Shown here piece after piece: positions 1-64,000 of a stretch of 64,000 nt of DNA. This stretch comes from Ferrovibrio sp. GTDB lineage: Bacteria > Pseudomonadota > Alphaproteobacteria > Ferrovibrionales > Ferrovibrionaceae. The number at the start of each line of letters is the position of its first letter. Position 1 is the stretch's first letter. Both the position numbers and the translations under genes were made by a program. The notes under the pieces are model-generated. The model saw nothing but the letters and a program-made list of their open reading frames with translations. It was not told where the DNA came from and ran no database searches. Where the stretch lies: positions 62,001 to 126,000 of the forward strand of contig JAGOQS010000001.1 of assembly GCA_017991315.1 (NCBI GenBank). The letters run 5' to 3'.

Positions 1-332
1 ATGCGGCTGGCAGCCGAGCCCTTGCGGTAATAGCTGAAGGTGTGGCCGGCTTTGCCATGGGTGACGAAATAGATGCCGGTGGGGGCATCGGCGCGCCGCG
101 CCACGCCGCTGGTATCGACGCCCTCGCGCTGCCACAGGTCGAGCAGCAGGGCGCCGAAGGGATCGTCGCCGACGAGAGTGAGATAGCCGACCCGGGCGCC
201 CTGGCGTGCCGCCGCGATGGCGCAGTTCGAGGTATCGCCACCATAGTCGCGCAAATACTGGTCGCTGTCCGAGCCGCCGGTCTGGTTGAACTCGACCATC
301 GCCTCGCCCAGGCACAGAATGTCCAGGTTCAT
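1..332 (-). CDS. PfkB-family sugar kinase, KDG kinase-like (partial, 3' end off window)
   Basis: The first 110 residues of a ribokinase/PfkB sugar kinase read leftwards off the window edge. The N-terminus has the family layout: a GEAMVEF strand, a GGDTSNCAIAAARQG segment matching the sugar-binding GG motif, then a VGDDPFG turn. These features fit 2-keto-3-deoxygluconate kinase, which phosphorylates KDG before aldol cleavage. It is divergent from the GntR gene at 486, and the surrounding genes degrade sugar acids, which supports that substrate class. Other PfkB substrates such as fructose or ribose cannot be excluded because the C-terminal catalytic GAGD motif is missing from the window. Confidence 0.8.
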   Translation of the reverse strand, partial: MNLDILCLGEAMVEFNQTGGSDSDQYLRDYGGDTSNCAIAAARQGARVGYLTLVGDDPFGALLLDLWQREGVDTSGVARRADAPTGIYFVTHGKAGHTFSYYRKGSAASR

Positions 333-485
333 ACCGGCCTCCCGGCTTCCTTCCTAGCCCAATCAGTAGCTTAGGGGCAACCGGTTTCTTACATATCAGA
401 TACGACTTGTGGGGTTCGGGAGCGCCTGCTAGGGTCTGGCGGAACTCAGAATTCGAATGCAGTCCGTTGTCTTCAGGAGGCCGTC

Positions 486-1178
486 ATGGCCAAGGCCAAG
501 CCGTTGCGCGCCGGCACTATCGAACGCCCGAAGTCGCTCACCGAGCTGGTCAAGGAGCATATCCGCACCCGCATCATCGATGGCGAGTTGAAGCTTGGCG
601 AAGCGTTGTCGGAGAATGTGCTGGCGGCCCAGCTTGGCATTTCCAAGACTCCGGTGCGCGAGGCCTTGCTGCAGCTCAAGCTCGAGGGCCTGGTGGATAT
701 CCAGCCGCAGCGCGGCTCCTTCGTGTTCACCATGAACCCGAAGGACATGGAGGAATTCTGCGAATACCGCATCATCCTCGAAACCGCCGCCCTGCGCAGC
801 GCCATCGAGAATGATGAAGCCGGCCTGGTGGTGGCGCTGGAGCAGCGCGCCAAGAAGATGGTGAAGGCGCTGGAGGAAAACGACTTTTCCAGCTATCGCC
901 GCATCGACACCGATTATCATCGCCAGATCCTGCAGCGGGCGCAGAATTCCTACCTGCTCAATGCCCATAGCCAGCTTGAAATGAAGATCCAGGCCCTGCG
1001 CGCCCATGTGACGCAGCGCGACCGCTCCATTGAAGTGTCGCTGGCCGAGCATTTGAGCATCGTCAAGCTGCTCAAGGCCAACGACAAGGCCAAGGCGCTT
1101 ACAGTGCTGAGTGGCCATATCCGTGCCGCCTCGCGCGATTTCCGCGCGCTTTCGGAAGAAGGCGGCAGCCTTGGCTGA
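486..1178 (+). CDS. GntR family transcriptional regulator (FCD domain)
   Basis: A 230-residue DNA-binding regulator. Residues about 15-80 form the winged helix typical of GntR, with LGISKTPVREALLQL as the recognition region. Residues about 95-220 are the all-helical FCD effector domain, with YRIILE at its start and conserved acidic and His positions (DTDYHRQIL). A good Shine-Dalgarno, CAGGAGG, lies ahead of the ATG. It stands between a divergent sugar kinase and a co-directional sugar-acid operon. It probably represses that operon and responds to a sugar acid or keto-deoxy intermediate; the ligand is inference. No operator was identified in the 153-base divergent gap. Confidence 0.88.
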   Translation: MAKAKPLRAGTIERPKSLTELVKEHIRTRIIDGELKLGEALSENVLAAQLGISKTPVREALLQLKLEGLVDIQPQRGSFVFTMNPKDMEEFCEYRIILETAALRSAIENDEAGLVVALEQRAKKMVKALEENDFSSYRRIDTDYHRQILQRAQNSYLLNAHSQLEMKIQALRAHVTQRDRSIEVSLAEHLSIVKLLKANDKAKALTVLSGHIRAASRDFRALSEEGGSLG

Positions 1179-1206
1179 ACAGAAGCTGAGTGACGCGGCG
1201 GCGCCC

Positions 1207-2067
1207 ATGGACCGCACGCTGTTGCAGGGCATTGGCTTCATGCTGCTCGGCACGGCTTTGTTCACCTTCAATGACGCGCTCGGCAAATGGCTGGTGGTCA
1301 GCGTCGCAGTTGGGCAATTGCTGTTCATCCGCTCGGCCGCCGCCTTCCTGATCCTGGCACCGATGATCCACCGCGCCGGCTGGCGCCAGGTTTTCGTGGT
1401 GGAACAGCCCTGGCGCCACAGCCTGCGGCTGGCGCTGATCGTGGTCGAGGTCGCGGCTTTCTACATGGCGGTGCGGCATCTGCCGCTGGCCGATGTGATG
1501 AGCGTGTATCAGGCCGCACCCCTGATCGTCACCGTGCTGGCGATTCCTCTGCTGGGTGAGCGCGTCGGCTGGCGCCGCGCCCTGGCGGTCGGTGTCGGTT
1601 TCATCGGCGTGCTGCTGGTGCTGCGGCCCGAGGGCGGCGTGTTCACCGCCCCGGCGCTGATCGCGCTGTTCGGCGCTGTCGCCTATGCCCTGCTGATGGT
1701 GACAACACGGCAATTGCGCGCCTCAAGCAATCTCACCCTGATCGCCTGGCATACCGTCGGCGTCGGCCTGTTCGGCCTCGCTTCCCTGCCCTGGGGCTGG
1801 GAGCCGCTGGATCTGCTCACGCTCGCCCTGCTCGGGCTGATTGGCGTGGTCGCCACCTCGGCGCATGTCTGCATGAACCAGTCGCTGAAACTGGCGCCGG
1901 CCAGCACAGTGATGCCCTACCAGTATAGTTCGCTGCTCTGGGCCATCCTGCTCGGTTGGCTGTTCTTCGGCGACATCCCCACCGGTGCCATGCTGCTCGG
2001 CGCCGGCATTATCGTCGCCAGCGGCCTTTTCGTGCTGCACCGCGAGCAGCTCGGCAAAAAAGCATAA
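1207..2067 (+). CDS. EamA/DMT-superfamily membrane transporter
   Basis: About 286 residues forming ten hydrophobic helices arranged as two EamA repeats, the layout of drug/metabolite transporters. The second repeat ends in the usual basic cytoplasmic tail (HREQLGKKA). I chose ATG 1207 because the hydrophobic core begins there. A TTG at 1171, overlapping the end of the GntR gene and preceded by a purine-rich stretch, is a plausible alternative start. It sits between the regulator and the dehydratase genes, so it may move a sugar acid or related metabolite, but DMT substrates cannot be read from sequence. Confidence 0.8.
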
Positions 2068-2089
2068 GACTTCAATCGGGAGTGAAACG

Positions 2090-3883
2090 ATGACCAGCAA
2101 GCCCCAGAACGACAAGAAGCGCCTGCGCAGCCGCGAATGGTTCGACAATCCCGATGACCCGGGCATGACCGCGCTGTATCTGGAACGCTACCTGAATTAC
2201 GGCCTCACGCTGGGCGAATTGCGTGGCACCAAGCCGATCATCGGCATCGCGCAATCGGGCAGCGATCTTTCGCCCTGCAACCGCCACCATCTCGATCTCG
2301 CCTCGCGCATCCGCGACGGTATCCGCGATGCCGGCGGCCTGCCGCTGGAATTCCCCACCCATCCGATCCAGGAAACCGGCCGCCGCCCCACCGCCGCGCT
2401 CGACCGCAACCTCGCCTACCTGACCCTGGTGGAATTGCTGCATGGCTATCCGCTGGATGGCGTGGTGCTCACCACGGGCTGCGACAAGACCACGCCGGCC
2501 CTGCTGATGGCGGCAGCCACCGTGAACATTCCGGCCATCGTGCTCTCAGGCGGCCCGATGCTGGATGGGCATTACAACGGCCAGCTTGCCGGTTCCGGCA
2601 CCGTGGTGTGGTTCGCGCGCCAGGAACTCGCCGCCGGCCGTATCAACTATGATGAATTCCTCGAAATGGTGGCGTCTTCCGCGCCATCACCGGGCCATTG
2701 CAACACCATGGGCACGGCGCTCTCGATGAACAGCCTGGCGGAAGCCCTCGGCATGTCGCTGCCCGGCTGTGCCGCTATACCGGCGCCCTACCGCGAACGC
2801 GCCCAGATGGCCTACGAAACCGGCCGCCGCGCCGTCGAGATTGTGCACGAGGATCTGCGCCCCTCCCGCGTGCTTACCCGCAAGGCATTCGAGAATGCCA
2901 TTGTTGCGGCGTCCGCGCTCGGTGCCTCGACCAACTGCCCGCCGCATATCAATGCCATCGCGCGCCATATTGGCGTCGATCTCGATGTGACGGAATGGGA
3001 CAAGATCGGCTACGACATTCCGCTGCTGGTCAACTGCATGCCGGCCGGCAAGTATCTGGGCGAATCCTTCCACCGCGCCGGCGGCGTGCCGGCGGTGATG
3101 CGCGAATTGCTCGAAGCCGGCAAGCTGCATGGCGATGCCCTCACCATCAACGGCAAGACGATGGGCGAGAATGTGAAGAACGCCAAGAACGGCAATCCTG
3201 ACGTGATCATGCCTTACAACAAGCCGTTGCTCCCCGAAGCCGGCTTCCTGGTGCTGGGCGGCACGCTGTTTGATTCGGCGGTGATGAAGACCTCGGTGAT
3301 CTCGCCGGAATTCCGCAAGCACTTCCTTGAGCGCAAGGGCGACGAGGGCGCCTTCGAGGGCACCGCCATCGTGTTCGAGGGGCCGGAGGATTACCACCAC
3401 CGCATCAACGATCCGTCGCTGCCCATCGACGAGAATGCCATTCTCATCATCCGCAATAGCGGCCCGGTGGGCTATCCCGGCTCGGCCGAAGTGGTGAACA
3501 TGCTGCCGCCGGATCGCCTGGTGAAGCAGGGTGTGCTGCTGCTGCCCTGCATCGGCGATGGCCGCCAGAGCGGCACCTCGGGCAGTCCGTCGATCCTCAA
3601 CGCCTCGCCGGAAGCGGCGGTGGGTGGTGGCCTTGCCCTGCTCGAAACCGGCGACCGCGTGCGCATCGACCTCAACAAGCGTTCCGCCGATATCATGATT
3701 TCGGCCGAGGAACTGGAACGCCGCCGCAAGGCCTGGACGCCACCGAAGCTGGTGAACGCGACGCCGTGGCAGGAACTGCACCGCAAGACCGTGGGCCAGC
3801 TTTCCACGGGCGGCTGCATGGATTTCGCCACCGGCTACCAGAAGGTCGACGAAACCTTCGGCGTGCCGCGCCACAATCACTGA
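2090..3883 (+). CDS. IlvD/Edd family aldonate dehydratase (xylonate/arabinonate/galactonate type)
   Basis: 597 residues of the IlvD/Edd [Fe-S] dehydratase family, which removes water from sugar acids to give 2-keto-3-deoxy acids. Diagnostic segments are [16 protein letters not shown] near residue 60, the [10 protein letters not shown] cysteine motif, [15 protein letters not shown], and [21 protein letters not shown] near the C-terminus. The [20 protein letters not shown] start and PRHNH end are typical of the sugar-acid branch, such as Caulobacter XylD and AraC-type arabinonate dehydratases, rather than IlvD itself. ATG 2090 is preceded by a GGGAGTG Shine-Dalgarno. The UxaA-like gene starts 13 bases downstream. 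Exact substrate is unresolved; dgoK/dgoA nearby favour galactonate. Confidence 0.88.
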
Positions 3884-3896
3884 GCAGGAGCCTGTC

Positions 3897-5432
3897 ATGA
3901 CCGCCGGACCCGTGATCCGCCTGCACCCGGAAGACAATGTGGTGATCGCCCGTTCCGCGCTCGCCGTTGGCACCTCGATTCCGGGCGAGAATGTCGTTAC
4001 CGCCGAACCCGTGCCCGCCGGCCACAAGCTGGCGGTGCGCGCGATTTCGCCCGGCGATGCCGTGACGCGCTATGGCCAGATCATCGGCTTCGCCACCCAG
4101 GCCGTGCAGCCGGGCCGCCATGTGCACACGCATAATATGGGCATGGGTGATTTCCAGCGCGATTATGCCTTCTCTCAAGCCGTCAAGCCCACCGTCTTCG
4201 CTGAACCGCAGGCGACCTTTATGGGCATCAAGCGCCCGGATGGCCGCGTCGCGACGCGCAACTATATTGGCATTCTCACCACGGTGAATTGCTCGGCGAC
4301 TGCTGCCAAGTATGTCGCCGATGCCTTCCGCGCCAATCCTTTCACCGGCGCCAATCCTTTGGCGGAGTATCCCAATGTCGATGGCGTGGTGGCGCTGACG
4401 CACAAGCTCGGCTGCGGCCTCAACACCCAGGGCGAGGGCATCGATGTGCTCCGCCGCACCATCGCCGGCTATGCCCGGCACCCGAATTTCCATTCCGTCA
4501 TCGTCATCGGCCTGGGCTGCGAAGGCAACCAGATCGACACGCTGCTGAAGGCGGAAGGGCTGGAGCGCGGCCCGCATCTGCATACGCTGACGATCCAGGA
4601 TACCGGCGGCACCGCCAAGACCGTGCAGGCGGCGATGGCCAAGGTGCAGGAGTTGCTGCCTGAAGCAAACAAGATCAAGCGCGAGAAGGTGCCGGCGAGC
4701 TTCCTCACCATCGGGCTGCAATGCGGCGGCTCGGATGGCTATTCCGGCATCTCGGCCAACCCGGCCTTGGGCGTTGCCTCCGACCTGATCGTGCGCCATG
4801 GCGGCACGGTGATCCTGTCCGAAACGCCGGAAACCTATGGCGCCGAGCATCTGCTGACGCGGCGCGCCGTCACGCCCGCCGTGGGCCAGAAGCTGGTCGA
4901 CCTGATGGGCTGGTGGCGCGACTATACCGAGCGCAATGGCGGCGAGATGGACAACAACCCATCGCCCGGCAACAAGGCCGGCGGCCTCACCACCATTCTG
5001 GAAAAGTCGCTCGGCGCGTCGGCCAAGGCCGGCTCGACCAACCTGGTCGAAGTCTACCGCTATGCCGAGGCGGCGACGGCGCGAGGCTTCGTGTTCATGG
5101 ATAGCCCCGGCTACGATCCGGTCTCGGCCACCGGCCAGGTGGCGGGCGGCGCCAATGTGGTCTGTTTTACCACCGGGCGCGGCTCGGTGTTCGGCTGCCG
5201 CCCGGCGCCGTCGCTGAAACTCGCCACCAACAGCGAGCTATACGCCCGCATGACCGAGGACATGGATATCAATTGCGGCACCGTGGTCGAGGGCAGCGAA
5301 AATCTCGAGGCGCTCGGGCGCCGCATTTTCCAGCTCATCCTCGATACCGCCAGCGGCCAGCCGAGCAAAAGCGAGGCGCTCGGTTTCGGCGAGGAAGAGT
5401 TCGCGCCCTGGCACATCGGCGCGGTGATGTGA
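3897..5432 (+). CDS. UxaA-family altronate/galactarate dehydratase-like hydrolyase
   Basis: 511 residues with the two-domain layout of altronate and galactarate dehydratases: an N-terminal SAF domain (about residues 8-95, including a HVHTHNMG His cluster) and a large GD_AH_C catalytic domain. Conserved segments include GIKRPDGRVATRNYIGI, TQGEGID, and the Cys-bearing LGCEGNQ and LQCGGSDGYSG motifs that bind the iron cofactor. It would dehydrate a hexonate or hexarate to a 2-keto-3-deoxy acid. It is 13 bases after the IlvD-type gene with an AGGAG Shine-Dalgarno, so the pair is co-translated. Having two unrelated sugar-acid dehydratases together suggests two substrates feeding one lower pathway. 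Confidence 0.87.
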   Translation: MTAGPVIRLHPEDNVVIARSALAVGTSIPGENVVTAEPVPAGHKLAVRAISPGDAVTRYGQIIGFATQAVQPGRHVHTHNMGMGDFQRDYAFSQAVKPTVFAEPQATFMGIKRPDGRVATRNYIGILTTVNCSATAAKYVADAFRANPFTGANPLAEYPNVDGVVALTHKLGCGLNTQGEGIDVLRRTIAGYARHPNFHSVIVIGLGCEGNQIDTLLKAEGLERGPHLHTLTIQDTGGTAKTVQAAMAKVQELLPEANKIKREKVPASFLTIGLQCGGSDGYSGISANPALGVASDLIVRHGGTVILSETPETYGAEHLLTRRAVTPAVGQKLVDLMGWWRDYTERNGGEMDNNPSPGNKAGGLTTILEKSLGASAKAGSTNLVEVYRYAEAATARGFVFMDSPGYDPVSATGQVAGGANVVCFTTGRGSVFGCRPAPSLKLATNSELYARMTEDMDINCGTVVEGSENLEALGRRIFQLILDTASGQPSKSEALGFGEEEFAPWHIGAVM

Positions 5433-5453
5433 CCGCGCGGGGGCATATTGGTA

Positions 5454-5482
5454 CCGTGATGTAATCACGGCAGGGGTTTTTA
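5454..5482 (+). terminator. Hairpin plus T-run after the dehydratase operon
   Basis: A perfect 7-bp stem CCGTGAT-gta-ATCACGG is followed by CAGGGG and TTTTT. A second GC-rich hairpin (5419-5438) overlaps the stop codon of the preceding gene. Together they look like the end of the dehydratase transcript. Confidence 0.55.
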
Positions 5483-5638
5483 GTAAAAAAGCTGGTGTTG
5501 TTTTACGGCCAGGCGCGCCAAATCAGGGCTGCGCGGCCATTTGAGGCTTGGCACTGCGGCACGCTTTCGCTAAGCTGATATATAAGATGCCACAGGGCAT
5601 AACGAACAAAAAAGCTTGCAGGGAGTAGGGACCAGATC

Positions 5639-6712
5639 ATGGCCAGCGTGACGGTAAAGCAGGTTCGCAAGAAATACGGCGCCCTCGAGGTGATCCGGGG
5701 CATCGACGTGGCCATTCCCGATGGTGAATTCGTCGTGCTGGTCGGCCCGTCCGGCTGCGGCAAGTCCACCCTGCTGCGCATGATCGCCGGCCTGGAAGCG
5801 ATCACCGACGGCACCATCAGCATCGGCGACGCGGTGGTGAACGATGTGCCGCCGAAGGACCGCGATATCGCCATGGTGTTCCAGAATTACGCGCTCTATC
5901 CGCATATGACGGTGCGCGACAATATGGGCTTCTCGCTGAAACTGCGGAAAGCCGACAAGAGCGAGATCGACAGCCGTGTCGCCACCGCTGCCGGCATTCT
6001 TGGATTGGGCCAGTATCTCGACCGCTACCCGAAGCAGCTTTCCGGCGGCCAGCGCCAGCGCGTTGCCATGGGCCGCGCCATCGTGCGCAATCCGCAGGTC
6101 TTTTTGTTCGACGAGCCGCTGTCCAACCTCGATGCCAAGCTGCGCGTGCAGATGCGTACCGAGATCAAGGCTTTGCACCAGCAGCTCAAGACCACCTCGA
6201 TCTACGTGACCCATGACCAGATCGAGGCCATGACCATGGCTGACCGCATCGTGGTGATGCACGATGGCATCGTCGAACAGATCGGCTCGCCGCTCGAACT
6301 CTACGACACCCCGGCCAACCTTTTCGTCGCCGGTTTCATCGGCTCGCCGGCGATCAACCTGATCCAGGGCACGTTGCGCCGCGAGGGCGGTCGCGCCTGG
6401 GTCGCCACCGGCGCCGGCATCGACCTGCCGCTTGGCCCCAATGCCGTGGGCCAGGATGGCCAGAGCGTGGTCTATGGCGTGCGGCCGGAGCATCTTTCCC
6501 CCGCCAGCAGTGGCGGCCTGCCGGTGAAGGTGGAAGTGGTGGAGCCGACCGGCGCCAACACTTTCGTCTATGCCACGCTCGCCGGCGCCCAGGTCTGCGG
6601 CGTATTCGCCGAACGCACCGGCTATGCGCCGGGCGCCAGCATGCACTTCCTGCCACAGCTTGATCGCGTGCATCTGTTCGATGCCGGCAGCGGCAACCGC
6701 CTGGTGGCCTGA
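5639..6712 (+). CDS. Sugar ABC transporter ATP-binding protein (UgpC/MalK type)
   Basis: 357 residues. Residues 1-235 are the nucleotide-binding domain with Walker A GPSGCGKS (36-43), LSGGQRQR signature, [11 protein letters not shown] Walker B and the TSIYVTHDQ switch His. The rest is the OB-fold regulatory TOBE domain of the MalK/UgpC class, which powers carbohydrate importers and often serves several of them. The GGGAGTAGGG stretch upstream gives a strong ribosome site. No permease or substrate-binding protein gene is next to it, so its membrane partners must lie elsewhere. Placement among sugar-acid genes suggests uptake of a sugar acid or oligosaccharide. Confidence 0.9.
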
Positions 6713-6744
6713 GTGTATGGCCTGAGTGTATGGCCTGAGCCTAT
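6706..6744 (+). repeat. Three 13-bp tandem units spanning the ABC ATPase stop codon
   Basis: The unit GGCCTGAGTGTAT occurs twice exactly and a third time with two changes. The first copy contains the stop codon of the ATPase gene, and each later copy repeats the TGA. The array ends just before the dgoK start, so copy number would change the spacing between the two genes. Confidence 0.85.
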
Positions 6745-6756
6745 GGTCTGCGCGCA

Positions 6757-7629
6757 TTGATCACCGTCGATTGGGGCAGCACCGGCTTCCGCGCCTGGCG
6801 GCTTGATGCCGAGGGCCGGGTGCTGGAGCGCCGTTCCGCGCCGCTCGGCATCACGCAGCTTGAAGCCGGCGAACATGGCCCGGCCCTGCAAAGCCAGGTC
6901 GGCGACTGGATCGGTGCGGGCGAAAACCGCATCCTGGCCTCGGGCATGATCGGCAGCCGCAATGGTTGGGTCGAGATGCCCTATATCGACTGCCCGGCAG
7001 GCCTTGCCGATATAGCAGGGGCCGTGCGGCGCATCGCGTGGGAAGGCGATGCCGAGCTTATGTTCTGCCCCGGTCTCTCCTGCCGCGATGCGGAGGGCGT
7101 ACCCGATGTGATACGCGGCGAGGAAATGCAGGTTTTCGGCGTGGCTGACGAGAATGGCAATGCCGATTTCTGCCTGCCCGGCACTCATAGCAAGGCGGTG
7201 ACGCTGCGGGCCGGTCGTATCACGGGCTTCGCCACCTATTTCACCGGCGAACTCTACGCCCTGCTGCGCAGCCATGGCCTGCTTTCCGGCCTGTTGCAGA
7301 GCGAAACCCAGCCGGAGACCAAGGCTTTCGCCGAAGGCGTGCAGCGCAGCGGCGAGGGCGGCGGCCTGCTGCATCATCTTTTCGGCGTGCGTGCCCGTGG
7401 CCTGTTCGCTGAACTATCCGGCCCGGCCGCCAGCGCCTATCTTTCCGGCATGCTGATCGGCCATGAATTGCGCGGCCATGCGCCCGCCGCCCGCCTGCTG
7501 CTGGTCGGCGAACAGGCGCTCTGCCTGCGCTATGCCGATGCCGCCCGCCTGCTCGGCCGGCATGTCGAAATCGCCCCCATCGATGCCGCCGCGCGCGGTC
7601 TTCACCGTTTGAGCAAGCTGCTGCCATGA
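6757..7629 (+). CDS. dgoK: 2-dehydro-3-deoxygalactonokinase
   Basis: 290 residues, the normal length for DgoK. It opens with the actin-fold phosphate loop (VDWGSTGFRAW) and carries the family segments GMIGSRNGWVE, LPGTHSKAV and FTGELYALLRSHG. The enzyme phosphorylates 2-keto-3-deoxygalactonate with ATP, the penultimate step of the De Ley-Doudoroff galactonate pathway. A TTG start at 6757 is chosen because the conserved ITVDWGS begins immediately after it and no in-frame ATG precedes it before a stop. The gene overlaps dgoA by four bases (ATGA), implying translational coupling. Confidence 0.92.
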   Translation: MITVDWGSTGFRAWRLDAEGRVLERRSAPLGITQLEAGEHGPALQSQVGDWIGAGENRILASGMIGSRNGWVEMPYIDCPAGLADIAGAVRRIAWEGDAELMFCPGLSCRDAEGVPDVIRGEEMQVFGVADENGNADFCLPGTHSKAVTLRAGRITGFATYFTGELYALLRSHGLLSGLLQSETQPETKAFAEGVQRSGEGGGLLHHLFGVRARGLFAELSGPAASAYLSGMLIGHELRGHAPAARLLLVGEQALCLRYADAARLLGRHVEIAPIDAAARGLHRLSKLLP

Positions 7630-8252
7630 ACCTGACCGACGCCCTGAAAGCCGCGCCGCTGATCGCCATCCTGCGCGGTGTGCAGCCCGATGAAGTGCTC
7701 AGAATCGGCGATGCGCTCTATGCCGCCGGCTTCCGCATCATCGAAGTGCCGCTGAATTCACCGCGCCCGCTGGAAAGCATCCAGCTTCTGGCCGAGCATT
7801 TCGGGCCTGAGGCGCTGATCGGTGCCGGCACGGTGCTGAACCTGGCGCAGATGGAGGCGGTGGCCTTGAGCGGCGGCCGGCTGATCGTGATGCCGCATGG
7901 CGATATCAATATCGTGCAAGCGGCAAGGCAGCGCGGCCTGACCGTGCTGCCGGGTTTCGCCACGCCGACGGAAGCCTTCGCCGCGATCAATGCTGGCGCT
8001 CATGGCTTGAAGCTGTTTCCGGCTGAAGCCGCCAGCCCGGCGGTGCTGAAAAGCCTGCGCGCCGTGCTGCCGCCGGCCCTGCCGGTGCTGCCCGTCGGCG
8101 GTATCGGCGCCGACAATATGGCCCCCTGGATCGCCGCCGGCGCCAGTGGCTTCGGGCTCGGTTCCTCGCTTTACAAGCCGGGTTTCACGGCAGCGGAAGT
8201 AAGCCAGCGCGCCCATGCCTGCATTGCGGCGTGGCGCGCGGGTCGGGGTTGA
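7626..8252 (+). CDS. dgoA: 2-dehydro-3-deoxy-6-phosphogalactonate aldolase
   Basis: 208 residues of the class I KDPG/KDPGal aldolase family. Visible catalytic parts are Glu40 in FRIIEVPLNSP, the GAGTVL phosphate-binding strand and the Schiff-base Lys129 in GLKLFPAEA. It cleaves KDPGal to pyruvate and glyceraldehyde-3-phosphate, completing the pathway begun by the dehydratases and DgoK. The VPLNSP sequence, rather than the VTLRT of KDPG aldolase (Eda), favours the galactonate branch. It is coupled to dgoK by a four-base overlap. Confidence 0.92.
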   Translation: MNLTDALKAAPLIAILRGVQPDEVLRIGDALYAAGFRIIEVPLNSPRPLESIQLLAEHFGPEALIGAGTVLNLAQMEAVALSGGRLIVMPHGDINIVQAARQRGLTVLPGFATPTEAFAAINAGAHGLKLFPAEAASPAVLKSLRAVLPPALPVLPVGGIGADNMAPWIAAGASGFGLGSSLYKPGFTAAEVSQRAHACIAAWRAGRG

Positions 8253-8264
8253 GGGCTTGTTCGT

Positions 8265-8393
8265 TCCGTCGTCATGCCCGGCCCTTCGGGCCTGTGCGCC
8301 CACGAACGCCTTAAGCGTTCGCGCGCTTACAGTGATCCGCGCATCTTTCTCCATTTGGCTTGAGATGCGCGGATCAAGTCCGCGCATGACGCC
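8265..8393. repeat. Hairpin-rich intergenic repeat, copy A
   Basis: A non-coding block with three hairpins: GGCCC/GGGCC, GAACGC/GCGTTC and a long arm pair ATGCGCGGA-tcaag-TCCGCGCAT (8365-8387). A related block lies at 10372-10540, sharing the CGTCA..., TGCGCCCACG... and TGAGATGC...GCATGAC parts with compensatory changes in the stems. It lies between the convergent dgoA and patatin genes. Its form matches REP/BIME-like elements common in proteobacteria. Confidence 0.8.
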
Positions 8394-8410
8394 ATGAGAG
8401 AAAGAACTGC

Positions 8411-9445
8411 CTACAGAAACTTTTCCGCGATATCGGTGGAGCTTTCGACGCCGATCTTGTCGTAATGCGCCTGGATGAATAGCTCGGCGCGCTGGCGGCC
8501 CAGGTTGAACAGGTCTTCCAGGAACGACATCTCGGCATTGAATTTCGAGGAGGCGCCAAGTGCTGCCAGTTCGGCCTCGGCATCCACGGTATGAATCAGC
8601 ATGCGCTTCAAGCGGCCATTGTCGTCATAGCCGTCGTCGATGATCTTGCTGACGAAGTGAATCGCACGCATTTCGCGCATCAGGCTGGAATTGAATGACA
8701 GCGTGTTGATGCGGTCCATGATGCCGTGCGCGGTCTTGGGCACTGCGTCGATCTTGATCGGGTTGATCTGCACGATCACCACGTCGCGGCTGTCGCAATC
8801 ATAGATCAGCGGGTAAATCGGCGGGTTGCCCATATAGCCGCCATCCCAGTAATGCTCGCCGTTGATCTCCACCGCCTGGAACAGGAAGGGCAGGCAGGCC
8901 GAGGCCATCACCGCGTCGATGCTGACATCGTCGTTCTGGAATACGCGGATCTTGCCGGTCAGCACATTGGTGGCGCAGACGAACAGTTTCACATGGCGGC
9001 AGCCGCGCAGGTCATCGCAATGCACGATTTTGGCAAGTATGTCGCGCAGCGGATTTATGTTGGCCGGGTTGAGCTGGTAGGGCGAGAGCATGCGGCTGAC
9101 GATGTCGAACATCAGGTAGGCCGGCGAATGGTTCATGCTGCCGGTCTTCATCACACGGTCGAGCCAGCTCGGCTGCAATGGCGAAAAGCGGGTAGCTTCG
9201 GCGATGGCTTCCCAGAATTTGCGCAATTCGATCCGCGCCATGGTATTGCCGCCAATCGCCAGGCCATGTGCCAGCACGATGGCATTCATGGCGCCGGCCG
9301 AGGTGCCGACGATGCCCTCGATCTCGAACAGGTCGGATTCCAGCAGGCGGTCGAGCACGCCCCAGGCGAAAGCGCCATGGCTGCCGCCGCCCTGGAGCGC
9401 CAGATTGATCTTCTTGCGTTGTGCGGCAGCCTTGGGCTTCGCCAT
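8411..9445 (-). CDS. Patatin-like phospholipase family protein
   Basis: 344 residues of the patatin fold, a lipid acyl hydrolase with a Ser-Asp dyad. All three hallmarks are present: the oxyanion loop GGGSHG (19-24), the nucleophile elbow GTSAG (47-51, Ser49) and the catalytic DGG (201-203). There is no signal peptide, so it is likely cytosolic and acts on membrane phospholipid or stored lipid. The start region is divergent from the methyltransferase gene at 9481, with only 35 bases between them, so the two share a compact promoter region. Polyhydroxyalkanoate-linked roles known for some relatives are not shown here. Confidence 0.9.
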   Translation of the reverse strand: MAKPKAAAQRKKINLALQGGGSHGAFAWGVLDRLLESDLFEIEGIVGTSAGAMNAIVLAHGLAIGGNTMARIELRKFWEAIAEATRFSPLQPSWLDRVMKTGSMNHSPAYLMFDIVSRMLSPYQLNPANINPLRDILAKIVHCDDLRGCRHVKLFVCATNVLTGKIRVFQNDDVSIDAVMASACLPFLFQAVEINGEHYWDGGYMGNPPIYPLIYDCDSRDVVIVQINPIKIDAVPKTAHGIMDRINTLSFNSSLMREMRAIHFVSKIIDDGYDDNGRLKRMLIHTVDAEAELAALGASSKFNAEMSFLEDLFNLGRQRAELFIQAHYDKIGVESSTDIAEKFL

Positions 9446-9480
9446 GGCACTATCCCCGTGGTCCGTGGCAGAATGTGCCC

Positions 9481-10353
9481 ATGCCCGAGACTATGCTGAT
9501 TTTCGATCCCGCAGCCAAGCGCCTGCATCGCCGCCGCGCCGCGCCGCGCTTTATGGCCCATGATTTCCTGCATGCCGAGATCGCCGCCCGCCTGCTCGAC
9601 CGCCTGGGCGATATCCGCCGGCAGTTTCCGCTCGCGCTGGTGCAAGGCGTGGCGCCCGGCTGGCTGGCGCCACGCCTTGATCCCGCCTGCGGTATCGAAC
9701 GCATCGTGGGGCAGGGGGCGGATTTCATCGCCGATGAAGACCTGCTGCCGCTGGCCGAGGGCAAATTCGATCTCGCCATCAGCCTGCTCAACCTGCATTG
9801 GGTGAATGACCTGCCCGGCGCGCTGATCCAGGTGCAGCGGGCGCTGAAGCCCGATGGCCTGTTCCTGGCCGCCCTGTTCGGCGGCGAGACGCTGACCGAA
9901 CTGCGCCAGGCCTGGCTGCAGGCGGAAAGTGAACTCGAAGGCGGCGTGTCGCCGCATGTGGCGCCGATGATGACCACCTATGACGGCGCCGGGCTGCTGC
10001 AACGCGCCGGCTTTGCCCTGCCCGTCGCCGATGCCGAGCGCATCAACGTCACCTATGGCGATGTGTTCGCCTTGCTGCGCGATCTGCGCTTCATGGGCGA
10101 GGGCAATGCCTTGCGCGACCGCCGCCGTGGCTTCACCCGGCGCGCCACTTTGCTGCGCATGGCGGAAATCTATGCCGAACGCTTCAGCGGCCCCGATGGC
10201 CGCATCACCGCCACGTTTGAGGTGGTGATGCTCACCGGCTGGCGTCCGGCACCGAACCAGCAGCAGCCGTTGAAGCCCGGCAGCGCTACGCTGCGGCTGG
10301 CCGATGCACTCGGCACGGTGGAGCATAAGACCGGGGATAAGGCGGGGCGTTGA
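9481..10353 (+). CDS. SAM-dependent methyltransferase, BioC/NDUFAF5-like
   Basis: 290 residues. A class I methyltransferase of the BioC/NDUFAF5 type: FDPAAKRLHRRRAA at the N-terminus, an acidic motif near ADEDLLPL, and FDLAISLLNLHWVNDLP followed by ALKPDGLFLAALFGGETL. The SAM-binding GxGxG is degenerate (LDPACGIERI). In mitochondria the relative NDUFAF5 modifies a complex I subunit; the bacterial role is unsettled. ATG 9481 is chosen because the conserved core begins there. It ends just before intergenic repeat copy B. Confidence 0.8.
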   Translation: MPETMLIFDPAAKRLHRRRAAPRFMAHDFLHAEIAARLLDRLGDIRRQFPLALVQGVAPGWLAPRLDPACGIERIVGQGADFIADEDLLPLAEGKFDLAISLLNLHWVNDLPGALIQVQRALKPDGLFLAALFGGETLTELRQAWLQAESELEGGVSPHVAPMMTTYDGAGLLQRAGFALPVADAERINVTYGDVFALLRDLRFMGEGNALRDRRRGFTRRATLLRMAEIYAERFSGPDGRITATFEVVMLTGWRPAPNQQQPLKPGSATLRLADALGTVEHKTGDKAGR

Positions 10354-10371
10354 ACGCTTATCTCAATGCTC

Positions 10372-10540
10372 GTCACCACCGGGCCTGCCCTTCTGGCCTC
10401 TGCGCCCACGCCGCATGCGGCGGCGTGCGCTTAGAGCCCGGCGGTCTAGTTGGAAATTTTGCTGAGATGCCCGGGTCAAGCCCGGGCATGACGATCTAAA
10501 ACATACGTCGTCATGCGCGGACTTGATCCGCGCATCTCAG
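10372..10540. repeat. Hairpin-rich intergenic repeat, copy B (with inverted extra arm)
   Basis: Related to the block at 8265-8393. It contains ATGCCCGGGTCAAGCCCGGGCAT (10467-10489) and, in the opposite sense, a second arm TCATGCGCGGACTTGATCCGCGCATCTCA (about 10511-10539) whose hairpin is the reverse complement of the copy A arm. Stem bases differ between copies while pairing is kept. It separates the convergent methyltransferase and TetR genes. Confidence 0.8.
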
Positions 10541-10547
10541 GATCATT

Positions 10548-11186
10548 CTAGTTCCCGAACAGCAGCGCCAGTATCCGGTCCAGCGCGCGCTCACAAGCTT
10601 GCTGGGCGGCGCGCTCGTCACGCGCCTCGGCCAGCCACAGCACGGCTTCGTTCATGGCGCCGGAGAGCAGATAGGTGAGGGCTTCCGCCGAAAGCTGGCG
10701 CTCCGGCGGCAGGGCCGCCACCGCCGCTTCCACGCCATAGCGCAGCGAGCCCATGGCATGGCGGCCGTCGATCTCGCGCCAGCGCGGCCAGCCGAGCACG
10801 GAAGGCGCATCCAGCAGGTAGATCTGCCGCGTGCCGGGGGCAAGACAGGCTTCCAGGAAGGCGCGGCTGCCGCGCTGCAGGGCATCGAGCGGATTCTGCG
10901 CGCCTTCCGCTGCCCGGTTGATCGCCGCCAGCACCGTGGCGGCTTCCTGCTCCACCAGGGCCTCGAACAACGCCCGCTTGTCGGCAAAGTGATAATAGAG
11001 CGCGCCGCGCGTCACTTCGGCCTCGCGCACCACGTCCTCGGTGCCGGTGCCGGCATAGCCGCGCTCGGCGAAAAGCCGCCGCGCCACGCCCAGCAGGGCA
11101 GCCCGTGTGGCGGCATGCTTCTCGGCCTTGCTTTGCCTGGGGCTCTGCCTGGGCAGTTTGGCAGCCTTCTGCTTTTCTTCTTGCAT
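10548..11186 (-). CDS. TetR/AcrR family transcriptional regulator
   Basis: 212 residues with an N-terminal TetR helix-turn-helix: AARRLFAERGYAGTGTEDVVREAEVTRGALYYHFADKRALFEAL type (about residues 35-80, key GALYYHFADK). The C-terminal ligand domain is alanine-rich and unassigned. The first 25 residues are basic and Lys/Gln-rich. The start codon lies directly next to a perfect 17-base palindrome (11187-11203), leaving no room for a normal Shine-Dalgarno, so translation may be leaderless or start slightly further in. Autorepression through that palindrome is the simplest reading. The VOC gene downstream on the other strand is a possible second target. Confidence 0.88.
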   Translation of the reverse strand: MQEEKQKAAKLPRQSPRQSKAEKHAATRAALLGVARRLFAERGYAGTGTEDVVREAEVTRGALYYHFADKRALFEALVEQEAATVLAAINRAAEGAQNPLDALQRGSRAFLEACLAPGTRQIYLLDAPSVLGWPRWREIDGRHAMGSLRYGVEAAVAALPPERQLSAEALTYLLSGAMNEAVLWLAEARDERAAQQACERALDRILALLFGN

Positions 11187-11203
11187 ACATACAGCCTGTA
11201 TGT
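11187..11203. promoter_or_regulatory. Perfect palindrome, likely TetR operator
   Basis: ACATACAG-C-CTGTATGT: two 8-base arms around one central base, immediately upstream of the TetR start codon and in the divergent region shared with the VOC gene. Length and symmetry match TetR-family operators. AT-rich TTAACAT/ATATATTT sequence next to it could hold the -10 box. Confidence 0.75.
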
Positions 11204-11381
11204 TAAATATATCCCATCGTAACGCAGGGCCGCGCCGTTTTGCCAGTGGAAAAGCGGAACTCCCGCGCCGTGACCGAGAAAAGCCATGCTGAGCCGTGTT
11301 TTACGTGAAACAGAAGGAGGTTATCGTGGCCGATTATCTGAAAATATTCCTATTAGAACGAGAGCCAGAGGAGCGTTTCCC

Positions 11382-11810
11382 ATGAAACTGACCAGCTACT
11401 ACCCGGTGATCTGCACCGATTCCGTCGCCGCCACCCAGGCATATTACCAGCGGCATTTCGATTTCGCCCCGGCCTTCGAGGCCGATTGGTATGTGCATCT
11501 CACCTCGCGCCACGATGCCACCGTGCATCTCGCCGTGCTGGATGCCGGCCATGCCACGATCCCGGAGGGCTACCGCAAGCCGCTGAAGGGCGGCCTGCTA
11601 TTGAATTTCGAGGTCGAGGACGTGGATGCCGCCTATGCCCGCGCCACTGCCGAGGGGCTGGATGTACGCCTGGCCTTGCGCGACGAGCCGTTCGGCCAGC
11701 GCCATTTCATCGTCGCTGATCCGAATGGCGTGCTGATCGACGTGATCAAACCGATTCCGCCGAGTGCCGAATTCGCGGCCCAGTATGCGCCCGAGGCTTT
11801 GCCGGGCTGA
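11382..11810 (+). CDS. VOC/glyoxalase-fold family protein
   Basis: 142 residues of the vicinal-oxygen-chelate fold, with two beta-alpha-beta-beta-beta modules. The first begins [21 protein letters not shown] and the second [18 protein letters not shown], ending in the typical [14 protein letters not shown]. Members are dioxygenases, glyoxalases or antibiotic-binding proteins. Candidate metal ligands are few, so an antibiotic- or metabolite-binding role is possible. ATG 11382 has an AGAGGAG Shine-Dalgarno. It is divergent from the TetR gene, which may control it. Confidence 0.82.
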
Positions 11811-11850
11811 CATAACCGGTTGATCATCATTTGTTCCATGATATGATAAG

Positions 11851-11881
11851 GCCCGGTCGCCGGCTACGCCGACGACCGGGC
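11851..11881. terminator. Strong hairpin after the VOC gene
   Basis: A 14-bp stem with one mismatch, GCCCGGTCG... paired with ...CGACCGGGC, closes a TAC loop. No clean T-run follows on either strand, so it may stop transcription only weakly or protect mRNA ends. Confidence 0.45.
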
Positions 11882-11900
11882 GAGCCCAGGGCGGAATAGC

Positions 11901-12000
11901 TTGGAATAAGCACGAATAAGCCCAGTTAAGGCCGAATAAGCCAAAATAAGGAAAAATAAGAAGAAATAAGGAAGAATAAGAAGGAATAAGGATTTTTAAG
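11901..12000. repeat. Ten-unit 10-bp-period array ending in AATAAG
   Basis: Ten consecutive 10-base units, each ending AATAAG (eight units) or a variant TTAAG (units 3 and 10), with the first four bases drifting from GC-rich to purine-only. The period is exact for 100 bases with no indels. It lies between the convergent VOC and mrp genes and has no coding frame on either strand. On the minus strand it reads as a CTTATT-rich pyrimidine tract. Confidence 0.95.
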
Positions 12001-12100
12001 GCCGGATTTGCCGGTTTTCAAGCATGCTGAAAACGCAATTCAGGACTTTCATCCTAGTATCCGGGGCGGCCGGCTGGCCCCGGATGCCAGGATACCCCCC

Positions 12101-13297
12101 TCACTGAATGACGATGCGCGGCCCGGCGGCCTTGCCGGCGCCATGCTCGATCTTCGCCAGCACCTGCGCGGCAATCGCCGCGTAGGCCTTGGCTTCGGCG
12201 CTGTCCGGCTGGCTCATCACGATCGGCGTGCCGCCATCCGAAGTCTCGCGGATCGCCATCACCAGCGGCAATTCGCCGAGGAAGTCGCAGCCGAGTTCCT
12301 CCGCCGTCTTGCGCGCGCCGCCATGGGAGAAGATGTCCGAGCGGTGGCCGCAATTCGGGCAGCAGAAATAGCTCATATTCTCGATGATGCCGAAGACCGG
12401 CACATCGACGCGGCGGAACATGTTGAGGCCCTTGCGTGCATCCAGCAGCGCGATGTCCTGCGGCGTCGAAACGATCACCGCACCGGCCAGCGGCACGCGC
12501 TGCGCCATGGTGAGCTGCGCATCGCCGGTGCCCGGCGGCATGTCCACCACCAGCACGTCGAGTTCGCCCCAGGTGACATCGCGCAGCATCTGCTCCAGCG
12601 CGCTCATCACCATCGGGCCGCGCCAGATCATCGGCGTGTCTTCGGCCACCAGGAAGCCCATCGACATCGCCGGCAGGCCCCAGCCCAGCATCGGCTGCAG
12701 CTTCTTGCCATCCGGCGAATGCGGCTTGCCGCTGATGCCCAGCATGCGCGGCACCGAGGGGCCGTAGATATCGGCGTCGAGAATGCCGACCTTGCGGCCC
12801 TGGCGCGCCATCGCCAGGGCGAGGTTAACGGCGGTGGTGGATTTGCCGACGCCGCCCTTGCCCGACGCCACGGCGATGATCGACTTGATGCCCGGCACGC
12901 CTGGGCGTTCGCCCACAGTCGCCTGCCCTGGGGCCTGTGCTGCGGCAGCCGGCTTCGCGGGGGCGTGAGAATGCCCGTGATGATCGTGGCCATGATGATC
13001 GTGGGCGGCCTGCCTGGGCCCCGCCTGCTTGGGCGCGGCCTTGCCCTGCGTTTGAGCGGTGAGAACGGCGGTGACGGAGGTGACGCCGGCCAGGGCGGCC
13101 ACGGCGCTCTCGCAGGCCTTGCGCAAAGGCTCCTTGCGTGGGCCGTCCTGGGCTGCAACTTCCAGCACGAAGCCGATATTGCTGCCTTTCACCACCAGGC
13201 CGCCAACCATGCCGAGTTCCACCACATTCTTGCCATGATCAGGGTCCACAACCCCGCGCAAAGCCTCCAGAACTTGCGCTTCAGTCACCCCGGTCAT
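12101..13297 (-). CDS. mrp: Mrp/NBP35 family Fe-S cluster carrier ATPase
   Basis: 398 residues. An N-terminal DUF59/MIP18-like domain (1-80) is joined by a linker containing a histidine cluster (99-111: DHHGHDHHGHSH) to the deviant-Walker ParA-like ATPase, GKGGVGKS (146-153). The Fe-S-binding CCPNC motif lies near residue 300. It loads Fe-S clusters onto apo-enzymes in the cytosol. ATG 13297 is chosen for its AGGGA Shine-Dalgarno at good spacing; a TTG at 13342 would add 15 residues. The His cluster is unusual and could bind nickel, zinc or iron. It is divergent from hflK. Confidence 0.9.
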   Translation of the reverse strand: MTGVTEAQVLEALRGVVDPDHGKNVVELGMVGGLVVKGSNIGFVLEVAAQDGPRKEPLRKACESAVAALAGVTSVTAVLTAQTQGKAAPKQAGPRQAAHDHHGHDHHGHSHAPAKPAAAAQAPGQATVGERPGVPGIKSIIAVASGKGGVGKSTTAVNLALAMARQGRKVGILDADIYGPSVPRMLGISGKPHSPDGKKLQPMLGWGLPAMSMGFLVAEDTPMIWRGPMVMSALEQMLRDVTWGELDVLVVDMPPGTGDAQLTMAQRVPLAGAVIVSTPQDIALLDARKGLNMFRRVDVPVFGIIENMSYFCCPNCGHRSDIFSHGGARKTAEELGCDFLGELPLVMAIRETSDGGTPIVMSQPDSAEAKAYAAIAAQVLAKIEHGAGKAAGPRIVIQ

Positions 13298-13508
13298 GCT
13301 TGAAATCCCTGCAATCGTTCCAATATTGTCGCTGGCGGCCAACGACGACGTGCCGAAGGTATAACGCGGCAGGCGTATTGGGGCAAACCGCCCGACAGGA
13401 AGGCTTTATAAACGCGGCAAGCCCGGCGGGGCCTGCCGACCGCCGATACCCCGGTCCGACATGCCGGGCCGGCTGGCGCAACAATCCCACGCGGAAGGAC
13501 GGAAGAGT

Positions 13509-14639
13509 ATGCCCTGGAGCAATCAAGGTGGTGGTGGCGGTTGGCAAGGCGGCGGCGGTGGCCGCGGCCCCTGGGGCCAAGGCCCGCGCGGTGGTGGCCC
13601 CACCGGCGGCGGCGGCAACGGCGGTGGCCCGATTCCGCCCAATCTTGAAGACCTGCTCCGCAAGGGCCAGGACCGCATGCGGGACATGATGCCCGGCGGC
13701 AATTTCTCGGCGCGCGGCATTGCGCTGCTGTTCCTTGCCGCCATCGCGGTGTGGATGGGCAGCGGCATCTACCGCGTCGATACCAACGAAGCCGGCGTGG
13801 TGCTGCGTTTCGGCCGTTTCGCCGATATCACCCAGCCGGGCCTGCGCTGGCATTGGCCGTGGCCGATCGAGTCGGTGCTCACCCCGCGCGTCACCACGGT
13901 GAACCGCGAGGAAATCGGCTTCCGCACCGTCGGCGAGACCAGCACCCGCGCCGGCCAGAGCCGCGACGTGCCGGAAGAAAGCCTGATGCTTACCGGCGAC
14001 GAGAATATCGTCGATATCGATTTCACCGTGCTGTGGCAGGTCAAGGACCCGCAGCTTTATCTGTTCAATGTCTCCGATGTGCAGCGCACCATCAAGCAGG
14101 TGGCGGAAAGCGCCGTGCGCGAAGTGGTGGGCAAGAACCCGATCCAGTTCACGCTGACCGAGGGCCGCACCAAGATCGCCGATGACTCGCGCCTGCTGAT
14201 GCAGAGCGTGCTGGATAGCTACAAGGCCGGTGTCACCATCAATCAGGTGGCGTTGCAGCGCACCGAGCCGCCGGCTTCCGTCATCGACGCCTTCCGCGAC
14301 GTGCAGGCGGCGCAGGCCGACCGCGAGCGTGCGCAGAACGAGGCCGAGGCCTACCGCAACGACATCCTGCCGCGCGCCCGCGGTGAGGTGCAGCGCATCC
14401 TGCAGCAGGCCGAAGCCTACAAGCAGGAAGTGATCGCCAATTCCCAGGGTGAAGCGGCGCGCTTCATCTCGGTCTACAACGAATACAAGCTGGCCAAGGA
14501 CGTGACCGCCAAGCGCATGTATCTCGAGACCATGGAAAGCATCCTGCGCGGCACCAACAAGGTGCTGATGGACAATACCGGTGGCGGTCAGGGCGTGGTG
14601 CCCTACCTGCCGCTGCCCGAATTGCAGAAAAAGAAGTAA
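13509..14639 (+). CDS. hflK: FtsH protease modulator HflK
   Basis: 376 residues. Residues 1-45 are glycine/proline-rich, then a single membrane helix (about 75-95, IALLFLAAIAVWMGSGIY), then an SPFH/band-7 domain opening with VDTNEAGVVLRFGRF. The C-terminus has the coiled-coil AQADRERAQNEAEAYRND typical of HflK. HflK and HflC form a cage around FtsH on the periplasmic side and restrain its proteolysis. A GGAAGAG Shine-Dalgarno supports ATG 13509. hflC follows 12 bases later. Confidence 0.95.
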   Translation: MPWSNQGGGGGWQGGGGGRGPWGQGPRGGGPTGGGGNGGGPIPPNLEDLLRKGQDRMRDMMPGGNFSARGIALLFLAAIAVWMGSGIYRVDTNEAGVVLRFGRFADITQPGLRWHWPWPIESVLTPRVTTVNREEIGFRTVGETSTRAGQSRDVPEESLMLTGDENIVDIDFTVLWQVKDPQLYLFNVSDVQRTIKQVAESAVREVVGKNPIQFTLTEGRTKIADDSRLLMQSVLDSYKAGVTINQVALQRTEPPASVIDAFRDVQAAQADRERAQNEAEAYRNDILPRARGEVQRILQQAEAYKQEVIANSQGEAARFISVYNEYKLAKDVTAKRMYLETMESILRGTNKVLMDNTGGGQGVVPYLPLPELQKKK

Positions 14640-14651
14640 GGAGGCGCCGCC

Positions 14652-15533
14652 ATGAACCGCACTGTCGTCGCCGCGCTGGCCGTGATTCTCGTCGCCGCCG
14701 GCTTCATCCTCAAGGGCTCGCTGTTCACCGTGCACCAGGCGCAACAGGCGCTGGTGGTGCAGTTCGGTGATCCGCGCCGCGTCATCACCGAGCCGGGCCT
14801 GCACTTCAAGGTGCCGATGATCCAGGACGTGATCTATTTCGACAAGCGCATCCTTGGTCTGGACGCGCAGCCGGAAGAAATCCTCACCACTGACCGTCGT
14901 CGCCTGGTGGTGGACAGCTTCGTGCGCTACCGCATCGTCGATCCGCTGCTCTATTACCAGTCGGTGCGCAACGAAGCCTTGCTGCGCAACAACCTGGCGC
15001 CTTCGGTGGCCAACGCCTTGCGCGGCGCCTTCGGCAAGCTCGATGCCATCGCCATCGTTTCGGGTGACCGCCCGGCGGCGATGCAGGCGGTGAGCAACGT
15101 GCTGGAAGTGGATGCCAAGCGGCTCGGCATCGACATCGTGGATGTGCGCATCAAGCGCGCTGACTTCCCCGAGGCCATCGGCCAGGCGATTTTCCGCCGG
15201 ATGCAGACAGAGCGCGAGCGCGAGGCCAAGGAGCAGCGTGCCACCGGCTTCGAGCTGAGCGAGAAGATCCGCGCCGATGCCGAGCGTCAGCGCACCGTGC
15301 TGCTGGCCGATGCGCGCAAGCAGTCGGAAGTGCTGCGCGGCGAGGGCGACGGCGCCCGGACCCGGATTTTCGCGGAAGCCGCGAACCAGGACCCGGAATT
15401 CTACGCGTTCTACCGGTCGCTGCAGGCCTATTCCAAGTCGTTGCAGCAGAGCGACACCACGATGATTTTATCTCCCGACTCGGAGTTCTTCCGCTATTTT
15501 ATGGAGAGCCCCGGGGCGAAGCCGAAACGTTAG
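14652..15533 (+). CDS. hflC: FtsH protease modulator HflC
   Basis: 293 residues: an N-terminal signal-anchor helix (6-22), then a band-7 domain starting VHQAQQALVVQFGDPRRV, and the family's RADFPEAIGQAIFRRMQTERE segment with a charged coiled-coil. It is the partner of HflK in the FtsH-regulating membrane complex. AAGGAGG precedes the ATG, and the gene is co-transcribed with hflK and, 35 bases on, with the Deg protease. This order is common in alphaproteobacteria. Confidence 0.95.
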   Translation: MNRTVVAALAVILVAAGFILKGSLFTVHQAQQALVVQFGDPRRVITEPGLHFKVPMIQDVIYFDKRILGLDAQPEEILTTDRRRLVVDSFVRYRIVDPLLYYQSVRNEALLRNNLAPSVANALRGAFGKLDAIAIVSGDRPAAMQAVSNVLEVDAKRLGIDIVDVRIKRADFPEAIGQAIFRRMQTEREREAKEQRATGFELSEKIRADAERQRTVLLADARKQSEVLRGEGDGARTRIFAEAANQDPEFYAFYRSLQAYSKSLQQSDTTMILSPDSEFFRYFMESPGAKPKR

Positions 15534-15567
15534 GTTTGCGGCTGTTCGCGCGGGCAGGAGGGTACAC

Positions 15568-17103
15568 ATGGGTATGATGCCGTCTCTCAAGGGCCAGATT
15601 CCGTTGCAGAATCTGGTTTCCCTCAAGAGTTTGGCCGCGGCTGTGCTGGCCGCGCAGCTGCTGCTTGGGGCTCCGACCCCGGCTCAGGCGCGGGCGCCGG
15701 AAGGCGATTTCGCCGATCTGGCCGAGCAGTTGCTGCCCTCGGTGGTGAATATCTCCACCACCCAGACGGTGAAGAACCGCCCCGGCGGCGGCCTGCCGGA
15801 AGGCATGCCGCAATTCCCGCCGGGATCGCCGTTCGAGGAATTCTTCAAGGATTTCTTCGATCGCCAGCAGAAGGGCCAGGGTGGCGGCGGCAATCGTCCG
15901 CCGCGCCAGGTGTCCTCGCTCGGTTCCGGTTTCATTGTCGATGCCCGTGGCTATGTGGTCACTAACAATCACGTGATCGCCGATGCTGACGAGGTCCGCG
16001 TCATCCTGCACGACAACACCGAATTGCCGGCCAAGATCATCGGCCGCGACCCGGAAGTCGATCTCGCGGTCCTCAAGGTCGAGCCGAAGCAGCCGCTGAA
16101 GCCGATCAACTGGGGTGAGTCGGGCAAGGCCCGGGTCGGCGAATGGGTGCTGGCCATCGGCAACCCGCTCGGCTTGGGCGGCACCGTCACCGCCGGCATT
16201 ATCTCGGCCCGTGGCCGCGATATCGGCGCCGGCCGTTACGACGACTTCATCCAGACCGACGCCTCAATCAACAAGGGCAATTCCGGCGGCCCGCTGTTCA
16301 ACCGCGCCGGCGAGGTGATCGGCATCAACACCGCGATCTTCTCGCAGTCCGGCGGCTCCATCGGCATCGGCTTCTCGGTGCCCTCGGCCATGGCCCGCCC
16401 GGTGGTGCAGCAACTGATCGAATTCGGCCGCACCAAGCGCGGCTGGCTCGGCGTGCAGATCCAGTCGGTCACCGACGAGATGGTGGAAGACTTAGGGCTC
16501 GACAAGGCGCGCGGCGCCCTGGTCGCCAAGGTGGTGCCGGGTGGCCCGGCCGAGAAGGCCGGTATCCAGTCCGGCGACGTCATCGTCAGCTTCGATGGCA
16601 AGCCGATTGCCTCCACCAACGCGCTCACCCGTACCGTGGCCGAAACCACGGTCGGCAAGGCGGTGCCGGTCGAATTGCAGCGCAAGGGCAAGAAAGTCAC
16701 CGTGCGTGCCACGCTCGGCGAACTGGAGCAGGCCATGGCCTCGGCAGAAGCGCCGCCGGCCAAGGGCAGTGATCCGAAGCAGCGCCCGGCGCGCGGCGAG
16801 ACGGCTTTGGCCGATCTCGGTGTCAAGATCGCGCCGCTGAATGCCGAGACGCGCAAGCGTTTCGACATCAAGGACGATGTGAAGGGCGTTGTGGTGGTGG
16901 ACGTGGATGCCGATGGTCCGGCGGCCAAGCGCGACGTGCGTGCCGGCGATGTCATCGTCGAGGTGTCGCAATCCGAGGTGCGCAACCCCGAGGACGCCGC
17001 CGAGATGCTGAAGGCGCTGCGCGATGCCAAGCGCAAGGTGGCCTTGCTGCAGATCCTGCGCGGCGGCGAACCGCGCTTCGTGCCGGTCCCGCTGAAGTCG
17101 TAA
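15568..17103 (+). CDS. Do/DegP-type periplasmic serine endoprotease
   Basis: 511 residues. A signal peptide (about 1-42, ending PAQARA) leads to a trypsin-like domain with the triad His135 (NNHVIA), Asp165 (VDLAVLK) and Ser239 (KGNSGG). Two PDZ domains follow (about 290-385 and 410-505), each with the GDVI(V) core. A Gly/Pro/Phe-rich LA loop sits at residues 65-115. It degrades or refolds damaged envelope proteins. The AGGAGG Shine-Dalgarno fixes the start. Position after hflKC makes a membrane and envelope quality-control operon; whether it is DegP, MucD or DegQ is not decidable here. Confidence 0.93.
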   Translation: MGMMPSLKGQIPLQNLVSLKSLAAAVLAAQLLLGAPTPAQARAPEGDFADLAEQLLPSVVNISTTQTVKNRPGGGLPEGMPQFPPGSPFEEFFKDFFDRQQKGQGGGGNRPPRQVSSLGSGFIVDARGYVVTNNHVIADADEVRVILHDNTELPAKIIGRDPEVDLAVLKVEPKQPLKPINWGESGKARVGEWVLAIGNPLGLGGTVTAGIISARGRDIGAGRYDDFIQTDASINKGNSGGPLFNRAGEVIGINTAIFSQSGGSIGIGFSVPSAMARPVVQQLIEFGRTKRGWLGVQIQSVTDEMVEDLGLDKARGALVAKVVPGGPAEKAGIQSGDVIVSFDGKPIASTNALTRTVAETTVGKAVPVELQRKGKKVTVRATLGELEQAMASAEAPPAKGSDPKQRPARGETALADLGVKIAPLNAETRKRFDIKDDVKGVVVVDVDADGPAAKRDVRAGDVIVEVSQSEVRNPEDAAEMLKALRDAKRKVALLQILRGGEPRFVPVPLKS

Positions 17104-17137
17104 GGCACCCCTGAAGTCTTAAAGCCTTCGCGGCAAC

Positions 17138-17175
17138 AAAAAAGCCCCGGCAGTTCGCACTGCCGGGGCTTTTTC
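17138..17175. terminator. Bidirectional intrinsic terminator
   Basis: A-run, 12-bp stem AGCCCCGGCAGT-tcgc-ACTGCCGGGGCT, T-run. It sits between the convergent Deg protease and ClpP-like genes and can end transcription from both. Confidence 0.93.
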
Positions 17176-17186
17176 TTTGTCTTGTC

Positions 17187-17798
17187 TCAGCCGAGTTCGC
17201 TGGCCGAGGAGATGATCTTGCCGACCAGGCCGTAGGTCACGGCTTCCTCGGCGCTCATCCAGTAGTCGCGGTCGGTATCCTTTTCGATCCGCTCGAGCGG
17301 CTGACCGGTCTCGTGGGCGAAAATCTCATTCAGCCGCTTGCGCATGCGGATGATTTCCTTGGCCTGGATGGCGACATCCGAGGCGGTGCCGCCGGCGCCG
17401 CCCGACGGCTGGTGCAGCAGGAAACGGGTGTTGGGCAGGCTGAGGCGGTTCTCGCGCGGCGCCGCCGAGTAGATCAGCGCGCCGGCCGAGGCGACCCAGC
17501 CGGTGCCGACGATGCGCACCGTCGGCTTGATGAACTTGATCACGTCGTAGATCGAGTCACCCGATTCCACATGGCCGCCTTGGGAATTGATGAACACGGT
17601 GATCGGGTCGTCGCCGGCATGGGCCAGCGCCAGCAGGCGGGCCGTCACTTCCTTGGCCAGCTTCTGGTCGATGCCGCCGAAAATCAGGATAGTGCGGGCC
17701 TTGAACAGGCGTTCGTCCAGGCCGCCGGACTTTTCCGCCTTGGCGTCCTTGTCCTTGTCGTCCTGCGCCGGTTCGTCGTCGTTGAACTGGTAAAGCAT
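17187..17798 (-). CDS. ClpP-like protease (ClpP-family variant)
   Basis: 203 residues with the ClpP fold. The triad can be placed at Ser104 ([10 protein letters not shown]), His129 (FLLHQPSGG) and Asp178 ([12 protein letters not shown]). Compared with canonical ClpP (GQAASMGA), the nucleophile neighbourhood is altered, and the N-terminus is an acidic/Lys-rich tail ([12 protein letters not shown]) instead of the usual Clp-ATPase-gating loops. It therefore resembles the second ClpP paralogue class found in alphaproteobacteria and actinobacteria. ATG 17798 has an upstream GGAG. Whether it needs a Clp ATPase is unknown. Confidence 0.88.
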
Positions 17799-17928
17799 CG
17801 GCTTTGAGTCTCCAAAATCCGCTTCATCCTGGGTAGCCCAGCGGCCCCGTTGTTGCAAGGCTCCGGGGGGGCACGCTAAGGTGCGCCGCACCGCAAAAAA
17901 GCTGCACTGCACTTAATGGAGAGCGCCG

Positions 17929-18711
17929 ATGCTGAAAGGCAAGTCCGCCGTCGTCACAGGTTCCACCAGCGGCATCGGCCTGGGCGTCGCCCGGGCGCTG
18001 GCGCAGCAGGGCGTGAACATCATGCTCAACGGCTTCGGCGATCCGGCGGCCATCGAGCAGATCCGCGCCGGCCTGGCTGCTGAAGCCGGCGTGACCGTGC
18101 TCTACAGCGGCGCCGACATGAGCAAGGCGGCGGAGGTCGCCGATCTGGTGAAAGCTGCCGAGACCGCTTTCGGCGGCGTCGATATCCTGATCAATAATGC
18201 CGGCATCCAGTTCGTTTCGCCGGTGGATGAATTCCCCGAGGCGAAGTGGCAGGCGATCCAGGACATCAACCTGTCGTCCACGTTCCATGCCACCAAGGCG
18301 GCCTTCCCGGGCATGAAGCAGCGCAATTGGGGCCGCGTGGTGAATATCGTTTCCGCCCATGGCCTGGTGGCCTCGCCGTTCAAGTCGGCCTATGTCGCCG
18401 CCAAGCATGGCCAGATCGGCTTCACCAAGTCGGCGGCGCTGGAAGTGGCCGAAACCAACATTACCGTGAACGCGATCTGCCCGGGTTATGTCCGCACGCC
18501 GCTGGTGGAGGGCCAGATCGAGGACCAGGCCAAGGCGCATAACATGCCGCGCGACCGCGTGATCCGCGAGGTGATCCTGGCGGCGCAGCCGAACAAGCGC
18601 TTCGTGGAAGTGGAGGAAGTGGCAGCCCTGGCGGTGTTCCTCTGCGGCGAGGCGGCGAAGTCGATCACCGGCACCGCCATCGCCATTGACGGCGGCTGGA
18701 CCGCGCGCTGA
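17929..18711 (+). CDS. bdhA: 3-hydroxybutyrate dehydrogenase (SDR)
   Basis: 260 residues, a classical short-chain dehydrogenase. It has the NAD-binding TGSTSGIGLGVA motif, NNAG, Ser at IVSAHG, catalytic YVAAKHGQIG, and the ICPGYVRTPLV segment typical of D-3-hydroxybutyrate dehydrogenase, with the Gln and His substrate contacts of that group. It oxidises 3-hydroxybutyrate from PHB turnover to acetoacetate. The stop region is duplicated 35 bases downstream (see the repeat). The promoter region faces the ClpP-like gene. Confidence 0.92.
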   Translation: MLKGKSAVVTGSTSGIGLGVARALAQQGVNIMLNGFGDPAAIEQIRAGLAAEAGVTVLYSGADMSKAAEVADLVKAAETAFGGVDILINNAGIQFVSPVDEFPEAKWQAIQDINLSSTFHATKAAFPGMKQRNWGRVVNIVSAHGLVASPFKSAYVAAKHGQIGFTKSAALEVAETNITVNAICPGYVRTPLVEGQIEDQAKAHNMPRDRVIREVILAAQPNKRFVEVEEVAALAVFLCGEAAKSITGTAIAIDGGWTAR

Positions 18712-18748
18712 GGCGCGCGGTGGGATGGGGCTGGACCGCGCGCTGAGG
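18694..18748 (+). repeat. 20-bp direct repeat copying the bdhA 3' end
   Basis: GGCTGGACCGCGCGCTGAGG occurs at 18694-18713, covering the last codons and stop of bdhA, and again exactly at 18729-18748. The 35-base offset puts a second in-context TGA downstream of the real one. Confidence 0.95.
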
Positions 18749-18822
18749 TATATGTGAACGGGGGCCGCCGGCGGGAATCCGCTTGACGGCCCCGGAAATG
18801 GGGCCTAAAACGCCTGTCACTT

Positions 18823-18881
18823 CGTGGTGATTTGAGCCGACCGGCTTGCGGACCACGTTAAACAAACCGCTAAAAGGTCGG
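18823..18881 (+). ncRNA. SAM-II riboswitch
   Basis: Matches the SAM-II class by conserved sequence and by fold. Stem P1 pairs CGTGGT (18823-18828) with ACCACG (18852-18857). The loop strand CCGACC (18837-18842) pairs with the downstream GGTCGG (18876-18881), giving the H-type pseudoknot. The conserved GATTTG, CGGCTTGCG, GTTAAACAA and GCTAAAA stretches occupy the expected positions. It binds S-adenosylmethionine. It lies upstream of metZ with an intrinsic terminator between, so control is likely transcriptional. Confidence 0.9.
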
Positions 18882-18891
18882 GCGGTTATTG

Positions 18892-18924
18892 AAACCCCGG
18901 ACCTTTGCGGTGCCGGGGTTTTTT
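18892..18924 (+). terminator. Intrinsic terminator of the metZ riboswitch
   Basis: AAACCCCGG pairs with CCGGGGTTT and is followed by a T-run (18919-18924), ahead of the metZ start. Its ascending arm and loop contain GACCTTT (18900-18906), which is exactly complementary to AAAGGTC (18873-18879) in the riboswitch pseudoknot strand, so an antiterminator can form when SAM is absent. Confidence 0.85.
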
Positions 18925-18975
18925 GTTGCCCCGGAGGTTTTTTACTTGCTGCGTGCGCGGCAGACGAGGGATGCG

Positions 18976-20175
18976 ATGAGCGATCAGAAGGGCAAGGCGG
19001 AGAAGTGGCGGCTGGCCACCAAGCTGGTGCGCGGCGGCACCATGCGTTCGCAATTCGGCGAGACCTCGGAAGCCCTCTTCATGACCTCGGGTTTTCGCTA
19101 CGACAGCGCAGAGGCCGCCGAAGCGCGCTTCAAGAACGAACAGCCGGGCTTCGTCTACAGCCGCTTCTCCAATCCCACGGTGGAAATGTTCGAGACCCGC
19201 ATGGCGCTGCTGGAAGGTGCTGAAGCGGCGCGCGGCGTGGCGTCTGGCATGGCGGCGGTGAACGCTGCATTGATGTGCCAGCTCAAGGCGGGTGACGAGG
19301 TGGTTTCGGCCCGTGCCGTATTCGGCTCCTGCCGCTATATCGTGGAAGATCTGCTGCCGCGCTTCGGTATCAAGACCACGCTGGTTGATGGCACCGACCT
19401 CAAGGCCTGGGAAGCGGCGATCACCAAGCGCACCCGCGCGGTGTTTCTGGAAACCCCGGCCAACCCGACGCTGGAGCTGATCGATATCCGCGCCGTGGCC
19501 GATATCGCTCATGCCGTCGGCGCCCGTGTCGTGGTCGACAACGTGTTCGCCACCCCGGTGCTGCAGAAGCCGCTGGAGCTTGGCGCCGATATCGTCATCT
19601 ACAGCGCCACCAAGCATATCGACGGCCAGGGCAGGGCGCTCGGCGGCGTCATCCTCGGCTCGGAAGCGTTTGTGCGCGACGAACTGACGGTCTACCTGCG
19701 CCATACCGGCCCCTCCATGAGCCCGTTCAATGCCTGGATCATGCTCAAGGGCCTGGAGACCCTGGAATTGCGCGTAGCCCGCCATGTCGAGAATGCCAGC
19801 ACGGTGGCCGCCGCCCTGGCCGGGCACCCGCAGATCGAGCAATTGCTGTTCCCGGGCCTGCAGAGCCACCCGCAATACGACCTTGCCAGGCGCCAGATGG
19901 CCGGGCCGGGCAACATGGTCGCCTTCCGGGTCAAGGGCGGCAAGGCAGCGGCGTTCAAGGCCCTCAATGCCCTAAAATTGGTGGATATCTCGAATAATCT
20001 GGGTGACTCCAAGAGCCTGGTGACACACCCGGCTACCACTACGCATCAAAGGTTGTCGGCCGAGGAGCGGGCAAAACTGGGGATCGATGACAGCCTGCTG
20101 CGCATGTCGGTTGGCCTGGAAGACCCGCTAGACATTATTGACGATTTAAATCAAGCGCTTGCCACCGCTGGATGA
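18976..20175 (+). CDS. metZ: O-succinylhomoserine sulfhydrylase
   Basis: 399 residues of the Cys/Met-metabolism PLP family. Visible are the SRFSNPT segment, the ASGMAAVNAA phosphate-binding loop, and the PLP lysine in YSATKHIDGQGR. Sulfhydrylases of the MetZ group carry the GQGRALGG sequence after this lysine. It makes homocysteine from O-succinylhomoserine and sulfide. ATG 18976 is chosen because MetZ homology begins at once and it lies beyond the terminator; ACGAGGG upstream is the ribosome site. The upstream SAM-II riboswitch supports assignment to methionine synthesis. Confidence 0.93.
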   Translation: MSDQKGKAEKWRLATKLVRGGTMRSQFGETSEALFMTSGFRYDSAEAAEARFKNEQPGFVYSRFSNPTVEMFETRMALLEGAEAARGVASGMAAVNAALMCQLKAGDEVVSARAVFGSCRYIVEDLLPRFGIKTTLVDGTDLKAWEAAITKRTRAVFLETPANPTLELIDIRAVADIAHAVGARVVVDNVFATPVLQKPLELGADIVIYSATKHIDGQGRALGGVILGSEAFVRDELTVYLRHTGPSMSPFNAWIMLKGLETLELRVARHVENASTVAAALAGHPQIEQLLFPGLQSHPQYDLARRQMAGPGNMVAFRVKGGKAAAFKALNALKLVDISNNLGDSKSLVTHPATTTHQRLSAEERAKLGIDDSLLRMSVGLEDPLDIIDDLNQALATAG

Positions 20176-20186
20176 GCCGGTTCCCG

Positions 20187-20212
20187 CCCCTGTGGCAGCT
20201 TTGCCACAGGGG
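20187..20212 (+). terminator. Hairpin after metZ
   Basis: A perfect 11-bp stem CCCCTGTGGCA-gctt-TGCCACAGGGG 11 bases after the metZ stop, followed by GGTGAATTTT. The T-run is delayed, so terminator function is moderate at best. Confidence 0.5.
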
Positions 20213-20354
20213 GGTGAATTTTCCGCCCTGCGACAGCCTTTCCGCTTTACGCTGGCGCCGCCAACGCCGATATTGTGGGCACTGCATTTCGAGTCCCGGC
20301 GCGGCTGCCTCCAAGCATCCGGTTCGCCTTGTTTTTTTGAAGGGAGATTTGGTG

Positions 20355-21419
20355 ATGATGAACGCGCGTATGGCCCTCCTGGCCGGTGCCGCTCTCGCCG
20401 TGATGGCGATGCAGCCCGCCGCGGCGCAGACCAACGGCTGGTATACCGGCCTCGCGGGCGGTGCTGGCTGGACTGATGACACCAAAGTCCGCAATGCTCC
20501 CGGCGGCCCTGCTGCAGTTGAGCATGACCCTGGCTTCGCCGTTCTCGGTAAGGTCGGCTACGGCTTCGGCGAAGTGCGCGTTGAAGGCGAACTCGGCTAT
20601 CGCCAGAACGATGGCAAGGGTGCCAACAATGTCGACCTGAACACCTGGTCGGTGTTCGGCAACTTGCTCTACGACTTCGCTGGCATGGGCAGCTTCGTGC
20701 CGTATGTCGGCTTCGGCGTTGGCATGCAGAATATTGGCGCTGAAGGTACCGTCAGCGGCGCCCGCTTCGATGATAGCGCCTGGGCTCCGGCCGTGCAGGG
20801 CATCATCGGCGCCAACTACGCGCTGAGCGACAACTGGCTGGTGGGCGCTGACTATCGCTACATCACTGGCGCCCGCGCCAAGTTCGATAGCAACACCGCC
20901 AATGTCGATGCCAAGTCGGGCAATCAGAACCATGTCGTGACGGTTGGCTTCACCTATCGCTTTGGCGCCCCGGCGCCGGCGCCGAAGCCGACCCCTGCTG
21001 TGGCTGCTCCGCCGCCGCCGCCCCCGCCGCCGGCCCCGGCTCCCGCCGTTCAGGCTCCGCCGCCGCCGCCGCCGCCGGCCCGTCTGCCGGAGACCTACGT
21101 GGTGTTCTTCGCGTTCGACAAGTCGGATATCAGCCCGGTTGCCTCGCAGGTGCTTGACCGCGCCATCGCCGACTTCCGCGCTACCGGCAGCACCCGCGTG
21201 GTGATCGAAGGCCATACCGACCGTTCGGGTAAGGATGCTTACAACCAGCGTCTCTCCGAGCGCCGCGCCAAGTCGGTTGCTGATTACCTGACCGCCAAGG
21301 GCGTTGCGGGTTCGGCGATCCAGACTGCCGGCTTCGGTGAAACCCGTCCGCGCGTTCCGACCGCTGATGGCGAGCGCAACGACGAGAACCGCCGCGCTGA
21401 GATCTTCCTGCGCAAGTAA
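20355..21419 (+). CDS. OmpA family outer membrane protein
   Basis: 354 residues. A signal peptide ends at AAAQ (about 23), then an eight-strand beta-barrel (about 24-205, starting GWYTGLAGGAGW), a proline/alanine hinge (PAPKPTPAVAAPPPPP type, about 210-245) and an OmpA C-terminal domain with FFAFDKSDISP and GHTDRSGKDAYNQRLSERRA, which binds peptidoglycan. It links outer membrane to cell wall. AGGGAG upstream supports ATG 20355; GTG 20352 and ATG 20358 are close alternatives. Confidence 0.93.
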   Translation: MMNARMALLAGAALAVMAMQPAAAQTNGWYTGLAGGAGWTDDTKVRNAPGGPAAVEHDPGFAVLGKVGYGFGEVRVEGELGYRQNDGKGANNVDLNTWSVFGNLLYDFAGMGSFVPYVGFGVGMQNIGAEGTVSGARFDDSAWAPAVQGIIGANYALSDNWLVGADYRYITGARAKFDSNTANVDAKSGNQNHVVTVGFTYRFGAPAPAPKPTPAVAAPPPPPPPPAPAPAVQAPPPPPPPARLPETYVVFFAFDKSDISPVASQVLDRAIADFRATGSTRVVIEGHTDRSGKDAYNQRLSERRAKSVADYLTAKGVAGSAIQTAGFGETRPRVPTADGERNDENRRAEIFLRK

Positions 21420-21441
21420 GCGCTGGATACAAGGTTAACAG

Positions 21442-21480
21442 CGGCCGCCCTGGGGCAACCCAGGGCGGCCGTTGTCGTTT
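21442..21480 (+). terminator. Terminator-like hairpin after the ompA-family gene
   Basis: A 13-bp GC-rich stem CGGCCGCCCTGG(G)...(C)CCAGGGCGGCCG with a GCAA tetraloop, followed by TTGTCGTTT. The imperfect T-run makes it a probable rather than certain terminator. Confidence 0.7.
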
Positions 21481-21574
21481 CAGGGGCTTGCCGTCTCAGG
21501 GCCTTGCTGTTTCAAGACCTCGGTGTTGCACCCTCGGGGTGGACAAAGCGCCAGCCCGTTCTACAATTGGCGCC

Positions 21575-21967
21575 ATGTATCAGAAGATCACCCGTGGCAT
21601 CGCCATCACCGTGCGTCCCTCCTACCTCGAGGAGCAGTCCTCGCCGGAGGAGAATTATTTCGTCTGGGCCTACAATATCGTGATCGAGAACAAGGGCGAG
21701 CAGACTGTGCAGTTGCAGAGCCGGCATTGGAAGATCACCGATGCGCGCGGCCGGGTGCAGGAAGTGCAGGGGCCTGGCGTGGTTGGCGAGCAGCCGGTGC
21801 TCGGTCCGGGCGAGCGGTTCGAATATACCAGTGGCACGCCGCTGCCCACATCATCCGGTTTCATGGTCGGCACGTATAAGATGGTGAGTCATGATGGTGA
21901 CAGCTTTGATGTCGCCATCCCGGCTTTCTCGCTCGACAGCCCGCATGAGGCGCGCCGGGTTAACTGA
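21575..21967 (+). CDS. apaG: Co2+/Mg2+ efflux protein ApaG
   Basis: 130 residues, the normal ApaG length, with a single fibronectin-III-like beta-sandwich. Conserved parts are the AYNIVIEN strand, RHWKITDARG, GVVGEQPVLGPGE and the FEYTSGTPL/GFMVGTY pair. ApaG affects cobalt resistance and magnesium efflux, and diadenosine tetraphosphate metabolism in enterics, by an unclear mechanism. In alphaproteobacteria it is commonly found near metZ, as here. Upstream in-frame sequence lacks homology, so ATG 21575 is used. Confidence 0.92.
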   Translation: MYQKITRGIAITVRPSYLEEQSSPEENYFVWAYNIVIENKGEQTVQLQSRHWKITDARGRVQEVQGPGVVGEQPVLGPGERFEYTSGTPLPTSSGFMVGTYKMVSHDGDSFDVAIPAFSLDSPHEARRVN

Positions 21968-22074
21968 AATAGCCCATTGCTTGGGCTGCTAACGGCACTA
22001 TTTCATTGGCATGCCCTGGTTGGCCGGTGCTCGGCTGGCAGCAAGGAATGGGCCGGCAACTGGAGATGCGAGTC

Positions 22075-22737
22075 ATGAACAACATGGCCACGGGCAAAGA
22101 AGCTGGGATCAAGCGTTTCACCAAGGCGGGCGACCATGTTGTGCGCGACCGTCCAAGCCGCGCCGAGGCGGAATTGGCGGTGCGCACCCTGATCCGCTGG
22201 GCCGGCGACGATCCGGACCGCGAAGGCCTGGTCGGCACGCCCGACCGCGTGGTCCGCTCGTATGAGGAATTCTTCGCCGGCTATGATGAAGACCCGGTGG
22301 CAATGCTGGAGCGTACCTTCGAGGAGACCGACGGCTACGACGAGATGGTCGTGCTGCGCGACATCCGCCTGGAAAGCCATTGCGAGCATCACATGGTGCC
22401 GATCATCGGCAAGGCGCATGTCGCCTATCTGCCGGGCAAGCGTGTGGTAGGCATCTCGAAGCTGGCGCGCGTGCTGGAAGTCTATGCCAAGCGCCTGCAG
22501 ATCCAGGAAAAGCTCACCGCCCAGGTGGCCAACACGATCCAGACCGTGCTGCAGCCGCGCGGCGTTGCCGTGGTGATTGAGGCGGCGCATCAATGCATGA
22601 CCACGCGCGGCATCCGCAAGCCGGGCGTCACCATGGTCACCAGCCGCATGCTCGGCGCCTTCCGCGATGATCCGCGCACGCGGCAGGAATTCATGGCGAT
22701 GATCGGCTCAGGCGGCAATCGCAGCGTCGAAGGCTGA
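22075..22737 (+). CDS. folE: GTP cyclohydrolase I
   Basis: 220 residues. It has the type I signature with zinc ligands in [10 protein letters not shown] and HQCMTTRG, and active-site VGISKLAR. The enzyme converts GTP to 7,8-dihydroneopterin triphosphate, the first step of folate and pterin synthesis, as a toroidal decamer. Several in-frame ATGs exist (22006 to 22084); 22075 is chosen because it gives the usual length and is preceded by GGAG. The 107-base leader contains a nested hairpin (GAAATAG...CTATTTC, 21966-22004) overlapping the apaG stop. Confidence 0.93.
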
Positions 22738-22743
22738 TCCGGC

Positions 22744-23037
22744 ATGGCAGGCGAGGCGGCGGCAGCGAAGCCACGCATCGTCATCGCCTATTGCACGCAA
22801 TGCCAGTGGCTGCTGCGGGCTGCCTGGATGGCGCAGGAACTGCTCGCCACTTTCGCCGATGATCTCGGCGAAGTGGCGCTGCAGCCCGGCACCGGCGGCA
22901 TTTTCCATATCACCTATGACGATGCCTTGCTCTGGGAGCGCAAACGCGATGGCGGCTTCCCGGATGTGAAGACGCTGAAGCAGTTGGTGCGCGACCGGCT
23001 CGACCCGCAGCGCGACCTCGGCCATATCGACCGCTGA
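22744..23037 (+). CDS. SelT/SelW/SelH (Rdx) family redox protein
   Basis: 97 residues with a thioredoxin-like fold. The redox motif is CTQC (CxxC, Cys in place of selenocysteine) in IAYCTQCQWLLRAAW, and the later PGTGGIFHITYD strand and LWERKRDGGFPD helix start are characteristic of the family. Function in bacteria is unknown beyond a presumed thiol redox role. It starts 6 bases after folE and is probably co-transcribed with it. Confidence 0.88.
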   Translation: MAGEAAAAKPRIVIAYCTQCQWLLRAAWMAQELLATFADDLGEVALQPGTGGIFHITYDDALLWERKRDGGFPDVKTLKQLVRDRLDPQRDLGHIDR

Positions 23038-23102
23038 TACCGCAACAACGGAACCTGCCCGGCGAAGCCTGCCGAGGGCGGCAAAATCTGCCGCCCGGCG
23101 GC

Positions 23103-23125
23103 ATGGTTTATAAATATTAAACCAT
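23103..23125. promoter_or_regulatory. AT-rich inverted repeat ahead of the 122-aa orphan gene
   Basis: ATGGTTTA-TAAATAT-TAAACCAT, perfect 8-base arms in otherwise GC-rich DNA, 83 bases upstream of the next start codon. A GC-rich hairpin (GGGCGGCA-aaatc-TGCCGCCC, about 23073-23093) just before it could terminate the SelW-like gene. The palindrome may be an operator or hold promoter elements. Confidence 0.5.
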
Positions 23126-23207
23126 TGAAATAGTGAGAAAATTCACGGCCTGGGCGGCTGGCATGGCGGTTGCTTCTGCTGAAGCAAACCTGATCCAGGA
23201 GTCCGTC

Positions 23208-23576
23208 ATGTCCTTCGCCGTGCAATCCTCCACCGCTTCCTATCTCGCCTATGCCGCGACCGCCGTTAAGGGCGCTGCCGCCAATGACGATGCCACCCAG
23301 GCGACGGGCCAGACCGCTGCTGCCGATGCGACCAAGACCGTTCCCGGCCAGCCGGACGCCACCGAACAGAATTTCCTCGACTATGCCCGCATGTCGGTGG
23401 CCGAGCGCATCCGCAAGCATTACCTGGAGAAGGCCGGCATGACCGAGGAGCAGCTCGGCCAGCTCGATGCCGATGCCCGTGCCAAGATCGAAGAGGAAAT
23501 CCGCAACAAGGTGCGCGAATCCCTGCTGCAGAATGGCGGCAAGGATTCCGGCTCCATCGCCAATATCGTGGTTTAG
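23208..23576 (+). CDS. Small hypothetical protein, two-part Ala-rich/charged-helical
   Basis: 122 residues of unknown function. The first 60 are Ala/Thr-rich and low complexity. Residues 60-115 form charged amphipathic helices (FLDYARMSVAERIRKHYLEK then EEQLGQLDADARAKIEEE) and the end is GSIANIVV. No signal peptide or membrane segment. AGGAG precedes ATG 23208. An AT-rich palindrome stands upstream. I do not recognise a named family; it reads like a conserved alphaproteobacterial orphan. Confidence 0.65.
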   Translation: MSFAVQSSTASYLAYAATAVKGAAANDDATQATGQTAAADATKTVPGQPDATEQNFLDYARMSVAERIRKHYLEKAGMTEEQLGQLDADARAKIEEEIRNKVRESLLQNGGKDSGSIANIVV

Positions 23577-23629
23577 GCGGAAATTGCGCCCGGCTGGTTT
23601 CAGGCTGGGCGCTGGTTTATAAGCGAAGG

Positions 23630-24814
23630 ATGAGCCAGCCCATCTCCCTCGACTGGATTTCCCGCCTGGTCGGCTTCGATACCACCAGCCGCGATTCCAA
23701 CCTCGCCCTGATCGACTGCATCGCCGAGTATCTCGCGGCGCATGGCATCGCGTCGGAAAAGATCTTCGATGCTTCGGGCCGCAAGGCCAATCTCTATGCC
23801 ACCATCGGGCCAAAAGAGCAGGGCGGCATCATCCTGTCGGGCCATACCGACGTGGTGCCGGTGGATGGCCAGGACTGGGTCACCGATCCATTCAAGCTGC
23901 AGCAGCATAGCGGCAAGCTGTGGGGGCGCGGCACGTCCGACATGAAGAGCTTCATCGCCATCAGTCTGGCCATGCTGCCCGAGATGCTGGCGCGGCCTTT
24001 GCGCGTGCCGCTGCATTTCGCCTTTTCCTATGACGAGGAAGTCGGCTGCCTCGGCGTGCATGGCATTGTCGATTTCATCAAGCGCGGCGGGCCGCGCCCG
24101 GCTTTGGCCATCGTTGGCGAGCCGACCGAGATGCAGGTGGTGAACGCACATAAGAGCGTCTGCGCCTGCAACACCTCGGTGCATGGCCTGGAGGCGCATT
24201 CCAGCGCCACGCATCAGGGCGTCAACGCCATCCAGTATGCCGCCGAAATGATTGCCGAACTGAACCGTATCCAGCGCGCCTACAAGGCACCGGAGCATTG
24301 CGAGCCGCGCTTCGAGCCGCCGCATACCACGATCACGGTCGGCCAGATCAGCGGCGGCACGGCGCGCAACATCCTGGCCAAGGAATGCCATTTCATGTGG
24401 GATGTGCGCTCGGTACGGCCGGAGCATGACCAGCAGGTGGTGGATGCCTTCAACCGCTATGTGGAGGCGGAAATCCTGCCCGACATGCGCCGCATCCATC
24501 CTGGCGCGCGGGTGGAGACCAATGTCGTGGCGCATGTGCCGCCCTTCCTGCCGCAGGCCGCCAACAAGGCCGAGCGGCTGGCGATGCGGCTGGCGCGGCA
24601 GAATAACGCCTATGCGGTTTCCTATGGCACCGAAGCCGGCATTTTCGAAGTCGGCGATATCCCCACCGTGGTCTGCGGCCCCGGCAATATCCGCGAGGCG
24701 CATAAGCCGAACGAATATATCGAGGTCAGCCAGATCGTCGAAGGCGAAGCCTTCATGCGCCGGCTGATTGATTTCTGTGCCGGCGACGCGGCACTGGATT
24801 TCATCAAGAGCTAA
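23630..24814 (+). CDS. argE: Acetylornithine deacetylase
   Basis: 394 residues of the M20 metallopeptidase family. Metal ligands are visible in SGHTDVVPVDG, GRGTSDMKSF and SYDEEVGCLG (general base Glu), with the dimerisation-domain VHGLEAHSSATHQGVNA and the C-terminal GTEAGIF. It releases ornithine from N-acetylornithine in arginine synthesis. Length and GTEAGIF match the ArgE group rather than DapE. It converges with hutF, overlapping by four bases at the 3' ends. Confidence 0.9.
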   Translation: MSQPISLDWISRLVGFDTTSRDSNLALIDCIAEYLAAHGIASEKIFDASGRKANLYATIGPKEQGGIILSGHTDVVPVDGQDWVTDPFKLQQHSGKLWGRGTSDMKSFIAISLAMLPEMLARPLRVPLHFAFSYDEEVGCLGVHGIVDFIKRGGPRPALAIVGEPTEMQVVNAHKSVCACNTSVHGLEAHSSATHQGVNAIQYAAEMIAELNRIQRAYKAPEHCEPRFEPPHTTITVGQISGGTARNILAKECHFMWDVRSVRPEHDQQVVDAFNRYVEAEILPDMRRIHPGARVETNVVAHVPPFLPQAANKAERLAMRLARQNNAYAVSYGTEAGIFEVGDIPTVVCGPGNIREAHKPNEYIEVSQIVEGEAFMRRLIDFCAGDAALDFIKS

Positions 24815-26169
24815 GCGTTCAGCAGCTTCTGCATCGCCGCGCGGTAGCGGGCGGCGATGGCTTCGCCCTTGATATGGCGGCCCTCGGCTACCACGCGCTC
24901 GCCGCCGACATAAACCTCGCGCACTGCATTCGGCTGGCCGGAGAAAATCCAGGCATCGAGCAGACGCTCGAGTGGCAGCCCGGCGAATTGCGCAGCATTG
25001 CTGTCCAGCAGCACGAAATCGGCGCGCTGGCCCACGGCTATCGCGCCGGTAGGCTGTTGCAACGCCTGGGCGCCGCCCGAGGCGGCGGCGTCAAACAGTT
25101 TCGGCCCGGTGGCGGCACCCGGCGCACCACTTAGGATGTTGCGGCCGCGATGAAACAGCCGCTGGCCGTATTCCAGCCAGCGCAGTTCTTCGACTGCGCT
25201 GATGCTGATATGGCTGTCAGAGCCGATACCGAGGCGGCCGTCCTGGCTGAGATACGCCACCGCCGGGAATAGGCCGTCGCCGAGATTGGCTTCGGTGGTC
25301 GGGCAGATGCCGGCGACGGCCTGGCTTGCGGCCAGCCGCGCGGTTTCTTCTGTCGTCATATGCGTGGCATGCACCAGGCACCAGCGCGCATCCACGGCGG
25401 CATTGTCGAGCAGCCACTGCACCGGGCGCTTGCCGGTGAAGGCTTCGCATTCCTTCACTTCGCCGGTCTGTTCGGCGATATGGATATGCACCGGACCCCT
25501 GGCATCGAGCCGCAGCACCTCGGCCAGCATCTCGGCCGGCACGGCGCGCAGCGAATGCGGCGCCATGCCAAGACGATGCTTGCCAGTGAGGCGTGGGCGC
25601 AGCCTGTCGAGCAGGGCGGCATAGCCGTCAATGTCATGCAGGAAGCGGCGCTGGCGCTCAGTGGCTGGCTTGCCAAAGCCGCCGGCGGCGTAGAGCACCG
25701 GCAGATGCGTCAAGGCCATGCCGGTCTGCTCGGCGGCAGAGAGGATGCGCCAGCTCAGTTCCGCCCTGTCATCATAAGCGCGGCCATCGGGCTGATGGTG
25801 CAGGTAGTGGAACTCGCCGACGGCTGTGTAACCCTGCGCCAGCATCTCGGCATAAAGCTGCGCCGCGATCGCCTCCACATCCTCGGGCGAAAGCGTCAGC
25901 GCGAAGCGGTACATGGTCTCACGCCAGGTCCAGAAATCGTCACCCGCCGGGCCGGCAATCTCGGCCAGGCCGGCCATGGCGCGCTGGAAGGCGTGGCTGT
26001 GCAGGTTGGCGAGGCCGGGCAGCACCGGGCCATCGAGCCGCAGGGCATCTGTGGCGGCGGGGCGGTCTGGCGTCACCGCCTGGATCATGCCGGCGGCATC
26101 GGCGGCAATCTCCACCCCCCGGGCCCAACCTCCCGGCAGATAGGCTTGGCTCAGCCAAAAGCGGCGCAT
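24811..26169 (-). CDS. hutF: Formimidoylglutamate deiminase
   Basis: 452 residues of the amidohydrolase family. Zinc ligands appear in LHSHAFQRAM and HIHIAEQTGEVKEC, plus GSDSHISIS. HutF converts N-formimidoyl-L-glutamate to N-formylglutamate and ammonia in the five-step histidine utilisation route used by pseudomonads and many alphaproteobacteria. A GGAGAG Shine-Dalgarno precedes the start. It is divergent from hutI across 64 bases that contain a HutC-like palindrome. Confidence 0.93.
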   Translation of the reverse strand: MRRFWLSQAYLPGGWARGVEIAADAAGMIQAVTPDRPAATDALRLDGPVLPGLANLHSHAFQRAMAGLAEIAGPAGDDFWTWRETMYRFALTLSPEDVEAIAAQLYAEMLAQGYTAVGEFHYLHHQPDGRAYDDRAELSWRILSAAEQTGMALTHLPVLYAAGGFGKPATERQRRFLHDIDGYAALLDRLRPRLTGKHRLGMAPHSLRAVPAEMLAEVLRLDARGPVHIHIAEQTGEVKECEAFTGKRPVQWLLDNAAVDARWCLVHATHMTTEETARLAASQAVAGICPTTEANLGDGLFPAVAYLSQDGRLGIGSDSHISISAVEELRWLEYGQRLFHRGRNILSGAPGAATGPKLFDAAASGGAQALQQPTGAIAVGQRADFVLLDSNAAQFAGLPLERLLDAWIFSGQPNAVREVYVGGERVVAEGRHIKGEAIAARYRAAMQKLLNA

Positions 26170-26184
26170 GACGATCTCTCCTCA

Positions 26185-26198
26185 CTTGTATATATAAG
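26185..26198. promoter_or_regulatory. HutC-like operator between hutF and hutI
   Basis: CTTGTATATATAAG differs by one base from the symmetric CTTGTATATACAAG, the type of sequence bound by the urocanate-responsive GntR repressor HutC. It sits in the 64-base divergent hutF/hutI gap. No hutC gene is in this window. Confidence 0.6.
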
Positions 26199-26233
26199 TT
26201 GGCAGAGTTGCCTGGATCAGGAAAGAGCGAAGC

Positions 26234-27478
26234 ATGGCGGGCGAGGGCGAATTCGATACCGTGTGGCGCGATGCCAGCATTGCCACCATGGTGCCCGGCG
26301 GTACCCCGTTCGGCGCCATCGAGAATGGCGCGATTGCCGCCAAGGACGGGCGCATCGCCTGGGTTGGGCCGGTGGCGGCGCTGCCCCAGGCGCGGATCGG
26401 CGCTCATACCGTGGTGCATCGCTTGCAGGGCGGCTGGATCACGCCCGGCCTGGTCGATTGCCACACCCATCTGGTCTTCGGCGGCAACCGCGCCCATGAA
26501 TTCGAGCTGCGGCTGAACGGCGCCACCTATGAAGAGATTGCCCGCGCCGGCGGCGGCATCCGCTCCACCGTGGCGGCGACGCGCGCCGCCGATGAGGCCG
26601 GATTGCTGCGCCAGAGCGCGCCGCGCCTGAAATCCCTGATTGCCGAGGGCGTCACCACGCTGGAGATCAAGTCCGGCTACGGCCTCAGCCTGGAAGACGA
26701 ACTGAAATGCCTGCGCGTGGCGCGGCGTCTGGGCGAGCTATACCCGGTGCGCATCCGCACCACGCTGCTGGCCGCCCATAGCGTGCCGGCGGAATTCGCC
26801 GGCCGTGCCGACGACTATATCGATCTGGTTTGCAACACGATCATTCCCGCCGCCGCCCGCGAGGGCCTGGCCGATGCGGTGGATGCGTTCTGCGAGGGCA
26901 TCGCCTTTTCCGTTGCGCAGACGCGGCGCGTGTTCGAGGCAGCGCGACGCCATGGCCTGCCGGTGAAGCTGCATGCCGAGCAGTTGAGCAATCTCGGCGG
27001 TGCCAAGCTGGCCGCCGAGTTCAACGCGCTTTCGGCGGATCATCTCGAGCATCTGGACGAGGCGGGCGCCGAGGCGATGGCCAGGGCCGGCACCGTGGCG
27101 GTGCTGCTGCCTGGCGCCTTCTATGCCTTGCGCGAGACCCAGGCGCCGCCGGTGGCTTTGTTCCGCAAGCATGGCGTGAAGATGGCGGTGTCCACTGACT
27201 GCAATCCCGGCACGTCGCCGGTATCTTCCTTGCTGCTGATCCTCAATATGGCCTGCACCCTGTTCCGCCTTACCCCGGAGGAGGCGTTGGCCGGCGCCAC
27301 CCGCGAGGCCGCCCGGGCGCTCGGGCTGGCGGCTGATTGCGGCACGCTGGAGCCAGGCAAGCGCGCCGATCTGGTGGTGTGGGATATCGACCGCCCGGCG
27401 GCACTCGCCTACCGCATCGGCTTCAACCCGCGCCGGCAGGTGGTGCTGGCCGGCCAGCCGCTGCCGGCGGCCGTTTAG
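26234..27478 (+). CDS. hutI: Imidazolonepropionase
   Basis: 414 residues. Amidohydrolase with iron/zinc ligands in [16 protein letters not shown], the KLHAEQLSN motif and [10 protein letters not shown]. It hydrolyses imidazolone propionate to formimidoylglutamate, the substrate of the divergently encoded HutF. Length and [13 protein letters not shown] are diagnostic of HutI. hutH and hutU are not nearby in this window, so the pathway is split or continues elsewhere. Confidence 0.94.
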
Positions 27479-27586
27479 AGCCGAATCCAGGTACCACTCT
27501 GGCGTGCCTATCCTTTCGAGGGATTGCGGCGGTGTTTTCGCCACCTATATCGTAAGGATCAGGGAGAACCAGAAAGGGTCCTTACC

Positions 27587-27934
27587 ATGGGCGATTGGGT
27601 ATACGTACTCGGTGGAGGCATCGTTCTCTTCTGGGCTGGTGCCTGGCTGCTCCTGCATCTCGGCAATTTCGAGATGCGCATCAGTCAGCTCCGCCAGGGC
27701 ATCGAGAACCGGATGTCGCAGCTTGAGCGTCAGCAGCAGAATTACAGCCGCACGGTGGCCGACTACGAACGCACCACCCAGACGATCTTCTCCCAGTTGG
27801 CGGATGTCACCGACAATCTGGAAAAGACCCGTCAGGAACTGGCCGACGTGAAGCGGTCGATCAACGTGATGGAAATTTCCGTGAATGACCTGAAGCTGCG
27901 CAGCATGCCGCCGCGCAGCATGCGCTACGGCTGA
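27587..27934 (+). CDS. Small membrane-anchored coiled-coil protein
   Basis: 115 residues of unknown function. One membrane helix (about 5-25, VYVLGGGIVLFWAGAWLLLH) is followed by a long heptad-rich coiled coil (30-105, QLRQGIENRMSQLERQQQN, then TDNLEKTRQELADVKRS). The layout suggests a cytoplasmic coiled coil tethered to the inner membrane, like many envelope-organising or scaffold proteins. ATG 27587 follows an AAAGGG ribosome site. It is convergent with the lipoprotein gene, 3 bases away. Confidence 0.65.
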   Translation: MGDWVYVLGGGIVLFWAGAWLLLHLGNFEMRISQLRQGIENRMSQLERQQQNYSRTVADYERTTQTIFSQLADVTDNLEKTRQELADVKRSINVMEISVNDLKLRSMPPRSMRYG

Positions 27935-27937
27935 CGC

Positions 27938-28468
27938 TTAGGCCGGATTGAGCGTGATGCGCAGCAGCTTGCCGGGCTGCGCCAGCCACAGCCATTGCCC
28001 CTGACCCGATACCGCAACGAAACCGCCGCGGCCCAGATCCAGCGCCGGCTGCCCGGTCTCGCGCGGCAATCCCTGATCCAGACGCCACGGCATTTCGCGC
28101 GACGGCATCTCGCCATCGCCCACGCGGATCGCCAGCAGCGGTGCGCCATCGCGGCCCAGCAGCCAGAGGCGTCCCTGGCGGTCCATGTTCAAGATGCCGG
28201 CGGGCGAGGGCGGATCGGCGGCAATCGCTTCATGCACCTTGCGGCCGGCATCCAGGCGGTGCAGGCGGCGGCCATCGGCTTCCAGCCACCAGACGTCACC
28301 GCTTTTCTCGGCATAGAGCGAGATCGCCTCGGTGCCCGGCGGCAGCGGCACTTCCATGATCGAGCCGACGCGAGGGGGCAGGGCATTCTGACTAGCGCAG
28401 GCCGCCAGCAGCAGGCAGCCGAATGCCAGGGTGAGGAAACGCGGCAGCAGGGAACGCAGGATGATCAT
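27938..28468 (-). CDS. Putative lipoprotein with beta-propeller-like repeats
   Basis: 176 residues. The signal sequence ends in the lipobox LLAAC, predicting an acylated cysteine. The mature part has three short repeats of the form DVWWLEADGRRLHRLD, GRLWLLGRDGAPLLAIR and GQWLWLAQPGKLLRI, as in partial beta-propeller blades. No enzyme motif is seen. ATG 28468 is preferred because the signal peptide starts there. Function unknown. Confidence 0.6.
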   Translation of the reverse strand: MIILRSLLPRFLTLAFGCLLLAACASQNALPPRVGSIMEVPLPPGTEAISLYAEKSGDVWWLEADGRRLHRLDAGRKVHEAIAADPPSPAGILNMDRQGRLWLLGRDGAPLLAIRVGDGEMPSREMPWRLDQGLPRETGQPALDLGRGGFVAVSGQGQWLWLAQPGKLLRITLNPA

Positions 28469-28629
28469 GGCGGCGGCTTCGGGGCTCTGGCGTTGCATTG
28501 TGACAATTTTAGCCGCTGGCGCGCGCCAGAACCAGAGGGGCGGCTATTAGCTCTTGCTGATACCGCCGCCTCGGCCTATGACGGGCGCCAATCCCCCCAT
28601 CCCCCGATCCGAGCCCTTAACCCGAGCTG

Positions 28630-30747
28630 ATGCCCGTGAGCAAACCTCCTTCCAAGCGCCCCTCTGGCGCGCGCCCCTTTTCCGCCTCCAAGACAGGCGG
28701 CAAGCCCGGTGGCAAGCCTGCTGGTAAATTCAGCGGCAAGCCTGCCGGCAAGACGGGCGGCAAACCCGCTGGTAAATCCGGGGCCAAGTCTGGTGGCTGG
28801 GCGGGGGGCAAGCCGGGTTCCAAACCTGGCCATAAGCCGAGTGACCGTCCGGCCAGGCCATCCGGTCCCGGTCAACCTCATCCCGGCCAGCAGCGTCCGG
28901 GTCAGCGGCATGAACGCAGCGAGCGCCATGTTGAGCGCGCTCTGGAGCGTATTGAGGGCCGCCCGGGTAAGTCTGAACGCCCAGGTAAGTCTGAACGCTT
29001 TGGCAAGTCCGAGCGCCCAGGCCGCCACCATGAGCGCCCGGATCGTTCTGAACGCCCCAGCCGTTCTGACCGTCCTGAACGGGCCGAGCGTGCCGGGAGC
29101 GCGGAGCGTTTCGGCAAGCCGCGTTTCGACAAGGAGCGCCCAGACAAGCCCCGCTTCGATGGCCCCCGTTCCGACGGCCCGCGCTCTGACAGGCCACGCT
29201 CTGATCGGCCACGCTCTGATCGGCCACGCTCTGACCGGCCCCGTTCCGACAGGCCGCGCTCGGATCGGCCGCATTCCGACAGCAGCGATGCCGACAGGCG
29301 TGGCCCGGATCAGCGGGAAGCCGGCAACCGGGGTTATGAAAAACGCGGTTTTGACAAGCGAGGCTCAGAGCGGCGCGACCCAGACCGGCGTGATTCAGAC
29401 AGGGCCGGGGCCGAGAAGCCGCAACAGCGGCCGCCGCACAAGATCCGTCCTGGTTCCTCGCGCGCGGTGATTGCCGGCGCGGTGCAGTTGCTGGAGGCGA
29501 TTTTCACCAGCGGCGAACCGGGCGATCGCGTGCTGCATGCCTGGATGAAGGCCAATCACCGCCGCTTCGATGCCGCCGAGCGTTCGGCGCTGGTCAACCT
29601 TGTCGAGGAAGTGCAGCGCCAGCGCGGCCGGATCGACTGGTGGCTGGCCCGCTCGGGCGAGGGCAAGGTGGCGCCGGGCAATGACCTGCGCGTCGCCGCC
29701 TGGCGCATCCTGGCGCAGGGCGCCAAGGCTGATGGCGCGGTCGCATCGCTGGGCCTGGCGGAAAGCGAAGTCGAGCCGATGTCGCGGCTGCTGCGGCCGC
29801 TGGAGGGCCATACGCTGGAGCATCCCGAGATGCCGGCGGTGGCACGCCACAATCTGCCGGCCTGGATCGAGCCGCGTTTCCGCGCCGGCTTCGGCGCCGA
29901 TTTCGATCTGGAAATGGCGGCGATGCTGCGCCCGGCGCCGTTGGATCTGCGCGTCAACCTGCTGAAGACCACGCGCGATGCCGCGCTTGGCCTGCTCAAC
30001 GCCGCTGGCATGCGCGCGCAAGCCTCGCCGCTTTCGCCCACCGGACTGCGCCTTGGGCCGCAGGCCTATGTGAACAACACGGAAGCCTTCGCCGAGGGGC
30101 TGATCGAGCCGCAGGATGAAGGTTCGCAACTGGCGGCGATGCTGGTGGAAGCAGCAGGCGCCAAGCTGGTGGTGGATTTTTGCGCCGGGGCTGGCGGCAA
30201 GTCGCTCGCCATCGGCGCCGCCATGCGCAACAACGGCCGCCTGATTGCCTGCGATGTCAGCGAGAAGCGGCTGGCGCGGGCCAAGCTGCGGCTCCGCCGT
30301 GCCGGTGTGCATAACGCCGAATGCCGCCCGCTGGAAGCCAAATGGCTGAAGCGCCAGGCCGGCAAGGCCGACCGCGTGCTGGTGGATGCGCCCTGTTCAG
30401 GGACGGGTACCTGGCGGCGCAAGCCCGATGCGCGCTGGCGCCTGAGCGAGAATGACATAATCGAACTGACCCAGCGCCAGGCTGAAATCCTCGAGCGCGC
30501 CGCGCGCCTGGTGGTACCGGGCGGCCGGCTGATCTACGTCACCTGCTCGGTGCTGACGGAAGAGAACGAAGCGCAGATCGCAGCATTCCTGAAGGGCCAT
30601 GGCGATTTCAAGCCGCTGCCGGTTGCCGATGTATGGGGCCGCACCATCGGCGGGCCTTGCCCGACCTCTGACACCTATCTGCGCCTGACGCCGGGCCGCA
30701 ACGGCACCGACGGCTTCTTCGTCGCGATATTGGAAAAGCAGGGCTAA
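28630..30747 (+). CDS. RsmB/NOP-type rRNA m5C methyltransferase with long repetitive N-terminal tail
   Basis: 705 residues. About 1-275 is low complexity: first Gly/Lys/Pro repeats (GGKPAGK type), then Arg/Asp/Ser/Pro repeats (RSDRP type). About 280-705 is the methyltransferase: degenerate NusB-like helices, then FCAGAGGKSLAIGAAM (SAM site), VDAPCSGTGTWRR (motif IV cysteine) and YVTCSVLTEENE (motif VI catalytic cysteine). It methylates C5 of a cytosine in 16S rRNA or another RNA. The start shows no clear Shine-Dalgarno; GTG 28636 is close by. The 3' end overlaps the amidotransferase gene by four bases. Confidence 0.85.
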   Translation: MPVSKPPSKRPSGARPFSASKTGGKPGGKPAGKFSGKPAGKTGGKPAGKSGAKSGGWAGGKPGSKPGHKPSDRPARPSGPGQPHPGQQRPGQRHERSERHVERALERIEGRPGKSERPGKSERFGKSERPGRHHERPDRSERPSRSDRPERAERAGSAERFGKPRFDKERPDKPRFDGPRSDGPRSDRPRSDRPRSDRPRSDRPRSDRPRSDRPHSDSSDADRRGPDQREAGNRGYEKRGFDKRGSERRDPDRRDSDRAGAEKPQQRPPHKIRPGSSRAVIAGAVQLLEAIFTSGEPGDRVLHAWMKANHRRFDAAERSALVNLVEEVQRQRGRIDWWLARSGEGKVAPGNDLRVAAWRILAQGAKADGAVASLGLAESEVEPMSRLLRPLEGHTLEHPEMPAVARHNLPAWIEPRFRAGFGADFDLEMAAMLRPAPLDLRVNLLKTTRDAALGLLNAAGMRAQASPLSPTGLRLGPQAYVNNTEAFAEGLIEPQDEGSQLAAMLVEAAGAKLVVDFCAGAGGKSLAIGAAMRNNGRLIACDVSEKRLARAKLRLRRAGVHNAECRPLEAKWLKRQAGKADRVLVDAPCSGTGTWRRKPDARWRLSENDIIELTQRQAEILERAARLVVPGGRLIYVTCSVLTEENEAQIAAFLKGHGDFKPLPVADVWGRTIGGPCPTSDTYLRLTPGRNGTDGFFVAILEKQG
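29167..29280 (+). repeat. 15-bp tandem repeat coding RSDRP units
   Basis: Seven to eight in-frame 15-base units of the type CGCTCTGATCGGCCA encode repeated Arg-Ser-Asp-Arg/Gly-Pro inside the rsmB-type gene. Units differ mainly at synonymous positions, and length variation would keep the frame. Confidence 0.9.
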
Positions 30748-31544
30748 TCCGCCGCGTCGGCGAGCGGCGCCGGGGCCAATTGCTGCGTCGCTTTCTGGGC
30801 CGGTTTTGGGGCCGGCTTGAGCGCCGTGCCGTTTAGCCAGCGCGGCAGGAAACCGCGCAGCCAGGCGGCGATGCCGCCGTCATGGCGGGCATGGCCGGCA
30901 TATTGCGTCTGGCGGCATTGTGCCCCTGGCATCACCAGGCGATGCGCTGCCCGCGTGGTCCATACCCGCATCATGGCGCCGGTCACTTCCGGGTGGAACT
31001 GGATGCCGAAGGCATTGCCGCCCATGGCGAAGGCCTGGTTCGGAAACCATTTCGTGCCGGCCAGATGCTCGGCTGCCTTGGGCAGGTCGAAGCCCTCGCC
31101 ATGCCACTGGTAGACATGCAGCTTCTCAGGGAACAGGGCACGGCCGGCGGCGCTGACCTGCAAAGGGTAATAGCCGATTTCATGCCAGCCATCGGCATGC
31201 GGCGCGACGCGGGCGCCGGCGGCACGGGCCAGCATCTGCGCGCCGAGGCAGACACCGAGATAGGGCTTGCCGCTGGCCGCCGCCATCGGAATCCAGTCCA
31301 GTTCGCGGCGGATGAAAGGCAGGTGGTCGTCGTTGGCGCTCATCGGCCCGCCGAACACCACCACGCCGGCATGGCCGCTCATGTCGCGCGGCAGTTCATG
31401 GCCGATGCAGGGGCGGCGGATATCGAGGGAATAGCCCAGCGCCTGCAATTCATCCCCGATGCGTCCGGGGGTGGATTGCTCCTGGTGCACGACAATAAGC
31501 ACGGGCTGCTTAGGCGAAACTGGCAGCTTGGGGGCGGCTGTCAT
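30744..31544 (-). CDS. Class I glutamine amidotransferase-like protein
   Basis: 266 residues. The GATase1 triad is visible: nucleophile in LGVCLGAQ, and His-x-Glu in FGIQFHPEV. It resembles stand-alone GMP-synthase-like amidotransferases such as YfeJ rather than subunits of a known synthetase. A Pro/Ala/Lys-rich tail of about 30 residues follows the domain. A GGGGG purine stretch before ATG 31544 fixes the start. Substrate unknown. Confidence 0.8.
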   Translation of the reverse strand: MTAAPKLPVSPKQPVLIVVHQEQSTPGRIGDELQALGYSLDIRRPCIGHELPRDMSGHAGVVVFGGPMSANDDHLPFIRRELDWIPMAAASGKPYLGVCLGAQMLARAAGARVAPHADGWHEIGYYPLQVSAAGRALFPEKLHVYQWHGEGFDLPKAAEHLAGTKWFPNQAFAMGGNAFGIQFHPEVTGAMMRVWTTRAAHRLVMPGAQCRQTQYAGHARHDGGIAAWLRGFLPRWLNGTALKPAPKPAQKATQQLAPAPLADAAD

Positions 31545-31585
31545 GTCCCCCAAGATGCAGCGATTCACGGGGTTTTTCCAGCCCA

Positions 31586-31620
31586 TAAAATGTGGCCCCC
31601 ATCACAAGACGGGGGCCACA
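31586..31620 (-). terminator. Intrinsic terminator of the SDR gene
   Basis: Perfect 10-bp stem TGTGGCCCCC/GGGGGCCACA with a 10-base loop; read on the minus strand it is followed by TTTTA. It ends the SDR transcript ahead of the amidotransferase gene. Confidence 0.75.
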
Positions 31621-31659
31621 GGATGGGGCCATGGAACGGGGAGGGCGGGATTTGCCGGC

Positions 31660-32421
31660 TTATTGGGCGGTGATGCCGCCGTCGATGACGAATTCCGCGC
31701 CAGTGACGAACTTGGACTCGTCGGAAGCCAGGTAGAGGATGCAATAGGCGACGTCGTCCGGGTCGCCGAGGCAGCCGAGCGGCACCTGGGATTCCAGCTT
31801 CTGGCGCGTCTTGGCCGGATCGCCACCGGCATAGATCATCGACTGCACCATCGGCGTGTCGATGAAGGTGGGGTGCACCGAGTTGCAGCGGATCTTGTAG
31901 CCGCGCTTGGCGCAATGCAAAGCCGTGGTCTTGGCCAGCATGCGGGCGGCGGCTTTCGACGTGTTGTAGGCGCCCATATTGTGGCCGGCGATGATGCCGG
32001 AAACCGATGAGATGATGATGATCGAGCCCGGCGCATGCGCCTTCATGCGCGGCAGGGCATGCTTGTTGCCAAGGAAGGGGCCATTGAGGTTGACGTCATG
32101 CACGAAGTCCCATTCTTCGACGCTGACATCTTCCACATTCTTCAGCACGCCGACACCGGCGGAATGCACCAGCACGTTCAGGCCGCCGAAAGCGGCTTCC
32201 ACCGCGTCCAGCGCGGTGATCCACTGGTCTTCCTTGGTGACGTCCAGTTCCACCGCGATGGCATTGGCGCCGATCTCGTCGGCGACGGCCTTGGCGCCGG
32301 CCAGGTTGCGGTCGGCCAGCGCCACCTTGGCGCCTTCGCGTGCCATCATGATGGCGGTGGCTTTGCCAAGCCCTGAGGCGCCGCCCGTGATCAGGGCGAC
32401 CTTGTTCGATACGCGTCCCAT
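31660..32421 (-). CDS. SDR family NAD(P)-dependent oxidoreductase
   Basis: 253 residues, classical SDR: GGASGLGKAT cofactor loop with Asp at ADRN (suggesting NAD preference), HSAG, IIISSVSG and catalytic YNTSKAAARML. It ends with GAEFVIDGGITAQ. Relatives include cyclopentanol and glucose dehydrogenases, but the substrate cannot be named. GGGAGGAAAC gives a strong ribosome site for ATG 32421. Directly upstream lies the structured repeat element at 32457-32731, so its promoter is inside or displaced by that element. Confidence 0.85.
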   Translation of the reverse strand: MGRVSNKVALITGGASGLGKATAIMMAREGAKVALADRNLAGAKAVADEIGANAIAVELDVTKEDQWITALDAVEAAFGGLNVLVHSAGVGVLKNVEDVSVEEWDFVHDVNLNGPFLGNKHALPRMKAHAPGSIIIISSVSGIIAGHNMGAYNTSKAAARMLAKTTALHCAKRGYKIRCNSVHPTFIDTPMVQSMIYAGGDPAKTRQKLESQVPLGCLGDPDDVAYCILYLASDESKFVTGAEFVIDGGITAQ

Positions 32422-32456
32422 TGTTTCCTCCCGAAGGGTAAGGCAGCCAGAATAGG

Positions 32457-32731
32457 CTAGACCGTTCCCTTTGCATACGGATTCGCTGCGCCGAGGTGAC
32501 TTTGCATTTTTGGGTAGGAGCCCGACGCAGGGCGTAGTGGGGCTACGGCCAAGTCGGGCGACGCACCCAAAATGCAAAGTCACCCGGCCCCACAGGGGTT
32601 GCGTCTGGAGGCGGCATCCGCGGCGTCGAAACGCTTGCCGGTACGTCCAGTACCGGCTGCGCGCTTCTCCTTGCGGGCTACCGCCTCCAGACGCAACGCA
32701 GTCGGTTCCGTATGCAAAGGGAACGGTCTAG
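32457..32731. mobile_element. 275-bp MITE-like element with 25-bp perfect terminal inverted repeats and two internal hairpins
   Basis: The ends CTAGACCGTTCC...CATACGGA (32457-32481) recur exactly inverted at 32707-32731. Inside are two long stems: GGTGACTTTGCATTTT.../...AAAATGCAAAGTCACC (32495-32515 with 32565-32584), itself holding CCCGAC/GTCGGG and CGTAG/CTACG hairpins, and GCGTCTGGAGGCGG/CCGCCTCCAGACGC (32601-32614 with 32681-32694) holding GCCGGTAC/GTACCGGC. There is no credible ORF. The right terminus supplies the TAG stop of ilvA. It looks like a non-autonomous transposable or palindromic unit. Confidence 0.8.
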
Positions 32732-33942
32732 ATGCCTATTGCCGCTAAGCGCGCGCGCAGGCCGGCTGCCCCAAGGGCCGTCACCAGTTCTTCCAGATGG
32801 GCGCGGTCGCGGGCTTCCACCACGAATTCGATCTCAGTGGATTTCGCCGAGGCGAGCGTGAACAGGCGCTGATGCGCCACCTCGATGATGTTGACGCCGG
32901 TGGTGCCGATGATGCCGGCGGCGCGCGCCAGGCGGCCCGGCGCATCGTCGGTGGTGACGATCAGTCGCGCCAGCCGGCCATCGCGCACCAGGCCGCGCAT
33001 CAGCACGGAGGCGAGCAGGCGGGTGTCGATATTGCCGCCAGTGAGCACGATACCGACGCGGCGGCCCTGGAAGAGCTGCTTATGTGCCAGCAAGGCGGCA
33101 AGGCCGGCGGCACCGGCGCCCTCGGTCACGGTCTTTTCGATCTCCACCAGCAGCACGATGGCGCGCTCGATCTCGGCCTCGCTGGTGATCAGCACGTCGC
33201 GCACCAACTGGCGGGCGACCTGCATCGGTGCGCGGCCGATATCGCGCACGCTGATGCCCTCGGCGATCGAGATGCCGCCGACCTGTACCGGCTGGTCATG
33301 CATCTGCTGATACATCGCGGTGTAGAGTTCGCCCTCGACGCCATAGAGATGCAGGCCGGGCCGCTTGGCATGGGCCGCGATGGCCATGCCGGCGATCAGG
33401 CCGCCGCCGCCCACCGGCACCACCAGGTCATCCAGGTGCGGTGCCTGTTCCAGCATCTCCAGCGCCACCGTGCCCTGGCCGGCCATCACAGCCAGATCAT
33501 CATAGGGATGCACGAAGACCAGGCCCTCGTCGGCGGCAAGCTGCTGCGCCTTGGCGGCGGCTTCCGCCAGCGTCTCGCCTTCCAGCAGCACGCGGGCGCC
33601 GTGGTTGCGCACATGGCGCACCTTCACATAGGGCGTGAAGCCCGGCATCACGATGGTGGCGGGAATGCCTAAGCGCCCGGCATGGTAGGCGACACCCTGG
33701 GCATGATTGCCGGCCGACATGGCGATGACACCGCGCCTGCGCTCATCGGCGTTCAGTTGCAGCAGCTTGTTCAGCGCGCCGCGCTCCTTGAAGCTGGCGG
33801 TGAATTGCAGGTTCTCGAATTTCAACCACACCTCGGCGTCGACGAGCTGCGACAGCGTGCGCGATTGCAGGCAGGGCGTGCGGGTCAGCGCCCCGTCGAT
33901 GCGTCGTGCCGCCGCTTCGATATCGCCGAGAGTGAGCAGCAT
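32728..33942 (-). CDS. ilvA: Threonine ammonia-lyase (dehydratase)
   Basis: 404 residues. Fold-type II PLP enzyme with the lysine in ASFKERGALNKL, the glycine-rich VPVGGGGLIAGMA loop and a C-terminal ACT-like domain (about 330-404, VTTDDAPGRLARA). It deaminates threonine to 2-oxobutyrate. Length with one ACT domain matches the biodegradative/TdcB-like bacterial group rather than the two-ACT IlvA of enterics, so the symbol is approximate. Its stop codon lies in the right end of the 275-bp element. The upstream orphan gene ends 2 bases before its start. Confidence 0.88.
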   Translation of the reverse strand: MLLTLGDIEAAARRIDGALTRTPCLQSRTLSQLVDAEVWLKFENLQFTASFKERGALNKLLQLNADERRRGVIAMSAGNHAQGVAYHAGRLGIPATIVMPGFTPYVKVRHVRNHGARVLLEGETLAEAAAKAQQLAADEGLVFVHPYDDLAVMAGQGTVALEMLEQAPHLDDLVVPVGGGGLIAGMAIAAHAKRPGLHLYGVEGELYTAMYQQMHDQPVQVGGISIAEGISVRDIGRAPMQVARQLVRDVLITSEAEIERAIVLLVEIEKTVTEGAGAAGLAALLAHKQLFQGRRVGIVLTGGNIDTRLLASVLMRGLVRDGRLARLIVTTDDAPGRLARAAGIIGTTGVNIIEVAHQRLFTLASAKSTEIEFVVEARDRAHLEELVTALGAAGLRARLAAIGI

Positions 33943-33944
33943 GG

Positions 33945-34268
33945 TCAGTGGTCCGCGCGATGCAGAATCTTGTCGCGCAGGCCGGTATCATAGGCCAGGC
34001 CGGCGGGCGTCAGGGTCATGCCGGGCTCGACCAGGCCTTTGCGGCCCAACGCCACCCATACCGCTTCGTTATGCAGGCCGGTGGCATCGGCGCCCGAGAC
34101 CACGGCAGCGCCGATATGGAAATGGTTGCCATGCGGCGAGGGCAATTGGTGCAGCCGCACGCGGCCATCGGCCAGCGGCTCGCCCGCTATTTCGGCAATG
34201 GCCTGCAGCAGGGTCAGGGTCTTGAGTTGCAGCGGGTTCAATTTCAGCGGGTTGAGCTTGGGCGCCAT
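33945..34268 (-). CDS. Conserved hypothetical protein, 107 aa
   Basis: 107 residues, no named family recognised. It opens with a short repeat (KLNPLKLNPLQLKTL), contains SPHGNHFHIGAAVVSG with two histidines that could bind metal, and ends RDKILHRADH. The body looks like a small winged-helix-like domain (LQAIAEIAG, ALGRKGLVEPG, LTPAGLAYD), reminiscent of a DNA-binding wing, but this is inference. ATG 34268 is used. It lies two bases ahead of ilvA and is probably co-transcribed. Confidence 0.65.
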   Translation of the reverse strand: MAPKLNPLKLNPLQLKTLTLLQAIAEIAGEPLADGRVRLHQLPSPHGNHFHIGAAVVSGADATGLHNEAVWVALGRKGLVEPGMTLTPAGLAYDTGLRDKILHRADH

Positions 34269-34381
34269 GATGCCTGTCCCTGTAACTACTGTCCGAAAAC
34301 TCGGCCCCAGGGTTAAGGCTTGCACGGGGCGGCGTCAATCAGTGGCTTGCCGCCCGGCCGGCTAGGAGTAATCTAGCCGTC

Positions 34382-34885
34382 ATGGATCAGGCGGCTCCCC
34401 CCTTCTTCCAGGCCGAATTGCGCCCGCACCGCTCGCTCGGGCGGCGCGGCTTTTTCATCCTGATCGCCTGCGTGGCGCTGATCAATTTCGCTGCCGGGGT
34501 GGCCTTCTGGCTCGCCGGGGCCTGGCCGGTGATGGGCTTCTGCGGCCTGGAAGTGCTGCTGCTATGGCTGGCCTTCCGCTACAGCTATGCCCAGGCGCGG
34601 GCGCGGGAATATGTCACGCTGGATGGCTCCAGCCTCACCATCCGCCGCGTCACCGCGCGCGGCCAGCAGAAGCAATGGCAGTTGCAGCCCTACTGGGTGC
34701 GGGTGGAATGCGATGAGGAGCCGGACAGCCATCAGGTGACGCTCTGGAGCCATGGTCGGGGCATCCCGGTCGGGCAGTTCCTCAGCCCGCCGGAGCGGCT
34801 GGAACTGGCCGTGGCCTTGCGCGATGCGCTGTGGCGCTGGCGCCAGCCGCCGGGCGCCGGCCTGCGTACGCTCGAGGTCGTTTAA
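34382..34885 (+). CDS. DUF2244 domain-containing membrane protein
   Basis: 167 residues matching the DUF2244 layout. PHRSLGRRGFFILI begins two membrane helices (about 24-62, split near GAWPVMGF), then a soluble region with the family's VRVECDEEPDS and FLSPPERLELAVALRDAL. In alphaproteobacteria such proteins are often found near respiratory genes; the role is unknown. It converges on the antiporter gene 6 bases away. Confidence 0.85.
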   Translation: MDQAAPPFFQAELRPHRSLGRRGFFILIACVALINFAAGVAFWLAGAWPVMGFCGLEVLLLWLAFRYSYAQARAREYVTLDGSSLTIRRVTARGQQKQWQLQPYWVRVECDEEPDSHQVTLWSHGRGIPVGQFLSPPERLELAVALRDALWRWRQPPGAGLRTLEVV

Positions 34886-34891
34886 CCAGCG

Positions 34892-36568
34892 CTATGCCGG
34901 CTGCGGGAAGGCCCGCTCCATCATGCCGCGCGCGATTTCGCGCTCGCCCATCACGATCAGGTCGGCACCGAGATTGCTGAGGTAATCCACCTCGCCATCG
35001 GCATGGGCGCGGGCGACGATCTTGAGATCGGGATTGGCCTTGCGCGCCTGCTCGACGATCTGGCCGGCCTCGAAGGCGTTGGGGATCGCCACGAAGATCC
35101 AGCGCGCGCCCGCGATGTTCGCAGCCTCGATCATGTCATGCGCCGCGGCATTGCCGAGCAGGGTTTCAAAACCGGCGGCGCGGGCCTGCTCGGCGAGCTT
35201 CTGGCGTTCCTCGATCACCAGCAGCGCGCGGTTCTCGCGCCGCAGCGCCTCGGCCACCAGGCTGCCGACGCGGCCGAAGCCGATCACCACGGCATGCTGG
35301 CTGAGGACGGTCGGCACCAGTTTTTCGGCGGCAGCGCTCTCCGTGTCTTCCGGCGCGGGCTCCTTGCCTTCGCGTTTTTCGAGCCAGCCTTTGAGCCGGT
35401 CCAGCGAGGCGAAGAAGATCGGGTTGGCCAGGATCGAGAGGATCGCGCCGGTAACGATCAGGTCGCGGCCCATCGGCGGCAACAATTCAAGATGCAGGCC
35501 CAGCGCCGCCAGAATGAAGGAGAATTCGCCGATCTGCGCCAGGCTGGCGGCAATGGTGAGGGCGGTGGAGAGCTTGTGGCGGAAGGCGAGAACCAGCGCC
35601 AGCGCCGCCACCGACTTGCCGATCACGATGATGATGAAGGTGGCCAGCACCGGCAGCGGCTCGCGCAGCAGGATGCTGGGATCGAACAGCATGCCGACCG
35701 AGACGAAGAACAGCACCGCGAAGGCATCGCGCAACGGCAGCGATTCTTCCGCCGCGCGATGGGAGAGTTCACTCTCGCTCAACACCATGCCGGCGAAGAA
35801 GGCGCCGAGCGCGAAGGAGACGCCGAACAGCACGGCGGCGCCATAGGCGACACCGAGCGCGATGGCCAGCACGGCAAGGCGGAACAATTCGCGCGAGCCG
35901 GTATGGGCGATGTAATGCAGCAGCCAGGGGATGACGCGGCGGCCGACAATCAGCATCAGCGCCACGAAGGCCGCGACCTTGCCCAGCGTGATCGCCAGCA
36001 GCGTGCCGATCTCGCGTGCGCCCAGCCCGCCGGCCTCGTCCTTCAGCAGGCCGGCCAGCGGCGGCAGCAGCACCAGCGCCAGCACCATGGCAAGGTCTTC
36101 CACGATCAGCCAGCCGACTGCGATACGACCACGTTCGGACTCCATCAGGTGGCGTTCCTGCAGCGCGCGCAGCAGCACCACGGTGGAGGCGACCGATAGC
36201 GCCAGGCCGAAGACGAAGCCGCCGCCCATGCTCCAGCCCATCATCCAGGCCAGCGCCATGCCAAGCACCGTGGCCACCGCGATCTGTGCGACGGCGCCGG
36301 GAATGGCAATGGCCTTCACGCTGAGGAGGTCCTTGAGCGAGAAATGCATGCCGACGCCGAACATCAGCAGGATCACGCCCAGTTCGGCCAGCTCCGGCGC
36401 CAGCGCCTGGTCGGCGACGAAGCCGGGCGTGAACGGCCCGACCACGACGCCGGCCAGCAGGTAGCCAACCAGCGGCGAGATGCGCAGCCGGTTGGCAATG
36501 GCCCCCAGGATGAAGGCCAGTACCAGGCCACCGACGATGGTGGCGATAAGGGGAGTGTGATGCGGCAT
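34892..36568 (-). CDS. CPA2-family cation:proton antiporter (YbaL/KefB-like)
   Basis: 558 residues. About 1-385 is the Na+/H+ exchanger domain with 12 or more hydrophobic helices. About 410-545 is a TrkA-N/RCK nucleotide-binding domain starting HAVVIGFGRVGSLVAEAL. There is no TrkA-C extension. This is the YbaL/Kef architecture for potassium- or sodium-proton exchange gated by NAD(H). The regulatory KefF/G partner is absent nearby. Ion choice cannot be read from sequence. Confidence 0.88.
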   Translation of the reverse strand: MPHHTPLIATIVGGLVLAFILGAIANRLRISPLVGYLLAGVVVGPFTPGFVADQALAPELAELGVILLMFGVGMHFSLKDLLSVKAIAIPGAVAQIAVATVLGMALAWMMGWSMGGGFVFGLALSVASTVVLLRALQERHLMESERGRIAVGWLIVEDLAMVLALVLLPPLAGLLKDEAGGLGAREIGTLLAITLGKVAAFVALMLIVGRRVIPWLLHYIAHTGSRELFRLAVLAIALGVAYGAAVLFGVSFALGAFFAGMVLSESELSHRAAEESLPLRDAFAVLFFVSVGMLFDPSILLREPLPVLATFIIIVIGKSVAALALVLAFRHKLSTALTIAASLAQIGEFSFILAALGLHLELLPPMGRDLIVTGAILSILANPIFFASLDRLKGWLEKREGKEPAPEDTESAAAEKLVPTVLSQHAVVIGFGRVGSLVAEALRRENRALLVIEERQKLAEQARAAGFETLLGNAAAHDMIEAANIAGARWIFVAIPNAFEAGQIVEQARKANPDLKIVARAHADGEVDYLSNLGADLIVMGEREIARGMMERAFPQPA

Positions 36569-36721
36569 CGGCGCTTAAGACTCCTGTCGAGATTTTGGCG
36601 GGAGGCAGCCGAAGCGTACCAAGTTCTGATATAAAAGCGCGGTAAAGAATGTCAACCTTTGCCGCCAAATTTGCCAGTGTCGAAGTTTGCCTGGCAATCA
36701 CCCTTCGTCTATCATCGAAGC

Positions 36722-37420
36722 ATGACTGCGGATCACCAGAACGGCCCGAGCCTGGCCGAAATCGCGGCGCTGATCGGCGATCCTGCCCGCGCCAACATGC
36801 TGGCGGCGCTGATGGCCGGCCAGGCGCTCACCGCCAGCGAACTGGCGCTGATTGCCGGCATCGCGCCCTCCACCGCCTCCAGCCACCTGGGCAAATTGCA
36901 GGCCGGCGGCTTGCTCGCCCAGGAGGCGCAGGGGCGGCACCGTTATTTCCGCCTCAACGGCCCGCTGGTGGCCCAGGCGCTGGAAGCGATCATGGCGGTG
37001 GCCGGTGCCGTGCCGAAGCCGAAGCGGCTGCCAGGGCCCCGCGATGCCGACATGCGCCGTGCCCGCACCTGCTACGATCATATTGCCGGCGAGCTGGGCG
37101 TGAAGCTGACCGATGCGCTGATCGCCCAAGGCTGCATCGAGCGCAGCGGGCAGGATTTCATCCTGACACAGCAGGGCAGGGCCTTCTTCGACCAACTCGG
37201 CATCGACCTGGCGAGCCTGAAAGTGGCGCGGCGCGGCCTGGCGCGGGTCTGCCTGGATTGGAGCGAGCGGCGGCCGCATCTGGCCGGCGCGCTTGGTGCC
37301 GCGCTGGCACGGCATTGCCTCGAGGCCGGCTGGGTGGCGCAGGCGAAAGGCGCGCGCACGCTCAGCGTCACCCGCGCCGGCAAGGCAGCCTTCGAGAAAT
37401 ACTTCGCCGTTGCGGCTTGA
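36722..37420 (+). CDS. ArsR-type winged-helix regulator
   Basis: 232 residues. An N-terminal ArsR winged helix (about 10-90: ALIGDPARANMLAALM, ELALIAGIAPSTASSHLGKL, GRHRYFRL) is followed by a longer C-terminal helical domain with PRDADMRRARTCYDHIAGELGV. The extra domain and CYDH segment put it with the larger ArsR/YjjM-like proteins rather than short metal sensors. Possible ligand site: Cys and His in this segment. Converges on dapB with only 4 bases between stops. Confidence 0.85.
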   Translation: MTADHQNGPSLAEIAALIGDPARANMLAALMAGQALTASELALIAGIAPSTASSHLGKLQAGGLLAQEAQGRHRYFRLNGPLVAQALEAIMAVAGAVPKPKRLPGPRDADMRRARTCYDHIAGELGVKLTDALIAQGCIERSGQDFILTQQGRAFFDQLGIDLASLKVARRGLARVCLDWSERRPHLAGALGAALARHCLEAGWVAQAKGARTLSVTRAGKAAFEKYFAVAA

Positions 37421-37424
37421 GCGG

Positions 37425-38246
37425 CTAGGCCTGCTTCAGCCCCAGCACGTCGTTCATGTTGTACAGCCCCGGCGCCCGGCCGCGCGACCACAATGCGCAG
37501 CGCACCGCGCCGCGGGCGAAGATGCTGCGGTCGGTGGCCTTGTGGGTCAGTTCCAGGCGTTCATTATCGGCAGCGAAGATCACCGTATGCTCGCCCGCGA
37601 CATTGCCGCCGCGGAGTGCTGCGAAGCCGATGGCGCCGGCTTTGCGCGCGCCGGTGATGCCGTCGCGGCCTGAATCGGTCACGTCCTTGAGCGCCACGCC
37701 ACGGCCCTGGGCCGCTGCCTCGCCGAACATGATCGCAGTGCCGGATGGCGCATCCACCTTCATGCGGTGATGCATTTCCACGATCTCGATATCCCAGTCG
37801 TCGCCAAGCGAGGCAGCCACCTGGCGCACCAGGCCGGCCAGCAGGTTGACGCCGAGACTCATGTTGAAGCTCTGCACTACGCAGCAATGCCGCGCCGCCT
37901 TGCGCAGCGCATCGAAATGCTGGTCCTCAAGGCCGGTCATGCCGACGATATAGGCGGTCTTGGCCTGGGCCGCGAGCGCGGCATGGCTGGCCAGCACGGC
38001 CGGCGCGCTGAAATCGATCACCGCATCGGCTTCCGCAAACAGCCGCGCCGCGTCGCCCTCGATGAGCGTGCCGGTGGCGGCCAGGCCAGCCAGCGGCCCG
38101 GGATCCTTGCCGACCAGCTCGGAGCCGGGGCGCTCGGTGCCACCGGCCAGGGCTGCGCCGGGCGTTGCCGCCACCACGCGCAAGATCGCCTGGCCCATGC
38201 GGCCGCCAATGCCGATAATGCCGATGCGGGTGTCGTCGGAACTCAT
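37425..38246 (-). CDS. dapB: 4-hydroxy-tetrahydrodipicolinate reductase
   Basis: 273 residues. The GIIGIGGRMGQAI Rossmann motif, catalytic EMHHRMKVDAPSGTA and FAALRGGNVAGEHTV are diagnostic of DapB, which reduces hydroxy-tetrahydrodipicolinate with NAD(P)H in lysine/diaminopimelate synthesis. A GGAGG ribosome site precedes the start. It follows dnaJ on the same strand at 52 bases, the usual alphaproteobacterial dnaK-dnaJ-dapB order. Confidence 0.95.
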   Translation of the reverse strand: MSSDDTRIGIIGIGGRMGQAILRVVAATPGAALAGGTERPGSELVGKDPGPLAGLAATGTLIEGDAARLFAEADAVIDFSAPAVLASHAALAAQAKTAYIVGMTGLEDQHFDALRKAARHCCVVQSFNMSLGVNLLAGLVRQVAASLGDDWDIEIVEMHHRMKVDAPSGTAIMFGEAAAQGRGVALKDVTDSGRDGITGARKAGAIGFAALRGGNVAGEHTVIFAADNERLELTHKATDRSIFARGAVRCALWSRGRAPGLYNMNDVLGLKQA

Positions 38247-38298
38247 GAAAGCCTCCCGGATGCTGCTGCCTCCGGTGTGGCAGACACAGGCGTTGCCG

Positions 38299-39465
38299 TC
38301 AATCCGCCTTGCCGCCGAGCATTTCCTTGACGCGGGCGAAGAAGCCGGCGCTTTCCGGGCTGGTGCTTTCGGCGTCGATGGCGGCGAATTCCTCCAGCAG
38401 CTCGCGCTGGCGCTTGGAGAGTTTCACCGGCGTCTCGACATTGACCTGGATATAGAGGTCGCCGAAACCGCTGCCACGGCCCTGCTGCGGCAGGCCGGGC
38501 ATGCCCTTGCCGCGCAGGCGGAACTGCTTGCCGGTCTGGGTGCCATCGGGAATGGTGATGCGGGCCTTGCCGCCATCCAGCGTGGGCACCTCGACAACGC
38601 CGCCGAGTGCGGCAGTCGCCATCGAGATCGGCACGCGGCATTGCAGATGCTGGCCTTCGCGGCGGAAGATGCGATGCGCCGCCACCGAGATGAAGACATA
38701 GAGATCGCCCGGCGAGCCGCCGCGCAATCCGGCCTCGCCTTCGCCGGCGAGCCGGATGCGGTTGCCCTCATCGACGCCCGGCGGGATATCGACGCTGAGC
38801 GTCTTTTCCTTATGCACGCGGCCGGCGCCGCCGCAGATCTTGCAGGGACGCTCGATCACCTTGCCGGCGCCGCCGCAGCTCGGGCAGCCGCGCTCGATGG
38901 TGAAGAAGCCTTGCGCGGAGCGGATTTTGCCGAAGCCTTTGCAGGTGGGGCAGGAGATCGGCTGTGCGCCGGCCTCGGCGCCGGAGCCGTCGCAGGCCTC
39001 GCAGGCAATCGAGGTCGGCACGCGGACCTGCACGGTCTTGCCGCGGAAGGCGTCTTCCAGGCTGATCTCGAGATTGTAGCGCAGGTCGGAGCCGCGATTG
39101 GCATTGCTGCCGCCGCCGCGCCGCTGGCCGCCCATGATGTCGCCGAACAGATCGTCGAAAATGTCGGAGAAGGAGCCGAAATCGAAACCGGCGCCGCCCG
39201 CGCCGCCGGGGCCGCGCGGGCCGCCCATGCCGCCCTCGAAGGCGGCGTGGCCATACTGATCGTAAGCCGCGCGCTTCTGGTCGTCCTTCAGCACGTCGTA
39301 GGCTTCGTTCAATTCCTTGAACTTCTGCTCGGCGCTGGCGTCGCCCGGATTGCGGTCCGGGTGATATTGCATGGCGAGTTTGCGGAAGGCGCGCTTCAGC
39401 TCATCGGCATCCGAAGTGCCACGCGGCACGCCCAGCACTTCATAGTAATCGCGTTTGGTCGCCAT
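38299..39465 (-). CDS. dnaJ: Chaperone protein DnaJ
   Basis: 388 residues. J domain (1-75) with HPD in QYHPDRNP, Gly/Phe-rich region (about 80-120), four zinc-binding CxxCxGxG repeats ([32 protein letters not shown]), then the substrate-binding C-terminal domain. It delivers unfolded proteins to DnaK and triggers ATP hydrolysis. It lies 74 bases after dnaK with a strong hairpin between, giving lower or separate expression. Confidence 0.97.
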
Positions 39466-39490
39466 TCTTTGCAGCCCCGCCCGACGCGGA

Positions 39491-39521
39491 ACCGGGCGCC
39501 CTGATGTTTCGGGCGCCCGGT
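39491..39521 (-). other. GC-rich intercistronic hairpin between dnaK and dnaJ
   Basis: Perfect 11-bp stem ACCGGGCGCCC/GGGCGCCCGGT with a 9-base loop. No T-run follows on the minus strand, so it is more likely to stabilise the dnaK 3' end or dampen read-through into dnaJ than to end transcription fully. Confidence 0.7.
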
Positions 39522-39539
39522 CCGTCGGTCATTCCCGAC

Positions 39540-41474
39540 TTACTTCTTTTTCTTATCGTCTTTCACTTCTTCGAATTCGGCATCAACGACGCCGTCATCG
39601 GGCTTCTTGGCATCGGCGCCTGAACCGGCGCCGGCCTCGCCGCCAGGCGCCGCCGCATCGGCCGCGCCCTGTTCCTTGTAGAGCGCCTCGCCGAGCTTCA
39701 TGGCGATCTGGCTCAGCTTCTGCGCCTTGGTCTTGATCGCCTCGGCGTCATTGGCCTCGATCGACTTCTTGAGGTCGGCGATGGCGGCCTCGACGTCGGC
39801 CTTGTCGCCGGCCGGAGCCTTGTCGCCGAGATCGACCAGGGTCTTCTCGGTGGCATGGATCAGCGACTCAGCCTGGTTCTTGGCCTCGGCCGCCTCGCGC
39901 CGCTTCTTGTCTTCAGACGCATGCTCCTCGGCGTCGCGCACCATCTTCTTGATGTCGTCTTCCGACAGACCACCAGACGCCTGGATGCGGATCTGCTGTT
40001 CCTTGCCGGTGCCCTTGTCCTTCGCCGAGACATGCACGATGCCGTTGGCGTCGATATCGAAGGTCACCTCGATCTGCGGCACGCCGCGCGGTGCCGGCGG
40101 AATGCCCATCAGGTCGAACTGGCCGAGGATCTTGTTGTCCGCCGCCATCTCGCGCTCGCCCTGGAACACCCGGATCGTCACGGCGTTCTGGTTGTCCTCG
40201 GCGGTGGAGAAGACCTGGCTCTTCTTGGTCGGGATCGTGGTGTTGCGGTCGATCAGCTTGGTGAACACGCCACCCAGCGTCTCGATGCCGAGGCTCAACG
40301 GGGTGACGTCGAGCAGCAGCACATCCTTGACGTCGCCCTGCAGCACGCCGGCCTGGATGGCGGCGCCGATGGCCACTACTTCATCCGGGTTCACGCCCTT
40401 GTGCGGCTCGCGGCCGAACAACTGCTTCACCACCTCGATCACCTTGGGCATGCGGGTCATGCCGCCCACCAGCACCACCTCGTCGATGTCGCCGGCGGAG
40501 AGGTCCGCATCCTTGAGCGCCTTCTTGCAGGGCTCGATCGAGCGCTGGATCAGGTCGTCGACCAGGGCTTCCAGCTTGGCACGGGTGAGCTTCATCACCA
40601 GATGCTTCGGGCCCGACTGGTCGGCGGTGATGAAGGGCAGGTTGATCTCGGTCTGCTGCGAGGAAGACAGCTCGATCTTCGCCTTCTCGGCCGCTTCCTT
40701 CAGGCGCTGCAGCGCCAGGCGGTCGTTGCGCAGGTCGATGCCGTTCTCTTTCTTGAACTCATCGGCCAGGTACTCAACGATGCGCAGGTCGAAGTCTTCG
40801 CCGCCGAGGAAGGTGTCGCCGTTGGTCGAGCGCACTTCGAACACGCCGTCGCCGATCTCGAGGATCGAGACGTCGAAGGTGCCGCCGCCCAAGTCATAGA
40901 CCGCGATCTTCTTGCCGTCCGACTGCTTGTCGAGGCCATAGGCCAGGGCCGCCGCCGTCGGTTCGTTGATGATGCGCAGCACTTCCAGGCCGGCGATGCG
41001 GCCGGCATCCTTGGTGGCCTGGCGCTGGGCGTCGTTGAAATAGGCCGGCACGGTGATGACCGCCTGGGTCACCTTCTCGCCGAGGAAGGCTTCCGCCGTT
41101 TCCTTCATCTTCTGCAGCACGAAAGCCGAGACCTGGCTTGGGCTGTACTTCTTGCCGTCGGCCTCCACCCAGGCATCACCGTTGTCACCGGCCACCACCT
41201 TGTAGGGCACCATCTTGGTGAACTTCTGCGAAGCTTCGTCGCGGATGCCGCGGCCGATCAGGCGCTTCACCGAGAACAGGGTGTTTTCCGGGTTGGTGAC
41301 CGCCTGGCGCTTGGCCGGCTGGCCGATCAGGCGCTCGCCGTCCTTGGTGAAGGCAACCATCGACGGCGTGGTGCGCGCGCCTTCCGCGTTCTCCACCACC
41401 TTCGGGGTCTTGCCATCCATGATGGCGATACAGGAATTGGTCGTTCCCAGGTCGATGCCGATAACTTTGGCCAT
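39540..41474 (-). CDS. dnaK: Chaperone protein DnaK (Hsp70)
   Basis: 644 residues. The nucleotide domain starts [28 protein letters not shown] and [10 protein letters not shown] follow, then the [14 protein letters not shown] linker and the substrate domain. The lid ends in a charged tail ([12 protein letters not shown]). It folds proteins with DnaJ and GrpE. The same-strand order dnaK-dnaJ-dapB is preserved. I did not find a convincing sigma-32 promoter or CIRCE upstream. Confidence 0.98.
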
Positions 41475-41683
41475 TACTCATCTCCTCGATTCAGGCAGTC
41501 CGAGGCGGCCTCCTTAGGCTGCGAGCGCCGGGCCGGACCCCTTGTCTGTTTGCACTTGTGACCGGTATGTAAGTGGGGACCCTGGGTCCCGCAACGCCCC
41601 AGGCAAAAAAAACGTGAAGTCCGGTCGAGTCTTGGTCTCCTTGGCGGGATAGTCCGGCCTGGCGCTTCCCAGCGAGGAAACCC

Positions 41684-42664
41684 GTGTCCGCTGCCCCTGG
41701 CCAAGCCCCGTCGAACGCCACTGCCAAAGCCCCGCAAAGCGGGGTGAAAGCGTCGGACTCGTCACCAATATTTATGGGAATTTTATTCGCCGCCATCGCC
41801 TATTGCGCCTGGGGCCTGTCGCCGCTGTATTTCCGCATGGCCGGCTTCATGACGCCGCTGGAAATCACCGCACAGCGTGTGCTGTGGGCCTGCCTGCTCT
41901 GCTTTGTTCTGCTGGCGGCGATGGGCAAGCTGCCGCTGCTGGCCCGAGCGGTGGCCAACCGCCGCCTGGTCGGCGTGCTGGCCATCACCAGCGCCATGAT
42001 GCTGCTGAACTGGCTGCTGTTCGTCTATGCCATCGACACGCGGCAGGTGATGTCGGCCTCGCTCGGCTATTACATCAACCCGCTGGTGGCGGTGCTGCTC
42101 GGCCGTCTGGTGCTGAAGGAAAAGGTCAACCCCGTGCAATGGGCGATGCTGGCGCTGGCGGCGGTCGGTGTCACCGTGCTGGGCACGGCGGCGGCCAATA
42201 CCGGCATCTGGATCTCGCTCGCCATTGCCATCTCCTGGGGCATCTACGCACTGCTGCGCAAGCGCAATCCGGTCGACAGCCTGGTTGGCTTCACGGTGGA
42301 AATCCTGCTGCCGCTGCCGATCGCCATCGGCTATCTGGCCTGGCATGGCGGCGGTGCGCTGGGCCCGGCCTGGAATGGCTTGCTGAGCGCCGATCTGGTG
42401 CCGCTGCTGCTGCTGGTTTTCGCCGGCGTGATCACGGCGATCCCACTGGTCGCCTTCGGTGCCGGGCAGAGCCGCCTCACCATGGCCAGCATGGGCCTGA
42501 TGCAATACATCTCGCCGACCCTGCAATTCCTGCTCGCCACGCTGCTGTGGGGCGAAAGTTTCACCAGCAATCACGCCATCGCCTTCTCCTGCATCTGGGT
42601 GGCGGTGGGTGTGTTCAGCTTCGAGAACTGGCGCCGGGCAAGGCGGGCGGCGGCGACCGGCTGA
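41684..42664 (+). CDS. rarD: RarD-type EamA permease
   Basis: 326 residues, ten membrane helices. Characteristic RarD parts are YCAWGLSPLYFRM, NWLLFVYAIDTRQVMSASLGYYINPL and LMQYISPTLQFLLA. RarD was linked to chloramphenicol sensitivity in E. coli, but its substrate is uncertain. A GTG start with CGAGGAAA ahead of it is used; the first 25 residues are polar and a shorter start near 41771 is possible. Divergent from dnaK. Confidence 0.88.
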   Translation: MSAAPGQAPSNATAKAPQSGVKASDSSPIFMGILFAAIAYCAWGLSPLYFRMAGFMTPLEITAQRVLWACLLCFVLLAAMGKLPLLARAVANRRLVGVLAITSAMMLLNWLLFVYAIDTRQVMSASLGYYINPLVAVLLGRLVLKEKVNPVQWAMLALAAVGVTVLGTAAANTGIWISLAIAISWGIYALLRKRNPVDSLVGFTVEILLPLPIAIGYLAWHGGGALGPAWNGLLSADLVPLLLLVFAGVITAIPLVAFGAGQSRLTMASMGLMQYISPTLQFLLATLLWGESFTSNHAIAFSCIWVAVGVFSFENWRRARRAAATG

Positions 42665-42777
42665 GGCGCCGCGAAATCAGGCAGCGATCGCCTAAATTGT
42701 TTGCATACAAATAGTTTTTGACAAAGCAAATAGCCGTGCTTTGATCAAGGCAGTGCAATCAAACGGGGAGTGCTGCC

Positions 42778-43506
42778 ATGACGCATGTAAGTCATTTCAA
42801 TCGACGCCATTTGCTGCTTGGCCTCGGCGCCACGGCGGCGCTTGCCGGCCTTGGCAGTGCCGCCCAGGCGGCAGGCAAAGTTTCCGCCGGCTCGCGCAGC
42901 GTGCTGATTGTGGTGGATGTGCAGAACTGCTTCATCCCCGGCGGCAGCCTGGCGGTGAAGGAAGGCGACGTGATCGTGCCGCTGATCAACACATTGGCGA
43001 AGAAATTCCAGAATGTGGTGCTGACGCAGGACTGGCATACAGCCGACCATGTTTCCTTCGCCTCGCAGCATAGCGGCAAGAAGCCGTTCGAGAGCGTGAA
43101 GCTGCCCTATGGCAATCAGGTGCTGTGGCCGGATCACTGCGTGCAGGGCACGGAAGGCGCGGCCTTGGCCAAGGATCTGGCGATCCCGCAGGCGCAGCTC
43201 GTCATCCGCAAGGGCTATCACAAGAATGTCGACAGCTACTCGGCCTTCTTCGAGGCCGATGGCAAGACCTCTACCGGACTTGGCGGCTATCTCAAGCAGC
43301 GCGGCATGAAGCGGGTTTTCGTTGTCGGCCTGGCGACCGATTTCTGCGTCGCCTGGACCGCCATGGATGCGCGCAAGGAAGGCTTCGAGACCTATGTGAT
43401 CGAGGATGCCTGCCGTGGCATCGACGCCGCCGGCTCGCTCGCCAAGGCCTGGACCGACATGAAGGCCAAGGGCGTGAAGCGCATCCAGTCGGCGGATATG
43501 GCCTAG
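42778..43506 (+). CDS. Nicotinamidase/isochorismatase-family hydrolase with Tat signal peptide
   Basis: 242 residues. A twin-arginine signal (NRRHLLLGLGATAALAGLG, ending AQAAG near residue 32) precedes a PncA-like cysteine hydrolase. The catalytic triad is Asp47 (VVDVQN), Lys145 (IRKGYHKNVDSYS) and Cys190 (ATDFCVAWTA), and metal ligands are in TQDWHTADH. It should deamidate nicotinamide to nicotinate. Export via Tat is unusual for nicotinamidase, normally cytosolic, and hints at periplasmic salvage or another amide substrate. GGGGAG precedes the start. Confidence 0.85.
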   Translation: MTHVSHFNRRHLLLGLGATAALAGLGSAAQAAGKVSAGSRSVLIVVDVQNCFIPGGSLAVKEGDVIVPLINTLAKKFQNVVLTQDWHTADHVSFASQHSGKKPFESVKLPYGNQVLWPDHCVQGTEGAALAKDLAIPQAQLVIRKGYHKNVDSYSAFFEADGKTSTGLGGYLKQRGMKRVFVVGLATDFCVAWTAMDARKEGFETYVIEDACRGIDAAGSLAKAWTDMKAKGVKRIQSADMA

Positions 43507-43548
43507 GGTGACCTAGCATAGGCCAGCGGGCCGTCCTACATTGCAGAA

Positions 43549-44157
43549 ATGTCGGACGGCCTGCATTTCCTTCCCGGATATTTTGATGCGGCAGCGCAGG
43601 CGGCTTTGCTTGGCGATGTGCGTGCGCTGCTGGCTGAGGCGCCGCCCTATCGTGCGCTGATGCCGAAAACCGGCCAGCCGATGCGGGTGCGCATGAGCAA
43701 TGCCGGCGCGCTCGGCTGGTATACCGACCGTGATGGCGGCTATCGCTATATATCAACCCATCCTGAAACCGGTCGGCCGTGGCCGGCAATCCCGGAACGC
43801 ATCCTGAGCGTCTGGCGCGCGGTGAGCGGCTACGGCCATGATCCGGAATGCTGCCTGATCAATCTCTATGATGCCGAGGCGAAGATGGGCCTGCACCAGG
43901 ACCGCGACGAGCAGGATTTCTCGGCGCCCGTGGTGTCGATCTCGCTCGGCGACAGCGCCCTGTTCCGCATCGGCGGGCAGAACCGCCGGGATCCGACGCG
44001 CTCGTTGAAACTTGCCAGCGGCGATGTGCTGGTGCTGGGCGGCGCTGCGCGGCTGGCTTTTCATGGCATCGACCGCATCCATGCTGGCAGCAGCCGGCTG
44101 TTGCCGGAAGGCGGCCGGATCAACCTGACTTTGCGGCGGGTGACGCTGCCGCGCTGA
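43549..44157 (+). CDS. alkB: AlkB-type 2-oxoglutarate/Fe(II) dioxygenase
   Basis: 202 residues. Iron ligands His116, Asp118 (LHQDRDE) and His172 (LAFHGIDRI); 2-oxoglutarate is bound by Arg190 and Arg196 in GRINLTLRR. It removes methyl groups from N1-methyladenine and N3-methylcytosine in DNA or RNA. The 3' end overlaps the histidine kinase gene by 38 bases on the opposite strand. Confidence 0.92.
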   Translation: MSDGLHFLPGYFDAAAQAALLGDVRALLAEAPPYRALMPKTGQPMRVRMSNAGALGWYTDRDGGYRYISTHPETGRPWPAIPERILSVWRAVSGYGHDPECCLINLYDAEAKMGLHQDRDEQDFSAPVVSISLGDSALFRIGGQNRRDPTRSLKLASGDVLVLGGAARLAFHGIDRIHAGSSRLLPEGGRINLTLRRVTLPR

Positions 44158-45364
44158 CAGCCGATTGCAGAGGCTGGGGCGAATGCAGGGGCGGCGGGAA
44201 TTCCAGCGTCACCGTGGTGCCCTGGCCGAGCCGGCTTTGCAGCAGGAAGGTGCCGCGATGCAGCTCCACCAGTGCCTTGACCAGCGGCAGGCCGAGCCCG
44301 GTGCCGTCATATTGCCTCGTGAGATCGTTTTCCACCTGGCCGAAGGGGCTCAGCACCAGGTCGAGATGTTCGGGCGCGATGCCGATGCCGGTGTCGCTGA
44401 CCCAGATGCGGAAACCGCCATGCTCCATCGCCTGGGTGCCGATCTCGATGCGGCCGCCCTTGGGCGTGAATTTCACGGCATTGGACAGCAGGTTCAGCAG
44501 TATCTGACGCACTGCCTGGGCATCGGCATAGCCTTCCTCCAGCGCCGGATCGAACCGGGTGGCGAAGCTCAGTTCCTGCCGCTCGGCATGAGGCCGCAGC
44601 ACCCGCATGCATAGTTCGGCCATTTCCTGCGGATCGATCATGGCAGGATGGATGGTCCAGCCGCCGCTCTCGATCTTGGCCATGTCCAGGATGTTGTTGA
44701 TCAGGCCGAGCAGATGCTGGCCGCTGGCCAGGATGTCCTGCACGTATTCGGCATAGCGCGGTGTGGTAAGCGGGCCGAACAGCCGGTCGCGCATCACCTC
44801 GGCGAAGCCGATGATGGCGTTGAGCGGCGTGCGCAATTCATGGCTCATGGTGGCGAGGAAGCGCGTCTTGGCGCGCGAGGCTTCCTCGGCGGCGGCGCGG
44901 GCACGCTCCAGCGAGCGGTTGCGCCGTTCGCTGCGCGCGCGGCTCAACTGCAGCAGCGACAGCGCGGTGCCGACGCCGTGATACAGGCCATCGGCGGTGA
45001 CGATGAAGCCGCGCAGTAGGGCTGATGGGTGCTCGTCGGCGATCAGCGCTTCCAGGCGGTCGATACCGAGCTGCGCCTCCACGGTCAGCGGCTCCGGGTC
45101 CATCAGCGCCGTCACCGGTTTCTTGGCGTAGAGCGCGCGGCCATAGTCGCGCGAAAGATGGGTGATCAGGTCGTAGCGGTTGATCAGGCCGAGCGGGCGG
45201 CCCTGTTCATTCACCACCGCGAGCGCGCCGAGATCGGGGTCGGCGGCAAACAGGCGGTCGACATCCTCGCAACGCATGCCGGGCGGCACTGGGGTACGGG
45301 GACTGGCGACACCGCCTATGGTCTCGAGCAGATCGCCATCGCTCATATGCACGGTAGGCCTCAT
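44120..45364 (-). CDS. Soluble CBS-domain sensor histidine kinase
   Basis: 414 residues. About 20-140 form a CBS-pair-like sensor (LGALAVVNEQGRPLGLINRYDLI, then ALYAKKPVTALM). A coiled coil at 145-175 leads to the DHp H-box SHELRTPLNAIIGFAEVM and the HATPase domain (N box LLNLLSNAVKFTPKGG, DTGIGIAPEHL, GTGLGLPLV). No transmembrane helix is seen, so it senses a cytosolic signal, perhaps adenosine nucleotides as CBS domains often do. No response regulator is adjacent. ATG 45346 is an alternative start. Confidence 0.9.
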   Translation of the reverse strand: MRPTVHMSDGDLLETIGGVASPRTPVPPGMRCEDVDRLFAADPDLGALAVVNEQGRPLGLINRYDLITHLSRDYGRALYAKKPVTALMDPEPLTVEAQLGIDRLEALIADEHPSALLRGFIVTADGLYHGVGTALSLLQLSRARSERRNRSLERARAAAEEASRAKTRFLATMSHELRTPLNAIIGFAEVMRDRLFGPLTTPRYAEYVQDILASGQHLLGLINNILDMAKIESGGWTIHPAMIDPQEMAELCMRVLRPHAERQELSFATRFDPALEEGYADAQAVRQILLNLLSNAVKFTPKGGRIEIGTQAMEHGGFRIWVSDTGIGIAPEHLDLVLSPFGQVENDLTRQYDGTGLGLPLVKALVELHRGTFLLQSRLGQGTTVTLEFPPPLHSPQPLQSAVSAAASPAAKSG

Positions 45365-45424
45365 GGATCTTGAGGCCTTGTTATCGCCGCCTAACGTGAC
45401 GGCGCCGTGACATTGGGGGCGGGT

Positions 45425-46045
45425 TTACGCCCTGGTATCGACACTACCAGCAGTGGCGCCATCCGGCTGCGGGCCGCCCTTGGTGACGCCCACCATGGCG
45501 GCGCGCAGCAGCCGGCCATGCTGCACATAGCCGGCGGCCACCACCTGGAACACCGTGCCGGCGGGCAGGTTCGGGTTCTCCACCTCGAACATCGCCTGAT
45601 GCAGATTGGGATCAAAACGCTGGCCCTGCGGATCGATGCGCTGGATGCCGTGGCGCTCGAACACGCTGAGCAGCTCCCGCTCGGTGGCTTCGATGCCGAC
45701 CAGCAGGTTGTTCAGCGGATCACTCTTGGCGGCTTCGCCTTCGCTGGGCTTCGGCGCGCTTTGCAGCGCACGGCCGAGATTGTCGGCGACGGTGAGGATG
45801 TCCTTGGCGAACTTGGCCGAAGCGAACTTCACCGCATCATCGCGCTCGCGCTCCAGGCGGCGGCGCAGATTCTCGGTTTCGGCTGCCAGCCGCAGCAGCT
45901 TGTCCTTCAGTTCCGCGCTTTCCGCTTGCGCCTTGGCAAGATCGGCGGCGAGCAACACGGCATCGCCGCCGAGGCTCGGTTCGGTGTTGATCGCGGCGTC
46001 GAAATTCACGCTGTCCTGGGCAGGCTGGGTCGGCTGGGTGTTCAT
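45425..46045 (-). CDS. grpE: Nucleotide exchange factor GrpE
   Basis: 206 residues. A long N-terminal coiled coil (ADLAKAQAESAELKDKLLRL, then AETENLRRRLERERDDA) and a C-terminal beta-domain with the signature NPNLPAGTVFQVVAAGYVQHGRLLRAAMVGVTKG split at the family's GTV..V motif. It releases ADP from DnaK. It follows hrcA on the same strand, the usual arrangement, and separately from dnaK. Confidence 0.96.
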   Translation of the reverse strand: MNTQPTQPAQDSVNFDAAINTEPSLGGDAVLLAADLAKAQAESAELKDKLLRLAAETENLRRRLERERDDAVKFASAKFAKDILTVADNLGRALQSAPKPSEGEAAKSDPLNNLLVGIEATERELLSVFERHGIQRIDPQGQRFDPNLHQAMFEVENPNLPAGTVFQVVAAGYVQHGRLLRAAMVGVTKGGPQPDGATAGSVDTRA

Positions 46046-46128
46046 CTTACTTCTCTAAATAGCTGCGGCCCTGCATATACGGGCAGGGGCGGCAAATTTC
46101 AACCAAGCGGCCTGTAGCGGGGCAGGCG

Positions 46129-47178
46129 TCACCGCAGCAGACGGCCCACCACCTGGGCGGTGAAATCCACCATCGGCACCAGGCGGGCATAATTCATGCG
46201 GGTGGGGCCGATCACGCCGATGGCGCCGACAATGCGCTGCTGCTGGTTCTGCAGCGGCGCCACGATCAGCGAGCAGCCGGCTTGGCGGAACAGGGTATTC
46301 TCCGAGCCGATGAAGATGCGCACGCCCTCGCTGCCATGGGTGAGGTCGATCAGGCGCAGCATTTCCTCGGTGTTTTCCAGTTCTTCCATCAACGAGCGGA
46401 TGCGTTCCAGGTCGGCCATCGCCGCCACGTCGTCGAGCAGGTTGGCCGAGCCGCGCACGATCAGGGTGCCGCCGGGATTGCGCCCTTGGGCCGGTTCGCC
46501 GCCCCACACCGCCAGGCCGGCTTCCACCACCTTTGAGGTGAGCTGGTCAAGCTCGGCGCGGCGTGCGGTGAGTTCGCCCAAGACTTCCTCGCGCGCCAAG
46601 TCGATGGTGCGGCCCTTGAGGCGGCGGGAGAGGAACTGCCCGGCCTCGGCCAGCGCCGATGGGCTCATGCCGAGCGGCATGTCGATCATGCGGTTCTCGA
46701 CCTGGCCGTTCTCGGTCACCAGCACCACCAGGGCCTGGCCGGGGCCGACGGGTACGAATTCCACCTGGCGGAGCGGCGCATCGACTTTCGGCGCCACCAC
46801 CAGCCCGGCATGGCCGGAAAGCCCGGAGAGCGCGGCGGTGGCTTCGGTCAGTACCTCCTGGAAGCCGCGGCCCGAGGCGGCGCAGCGATTCTCGATCGCC
46901 GAGCGTTCGTCATGGGTCAGGTCGCCGACCTGCAGCAGGCCGTCGACGAACAGCCTGAGGCCGCTCTCGGTCGGCAGCCGCCCGGCCGAGGTATGCGGCG
47001 CGAAGAGCAGCCCGGCATCTTCGAGGTCGGCCATGGTGTTGCGGATGCTGGCCGGCGACAGCTTGTGGTCCAGCTTCTTCGACAGGATGCGCGAACCGAC
47101 CGGCTCGCCGGTCGCCATGTAGGTTTCCACCACGAGGCGCAGGATCTCGCGGTTGCGTTGGCCGATCTCTTTGATCAT
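46129..47178 (-). CDS. hrcA: Heat-inducible transcription repressor HrcA
   Basis: 349 residues. An N-terminal winged helix (QRNREILRLVVETYMATGEPVGSRIL, then LSPASIRNTMADLE), a GAF-like domain, and the C-terminal GPTRMNYARLVPMVDFTAQVV typical of HrcA. It represses heat-shock genes through CIRCE elements; I see no perfect CIRCE in this window, including before grpE or dnaK, so its targets probably lie elsewhere (e.g. groESL). ATG 47178 matches the normal N-terminus; a longer form from 47217 is less likely. Confidence 0.94.
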   Translation of the reverse strand: MIKEIGQRNREILRLVVETYMATGEPVGSRILSKKLDHKLSPASIRNTMADLEDAGLLFAPHTSAGRLPTESGLRLFVDGLLQVGDLTHDERSAIENRCAASGRGFQEVLTEATAALSGLSGHAGLVVAPKVDAPLRQVEFVPVGPGQALVVLVTENGQVENRMIDMPLGMSPSALAEAGQFLSRRLKGRTIDLAREEVLGELTARRAELDQLTSKVVEAGLAVWGGEPAQGRNPGGTLIVRGSANLLDDVAAMADLERIRSLMEELENTEEMLRLIDLTHGSEGVRIFIGSENTLFRQAGCSLIVAPLQNQQQRIVGAIGVIGPTRMNYARLVPMVDFTAQVVGRLLR

Positions 47179-47465
47179 GCAGGGAGAATGGGGATTGCCC
47201 GGCCCAGCGTCAACCACCGGGTGGCTGAAGGGCGGATCCTGCGGGTGTCGGAATGCCCTTTTCGGTCGTGATCGGGCGGCATGGAAAGCAGTGAGATCGC
47301 CGTGGCCGCGCGATATCCCTACCGTAGTGATCCACTAATTGCCGTGAATACTATTTTTTGTCTTGGCGGCCTCACGGAATCCGGGCAGAGTGATGCAACC
47401 ATTCAGTGTTCTCGGGCGGAGAGTATTCCTGCATTCATTGCGGGCAATAACAGGGGGAGCGGGCG

Positions 47466-48017
47466 ATGTCGGATTGGTTCCTGGGTGAAATCAGGATTTT
47501 TTCCTTCACGAACATCCCTGCCGGCTGGCATATCTGCGATGGCAGCACGCTGCCCGTGCAAGGCAATCAGGCGCTATTTAGCCTAATCGGCAATACGTTC
47601 GGCGGAGATAACGTCAACTTCAACCTGCCCAACCTGCAGGGCCGCGCCATGGTGCATATGTATGGCACGGGCAGCGGCATGAAGCCCAATGTTGGCAACA
47701 CCGGCGGCAGCATAGGTGTCACGCTCAGCCAGGCGCAGATACCGGCTCACAATCATATTGTAGCCGCGGTTTCGGGCAGCGCGACGACTGCCAACCCGAC
47801 GAGCAACCTGCTGGCGACCAGCGCCATGGGGCAACCGAACCCACAAGCGCCCAGTGCGCCGCTCGTATACGCGCCGCAGGCAGGCAATCAACCGGTTGCC
47901 CTTGAGTCGACGACAATCGCCAGTGAAGGGGGCTCGCAGCCGCATGAAAACCGTCAGCCCTACATGGCCTTGGTCTGCTGTATCGCGCTGACCGGCATCT
48001 ACCCGCCGCGGCCCTGA
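47466..48017 (+). CDS. Phage tail collar-domain protein 1
   Basis: 183 residues of the tail-collar (microcystin-dependent MdpB) family. It opens LGEIRIFSFTNIPAGWHICDG, has LPNLQGRAMVHM and repeated-strand GSATTANPTSN, and closes PHENRQPYMALVCCIALTGIYPPRP. GGGGGAG precedes the start. It is the first of three tandem paralogues at 28- and 12-base spacing. No other phage structural gene is nearby, so this is a domesticated or stand-alone cluster. Confidence 0.9.
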   Translation: MSDWFLGEIRIFSFTNIPAGWHICDGSTLPVQGNQALFSLIGNTFGGDNVNFNLPNLQGRAMVHMYGTGSGMKPNVGNTGGSIGVTLSQAQIPAHNHIVAAVSGSATTANPTSNLLATSAMGQPNPQAPSAPLVYAPQAGNQPVALESTTIASEGGSQPHENRQPYMALVCCIALTGIYPPRP

Positions 48018-48045
48018 AATCCCCTGCCACATAGGAGCCTGCCCC

Positions 48046-48591
48046 ATGGCGGAAGCCTTCCTCGGTGAAATCCGGTTGTTTGCCAGCAATTATGCGCCGA
48101 CCGACTGGCTGCCCTGCAATGGGCAGCTTCTGTCCATCTCGCAATACCAGGCCCTGTATTCGGTTATCGGGACCACGTATGGCGGGAATGGACAGACCAA
48201 TTTTGCCCTGCCGAACCTACAGGGACGGCTGGTCATCGGCACCGGCACCTATACCAACCCGCCGGATCCGGTCACCAGCTATGCCGTGGGCAACCAGGGC
48301 GGTGTGATCCAGGTCGTGTTGACCGATGCGACCATGCCGGCGCATGGCCATAGTTTCCAGGTGGTCAATGTTGAGGGCAATACCGCCGCTCCCAGCCCGG
48401 CAGTAATGCTGGCCGACACGCCGGATACCCAGCCGATGTATATGCCGAAAACCACCGGCACGGTGCGGGCCTTCGATCCAACGGCCCTCTCGCTCGAGGG
48501 TGGCGGCCAGCCGCATGAAAACCGCATGCCCGCCACAGCGATGACGTACATGATCTGCACGGTCGGGGTGTACCCGACCCCCAGCAATTAA
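48046..48591 (+). CDS. Phage tail collar-domain protein 2
   Basis: 181 residues, a paralogue of the preceding gene with LGEIRLFASNYAPTDWLPCNG at the start, FALPNLQGRLVIG mid-domain and PHENRMPATAMTYMICTVGVYP at the end. The variable middle and conserved ends are typical of tail-fibre tip proteins. TAGGAG precedes the start. Function in the cell is not established; surface display or secreted appendage use is possible. Confidence 0.88.
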   Translation: MAEAFLGEIRLFASNYAPTDWLPCNGQLLSISQYQALYSVIGTTYGGNGQTNFALPNLQGRLVIGTGTYTNPPDPVTSYAVGNQGGVIQVVLTDATMPAHGHSFQVVNVEGNTAAPSPAVMLADTPDTQPMYMPKTTGTVRAFDPTALSLEGGGQPHENRMPATAMTYMICTVGVYPTPSN

Positions 48592-48603
48592 GGGAGCGCC
48601 GCC

Positions 48604-49173
48604 ATGGATGCCTTCTACGGTGAAATCAGGGCGTTTCCCTACCAGTTCTGTCCCTGGGATTGGGAGGAATGTAACGGCCAGGAGCTGCAAGTTCAGCAAT
48701 TTCAGGCGCTCTATGCCGTCATCGGCAACCTGTATGGCGGCACGCCTGGTCAAACTTTCAAGCTGCCGGATTTGCGCGGCCAGGCGGCGATGCATTTCGG
48801 CACCTACATCAACCAGCAGGCAAAACCACCTGAGTCGGCGGCCTACACCTGTGCGGAAAGCAGCGGCGTCGATACGGTTACGCTGCAATACACGGAAATG
48901 GCGGCCCACTACCATACCCTGCAAACCATTCCCACCCAGACGCGGCTGACCGCTCCCAGTTCAAGCGCTTTGATCGGCCCGCCCGCCTTCAGGCTCAAGG
49001 CGGGGAACAACTACACCTATTCGCTTTTCAGCACTGCCACTGCGGATACCACTCTGGCTGCGAACTCGCTGACCCCGGTCGGCTCCGGTGCCGCGCATGA
49101 CAATCATCAGCCCTTCCTGGTGATCCGCTACTGCATGTGCGTGAACGGCTGGTGGCCGCCAAGGCCGAGCTGA
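48604..49173 (+). CDS. Phage tail collar-domain protein 3
   Basis: 189 residues, the most divergent of the three paralogues: YGEIRAFPYQFCPWDWEECNG, FKLPDLRGQAAMHFG and AHDNHQPFLVIRYCMCVNGWWPPRPS. It has extra cysteines (PWDWEECNG, YCMCVNG) not shared by its neighbours. GGGAGCG lies before the ATG. The GNAT gene start is inside its last 37 bases, so all four genes are translationally linked. Confidence 0.88.
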   Translation: MDAFYGEIRAFPYQFCPWDWEECNGQELQVQQFQALYAVIGNLYGGTPGQTFKLPDLRGQAAMHFGTYINQQAKPPESAAYTCAESSGVDTVTLQYTEMAAHYHTLQTIPTQTRLTAPSSSALIGPPAFRLKAGNNYTYSLFSTATADTTLAANSLTPVGSGAAHDNHQPFLVIRYCMCVNGWWPPRPS

Positions 49174-49799
49174 TCGCGCCCATGCCGGAGCAGCAGCGCG
49201 GGGCGCTGCCATGGCTGCCCCTGCCTGCCAGCCTGCGGCGGCAGCGGATCGGCTTGCGGCCGGAACGCGGGCTGGAAAGCGAAAGCGCGGCCGGGAGTGG
49301 GGCAGAGAGCAGCGACCGTGATTTTCTCGGCCTGCTCTATGCCAGCACGCGACAGCATGAAATGGCCGCCAGCGGCTGGCCAATGAGCCTGCAGCAGCGG
49401 TTCCTCGCCGACCAGTTCCAGCTGCAGGACCAGCATTACCGCAGCCATTATCCCGGCATGGCCCGCCATATCATCGAGCGCGGCGGTGCACCGCTCGGGC
49501 GGCTCTACCTTTGGCGCCGCGACTATTCGAAGCATGATGATGATCCCGAAACAGCCGGCGTCACGGCCGGCCCCGGCGAGGAATTACGCGTGGTCGATAT
49601 CTCGCTGCTGCCGGAATGGCGCGGCAGCGGCATCGGCGGCGATCTGCTGCGCGGCGTGCAGGCCATGGCGGCGGCGGTCGGCGGATTCGTCTCGCTCAAT
49701 GTGTTGCAGGGCAATCCGGCTTTGCGGCTCTACCAGCGGCTCGGCTTCAAGCCGGTGCGCAGCGATGGCGCCTATACGCTGATGCACTGGCGGGGCTGA
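49137..49799 (+). CDS. GNAT family N-acetyltransferase
   Basis: 220 residues from a GTG start. The GNAT domain lies at about 65-218, with ELRVVDISLLPEWRGSGIGGDLLRG as the acetyl-CoA loop (RGSGIGG) and LNVLQGNPALRLYQRLGF as the C-terminal motif. The N-terminal 60 residues are Pro/Arg-rich and contain MPEQQRG. It overlaps the third tail-collar gene by 37 bases. The tight coupling suggests it acetylates or otherwise modifies the tail-collar proteins, which is inference. Confidence 0.82.
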   Translation: MRERLVAAKAELIAPMPEQQRGALPWLPLPASLRRQRIGLRPERGLESESAAGSGAESSDRDFLGLLYASTRQHEMAASGWPMSLQQRFLADQFQLQDQHYRSHYPGMARHIIERGGAPLGRLYLWRRDYSKHDDDPETAGVTAGPGEELRVVDISLLPEWRGSGIGGDLLRGVQAMAAAVGGFVSLNVLQGNPALRLYQRLGFKPVRSDGAYTLMHWRG

Positions 49800-49834
49800 T
49801 CGCGCCCGCTGGCCTGCAACCGCCAGAAAACACA

Positions 49835-49858
49835 AAAGCCGCGGGAAACCGCGGCTTT
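49835..49858. terminator. GAAA-loop terminator between the GNAT gene and tRNA-Gly
   Basis: Perfect 10-bp stem AAAGCCGCGG-GAAA-... CCGCGGCTTT. On the minus strand it is followed by TTTTGTGTTTTC, so it ends tRNA-Gly; on the plus strand the T-run is only three bases. Confidence 0.85.
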
Positions 49859-49874
49859 GGATGGTCTGGTAAAT

Positions 49875-49949
49875 TGGAGCGGGCGATGAGATTCGAACTC
49901 ACGACCCCAACCTTGGCAAGGTTGTGCTCTACCCCTGAGCTACGCCCGC
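49875..49949 (-). tRNA. tRNA-Gly(GCC)
   Basis: 75 bases including an encoded CCA. Acceptor GCGGGCG/CGCCCGC, anticodon GCC in CTTGCCAAG, T-loop GTTCGAATC. Standard cloverleaf. Confidence 0.97.
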
Positions 49950-50235
49950 TCGGACGGCTTCGCGACCCGACCCAGCAGGGGGCGCCGCGTTGCAGGGGCG
50001 GACTATACTCAGCCGTTTTGCCATTGCAAGCGTCTGCATGAAAAAATGCGTGGCGGAAAAGCCCCGCCGCCGGAAGGGGTTGGGCGAAAACCGGCGGGGC
50101 GGCAGGAAAGCCCTTGCACCCCCGGCCCGGCTCTAGTATCAGAAGGCCGCCTCGCGCAGCCCCCGAGCCAATCCGGCGCCGCGCAGACCCGGCATGGCGA
50201 CGCCCCAAGCATCAACAGCGGCGGCTTGCCCCCAG

Positions 50236-50311
50236 GTCCCCATCGTCTAGAGGCCCAGGACGACGCCCTCTCACGGCGTAAACCGGGGTTCGAATCCCCG
50301 TGGGGACGCCA
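50236..50311 (+). tRNA. tRNA-Glu(CTC)
   Basis: 76 bases with encoded CCA. Acceptor GTCCCCA/TGGGGAC, anticodon CTC in CCCTCTCAC, T-arm CGGGGTTCGAATCCCCG. Base composition and gene type change directly after it, and an integrase lies at the right edge, so its 3' end is the likely attachment site of the island. Confidence 0.97.
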
Positions 50312-50419
50312 CTTTCCAATAATCCTTGAGATTCAATAGCTTGCAAGGTGGCGTGATTGCCCCTTTTCAGCGTCAAACGTAGCAAGTTGCCGTAGCAGAG
50401 CCAAGGCCAATTGTGGCGA

Positions 50420-50800
50420 TCAGCTTGCCCATGTAGTCCGCATGAGCGCGATGTAGTCGTCGATCTTTGCCCGGGCTGCTTCAGTGAGCAGGAAGCGCTT
50501 CACGCGGCGGTCCTTGTCGGTGCGATTCTCGATAACCCAGCCGGTGGCGATCATGCGCTTGATATGGATGCGCGTGATTTGCGGGCTGTGACTTGCGAAC
50601 AGGCAGACCTGCTTGAAGGTCGCCCCCTTCGGGTTGGCATATTGCGCGCGCGCGATCACAAGCAGAACAGACAGAGCGATCAGGGAATTGTCGAGCGGCA
50701 GGTGCCGGCTCTCCCATTCTCGTATTCTGACCAGCTTTGCCAGTACTGCGTGTGGGCCTTGCATAGGGCTGAAGCCAACAGACCGGCCAAAATGGCGCAA
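50420..50800 (-). CDS. MarR-like winged-helix regulator
   Basis: About 126 residues. The winged helix is seen at FKQVCLFASHSPQITRIHIKRMIATGWVIENRTDKDRRVKRFLLTEAARAKID (about residues 60-112), typical of MarR proteins with the basic DKDRRVKR wing. The start is uncertain: TTG 50800 is the longest and ATG 50764 gives a shorter protein. Divergent from a three-gene operon, with an inverted repeat between them that is a plausible shared operator. Confidence 0.68.
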   Translation of the reverse strand: MRHFGRSVGFSPMQGPHAVLAKLVRIREWESRHLPLDNSLIALSVLLVIARAQYANPKGATFKQVCLFASHSPQITRIHIKRMIATGWVIENRTDKDRRVKRFLLTEAARAKIDDYIALMRTTWAS

Positions 50801-50831
50801 GGCAGAGGCGCATAATAAATGGGCAAATATG

Positions 50832-50852
50832 TTTCTCCATAATATGGGGAAA
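50832..50852. promoter_or_regulatory. Inverted repeat between the MarR-like gene and the small exported-protein operon
   Basis: TTTCTCCATA-A-TATGGGGAAA: 10-base arms with one mismatch around a central A, in an AT-rich stretch. Position and symmetry fit a MarR operator controlling both divergent units. Confidence 0.65.
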
Positions 50853-50952
50853 AAGTTTTTCTCTATTTTTGGTTGCGATGAGCCTAATTTCTCGGCACAT
50901 AACCAGCGGGAAATCCTATGCTTTTCCAGCTCAACCTATTGGAGAAAAGCTG

Positions 50953-51411
50953 ATGCGTCGTTTGCTGATAATGATGGTCGCCGCTGTGCTTCCCTGCATG
51001 GCCCAGGCACAGGATGCCAATCCCCCTGCGTTGGGCACAGTTGACCGAATGTTCCATGACACGCAAAAGGCCCGCGTCGTGTGCCGCCTGGCTATGCAGG
51101 TGCAGCTAATCAAACGCGAACTGGCGGGGAGCGGTGTGAGGGATGGCGACAAGAATGCCAACGAAGGCGAGACCTGCATCGCCAGGGAAAAGATCGAGAT
51201 GGGTCAGAGCTACAAGGCAGCCATCGCCAAGCTGGCGAAGAAGCCGGAGGCATTGAGGTCGGCCAAGCAGTATCACGTCTTCGCCCTGACCATGCTCGAC
51301 GGCATGCATCCGCTCGGCGGTGAGGTGAAGATCCAATACGTCGCCCGCCAGAATGCCAATGACGTCAAGCTGAAGGAACTGGAAAATCTGGTGCGGGTGG
51401 ATGCGCAATGA
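50953..51411 (+). CDS. Secreted orphan protein, 152 aa
   Basis: 152 residues. A Sec signal peptide (MRRLLIMMVAAVLPCMAQAQ) leads to a helical mature part with one pair of cysteines (VVCRLAMQV and EGETCIARE) likely to form a disulphide. No known family recognised. TTGGAG before the ATG is the ribosome site. It is first of three genes joined by ATGA overlaps and downstream of the MarR-type palindrome. Confidence 0.65.
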   Translation: MRRLLIMMVAAVLPCMAQAQDANPPALGTVDRMFHDTQKARVVCRLAMQVQLIKRELAGSGVRDGDKNANEGETCIAREKIEMGQSYKAAIAKLAKKPEALRSAKQYHVFALTMLDGMHPLGGEVKIQYVARQNANDVKLKELENLVRVDAQ

Positions 51412-51815
51412 ACGCTGCTCAGCATCTATCCCGTGGCGTGATTCTCGCAGCCTCAATCATGGCGACGGGGTGCAATCCGACCATGACGGCAACGCCCAAC
51501 TACGAAGAAAGCCGGCTCGGCTACAAGGAACTGTCGCAGTGCGTCTATGTGAAGGCGCAGGCTGAGCTGCCGAACATCTACATCGTGACGCTGGAGGCCG
51601 AGCAGCAGGCGCGCATCTTCAACAACAGCCCCGAGGGCTTCCTGGTGACGACCAACATCCAGGGCTACAACCTCGTCTTCCGCAGCACGGGCTCGGGCAG
51701 CATGGTCGAGATACGGCTCTACCCGACGATCTGGGGACCGGAAGGACGTTTGAAGGAATGGCGCCAGCGTTTCCGGGATTGTGAAGCCGAAGCCGCAGCG
51801 AAGAGGAAGGCGTGA
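51408..51815 (+). CDS. Putative lipoprotein, 135 aa
   Basis: 135 residues. The signal ends in MATGC, a lipobox-like motif predicting lipidation at Cys22. The mature part is mixed alpha/beta with two further cysteines (SQCVYV and FRDCEA) and a charged helical end (AEAAAKRKA). Overlaps both neighbouring genes by four bases (ATGA), so the three are translationally coupled. Family not recognised. Confidence 0.65.
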   Translation: MNAAQHLSRGVILAASIMATGCNPTMTATPNYEESRLGYKELSQCVYVKAQAELPNIYIVTLEAEQQARIFNNSPEGFLVTTNIQGYNLVFRSTGSGSMVEIRLYPTIWGPEGRLKEWRQRFRDCEAEAAAKRKA

Positions 51816-52054
51816 TGCTTTCGGCCCGGCATTTTTATATCGCGGCTTTCCTGATCGTGGCGGGCAATGCCATCACCATGGTGGCACTCGATCAATGGCA
51901 ACAGGCATACCCGCCGATCAATAGCCCTGAGCGGAACGCCTATGACGATTGTGCCGACGAGAACAAGTCGGTCATGCCTATCGGCAGATTCAATCGGTGG
52001 AGCTACGAGGACCGAAAGGAATGCCTGCTCTGGACCCGAGTGCGGCGTAGGTAA
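51812..52054 (+). CDS. Small single-helix membrane protein, 80 aa
   Basis: 80 residues: an N-terminal membrane helix (YIAAFLIVAGNAITMVALDQW), then a polar part with YDDCADENKS and KECLLWTRVRRR. The two cysteines would be periplasmic if the helix is a signal anchor. Third gene of the coupled set. No family recognised. Confidence 0.55.
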   Translation: MMLSARHFYIAAFLIVAGNAITMVALDQWQQAYPPINSPERNAYDDCADENKSVMPIGRFNRWSYEDRKECLLWTRVRRR

Positions 52055-52717
52055 CGAAGCACTGATCAGCGGATCATCGCCAACCGAACTGAGAAGCGAC
52101 CTGGTGCAATCCGCTGATGGGTTTGCTGGTGAGTAGCGGCCAACGAACATATGCACCAGGGATCGCCGCTCCCGCTTCTGTGACATGCAAGGATGACCGA
52201 TTTGGATGCGCCGATGAATGCCGTGGCGCTCGGTCATGTCCTTGCGGCTAGGATGCCGGAAGTATCGCCGAGCGAAAAACCAAGGCTGGTGCATGCCAAG
52301 CCGGACCTTGCTGAGGGCATCTCGGCGAAAAAACGGGAAAAAGCTATAATTCTTATATATTCGAAACCGCTAAGGCATTGAATTACATAAATAAGATACT
52401 TAGTCCCCACACAATCATCACGTCCATTTCAGCCCAAAATACCGTCGAAACCGGCTTGAATTTTATGATTTCATAAACTGGGACTAAACCTCGGCAGAGC
52501 ATGCGAGGTGCTTTTCCAGGACAGCAGGAAGTCCAGTGGAAGCCAACACAAGAGCCAAGCCGAGGGTGAATTGATGATAGAGCTGGTATTGAGATAGCTT
52601 GGTCCCTCATGCCATAGGCTTTGCTTTTTTGACCGTAGTTATATGCGGGCAGCAAAAGACCGCGTCCCGTCTGGTGTTGATACCCGGCATCGGGAGAAAT
52701 TCTGTAGACGTGGCTCC
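52055..52717. other. 663-base gap with no confident gene
   Basis: Between the small-protein operon and the Rep-like gene. AT content is higher than in the core genome (about 52330-52420). A 62-codon frame (52193-52381, plus) and a 112-codon frame (52383-52721, minus) exist. The latter begins with an ATGA overlap to the Rep-like stop, but its sequence has no domain, signal or codon bias that supports it. I call neither. Confidence 0.5.
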
Positions 52718-53896
52718 TCATACCTTGCCCTTGCTCATGCTGTGGGCGAACTTCCTGAAAGCGCGGTCAACAATGCGGCCGAGTTCCTTATGTGCCACGA
52801 TGCTGTACGCTTTGGTTGCCAGGGAATAATGCCGGGCACCATCGCTGTCAGTCGGCCTCTTACTCATCGCGGCACTTCCCACCTTCAGTCCGCCCAGGGT
52901 GACGCCACGCTTCCATATCTCACGGTCAACGACAGCCCACACCCCTGCGGCATGGAAATCGGCGGCCTCTCTGGCCACGAAGATTGTGCTGATCCGGCCA
53001 CCACTTTTCATCATTTCCGGATTTCTGACCACGGGGCAGCGGAACCGAAAGTGCCGGGATAGGGTTCGCAGCTTGTCGCGGTCTTGCAGGGAGGCAATTG
53101 TCGTCAGCCCGGCCTTCGCCAGAACAACCCCTTTTATCCTCGCCTCGATCCGAACGCACCGTTTTCTGGAGGGTAGCGGCGCAGCACCCGCCTTCCATCG
53201 GTGGTCACTGATCTTGTGGATGACCATATAGTTGAGGTCGCTTTCGCGAGCGCCCAAATACATGGTTGCCTTCGGATCGATCCTGCGAAAATGCACTCGC
53301 CTATCGTGCGGCAGGCTGCACGTCTTCCATGATAGCCTAGCAAACACGGTATTGCGGAAAAACCAGCGCATGCCGCCATGGCCTTGTGTGATTTCCGGAT
53401 CGACTAAAAGATGGCGCGACAGGCAATCGAGGAGCTTGTGCCGCTCTATGTGATCTTCTTCATCGGTGCCAGGTTTGCTGAGGTGGGCATCAAGGGCGAC
53501 ATGGAGTTCATAAACGGGAGGGAGGTCGCCATCTGGAAACCACCGTTCCAGGATGCCCCGAAGCTTCCGCAGCACCGAGGGTGATACATCCTGTATGGTC
53601 AGCCCGGAATTGCTCAGCGGATGCGTTTTTTTCTCAGTGCTGAAGTCACTCGAAGATCGAACCGAGACGCCAAGCTGCTCTTGCAGTTCGGCGACCAGAA
53701 GCCGCAGCTTGATCGGGCAGCCGATCAGCGCAAGGTCGAGGGTCAGCGTGTCGATCCCAACGCTGAAGCGAGCCTGCTTGAAATTGTAGGGAATGCTAAG
53801 GGCGAGGCCCCGCTTACTCTTGTGTGCGCCAGATACCGGGTGCGCAGCAACTCCCGTCGGCAGCCACTCGGCCACCAGACCAGGGGAGCCGAACAT
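52718..53896 (-). CDS. Island protein of unknown function, possibly replication-initiation related
   Basis: 392 residues. No named family is certain. A segment at about 205-260, ATMYLGARESDLNYMVIHK followed by VRIEARIKG, resembles the pattern YLGSR..S...R.YDK...R.E.R.KG of plasmid Rep_trans initiators, and the mature body is basic and mixed alpha/beta. The replication link is weak inference. GGTGAG ahead of the ATG is a fair ribosome site. Its location in an integrated island with a recombinase is consistent with a mobile-element role. Confidence 0.5.
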   Translation of the reverse strand: MFGSPGLVAEWLPTGVAAHPVSGAHKSKRGLALSIPYNFKQARFSVGIDTLTLDLALIGCPIKLRLLVAELQEQLGVSVRSSSDFSTEKKTHPLSNSGLTIQDVSPSVLRKLRGILERWFPDGDLPPVYELHVALDAHLSKPGTDEEDHIERHKLLDCLSRHLLVDPEITQGHGGMRWFFRNTVFARLSWKTCSLPHDRRVHFRRIDPKATMYLGARESDLNYMVIHKISDHRWKAGAAPLPSRKRCVRIEARIKGVVLAKAGLTTIASLQDRDKLRTLSRHFRFRCPVVRNPEMMKSGGRISTIFVAREAADFHAAGVWAVVDREIWKRGVTLGGLKVGSAAMSKRPTDSDGARHYSLATKAYSIVAHKELGRIVDRAFRKFAHSMSKGKV

Positions 53897-54179
53897 TAGC
53901 TCACCAGCATCAACTCAACCAAAGAATGCATTTTTATCTCCAATCAACTTCAGGGCGATGTTTTGCTTTTAGGAGGCCAGACTACCAGCCTGACACCAAT
54001 GATATGAGGCAGTCGGACATAGTGCCGTTAATTTTTGATAATATGCCCTGACACGGGTGCAAGGATTGATAATTCCTGGGGCGGGACACAGGCTGCATCC
54101 GGGAGCGGACAATGGATTCTGTCTAGGACTTCGCCCCTCCTGGCGACAAAAGGTCCGAAGCGGATCAATGGAATGGTGC

Positions 54180-54464
54180 TCAATAGCGGCGCTTTTCGAT
54201 GCTCCCCGTCCATCTGCCCCGGCTGTCCCGGATGACATAATCCCCATATGGCGTTGGCTCGACGGTTCCCAGACGGCGCCCGCGTTCGTCACGGCGGATA
54301 TAGGTCTGCGCTGGCCCTGGCTCCCAGCGTTCCTGGGCGCGTCCATGCTGATCCCGCTGGGTCAGTACAGGGCGATCCCCGGCGATCACCAGGGGCGACC
54401 AGGCGAGCGTCACCACGGCAAGCCCCAGGGCTGAGCCACGCCAAAAGAGCATAATACCACCCAT
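54180..54464 (-). CDS. Small secreted basic protein, 94 aa
   Basis: 94 residues with a Sec signal (LFWRGSALGLAVVTLAWSPLVIA). The mature part is Arg-rich and built of three short beta-like repeats: PVLTQRDQHGRAQERW, TYIRRDERGRRLGTVEP and YVIRDSRGRWTGSIE, each with an RD..GR core. Function unknown. AAGGAAT precedes the start. Divergent from the serine recombinase across 78 bases that hold a palindrome. Confidence 0.6.
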   Translation of the reverse strand: MGGIMLFWRGSALGLAVVTLAWSPLVIAGDRPVLTQRDQHGRAQERWEPGPAQTYIRRDERGRRLGTVEPTPYGDYVIRDSRGRWTGSIEKRRY

Positions 54465-54497
54465 GCGGGAATTCCTTGTATAAACCCTAAATGCTCG

Positions 54498-54522
54498 TAT
54501 AGTCCTTATACAGGACTATAAT
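54498..54522. promoter_or_regulatory. Palindrome with embedded -10 box upstream of the serine recombinase
   Basis: TATAGTCCT-TATAC-AGGACTATA: perfect 9-base arms with a 5-base spacer (54498-54520). Its right arm runs into a consensus -10 TATAAT (54517-54522), 21 bases before the recombinase start. A binding protein here would block the promoter, or this may be a recombinase site. Confidence 0.7.
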
Positions 54523-54542
54523 CCCATATCCAGGAGCTCAAC

Positions 54543-55232
54543 ATGACCCAGCCCACCCGTCAAATCGTCGTCTACGCCCGCGTCAGCACCGAGCGGCAGG
54601 GACGCTCAGGGCTGGGGCTGGAAGCGCAGATGGAGACATGCAGCCGTTTCGCCGGGGCTCACGGCTACTGTATCGCCAGCCAATACGTCGAAACTGAGAC
54701 GGGCAAGGGTGCGGATGCCCTGCTCCGCCGTCCCCAACTTTCAGCGGCGCTTGCTGATGCCCGCAAGCGGGGCTGCCCGATCCTGGTGGCGAAGCTCGAC
54801 CGTCTGAGCCGTGACGTGCATTTCATCTCCGGCTTGATGGCTAACCGGGTGCCGTTCGTCGTTGCCGAGCTAGGCCCCGAGGTCGATCCATTCATGCTGC
54901 ATGTCTATGCCGCCCTGGCGGAGAAAGAGCGCAAGCTGATCAGCGAGCGGACGAAGGCTGCGTTGGCACAGAAGAAGGCTCAAGGGGCAAAGCTGGGCAA
55001 CCGTACGAACCTGGCTGAAGCCAGGGCCAAGGGTGCGGCTGCGAATGCCGAAGCTGCGGCAGCTTTCGCTGCGAACGTGCTGCCGGTGATCGAAAGCATC
55101 CGGGCGTCTGGTGCGACGACGTTGAGGCAGATTGCCGAGGTGCTGAACCAACGGGGGGTGAAGACCGTGCGGGGTGGAAAATGGTACGCAATGAGTGTGC
55201 TGAATTTGATGACCCAAAGTGCTTCAAGATGA
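54543..55232 (+). CDS. Serine recombinase (resolvase/invertase family)
   Basis: 229 residues. The catalytic domain has Ser15 in [10 protein letters not shown], the [10 protein letters not shown] motif, and [20 protein letters not shown] helix-turn-helix end ([20 protein letters not shown]) recognises the site. It cuts DNA through a 5'-phosphoserine. AGGAG precedes the ATG. As part of an island it could be a resolvase or a regulator of inversion; no paired inverted sites are seen apart from the adjacent palindrome. Confidence 0.9.
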
Positions 55233-55393
55233 TTTGCAGGGGGAATCTTTCGATATCGTCATAAGTGACCCTTGAGTGGCTGTCGGGTGCCAGCTAAAAT
55301 TTGCACAATAACCAAGTGATGCAATTTGTAAGTGATGTCCATGCCAACCGAGTAGAAACTGCGCGGCGATATTGAACAAGAAAGCGGTCAATA

Positions 55394-58312
55394 ATGGCTC
55401 CGTCCTTTGGCAGCAAAGCCAACCCGCAACAGCTTGAGGCGATCCGAGCAACAAAAGGGCCGGTGCTGATTATCGCAGGCCCAGGATCAGGCAAGACATT
55501 CACACTGGTTGAGCGCATCGTCTATCTGATCAAGGAGGAAGCGATCGCCCCAGAATCTCTTTTTGTCGTTACCTTCACCGAGAAAGCAGCCCGAGAACTC
55601 ACAACCAGAATTTCAAATCGTCTCTCGGAGCTAGGCATCAAGTTCAATCTGAATGAAATGTACCTCGGAACATTTCATTCAGTCTGCTTGAGGCTTTTGG
55701 AGGACTACAGGGAATACACGCGCCTCAAGCGCAGCTACACGCTGTTCGATCAGTTCGATCAACAATATTTCCTTTACCAGAAGATCAACGAGTTTCGACC
55801 TCTGCCCGATGCGCAACTGGTTATGGGCGATGACCAGAAGGGCCGTTGGGCTCAATCCGAAGAGCTGTTGAAGTGGCTCAACAAGGTCAGTGAAGAGGCG
55901 CTGGACGTTGCTGCCTTGACGAAGGCAAAAGAATTGGAAGTACGTGCCCTTGCAGCTTGCTACCAGCGCTATCAGGAACTGCTCAACGAAAGCAACAGCC
56001 TGGACTTCTCGGGCATCCAGCTTGAAGCGCTGCACCTCCTTGAGCAGCACCCCGAGGTATTGGAGGAACTGCGCCAGAAGCTCGTGTACCTAATGGTAGA
56101 TGAGTATCAGGATACGAACACTATCCAGGAACGGATACTCCTTCTCCTTGCTGGAAAACAGGCCAATCTTTGTGTCGTCGGTGATGACGATCAGGGACTA
56201 TATCGTTTTCGTGGTGCCACCATCCGAAACATCCTTGAGTTCCCGAATCTGTTCAAGAAAGCCGCTTGCAAACGGGTGACGCTTGTAACGAACTACCGTT
56301 CCCATCCGGACGTCATACGTTTCTACAACGAGTGGATGGACGCTCAAAATTGGACTGACGGAGACCAAACATTTCGTTTTGAGAAAAGCATCATACCGCG
56401 TAAGGCGACGTTTCCTAAGACCCCTACGGTGCTGCGGATTTCGGCTACTGACGAGTCCGATGAAAATGCCAAATGGCATGCAGAGGTATTCCGCTTCCTG
56501 AATACGCTCCAGAAAAGCGGTAAGCTTAAAGACTGGAACCAAATTGCCTTCCTATTTCGCTCTGTCAGGAACGAGCGAGTTGTCAATCTCGCCCGGTTTC
56601 TAGAGAACAAAGGCATCCCGGTATACTCCCCCCGCTCGAATATGTTCTTCGACCGGGAGGAAGTGCGCCTGATTATTGGGGCACTGATCTTTCTCTTCCC
56701 TCAGTTCCCAAAAATCCGCCAATGGGCAGAAGGCGTTCATCTGGATATATGGGACTATTACGACCAAGAGTGCTTCAGGGCATTCACGAATGAGCTACGT
56801 AAGCCAGAGAACAAGCGCCTGCTCGATTGGGCGCGCCCCCTTGCCAAGCGACATATGGTGCTGGCTCAGAACACAGACTACGCTTTCTCGGGGCTATTCT
56901 ATCAACTTCTCCAATTCCCATTGTTCTCCCGATATCTTGACGAGAAGACACTGCTCGGCGTGGACAAGGGCAGGGCGTCACGGAACCTCGCGACCCTCTC
57001 CACGCTGCTTGCAAAGTTCGAGTATCTGCATTTCATCAACGTGCTCAGCACGGACTGGCTCGAAAAAAACCTGCGCGACCTATTCAACCAATTCCTCCGC
57101 TTTCTTTACGAGGGTGGTATAGACGAATATGAGGATGACACGGAGTACGCACCAAAGGGCTGCGTCTCCTTCCTCACCATTCACCAGTCGAAGGGGCTGG
57201 AATTTCCGGTCGTCGTGTGTGGCTCGCTTGAAGCAGTGCCGCGTAAGCAGCATACGGCACTCGATGAGCTTCTTGAGGCTGGTGGCTACCTCTCCAAGCC
57301 CCGTTTCGAGCCAGTCGAGAAGGTCAAGTTTTTCGATTTTTGGCGTCTGTTCTATACCGCATTCTCCCGCGCGCAGAATCTTCTGGTTTTGGCTGCACAA
57401 GAGCGCCACAGCCGAGGTCTGGGGAGGTCGCCCTCGAAGTACTTCGCGGATTTTTTCAACGCCTTACCTAATTGGCGCGATCCAGCCTTCAAGCTGTCAC
57501 TGTTGACCTTTGAGCCGGTCAAGGAGATCAACCTCAAGCGGGAGTACTCCTTCACCTCCCATATCACGGTATTCGAGAGCTGCGCCGAGCAGTACCGCTT
57601 CTTCAAGGAGCTGGATTTTGCCCCGATCCGCGTCAGCCCTATGTTGTTCGGCTCACTCGTGCATCAGACAATTGAGGACATCCACAAGTCTGTGCTGCGG
57701 GGAGAGGAGCACGCCGTCACCCGCGAGGCTATCCGGGGCTGGTTTTCCACCAACTACGCCCTCCTCTCGAAGAAGGAGCGCGTCTATCTGGCTCCCAGTT
57801 CGCAACAGGCGGCACTGAACCAGGTACTCCGGTACTACGAACGCGAGCAGGGACGCTGGCATCGCATCAAGGAGGCTGAGGTCGAAATCTCGTTGGTTAA
57901 GGACCAGTACATCCTCAAGGGCAATGTTGACCTGATCCGAGGGGAGCGCGACACCGTTGAAATTGTAGACTTCAAGTCCGAGAAGAAACCCGACCTGGAG
58001 AAAGACCGGGAGCGACTTAAGCAGTATCAGCGTCAGCTCGAGGTCTATGCGCACCTAGTGGAAGAGCGGACCGGCCAGACGGTCAGCCGTATGCACCTCT
58101 ATTACACGGGTGAGGAAGGCGGCAACCCCTACGTCAGCTTTAACAAGGACGACCGGGCGATTGGCAAGACCATTGCTCGGTTCGATGAAATTGTCGGGCG
58201 GATTGAGGGCCAGGACTTCCGGATACAGGCGCGCCCTACTCGGCTCTGCACGGATTGCGACATGCGCGCCTATTGCGATAATAAAGACTGGAAGTTTCGG
58301 GAGGCCAGATGA
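55394..58312 (+). CDS. UvrD-like SF1 helicase fused to Cas4/AddB-like Fe-S nuclease
   Basis: 972 residues. The SF1 helicase (about 1-690) has Walker A AGPGSGKT (28-35), DEYQD (236-240), YRFRG, TNYRSHPDVI, TIHQSKGLE and YTAFSRA. A PD-(D/E)XK nuclease (about 715-972) follows with His757, Asp846 (GNVDLI), Asp859-x-Lys861 (VDFK), plus a four-cysteine set, Cys730, Cys952, Cys955 and Cys961 (CTDCDMRAYC), as in Cas4 and AddB. It should unwind and degrade DNA. The stop overlaps the methyltransferase start by four bases, making it part of an R-M-like operon. Confidence 0.88.
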   Translation: MAPSFGSKANPQQLEAIRATKGPVLIIAGPGSGKTFTLVERIVYLIKEEAIAPESLFVVTFTEKAARELTTRISNRLSELGIKFNLNEMYLGTFHSVCLRLLEDYREYTRLKRSYTLFDQFDQQYFLYQKINEFRPLPDAQLVMGDDQKGRWAQSEELLKWLNKVSEEALDVAALTKAKELEVRALAACYQRYQELLNESNSLDFSGIQLEALHLLEQHPEVLEELRQKLVYLMVDEYQDTNTIQERILLLLAGKQANLCVVGDDDQGLYRFRGATIRNILEFPNLFKKAACKRVTLVTNYRSHPDVIRFYNEWMDAQNWTDGDQTFRFEKSIIPRKATFPKTPTVLRISATDESDENAKWHAEVFRFLNTLQKSGKLKDWNQIAFLFRSVRNERVVNLARFLENKGIPVYSPRSNMFFDREEVRLIIGALIFLFPQFPKIRQWAEGVHLDIWDYYDQECFRAFTNELRKPENKRLLDWARPLAKRHMVLAQNTDYAFSGLFYQLLQFPLFSRYLDEKTLLGVDKGRASRNLATLSTLLAKFEYLHFINVLSTDWLEKNLRDLFNQFLRFLYEGGIDEYEDDTEYAPKGCVSFLTIHQSKGLEFPVVVCGSLEAVPRKQHTALDELLEAGGYLSKPRFEPVEKVKFFDFWRLFYTAFSRAQNLLVLAAQERHSRGLGRSPSKYFADFFNALPNWRDPAFKLSLLTFEPVKEINLKREYSFTSHITVFESCAEQYRFFKELDFAPIRVSPMLFGSLVHQTIEDIHKSVLRGEEHAVTREAIRGWFSTNYALLSKKERVYLAPSSQQAALNQVLRYYEREQGRWHRIKEAEVEISLVKDQYILKGNVDLIRGERDTVEIVDFKSEKKPDLEKDRERLKQYQRQLEVYAHLVEERTGQTVSRMHLYYTGEEGGNPYVSFNKDDRAIGKTIARFDEIVGRIEGQDFRIQARPTRLCTDCDMRAYCDNKDWKFREAR

Positions 58313-60669
58313 GGGGGCTTAAGACATACATTGTAGGAGTAGCCTCGACGGCACTTTTGCGTCAGATAGCTGAAGACTTCGAACTGGAGATCGGCGACCG
58401 TCGGAAACGCGGTGACTTGGAACGGGCAATCACTTCGGCGCGACGCTGCAAGCCGGAAGTGTTGCTCAGTCTCCTAACAGAGCAAGAGGTCAAACAGGTA
58501 TGTGATGCGGCAGGCATCGAAGTCAAAGGGCGCAAGAACGCGTTGATCGAGTATCTACTCAGGGGTCAATCACCGAATGGTGATGTGCCGTCAGGAAAAC
58601 TACGTGTAGTGCCGCCGCTACGCCCTCCTATTATTCTACTAAGATCAGGAAGACCTTCCGCTATGAACGACAAAACTATCTCTCAAGCTAACCTCGCGCT
58701 TCCCGAATCAACGGCCGACACGATCGCGGTGGAGAAGTACGAATTCGAGCCCATCAAGGGCTATCCGATGCTTAACTGGCGCGGTAAGCGCCCTTTCACC
58801 TCAACACAGTATTATCCAGCCCAGCTCAAGGAGGTGTATGGCGAGGAGGTCGATGGCTGGCGAAACAAGATTTTCTGGGGGGACAATCTCCAGGTAATGA
58901 GCAATTTGCTCAAGAAGTTTCGAGGGAAAGTAGATCTAATATACATAGACCCCCCTTTTGACTCAAAAGCTGACTATAAAAAGATAATTGAACTTCGGAA
59001 GAAACGAGAAAAATCTGAGTATGGTGCATTTGAAGAAAAGCAGTATACCGATATCTGGACTAACGATGAGTATCTCCAATTCATTTATGAGCGACTTGTT
59101 CTTTGCAAAGAATTGCTCTCGTCAGAGGGCAGCATATATGTACATCTCAACCATGAGAAAGTTCACCTAGTAAGGTGCTTGATGGACGAGATATTTGGAT
59201 CATCGCATTTTCGTAACGACATAGTTTGGAAGAGGGGGCCAGGGAAGGCGCATCCAGAGTATTTTGGGCGGGTAAAAGATACGATCCTTTTCTATACGAA
59301 GTCGGATGAATATTGCTGGAACAAGCTGCACTCGTCCGTGTCTGAAGAATATAAAGCGTCGTTTCAGAAGGAAGATAAACGGGGGCCTTATGTTACGCAG
59401 CCGCTTCACAGCGGCAAGCCAGCCAAACAAGTTCCCACCTGGAAGGGCGTGAAGCCGCCGGAAGGGCGTGGCTGGGCATACAAAATTGAAACGCTCGACA
59501 AATTCGAGGCGGAAGGTCGGATCGAATGGAGTAGCGAAGGCGTTCCACGCCTAAAGCGTTATCTCGATGAGGTCGAAGGCACCGTAATTCAGGACGTCTG
59601 GGATGATATCATTGCTATAGAACCCGAAATCATTGGTGAATTTCTGGAGTTCATTGGGCAGCCCGAGCAGGTTGATGTTTGGGATAATATTTCTCCTGTG
59701 TTGTCTCGCTCTGGTGCATTCTTAAATTATCCGACACAAAAACCAGAGGCGCTTCTGGAACGCATAATTTCTGCTTCAAGCAAGAGAGGCGGCTTAGTGT
59801 TCGATTGCTTTATGGGGTCTGGTACGACGCAAGCCGTAGCAATGAAACTTGGGCGCCGTTTTATTGGTGCCGATATTAATTTAGGGGCCATCCAAACTAC
59901 CACTAAACGTCTGATTAAAATTGCTGCTGATCTCTGCGACAAGAAGCTTGATATAACCATAGAGCCATACACCGGCATCGAGGTCTATAACGTCAATCAC
60001 TACGACATCTTCCGTAATCCAATTCAAGCAAAAGACCTGCTGATTGAGGCGCTAGAAATTCAGAAGTTGGAAATGACTTCAGTTTTCGACGGGGAGAAAG
60101 ATGGCCGCATGGTGAAGATCATGCCGATCAACCGGATTTCCACACGTGCCGACCTTAACGAATTGATCGCGGGCTTCGACAATAAAGCTTGGGAGCGTCG
60201 TCAGAACGAGAGTCCGACACGCCCGGTCGAAAAGATTCTCCTCGTCTGCATGGGACATGAGCCCGACCTTAAGGCCCAACTCGAATTTGCCGCTAAGCCC
60301 TTCAAGATCGACGTAGAGGTAGTCGATATCTTGCGCGATAAGGCCAATCTGGAATTCAAGCGAGACGCGCAAGCCAAGGTAGTGGTCAAGAAGGCTGAGC
60401 TAGTTGTCGAGCGCTTTTACCCCATGAGCCTGCTGCAAAAGCTCTCTTTGCAAAAGGAAGGGGTGAAAGATTGGCGCGAACTGGTGGAGAGTATTCTGAT
60501 CGACTGGAACTATGACGGAGCTGTGTTGCAGCCCGCCGTGGTAGACATCCCTGATAAGAATGAGCTAGTTCAAGGCCGCTATGCCGTCCCCGCTGATGCC
60601 GGAACGATCCGCGTAAAGATCACGGACCTGCTTTCCGAATCGTGGGAAGGGAGTGTAACAAATGGCTAG
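58309..60669 (+). CDS. Type III-like DNA methyltransferase (Mod) with SAP-like N-terminus
   Basis: 786 residues. The N-terminal 1-90 carries a SAP-like DNA-binding motif (VKQVCDAAGIEVKGRKNALIEYLL). The beta-class N6-adenine/N4-cytosine methyltransferase follows with catalytic DPPF (214-217) before the SAM motif FMGSGTT (501-507). The C-terminal 150 residues are unassigned. The start is the ATG overlapping the helicase gene (ATGA); an internal ATG at 58663 would drop the SAP part. It overlaps the Res-like gene by 8 bases. Methylation of a self-marking site is inferred. Confidence 0.9.
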   Translation: MRGLKTYIVGVASTALLRQIAEDFELEIGDRRKRGDLERAITSARRCKPEVLLSLLTEQEVKQVCDAAGIEVKGRKNALIEYLLRGQSPNGDVPSGKLRVVPPLRPPIILLRSGRPSAMNDKTISQANLALPESTADTIAVEKYEFEPIKGYPMLNWRGKRPFTSTQYYPAQLKEVYGEEVDGWRNKIFWGDNLQVMSNLLKKFRGKVDLIYIDPPFDSKADYKKIIELRKKREKSEYGAFEEKQYTDIWTNDEYLQFIYERLVLCKELLSSEGSIYVHLNHEKVHLVRCLMDEIFGSSHFRNDIVWKRGPGKAHPEYFGRVKDTILFYTKSDEYCWNKLHSSVSEEYKASFQKEDKRGPYVTQPLHSGKPAKQVPTWKGVKPPEGRGWAYKIETLDKFEAEGRIEWSSEGVPRLKRYLDEVEGTVIQDVWDDIIAIEPEIIGEFLEFIGQPEQVDVWDNISPVLSRSGAFLNYPTQKPEALLERIISASSKRGGLVFDCFMGSGTTQAVAMKLGRRFIGADINLGAIQTTTKRLIKIAADLCDKKLDITIEPYTGIEVYNVNHYDIFRNPIQAKDLLIEALEIQKLEMTSVFDGEKDGRMVKIMPINRISTRADLNELIAGFDNKAWERRQNESPTRPVEKILLVCMGHEPDLKAQLEFAAKPFKIDVEVVDILRDKANLEFKRDAQAKVVVKKAELVVERFYPMSLLQKLSLQKEGVKDWRELVESILIDWNYDGAVLQPAVVDIPDKNELVQGRYAVPADAGTIRVKITDLLSESWEGSVTNG

Positions 60670-63334
60670 GCGGACGCGTGCCACGAGCGCCTCGCTCGAT
60701 TTCGCCTTCTTTCGCTTTCTCTGGGAGTTCTATCGTGGTAATCGCGGAACGATCCGCAGGCACTACAAGGAGCTAACCCGGAAGTTTCTCGACTTCAACG
60801 ACCCTGAGCGCAATCCGAAGGCATTCCTGCGCCAGCCCCAGTTCGAGGCATTAGAGATTTATGTCTTTCTGAAAGAGTTTCTAGATAACGCGAAGGTGGA
60901 GAATATCTTTCAGGGCTGGTTCGAGAAGAAAGGCCGTTTCCTCGACCGTGCCGAGGGTGGAATCATCAGCGGGACCGGCGCAGGGCAACTCTTCGACCTG
61001 GTAACAAAGGAGCAGTACCAGGCCGTCTTCTCGGCCATGCGCCATAACTCACGCGCCTACCCAAACTATATTTTCGCCCTGACTATGGGGACCGGCAAAA
61101 CACTCCTTATGGCTACCTGCATATTCTATGAGTTCCTGCTGGGTAATAAATTCGCAAAGGACCAGCGCTATTGCCATAATGCGCTGATTTTCGCCCCGGA
61201 CAAGACGGTCCTTCAAACCATCATCACAGACATTCAGGCGTTTGATTTCGCAAAGGTGGTCCCGCCGGAGTACGTCAACTTCCTTACGGCTCATCTGCGA
61301 CTGCATTACCTGGAAGAAGCCGGCACGGCGCTCAGCCTTCTCGACCGCTCGCGCTTCAACATTATCGTTTCAAATACGCAGAAGATCATCCTGAAGCGGC
61401 AGCACAAGGAGAAGGCGCCCCTTGATCAGTTGTTCAGCGCTGCGGCTGACACAATCCCGGCCGAAGGTGTCTATGCCGATGCGGCTGACCTTTATGCGTA
61501 TGACCAGCCGGAAGAGGAGGCCGAACTCTCTACCAATCAGCGTTTCGAGAAGCTCTGTCGCCTTGAACAGCTCGGCATATACGTGGACGAGGCTCACCAC
61601 GTCTTCGGCGCCTCCCTTGCCAAGGACATGGGTATTGGCACCAAGGAGAATGACACTAGCCTGCGCACCACAATCGATACATTGGCAGCCAAGCTCGAAA
61701 AGGCCGGAACCCGTGTCGTCGCCTGCTACAACTACACCGGAACGCCTTATGTGGGTCGAGATGTCCTACCCGAGGTCGTCTATGCCTACGGCCTCAAAGA
61801 GGCTATCGACAAAGGCTTTCTTAAGAAAGTCGTTCTCCACGGCTATTCCAACCCTCGCACTGGCGAATTTGTTGATATTGCCGTCGAGCGTTTCCTGGCC
61901 GAAACGAAAGACCTGCGTCCCGAGGGGATGCTCCCCAAGCTGGCTTTCTTCGGTGCGACTATCGAGGAGGTGACCAAGGAGCTTCGGCCTGCCGTAGAGA
62001 AAGCGCTAGCGAAACGAGGCATCCCGACGACGCGCATTCTCATCAATGTTGGCGACGACAAAGTTACCACGAACGATGACCTTCGCGAGTTCAGACAACT
62101 CGACACCGAAGCTTCCGAGAAGCAGTTCATTCTACTGGTAAATAAGGGCCGCGAGGGCTGGAACTGTCGTTCCCTCTTCGGTGTCGGGCTCTTCCGCCAA
62201 CCCAAATCCAAGGTGTTCGTCCTGCAGGCAACGATGAGGTGTTTGCGTGCCATCGACCAGGCCCAGCACACCGGTCAAGTTTTCCTCTCCAACGACAACC
62301 TGGATATTCTGAATGACGAACTCCAGCAGAATTTCCGGATCACAGTCGAGGAGCTCCAGAACGTGGCCAAGGACAAGGAGCGGGTCCAAGTCCGGGTAGT
62401 CGAGCCGCCGGTCATGATCACCCTAGTACGTGTGCGTAAGCAGTATACTATGCGTGAGAAGACGCTGGCGCCGGGCCAGGCTCTCGGCCTCGACCGCTCC
62501 CAAAAGGAGGCTTGGAATACTCTGGTCGAGAAGTACCGCCTCATCGAAACTCAGCAGGAAGGATTGACGGCTGCACATGCAGCCGCTGCCAAGGCGAGCC
62601 GCACATTCGATCTGACGGAGCGCCGTGAAAAGCAGACCTTCTCACCCCTCACGCTCGTGGCTGAAGTCGCCCGCTACCTAAACCTTAGTCCGTTGGACAT
62701 CGCAGACATCCTGGAAAGCACCAAGGAAAAGACGGACGAACTTGTGGCCATGGTTAACGAGTTCAATGAGCTTCTCTACGATGAGATTATCCCGCGATTG
62801 TTCCGGCAGCTCTATGACCTCGATGAAACAGAGAAGACGGAGAAGCATGAGGTCGAATTGATCAAGGTCCCGCCTTCCGGCTATTACGAGGTCACAGCGG
62901 CGAAGGACAAGATCGTCCGCATTGGCGACGTAAACTCGGATGAGCGCCTAAAGAGCTTCCACCTAGACACCTACTGCTTCGATTCCAATCCGGAATCCCA
63001 AATTTTCTGGGACCTTCTGAGGGAAAAGCGTGTTCGGAAGCTCTACTTCACCGGCATGTTGACGCACGGTCAATCCGACTTCTTCATTCAGTACATCGAT
63101 CCCGATACCCATGCTGTGCGCAGCTACTATCCTGACTTTCTCTTCCTCCGCGAAGAACCGGATGGCACTGAAAAGTATGTGATAGTCGAGGTCAAAGCTG
63201 ACAATCAGATTGAAGAAAAAGTTGTCCAGGCCAAAAAGGAATTCGCCCAACAACTGGCCATAGCCAGCGGTATGGAATATCGCCTCATCAAAGCTACTGA
63301 TGCCAGCAATCGGCATTACAGGATGCTTTTGTAG
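60662..63334 (+). CDS. Type III-like Res subunit: DEAH helicase with C-terminal endonuclease
   Basis: 890 residues. SF2 helicase with Walker A MGTGKT (142-147), DEAH (309-312) and the NKGREGWNC/QATMRCLRA region near 500-535. A PD-(D/E)XK nuclease lies at the end: PD824-825 and Glu843-Val-Lys845 (EVK) in VIVEVKADN. This is the Res architecture of type III restriction enzymes: ATP-dependent translocation plus cleavage. Translation overlaps the methyltransferase gene. Convergent with the integrase 25 bases away. Confidence 0.88.
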   Translation: MARRTRATSASLDFAFFRFLWEFYRGNRGTIRRHYKELTRKFLDFNDPERNPKAFLRQPQFEALEIYVFLKEFLDNAKVENIFQGWFEKKGRFLDRAEGGIISGTGAGQLFDLVTKEQYQAVFSAMRHNSRAYPNYIFALTMGTGKTLLMATCIFYEFLLGNKFAKDQRYCHNALIFAPDKTVLQTIITDIQAFDFAKVVPPEYVNFLTAHLRLHYLEEAGTALSLLDRSRFNIIVSNTQKIILKRQHKEKAPLDQLFSAAADTIPAEGVYADAADLYAYDQPEEEAELSTNQRFEKLCRLEQLGIYVDEAHHVFGASLAKDMGIGTKENDTSLRTTIDTLAAKLEKAGTRVVACYNYTGTPYVGRDVLPEVVYAYGLKEAIDKGFLKKVVLHGYSNPRTGEFVDIAVERFLAETKDLRPEGMLPKLAFFGATIEEVTKELRPAVEKALAKRGIPTTRILINVGDDKVTTNDDLREFRQLDTEASEKQFILLVNKGREGWNCRSLFGVGLFRQPKSKVFVLQATMRCLRAIDQAQHTGQVFLSNDNLDILNDELQQNFRITVEELQNVAKDKERVQVRVVEPPVMITLVRVRKQYTMREKTLAPGQALGLDRSQKEAWNTLVEKYRLIETQQEGLTAAHAAAAKASRTFDLTERREKQTFSPLTLVAEVARYLNLSPLDIADILESTKEKTDELVAMVNEFNELLYDEIIPRLFRQLYDLDETEKTEKHEVELIKVPPSGYYEVTAAKDKIVRIGDVNSDERLKSFHLDTYCFDSNPESQIFWDLLREKRVRKLYFTGMLTHGQSDFFIQYIDPDTHAVRSYYPDFLFLREEPDGTEKYVIVEVKADNQIEEKVVQAKKEFAQQLAIASGMEYRLIKATDASNRHYRMLL

Positions 63335-63359
63335 TGAGGTCTGGCGAACCATCACTATT

Positions 63360-64000
63360 TCAGATGCTGCCTTTTGTACACACCTCAGTATTGTCTTGTG
63401 CGGGGCACCTTGGGGGCAATTTTAACCCCGGATACCGGATTCGCTTTACCGCCTCATATAGCCGCTTCATCGGGACATGGTCGCCGCGATATATTTCGCT
63501 GGAGTGTTCGTCTGTGCGCCCGCCGAGGAGGAAGCGGAGTTTGTAATCCGAGATGGATTCCAGCATCGCCTGCTCGAAGGTGTGGCGGAAGCTGTGGAAG
63601 ACGAGGCGTGGGGATTTCAGGCCCACGCTGTCGAGGAAGCGGGCGAACCATTTGCCGAAGGGATCAAATCTGCCCGAGGCGCCAGGTTCGGCATCGAACA
63701 GCATTGCCTTTCCTGCTTTGCGGCGCCGCTCAACCATGTCGAGGAAGCCGATGCGCTCAAGCTCTGGATGGATGGGTATGTCGCGGGCGGATGACTCATT
63801 CTTGACGCTCTTCTGCGGCAAGCTCTCGTCGTCTTCGTCGGGCTGGTCGTTGATCGAGATGCACCAGATGCCTTCCCTCTGGACGATATCGCTAACGCGA
63901 AGCTGGCATATTTCGGCGCGGCGACCGCCTGTGTAGAGGGCGATGATCGGTGCCCAATAGCGTTCGCAATCCAGGCGGTGGTTGCCCGGTTCTTTCCAGT
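63360..64000 (-). CDS. Tyrosine recombinase/integrase (partial, 5' end off window)
   Basis: The catalytic half of a tyrosine integrase read from the right edge to a TGA at 63360. Catalytic Arg is in ALYTGGRRAEICQL; HSFRHTF holds the His-x-x-Arg pair; the nucleophile Tyr is in SEIYRGD. These fit the phage/island integrase group. It most likely inserted the element at the tRNA-Glu gene. The DNA-binding N-terminus lies beyond the window, and no internal frameshift is seen. Confidence 0.88.
   Translation of the reverse strand, partial: WKEPGNHRLDCERYWAPIIALYTGGRRAEICQLRVSDIVQREGIWCISINDQPDEDDESLPQKSVKNESSARDIPIHPELERIGFLDMVERRRKAGKAMLFDAEPGASGRFDPFGKWFARFLDSVGLKSPRLVFHSFRHTFEQAMLESISDYKLRFLLGGRTDEHSSEIYRGDHVPMKRLYEAVKRIRYPGLKLPPRCPAQDNTEVCTKGSI

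Follow-up and report, generated by a model that had tools for sequence, protein, structure and literature searches.

The locus raises the question of whether a UvrD-type helicase-nuclease and the two genes that follow it work as one defence system, and whether such a system is new. The window, which is the whole stretch of 64,000 nucleotides of Ferrovibrio sp. DNA that was analysed, encodes an operon of three intact ORFs, all on the plus strand in the order UvrD, Mod and Res (Table 1). The coordinates and the overlaps of 4 bases (UvrD/Mod) and 8 bases (Mod/Res) given in the initial annotation were exact. The operon sits inside a 15,025-bp element in tRNA-Glu(CTC). This had been described as a tRNA-Glu island bounded by an integrase, and the tRNA, the integrase, the 23-bp repeats and an empty site bear this out. 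The element is mobile, as a genome of the same species (G451) has the precise empty site with a single copy of the 23-bp repeat. The ORF of the tyrosine integrase extends past the end of the window and encodes up to 633 aa.

Table 1. Features of the operon and its island (window positions unless residues are named).
Feature	Position	Strand	Length	Evidence or remark
tRNA-Glu (CTC), integration target of island	50236..50311	+		ARAGORN
att repeat at tRNA 3' end	50295..50317	+	23 bp	
Serine recombinase (Resolvase N-terminal domain)	54543..55232	+		PF00239, 9.7e-26; directly upstream of operon
UvrD-Cas4: UvrD-type SF1 helicase + Cas4/AddB-type Fe-S-pattern PD-(D/E)XK nuclease	55394..58312	+	972 aa	
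Mod: beta-class DNA methyltransferase (probably N6-adenine)	58309..60669	+	786 aa	
Mod N-terminal extension			~118 residues	weak SAP match
Mod target-recognition region (TRD)	about residues 285-470			variable
Mod C-terminal domain				conserved
Res: DEAH SF2 motor + C-terminal TnsA-like PD-(D/E)XK nuclease	60662..63334	+	890 aa	
Tyrosine integrase of island, C-terminal part	63360..64000	-		PF00589
Second att copy	65320-65342 in continued coordinates (contig C2:127320-127342)			identical; 1,320-1,342 bases past window end

In Pfam profile searches the N-terminal part of UvrD matched PF00580 (1.9e-76) and the C-terminal part matched the PF12705 nuclease (1.2e-21). Catalytic positions were checked in full-length ORFs, 80 of UvrD, 98 of Res and 91 of Mod, in alignments from which 14 duplicate loci, listed by hand, had been removed. 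K34, D236, E237, H757, D846, D859 and K861 of UvrD and its cysteines 730, 952, 955 and 961 were identical in 80/80 ORFs. T35 was replaced by serine in two of the 80, the lone exception among the UvrD catalytic positions checked. Apart from this T/S exchange, both motors and both nucleases kept their active-site residues throughout the 80 UvrD and 98 Res ORFs.

Mod matched PF01555 (5.2e-48, Pfam) and has the motif order of the beta class, with DPPF at 214 followed by FxGxG at 501. The exceptions among its catalytic positions were F217 to Y (2/91 ORFs) and G505 to A (1/91). Mod had been described as SAP-tagged. The N-terminal extension itself is real and was found in four of the five relatives translated (L021, L064, L065 and L079; absent in L025), but the PF02037 (SAP) match is weak and below the cutoff (E=0.0036; 17.3 bits, cutoff 23.9). 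Most aligned Mod relatives begin near residue 119 of the window Mod. As a query, Mod retrieved only distant methyltransferases among 60 relatives, which was uninformative on the trio. Res matched the type III Res profile PF04851 weakly (2.2e-5; 24.9 bits against a cutoff of 22.5) and the TnsA-like PF08722 at 4.8e-9 in the Pfam searches. Its predicted structure had a pTM of 0.58. The first PDB fold match of this model was EcoP15I Res (1.6e-11), with 12% identity and low TM-scores of 0.29/0.40.

The initial description of Mod/Res as type III-like agrees with these features. The mod and res genes adjoin, Mod is a beta-class amino-methyltransferase with DPP(F/Y) and FxGxG, Res has an SF2 DEAH motor with a C-terminal PD-(D/E)XK nuclease, and sequence evidence points to an exchangeable recognition region in Mod. 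EcoP15I (PDB 4zcf) was the first fold match of both window models, Res and Mod, and shares a beta-class Mod with a separate recognition region and an SF2 Res with a C-terminal PD-(D/E)XK domain. EcoP15I Mod matched the window Mod at 1.3e-32 by sequence and its model at 5.7e-21 by fold. In contrast to EcoP15I, the window Res has a TnsA-like nuclease end, and a PDB sequence search with it gave no match at E<=1. The window Mod also departs from the usual type III marks in that the profile search gave no PF12564 (TypeIII_RM_meth) match. To our knowledge EcoP15I has no third UvrD-Cas4 subunit. Cleavage by type III enzymes falls 25-27 bp from one site of an inversely oriented pair and goes with hemimethylation. 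PF12564, which is common in type III Mod proteins but does not define them, did match the Peribacillus Mod of locus L146.

The SF1 helicase-nuclease, noted earlier as an addition to this engine, has the expected domains and belongs to a conserved trio. The complete trio was found in order in 62 of 80 genome loci selected by Res, from eight phyla, and both gaps (match to match) were 130 nt or less in 57 of these 62. As the best 80 of 297 relatives, the loci lean to close kin; 53 are from Pseudomonadota, and Res occurs in 10 phyla among them. The other 18 comprised 12 that were cut or partial in view and six without an adjacent intact UvrD (L048, with a remnant, L096, L100, L101, L102 and L123). 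UvrD was present as a piece only in L140, and no UvrD match was found within the stretch covered at the more distant Mod/Res pairs of L044 and L153. UvrD homologues without a working Mod/Res were seen at L142 (67-residue Mod piece only) and L187.

All plasmid records with Res at a coverage of at least 80% also matched UvrD and Mod (14/14), and gene order was confirmed in the nine whose annotation was inspected. Mod and Res were likewise carried by 14/14 UvrD-selected viral rows with at least 46% identity to the window UvrD, these rows being largely the same contigs as the other viral sets, including the Res-selected one. Of the Res-selected viral contigs, 12/17 repeat contigs of another viral set in the analysis, and both plasmid and viral rows include near-copies. 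The genome loci (62/80) and plasmid records (14/14) thus answer in the affirmative whether UvrD is conserved with Mod and Res. In a check of 398 genomes of the phylum, which scored two first-look candidates per genome, UvrD (E<=1e-110) and a strong Res coincided in the same two genomes, the window's own and G272, where Mod lies between UvrD and Res. The co-occurrence value of 1.3e-5 is not a fair probability since the window's genome was itself chosen for the trio; the fair figure is G272 alone, 1 in 397. Chance co-location was rejected on the conserved order across phyla, plasmids and the UvrD-selected viral rows.

UvrD and Res diversify together, and the recognition region of Mod varies independently of them. 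Over 72 loci, with identical pairs such as L021/L079 included, the Mantel rho was 0.966 for UvrD-Res and 0.869 for UvrD-ModC (0/500 permutations as high in each case) and 0.019 for UvrD-TRD (207/500 permutations). L024 and L046 compare at 98% in UvrD, 99% in Res and 26% in the TRD. Judged from the sequences, this uncoupling is as would be expected of exchangeable specificity. Linked genes have a common history anyway, so co-inheritance alone is no proof of a complex.

One UvrD clade adjoins unrelated Mod/Res pairs, as expected of a plug-in arm. The UvrD tree was a quick one (SH-aLRT only, without a mixture model, and with long branches for L147, L187 and L033) and was relied on solely for the group L042+L144+L146, supported at 100 (SH-aLRT), and for the intermingling of hosts of different classes. 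Extra genes (OLD, SNase, CHAT, HNH, PLD and PIN) lie inside some operons. UvrD relatives with 35-36% identity adjoin TmtA-matching genes and an N6_N4 methyltransferase on viral contigs L184 and L188, and a 31% relative in Fusobacterium shares a gene row with SbcD-like and SbcC-like repair genes. Compared with a simple restriction system, the trio appears more modular.

The locus is probably a three-subunit ATP-dependent type III-like restriction-modification (R-M) system on a small integrative island, with UvrD-Cas4 as its degradation arm. Mod would methylate a site in the host's own DNA, and unmethylated sites would be bound by Mod and Res. The SF2 motor of Res would move or slide along the DNA, which would be nicked or cut by the TnsA-like PD-(D/E)XK domain. 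UvrD-Cas4 would load at the nick or end and unwind, and its Fe-S-type nuclease would degrade the strand. Restriction would thus end in degradation and not in a single re-ligatable cut. The restriction activity, the base methylated, the choice between nick and double cut, the order of the steps and the degradative role of UvrD-Cas4 are predictions of this proposal. The RM/RecBCD hybrid mechanism suggested at the outset is a plausible candidate for the trio. The weak profile and fold matches of Res, and the UvrD homologues that lack a working Mod/Res, count against the proposal. The Mod/Res loci that show no adjacent intact UvrD suggest that it may aid the system without being indispensable.

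A wider reading is put forward tentatively. UvrD-Cas4 might be a general plug-in DNA-degradation arm of several unrelated methylation-marked engines, the window operon being a biochemically undescribed three-subunit R-M class, with OLD, SNase, CHAT, HNH, PLD, PIN and DUF3800 cargo repeatedly inserted as second-line effectors. The engines named for it are window-type, canonical type III and divergent Mod/Res and the Tiamat-type TmtA with methyltransferase. A shared arm would tie type III-like R-M to Tiamat and to repair nucleases. It would also make it testable whether restriction stops at a cut or goes on to destroy the DNA processively, and whether RecBCD-blocking phages escape.

It is unlikely that UvrD-Cas4 protects the host, repairing or resecting breaks made by Mod/Res in the host chromosome (self-restriction), instead of attacking invaders. 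Such a role is suggested by the Fusobacterium relative beside repair genes, by Mod/Res loci without an adjacent UvrD and by the RecB/AddB-like recombination role, with partial RecB redundancy, suggested for UvrD-Cas4 by Hudaiberdiev et al. (2017, PMC5704561). The ties to several methylation-marked defence engines, including the Tiamat-type, agree no less well with an effector arm, however. Most bacteria also already possess RecBCD or AddAB, which argues against a host protector.

Mod/Res could also be a recognition and loading platform for UvrD-Cas4 as the main restriction nuclease, with Res nicking only to load it and neither working alone. This is quite improbable, as Mod and Res loci without an adjacent UvrD exist, although UvrD-Res co-inheritance is tight, active sites are conserved in both proteins and the Res nuclease is of the TnsA-like type (in Tn7, TnsA cleaves a single strand). 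That UvrD is a mere co-mobilised neighbour of an ordinary two-gene type III system is highly improbable given the order and small gaps conserved in loci from eight phyla, the 14/14 plasmid records and the UvrD-Res Mantel value of 0.966, even if UvrD homologues are also found with other neighbours.

The operon had been put forward in the initial annotation as a candidate new defence system, which may work like a type III R-M with a second processing step. This did not hold, as the trio is a described but unnamed type, predicted by Hudaiberdiev et al. (2017, PMC5704561). According to that paper, the genes most often found beside UvrD-Cas4 fusions are mod and res of type III systems, and a defence role is predicted for UvrD-Cas4 in that context. 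The window operon has the same make-up, with a UvrD-like SF1 helicase and a Cas4-like nuclease (pfam12705) joined in one protein and adjoining Mod and Res. From the architecture we infer that both belong to the same subfamily. The account in the pfam12705 section of that paper has no system name, experiment, co-inheritance analysis or specificity-region analysis. Among the papers examined from searches of open-licence PMC, no description of the trio was found besides PMC5704561, and these searches found no experiment on it. This probable restriction system, which has two motors and two nucleases, was already predicted in print in 2017. Added here are the quantified co-inheritance, the one UvrD clade with unrelated Mod/Res pairs and the extra genes inside operons.

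PADLOC named systems were rejected. UvrD matched only GajB/RTasHel profiles among the best 25 of 64 families, and all matches of Mod among the best 25 of 61 were to methyltransferase profiles of the type II/III or orphan kinds. The profiles searched did not recover Res, its single match (PbeA, 6.7e-4) being marginal. The likeness to Gabija lies in the PADLOC GajB models, which the window UvrD scores at 195 bits over residues 9-315, the best scores being confined to the helicase part. It differs in carrying a fused nuclease, and no OLD/TOPRIM or AAA_15 match to indicate GajA was found among the island ORFs searched. Tiamat (PADLOC TmtA) resembles the trio through the UvrD relatives beside TmtA-matching genes and an N6_N4 methyltransferase, but has TmtA in place of the Res motor.

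The window UvrD resembles AddAB, AdnAB and RecBCD in its SF1 helicase, coupled to a nuclease of the RecB family, and in an Fe-S type cysteine pattern. Its AddA, RecB and PcrA model scores were far under the NCBIfam cutoffs (AddA 177 bits against 708, RecB 128 against 696), and no AddB/RecC/RecD partner was matched among the island ORFs searched. DISARM is marked by a DUF1998 protein (DrmB) and a PLD protein (DrmC), and BREX by the PglZ phosphatase and BrxC ATPase. No DrmB/DrmC-type Pfam match and no PglZ/BrxC match were found in the island proteins searched.

ARMADA type II, as described in a preprint (PMC12458937), resembles the trio in combining a methyltransferase with helicases, one of which belongs to the UvrD family and is required for defence. 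Its proteins differ, however, with a PglX-like methyltransferase, YprA-like and BrxHII-like helicases and a RelE-like domain fused to UvrD. ZomB, with a UvrD-like and two Cas4-like domains, is reported to act in vitro as an ATP-dependent nuclease on duplex DNA (PMC9453066) and is a precedent by domain make-up for a UvrD-Cas4 nuclease.

UvrD (an SF1 helicase fused to a Cas4/AddB-type nuclease), Mod (a beta-class methyltransferase) and Res (an SF2 motor with a PD-(D/E)XK nuclease) were found to be conserved together. A Res profile search of the GTDB collection (84,980 species) returned 297 relatives and the best 80 were kept. In 62 of these 80 loci UvrD, Mod and Res were all full-length and followed one another in this sequence on the same strand, so the gene order of the operon proposed in the initial annotation is conserved. 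Both gaps, from match to match, were 130 nt or less in 57 of the 62. Twelve of the remaining 18 loci were truncated by contig or flank ends or had a partial UvrD (L055, L062, L069, L086, L089, L092, L094, L097, L099, L103, L107 and L118). No adjacent intact UvrD was found in the visible DNA of the other six: L048 (a remnant), L096, L100 (about 0.85 kb upstream only), L101, L102 and L123. The UvrD pieces of L048 and of viral contig L140 may be read as loss of UvrD with retention of Mod. Of 398 genomes sampled across the phylum, the window's genome included, two had a strong Res and the same two had UvrD. As one of these is the window's own genome, only one independent genome (G272) was added. 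In a third genome a distant Res (266 bits) was not accompanied by any UvrD at E ≤ 1e-110. Few individual genomes carry the system, yet it is spread across many phyla.

Among plasmid records with Res at ≥80% coverage UvrD and Mod were also matched in 14 of 14, with the UvrD gene split in one (KJ645709). The order UvrD-Mod-Res was seen in all nine records opened, one of which has two extra genes between UvrD and Mod. Twelve further plasmid records had partial Res matches and 11 of these were Enterococcus. In viral contigs selected by Mod, all three genes were matched in 12 of 14 loci (exceptions L032 and L034); L025 and L026, whose match coordinates are identical, seem to be a single sequence. 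Selection by Res gave all three genes in 14 of 17 viral loci, 12 of the 17 contigs being repeats of the Mod-selected set (exceptions L125, cut; L138, fragments; L140, a UvrD piece). In the UvrD-selected viral scan (best 80 of 204) Mod and Res were present in all 14 rows at least 46% identical to the window. Four full-length rows of 35-44% identity (L183, L184, L187 and L188) had no match to a Res like the window's. In the Annamia dubia plasmid (L142) UvrD is intact and Mod is reduced to a 67-residue piece, and it therefore looks like a decayed trio. UvrD is in pieces in a Geminocystis plasmid (L143) and in a Nostoc plasmid (L145), where it adjoins an IS1380 transposase. These three cyanobacterial plasmid copies are read as probably decayed.

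Pairwise identities were compared over the 72 loci in which UvrD, Mod and Res were each full-length. UvrD covaried with Res (Mantel rho 0.966) and with the C-terminal half of Mod (0.869). The Mod recognition region (residues about 285-470) was uncorrelated with UvrD (0.019) or Res (0.042), values reached in 207 and 138 of 500 permutations, respectively. In 700 pairs with UvrD >75% and Res >70% identical the recognition region was <40% identical in 90%. The sharpest pair (L024 and L046) was 98% identical in UvrD, 99% in Res and 26% in the recognition region. This is the pattern of a restriction-modification system that would swap specificity and keep its machinery, and UvrD falls on the side of the machinery. 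Because genes that are linked have a common history anyway, co-inheritance is support, not proof, for a physical complex.

The ORF coordinates agreed with the 4- and 8-base overlaps initially described. By Pfam, UvrD has a UvrD helicase and a C-terminal PDDEXK_1 nuclease, Mod an N6_N4 methyltransferase, and Res a ResIII motor ending in a TnsA-like nuclease. Active sites were checked in full-length ORFs (80 UvrD, 98 Res and 91 Mod), including the window and plasmid loci. All checked catalytic positions were invariant except T35 (S in two UvrD), F217 (Y in two Mod) and G505 (A in one Mod). All 80 UvrD ORFs keep the four Fe-S-type cysteines. The SAP tag assigned to Mod by the initial annotation was weak and under the Pfam cutoff. 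Mod has an N-terminal extension; four of five relatives translated to look for it have it as well, and most aligned relatives are without it. For Res, an AlphaFold model (mean pLDDT 76.8, pTM 0.58) searched against the PDB gave EcoP15I Res first by E-value (1.6e-11, 12% identity, TM-scores 0.29/0.40), with RadD and other SF2 motors next. The Mod model (pLDDT 70.1, pTM 0.50) matched EcoP15I Mod by fold (5.7e-21), as did its sequence (1.3e-32). In its anatomy the locus fits a type III enzyme. Enzymatically, type III is defined by two opposed sites and a cut at 25-27 bp.

UvrD relatives occur beyond Mod and Res of the window's type. One UvrD group on a quick tree (SH-aLRT 100) has different partners in each member: Mod/Res like the window's in Enterococcus (L042), a divergent methyltransferase and motor on a Priestia plasmid (L144), and a Mod with type III profile PF12564 plus a ResIII motor on a Peribacillus plasmid (L146; split gene, C-terminal ORF). 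The TmtA match by PADLOC was 1510 bits in L184 and 231 bits in L188, where an HTH/M78 gene intervenes before the methyltransferase; this arrangement is possibly a Tiamat variant. The context in L147 suggests a repair ancestor or cousin. The L187 relative has phage-like surroundings. No UvrD match was found in the DNA stretch searched around distant Mod/Res relatives L044 and L153.

Coordinates of features in the window and in related loci
Locus	Position	Strand	Feature	Context
Window	55394-58312	+	UvrD	operon
Window	58309-60669	+	Mod	operon
Window	60662-63334	+	Res	operon
Window	52718-53896	-	392-aa ORF	island
Window	49875-49949		tRNA-Gly	next to tRNA-Glu
Window	47466-49173		three successive ORFs resembling one another	just outside island
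L048	5904-6062		short C-terminal UvrD piece	immediately before Mod
L140	5835-6068		short C-terminal UvrD piece	immediately before Mod
L184	9007-18212		35-36% UvrD-Cas4 relative	viral; stretch includes the TmtA (Tiamat)-matching gene directly after it and the N6_N4 methyltransferase that follows
L188	8962-18450		35-36% UvrD-Cas4 relative	viral; as L184
L147	6998-13675		31% UvrD-Cas4 relative	Fusobacterium; stretch includes the SbcD-like and SbcC-like genes that follow
L074	4055-6019		OLD-type ATPase-TOPRIM	inside operon
L105	5492-6250		SNase	inside operon
L094	1420-3615 and 5572-7977		CHAT and HNH	inside operon
L123	6717-7991		PLD	inside operon; OLD gene also before Mod
L102	7572-7988		PIN	inside operon
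L096	3886-4707		DUF3800	inside operon
L104			second methyltransferase ORF	inside operon

The nuclease, ATPase and protease genes inserted between UvrD, Mod and Res in related operons may be optional effectors, with the operon repeatedly reused as a landing place.

The initial annotation proposed a new system. Hudaiberdiev et al. (2017; PMC5704561) give type III Mod and Res as the commonest neighbors of UvrD-Cas4 fusions, list Dcm/Vsr as another context and predict defense roles. The supposed novelty is therefore an already published prediction, and the window trio is filed under the kind predicted in 2017. No later experiment or name for the trio was found in the open-licence literature. PADLOC profiles matched UvrD and Mod generically only and Res marginally. 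To the 2017 prediction this analysis adds the measured co-inheritance, the specificity exchange, one UvrD clade with differing Mod/Res neighbors, the genes inserted in some operons and precise bounds for the mobile element.

Most likely, Mod would mark self, Mod-Res would recognize unmarked sites, the TnsA-like nuclease of Res would nick or cut there, and UvrD-Cas4 would enter at the break and degrade the strand. Nicks are good starting points for UvrD-type helicases, and SF1 motors are followed by RecB/AddB-family nucleases. As rival readings, UvrD-Cas4 would be a self-repair partner or the main nuclease. ZomB, a pneumococcal UvrD-like/Cas4-like protein likened here by description, is reported in PMC9453066 as degrading duplex DNA in vitro in an ATP-dependent manner.

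The element carrying the operon is 15,025 bp. A 23-bp repeat overlaps the 3' end of tRNA-Glu(CTC), and a second copy lies just beyond a tyrosine integrase ORF (up to 633 aa), 1.3 kb past the window end. In G451, a genome of the same species, the flanks are joined at one single copy of the repeat. The element is therefore precisely absent there and the window element is a mobile acquisition, bearing out the tRNA-Glu island with integrase initially described. Immediately upstream of the operon is a serine recombinase. Four of the relatives whose annotation was inspected likewise have recombinase or transposase genes near the operon. The 392-aa island ORF matched nothing in Pfam, PADLOC or NCBIfam at the thresholds applied. 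At tRNA-Gly, parts contiguous in the window are split by about 13 kb of other DNA in G451 (L167). The tRNA-Gly/tRNA-Glu pair looks like an integration hotspot. The last of the three similar ORFs outside the island, the one searched, matches phage tail collar domain PF07484.
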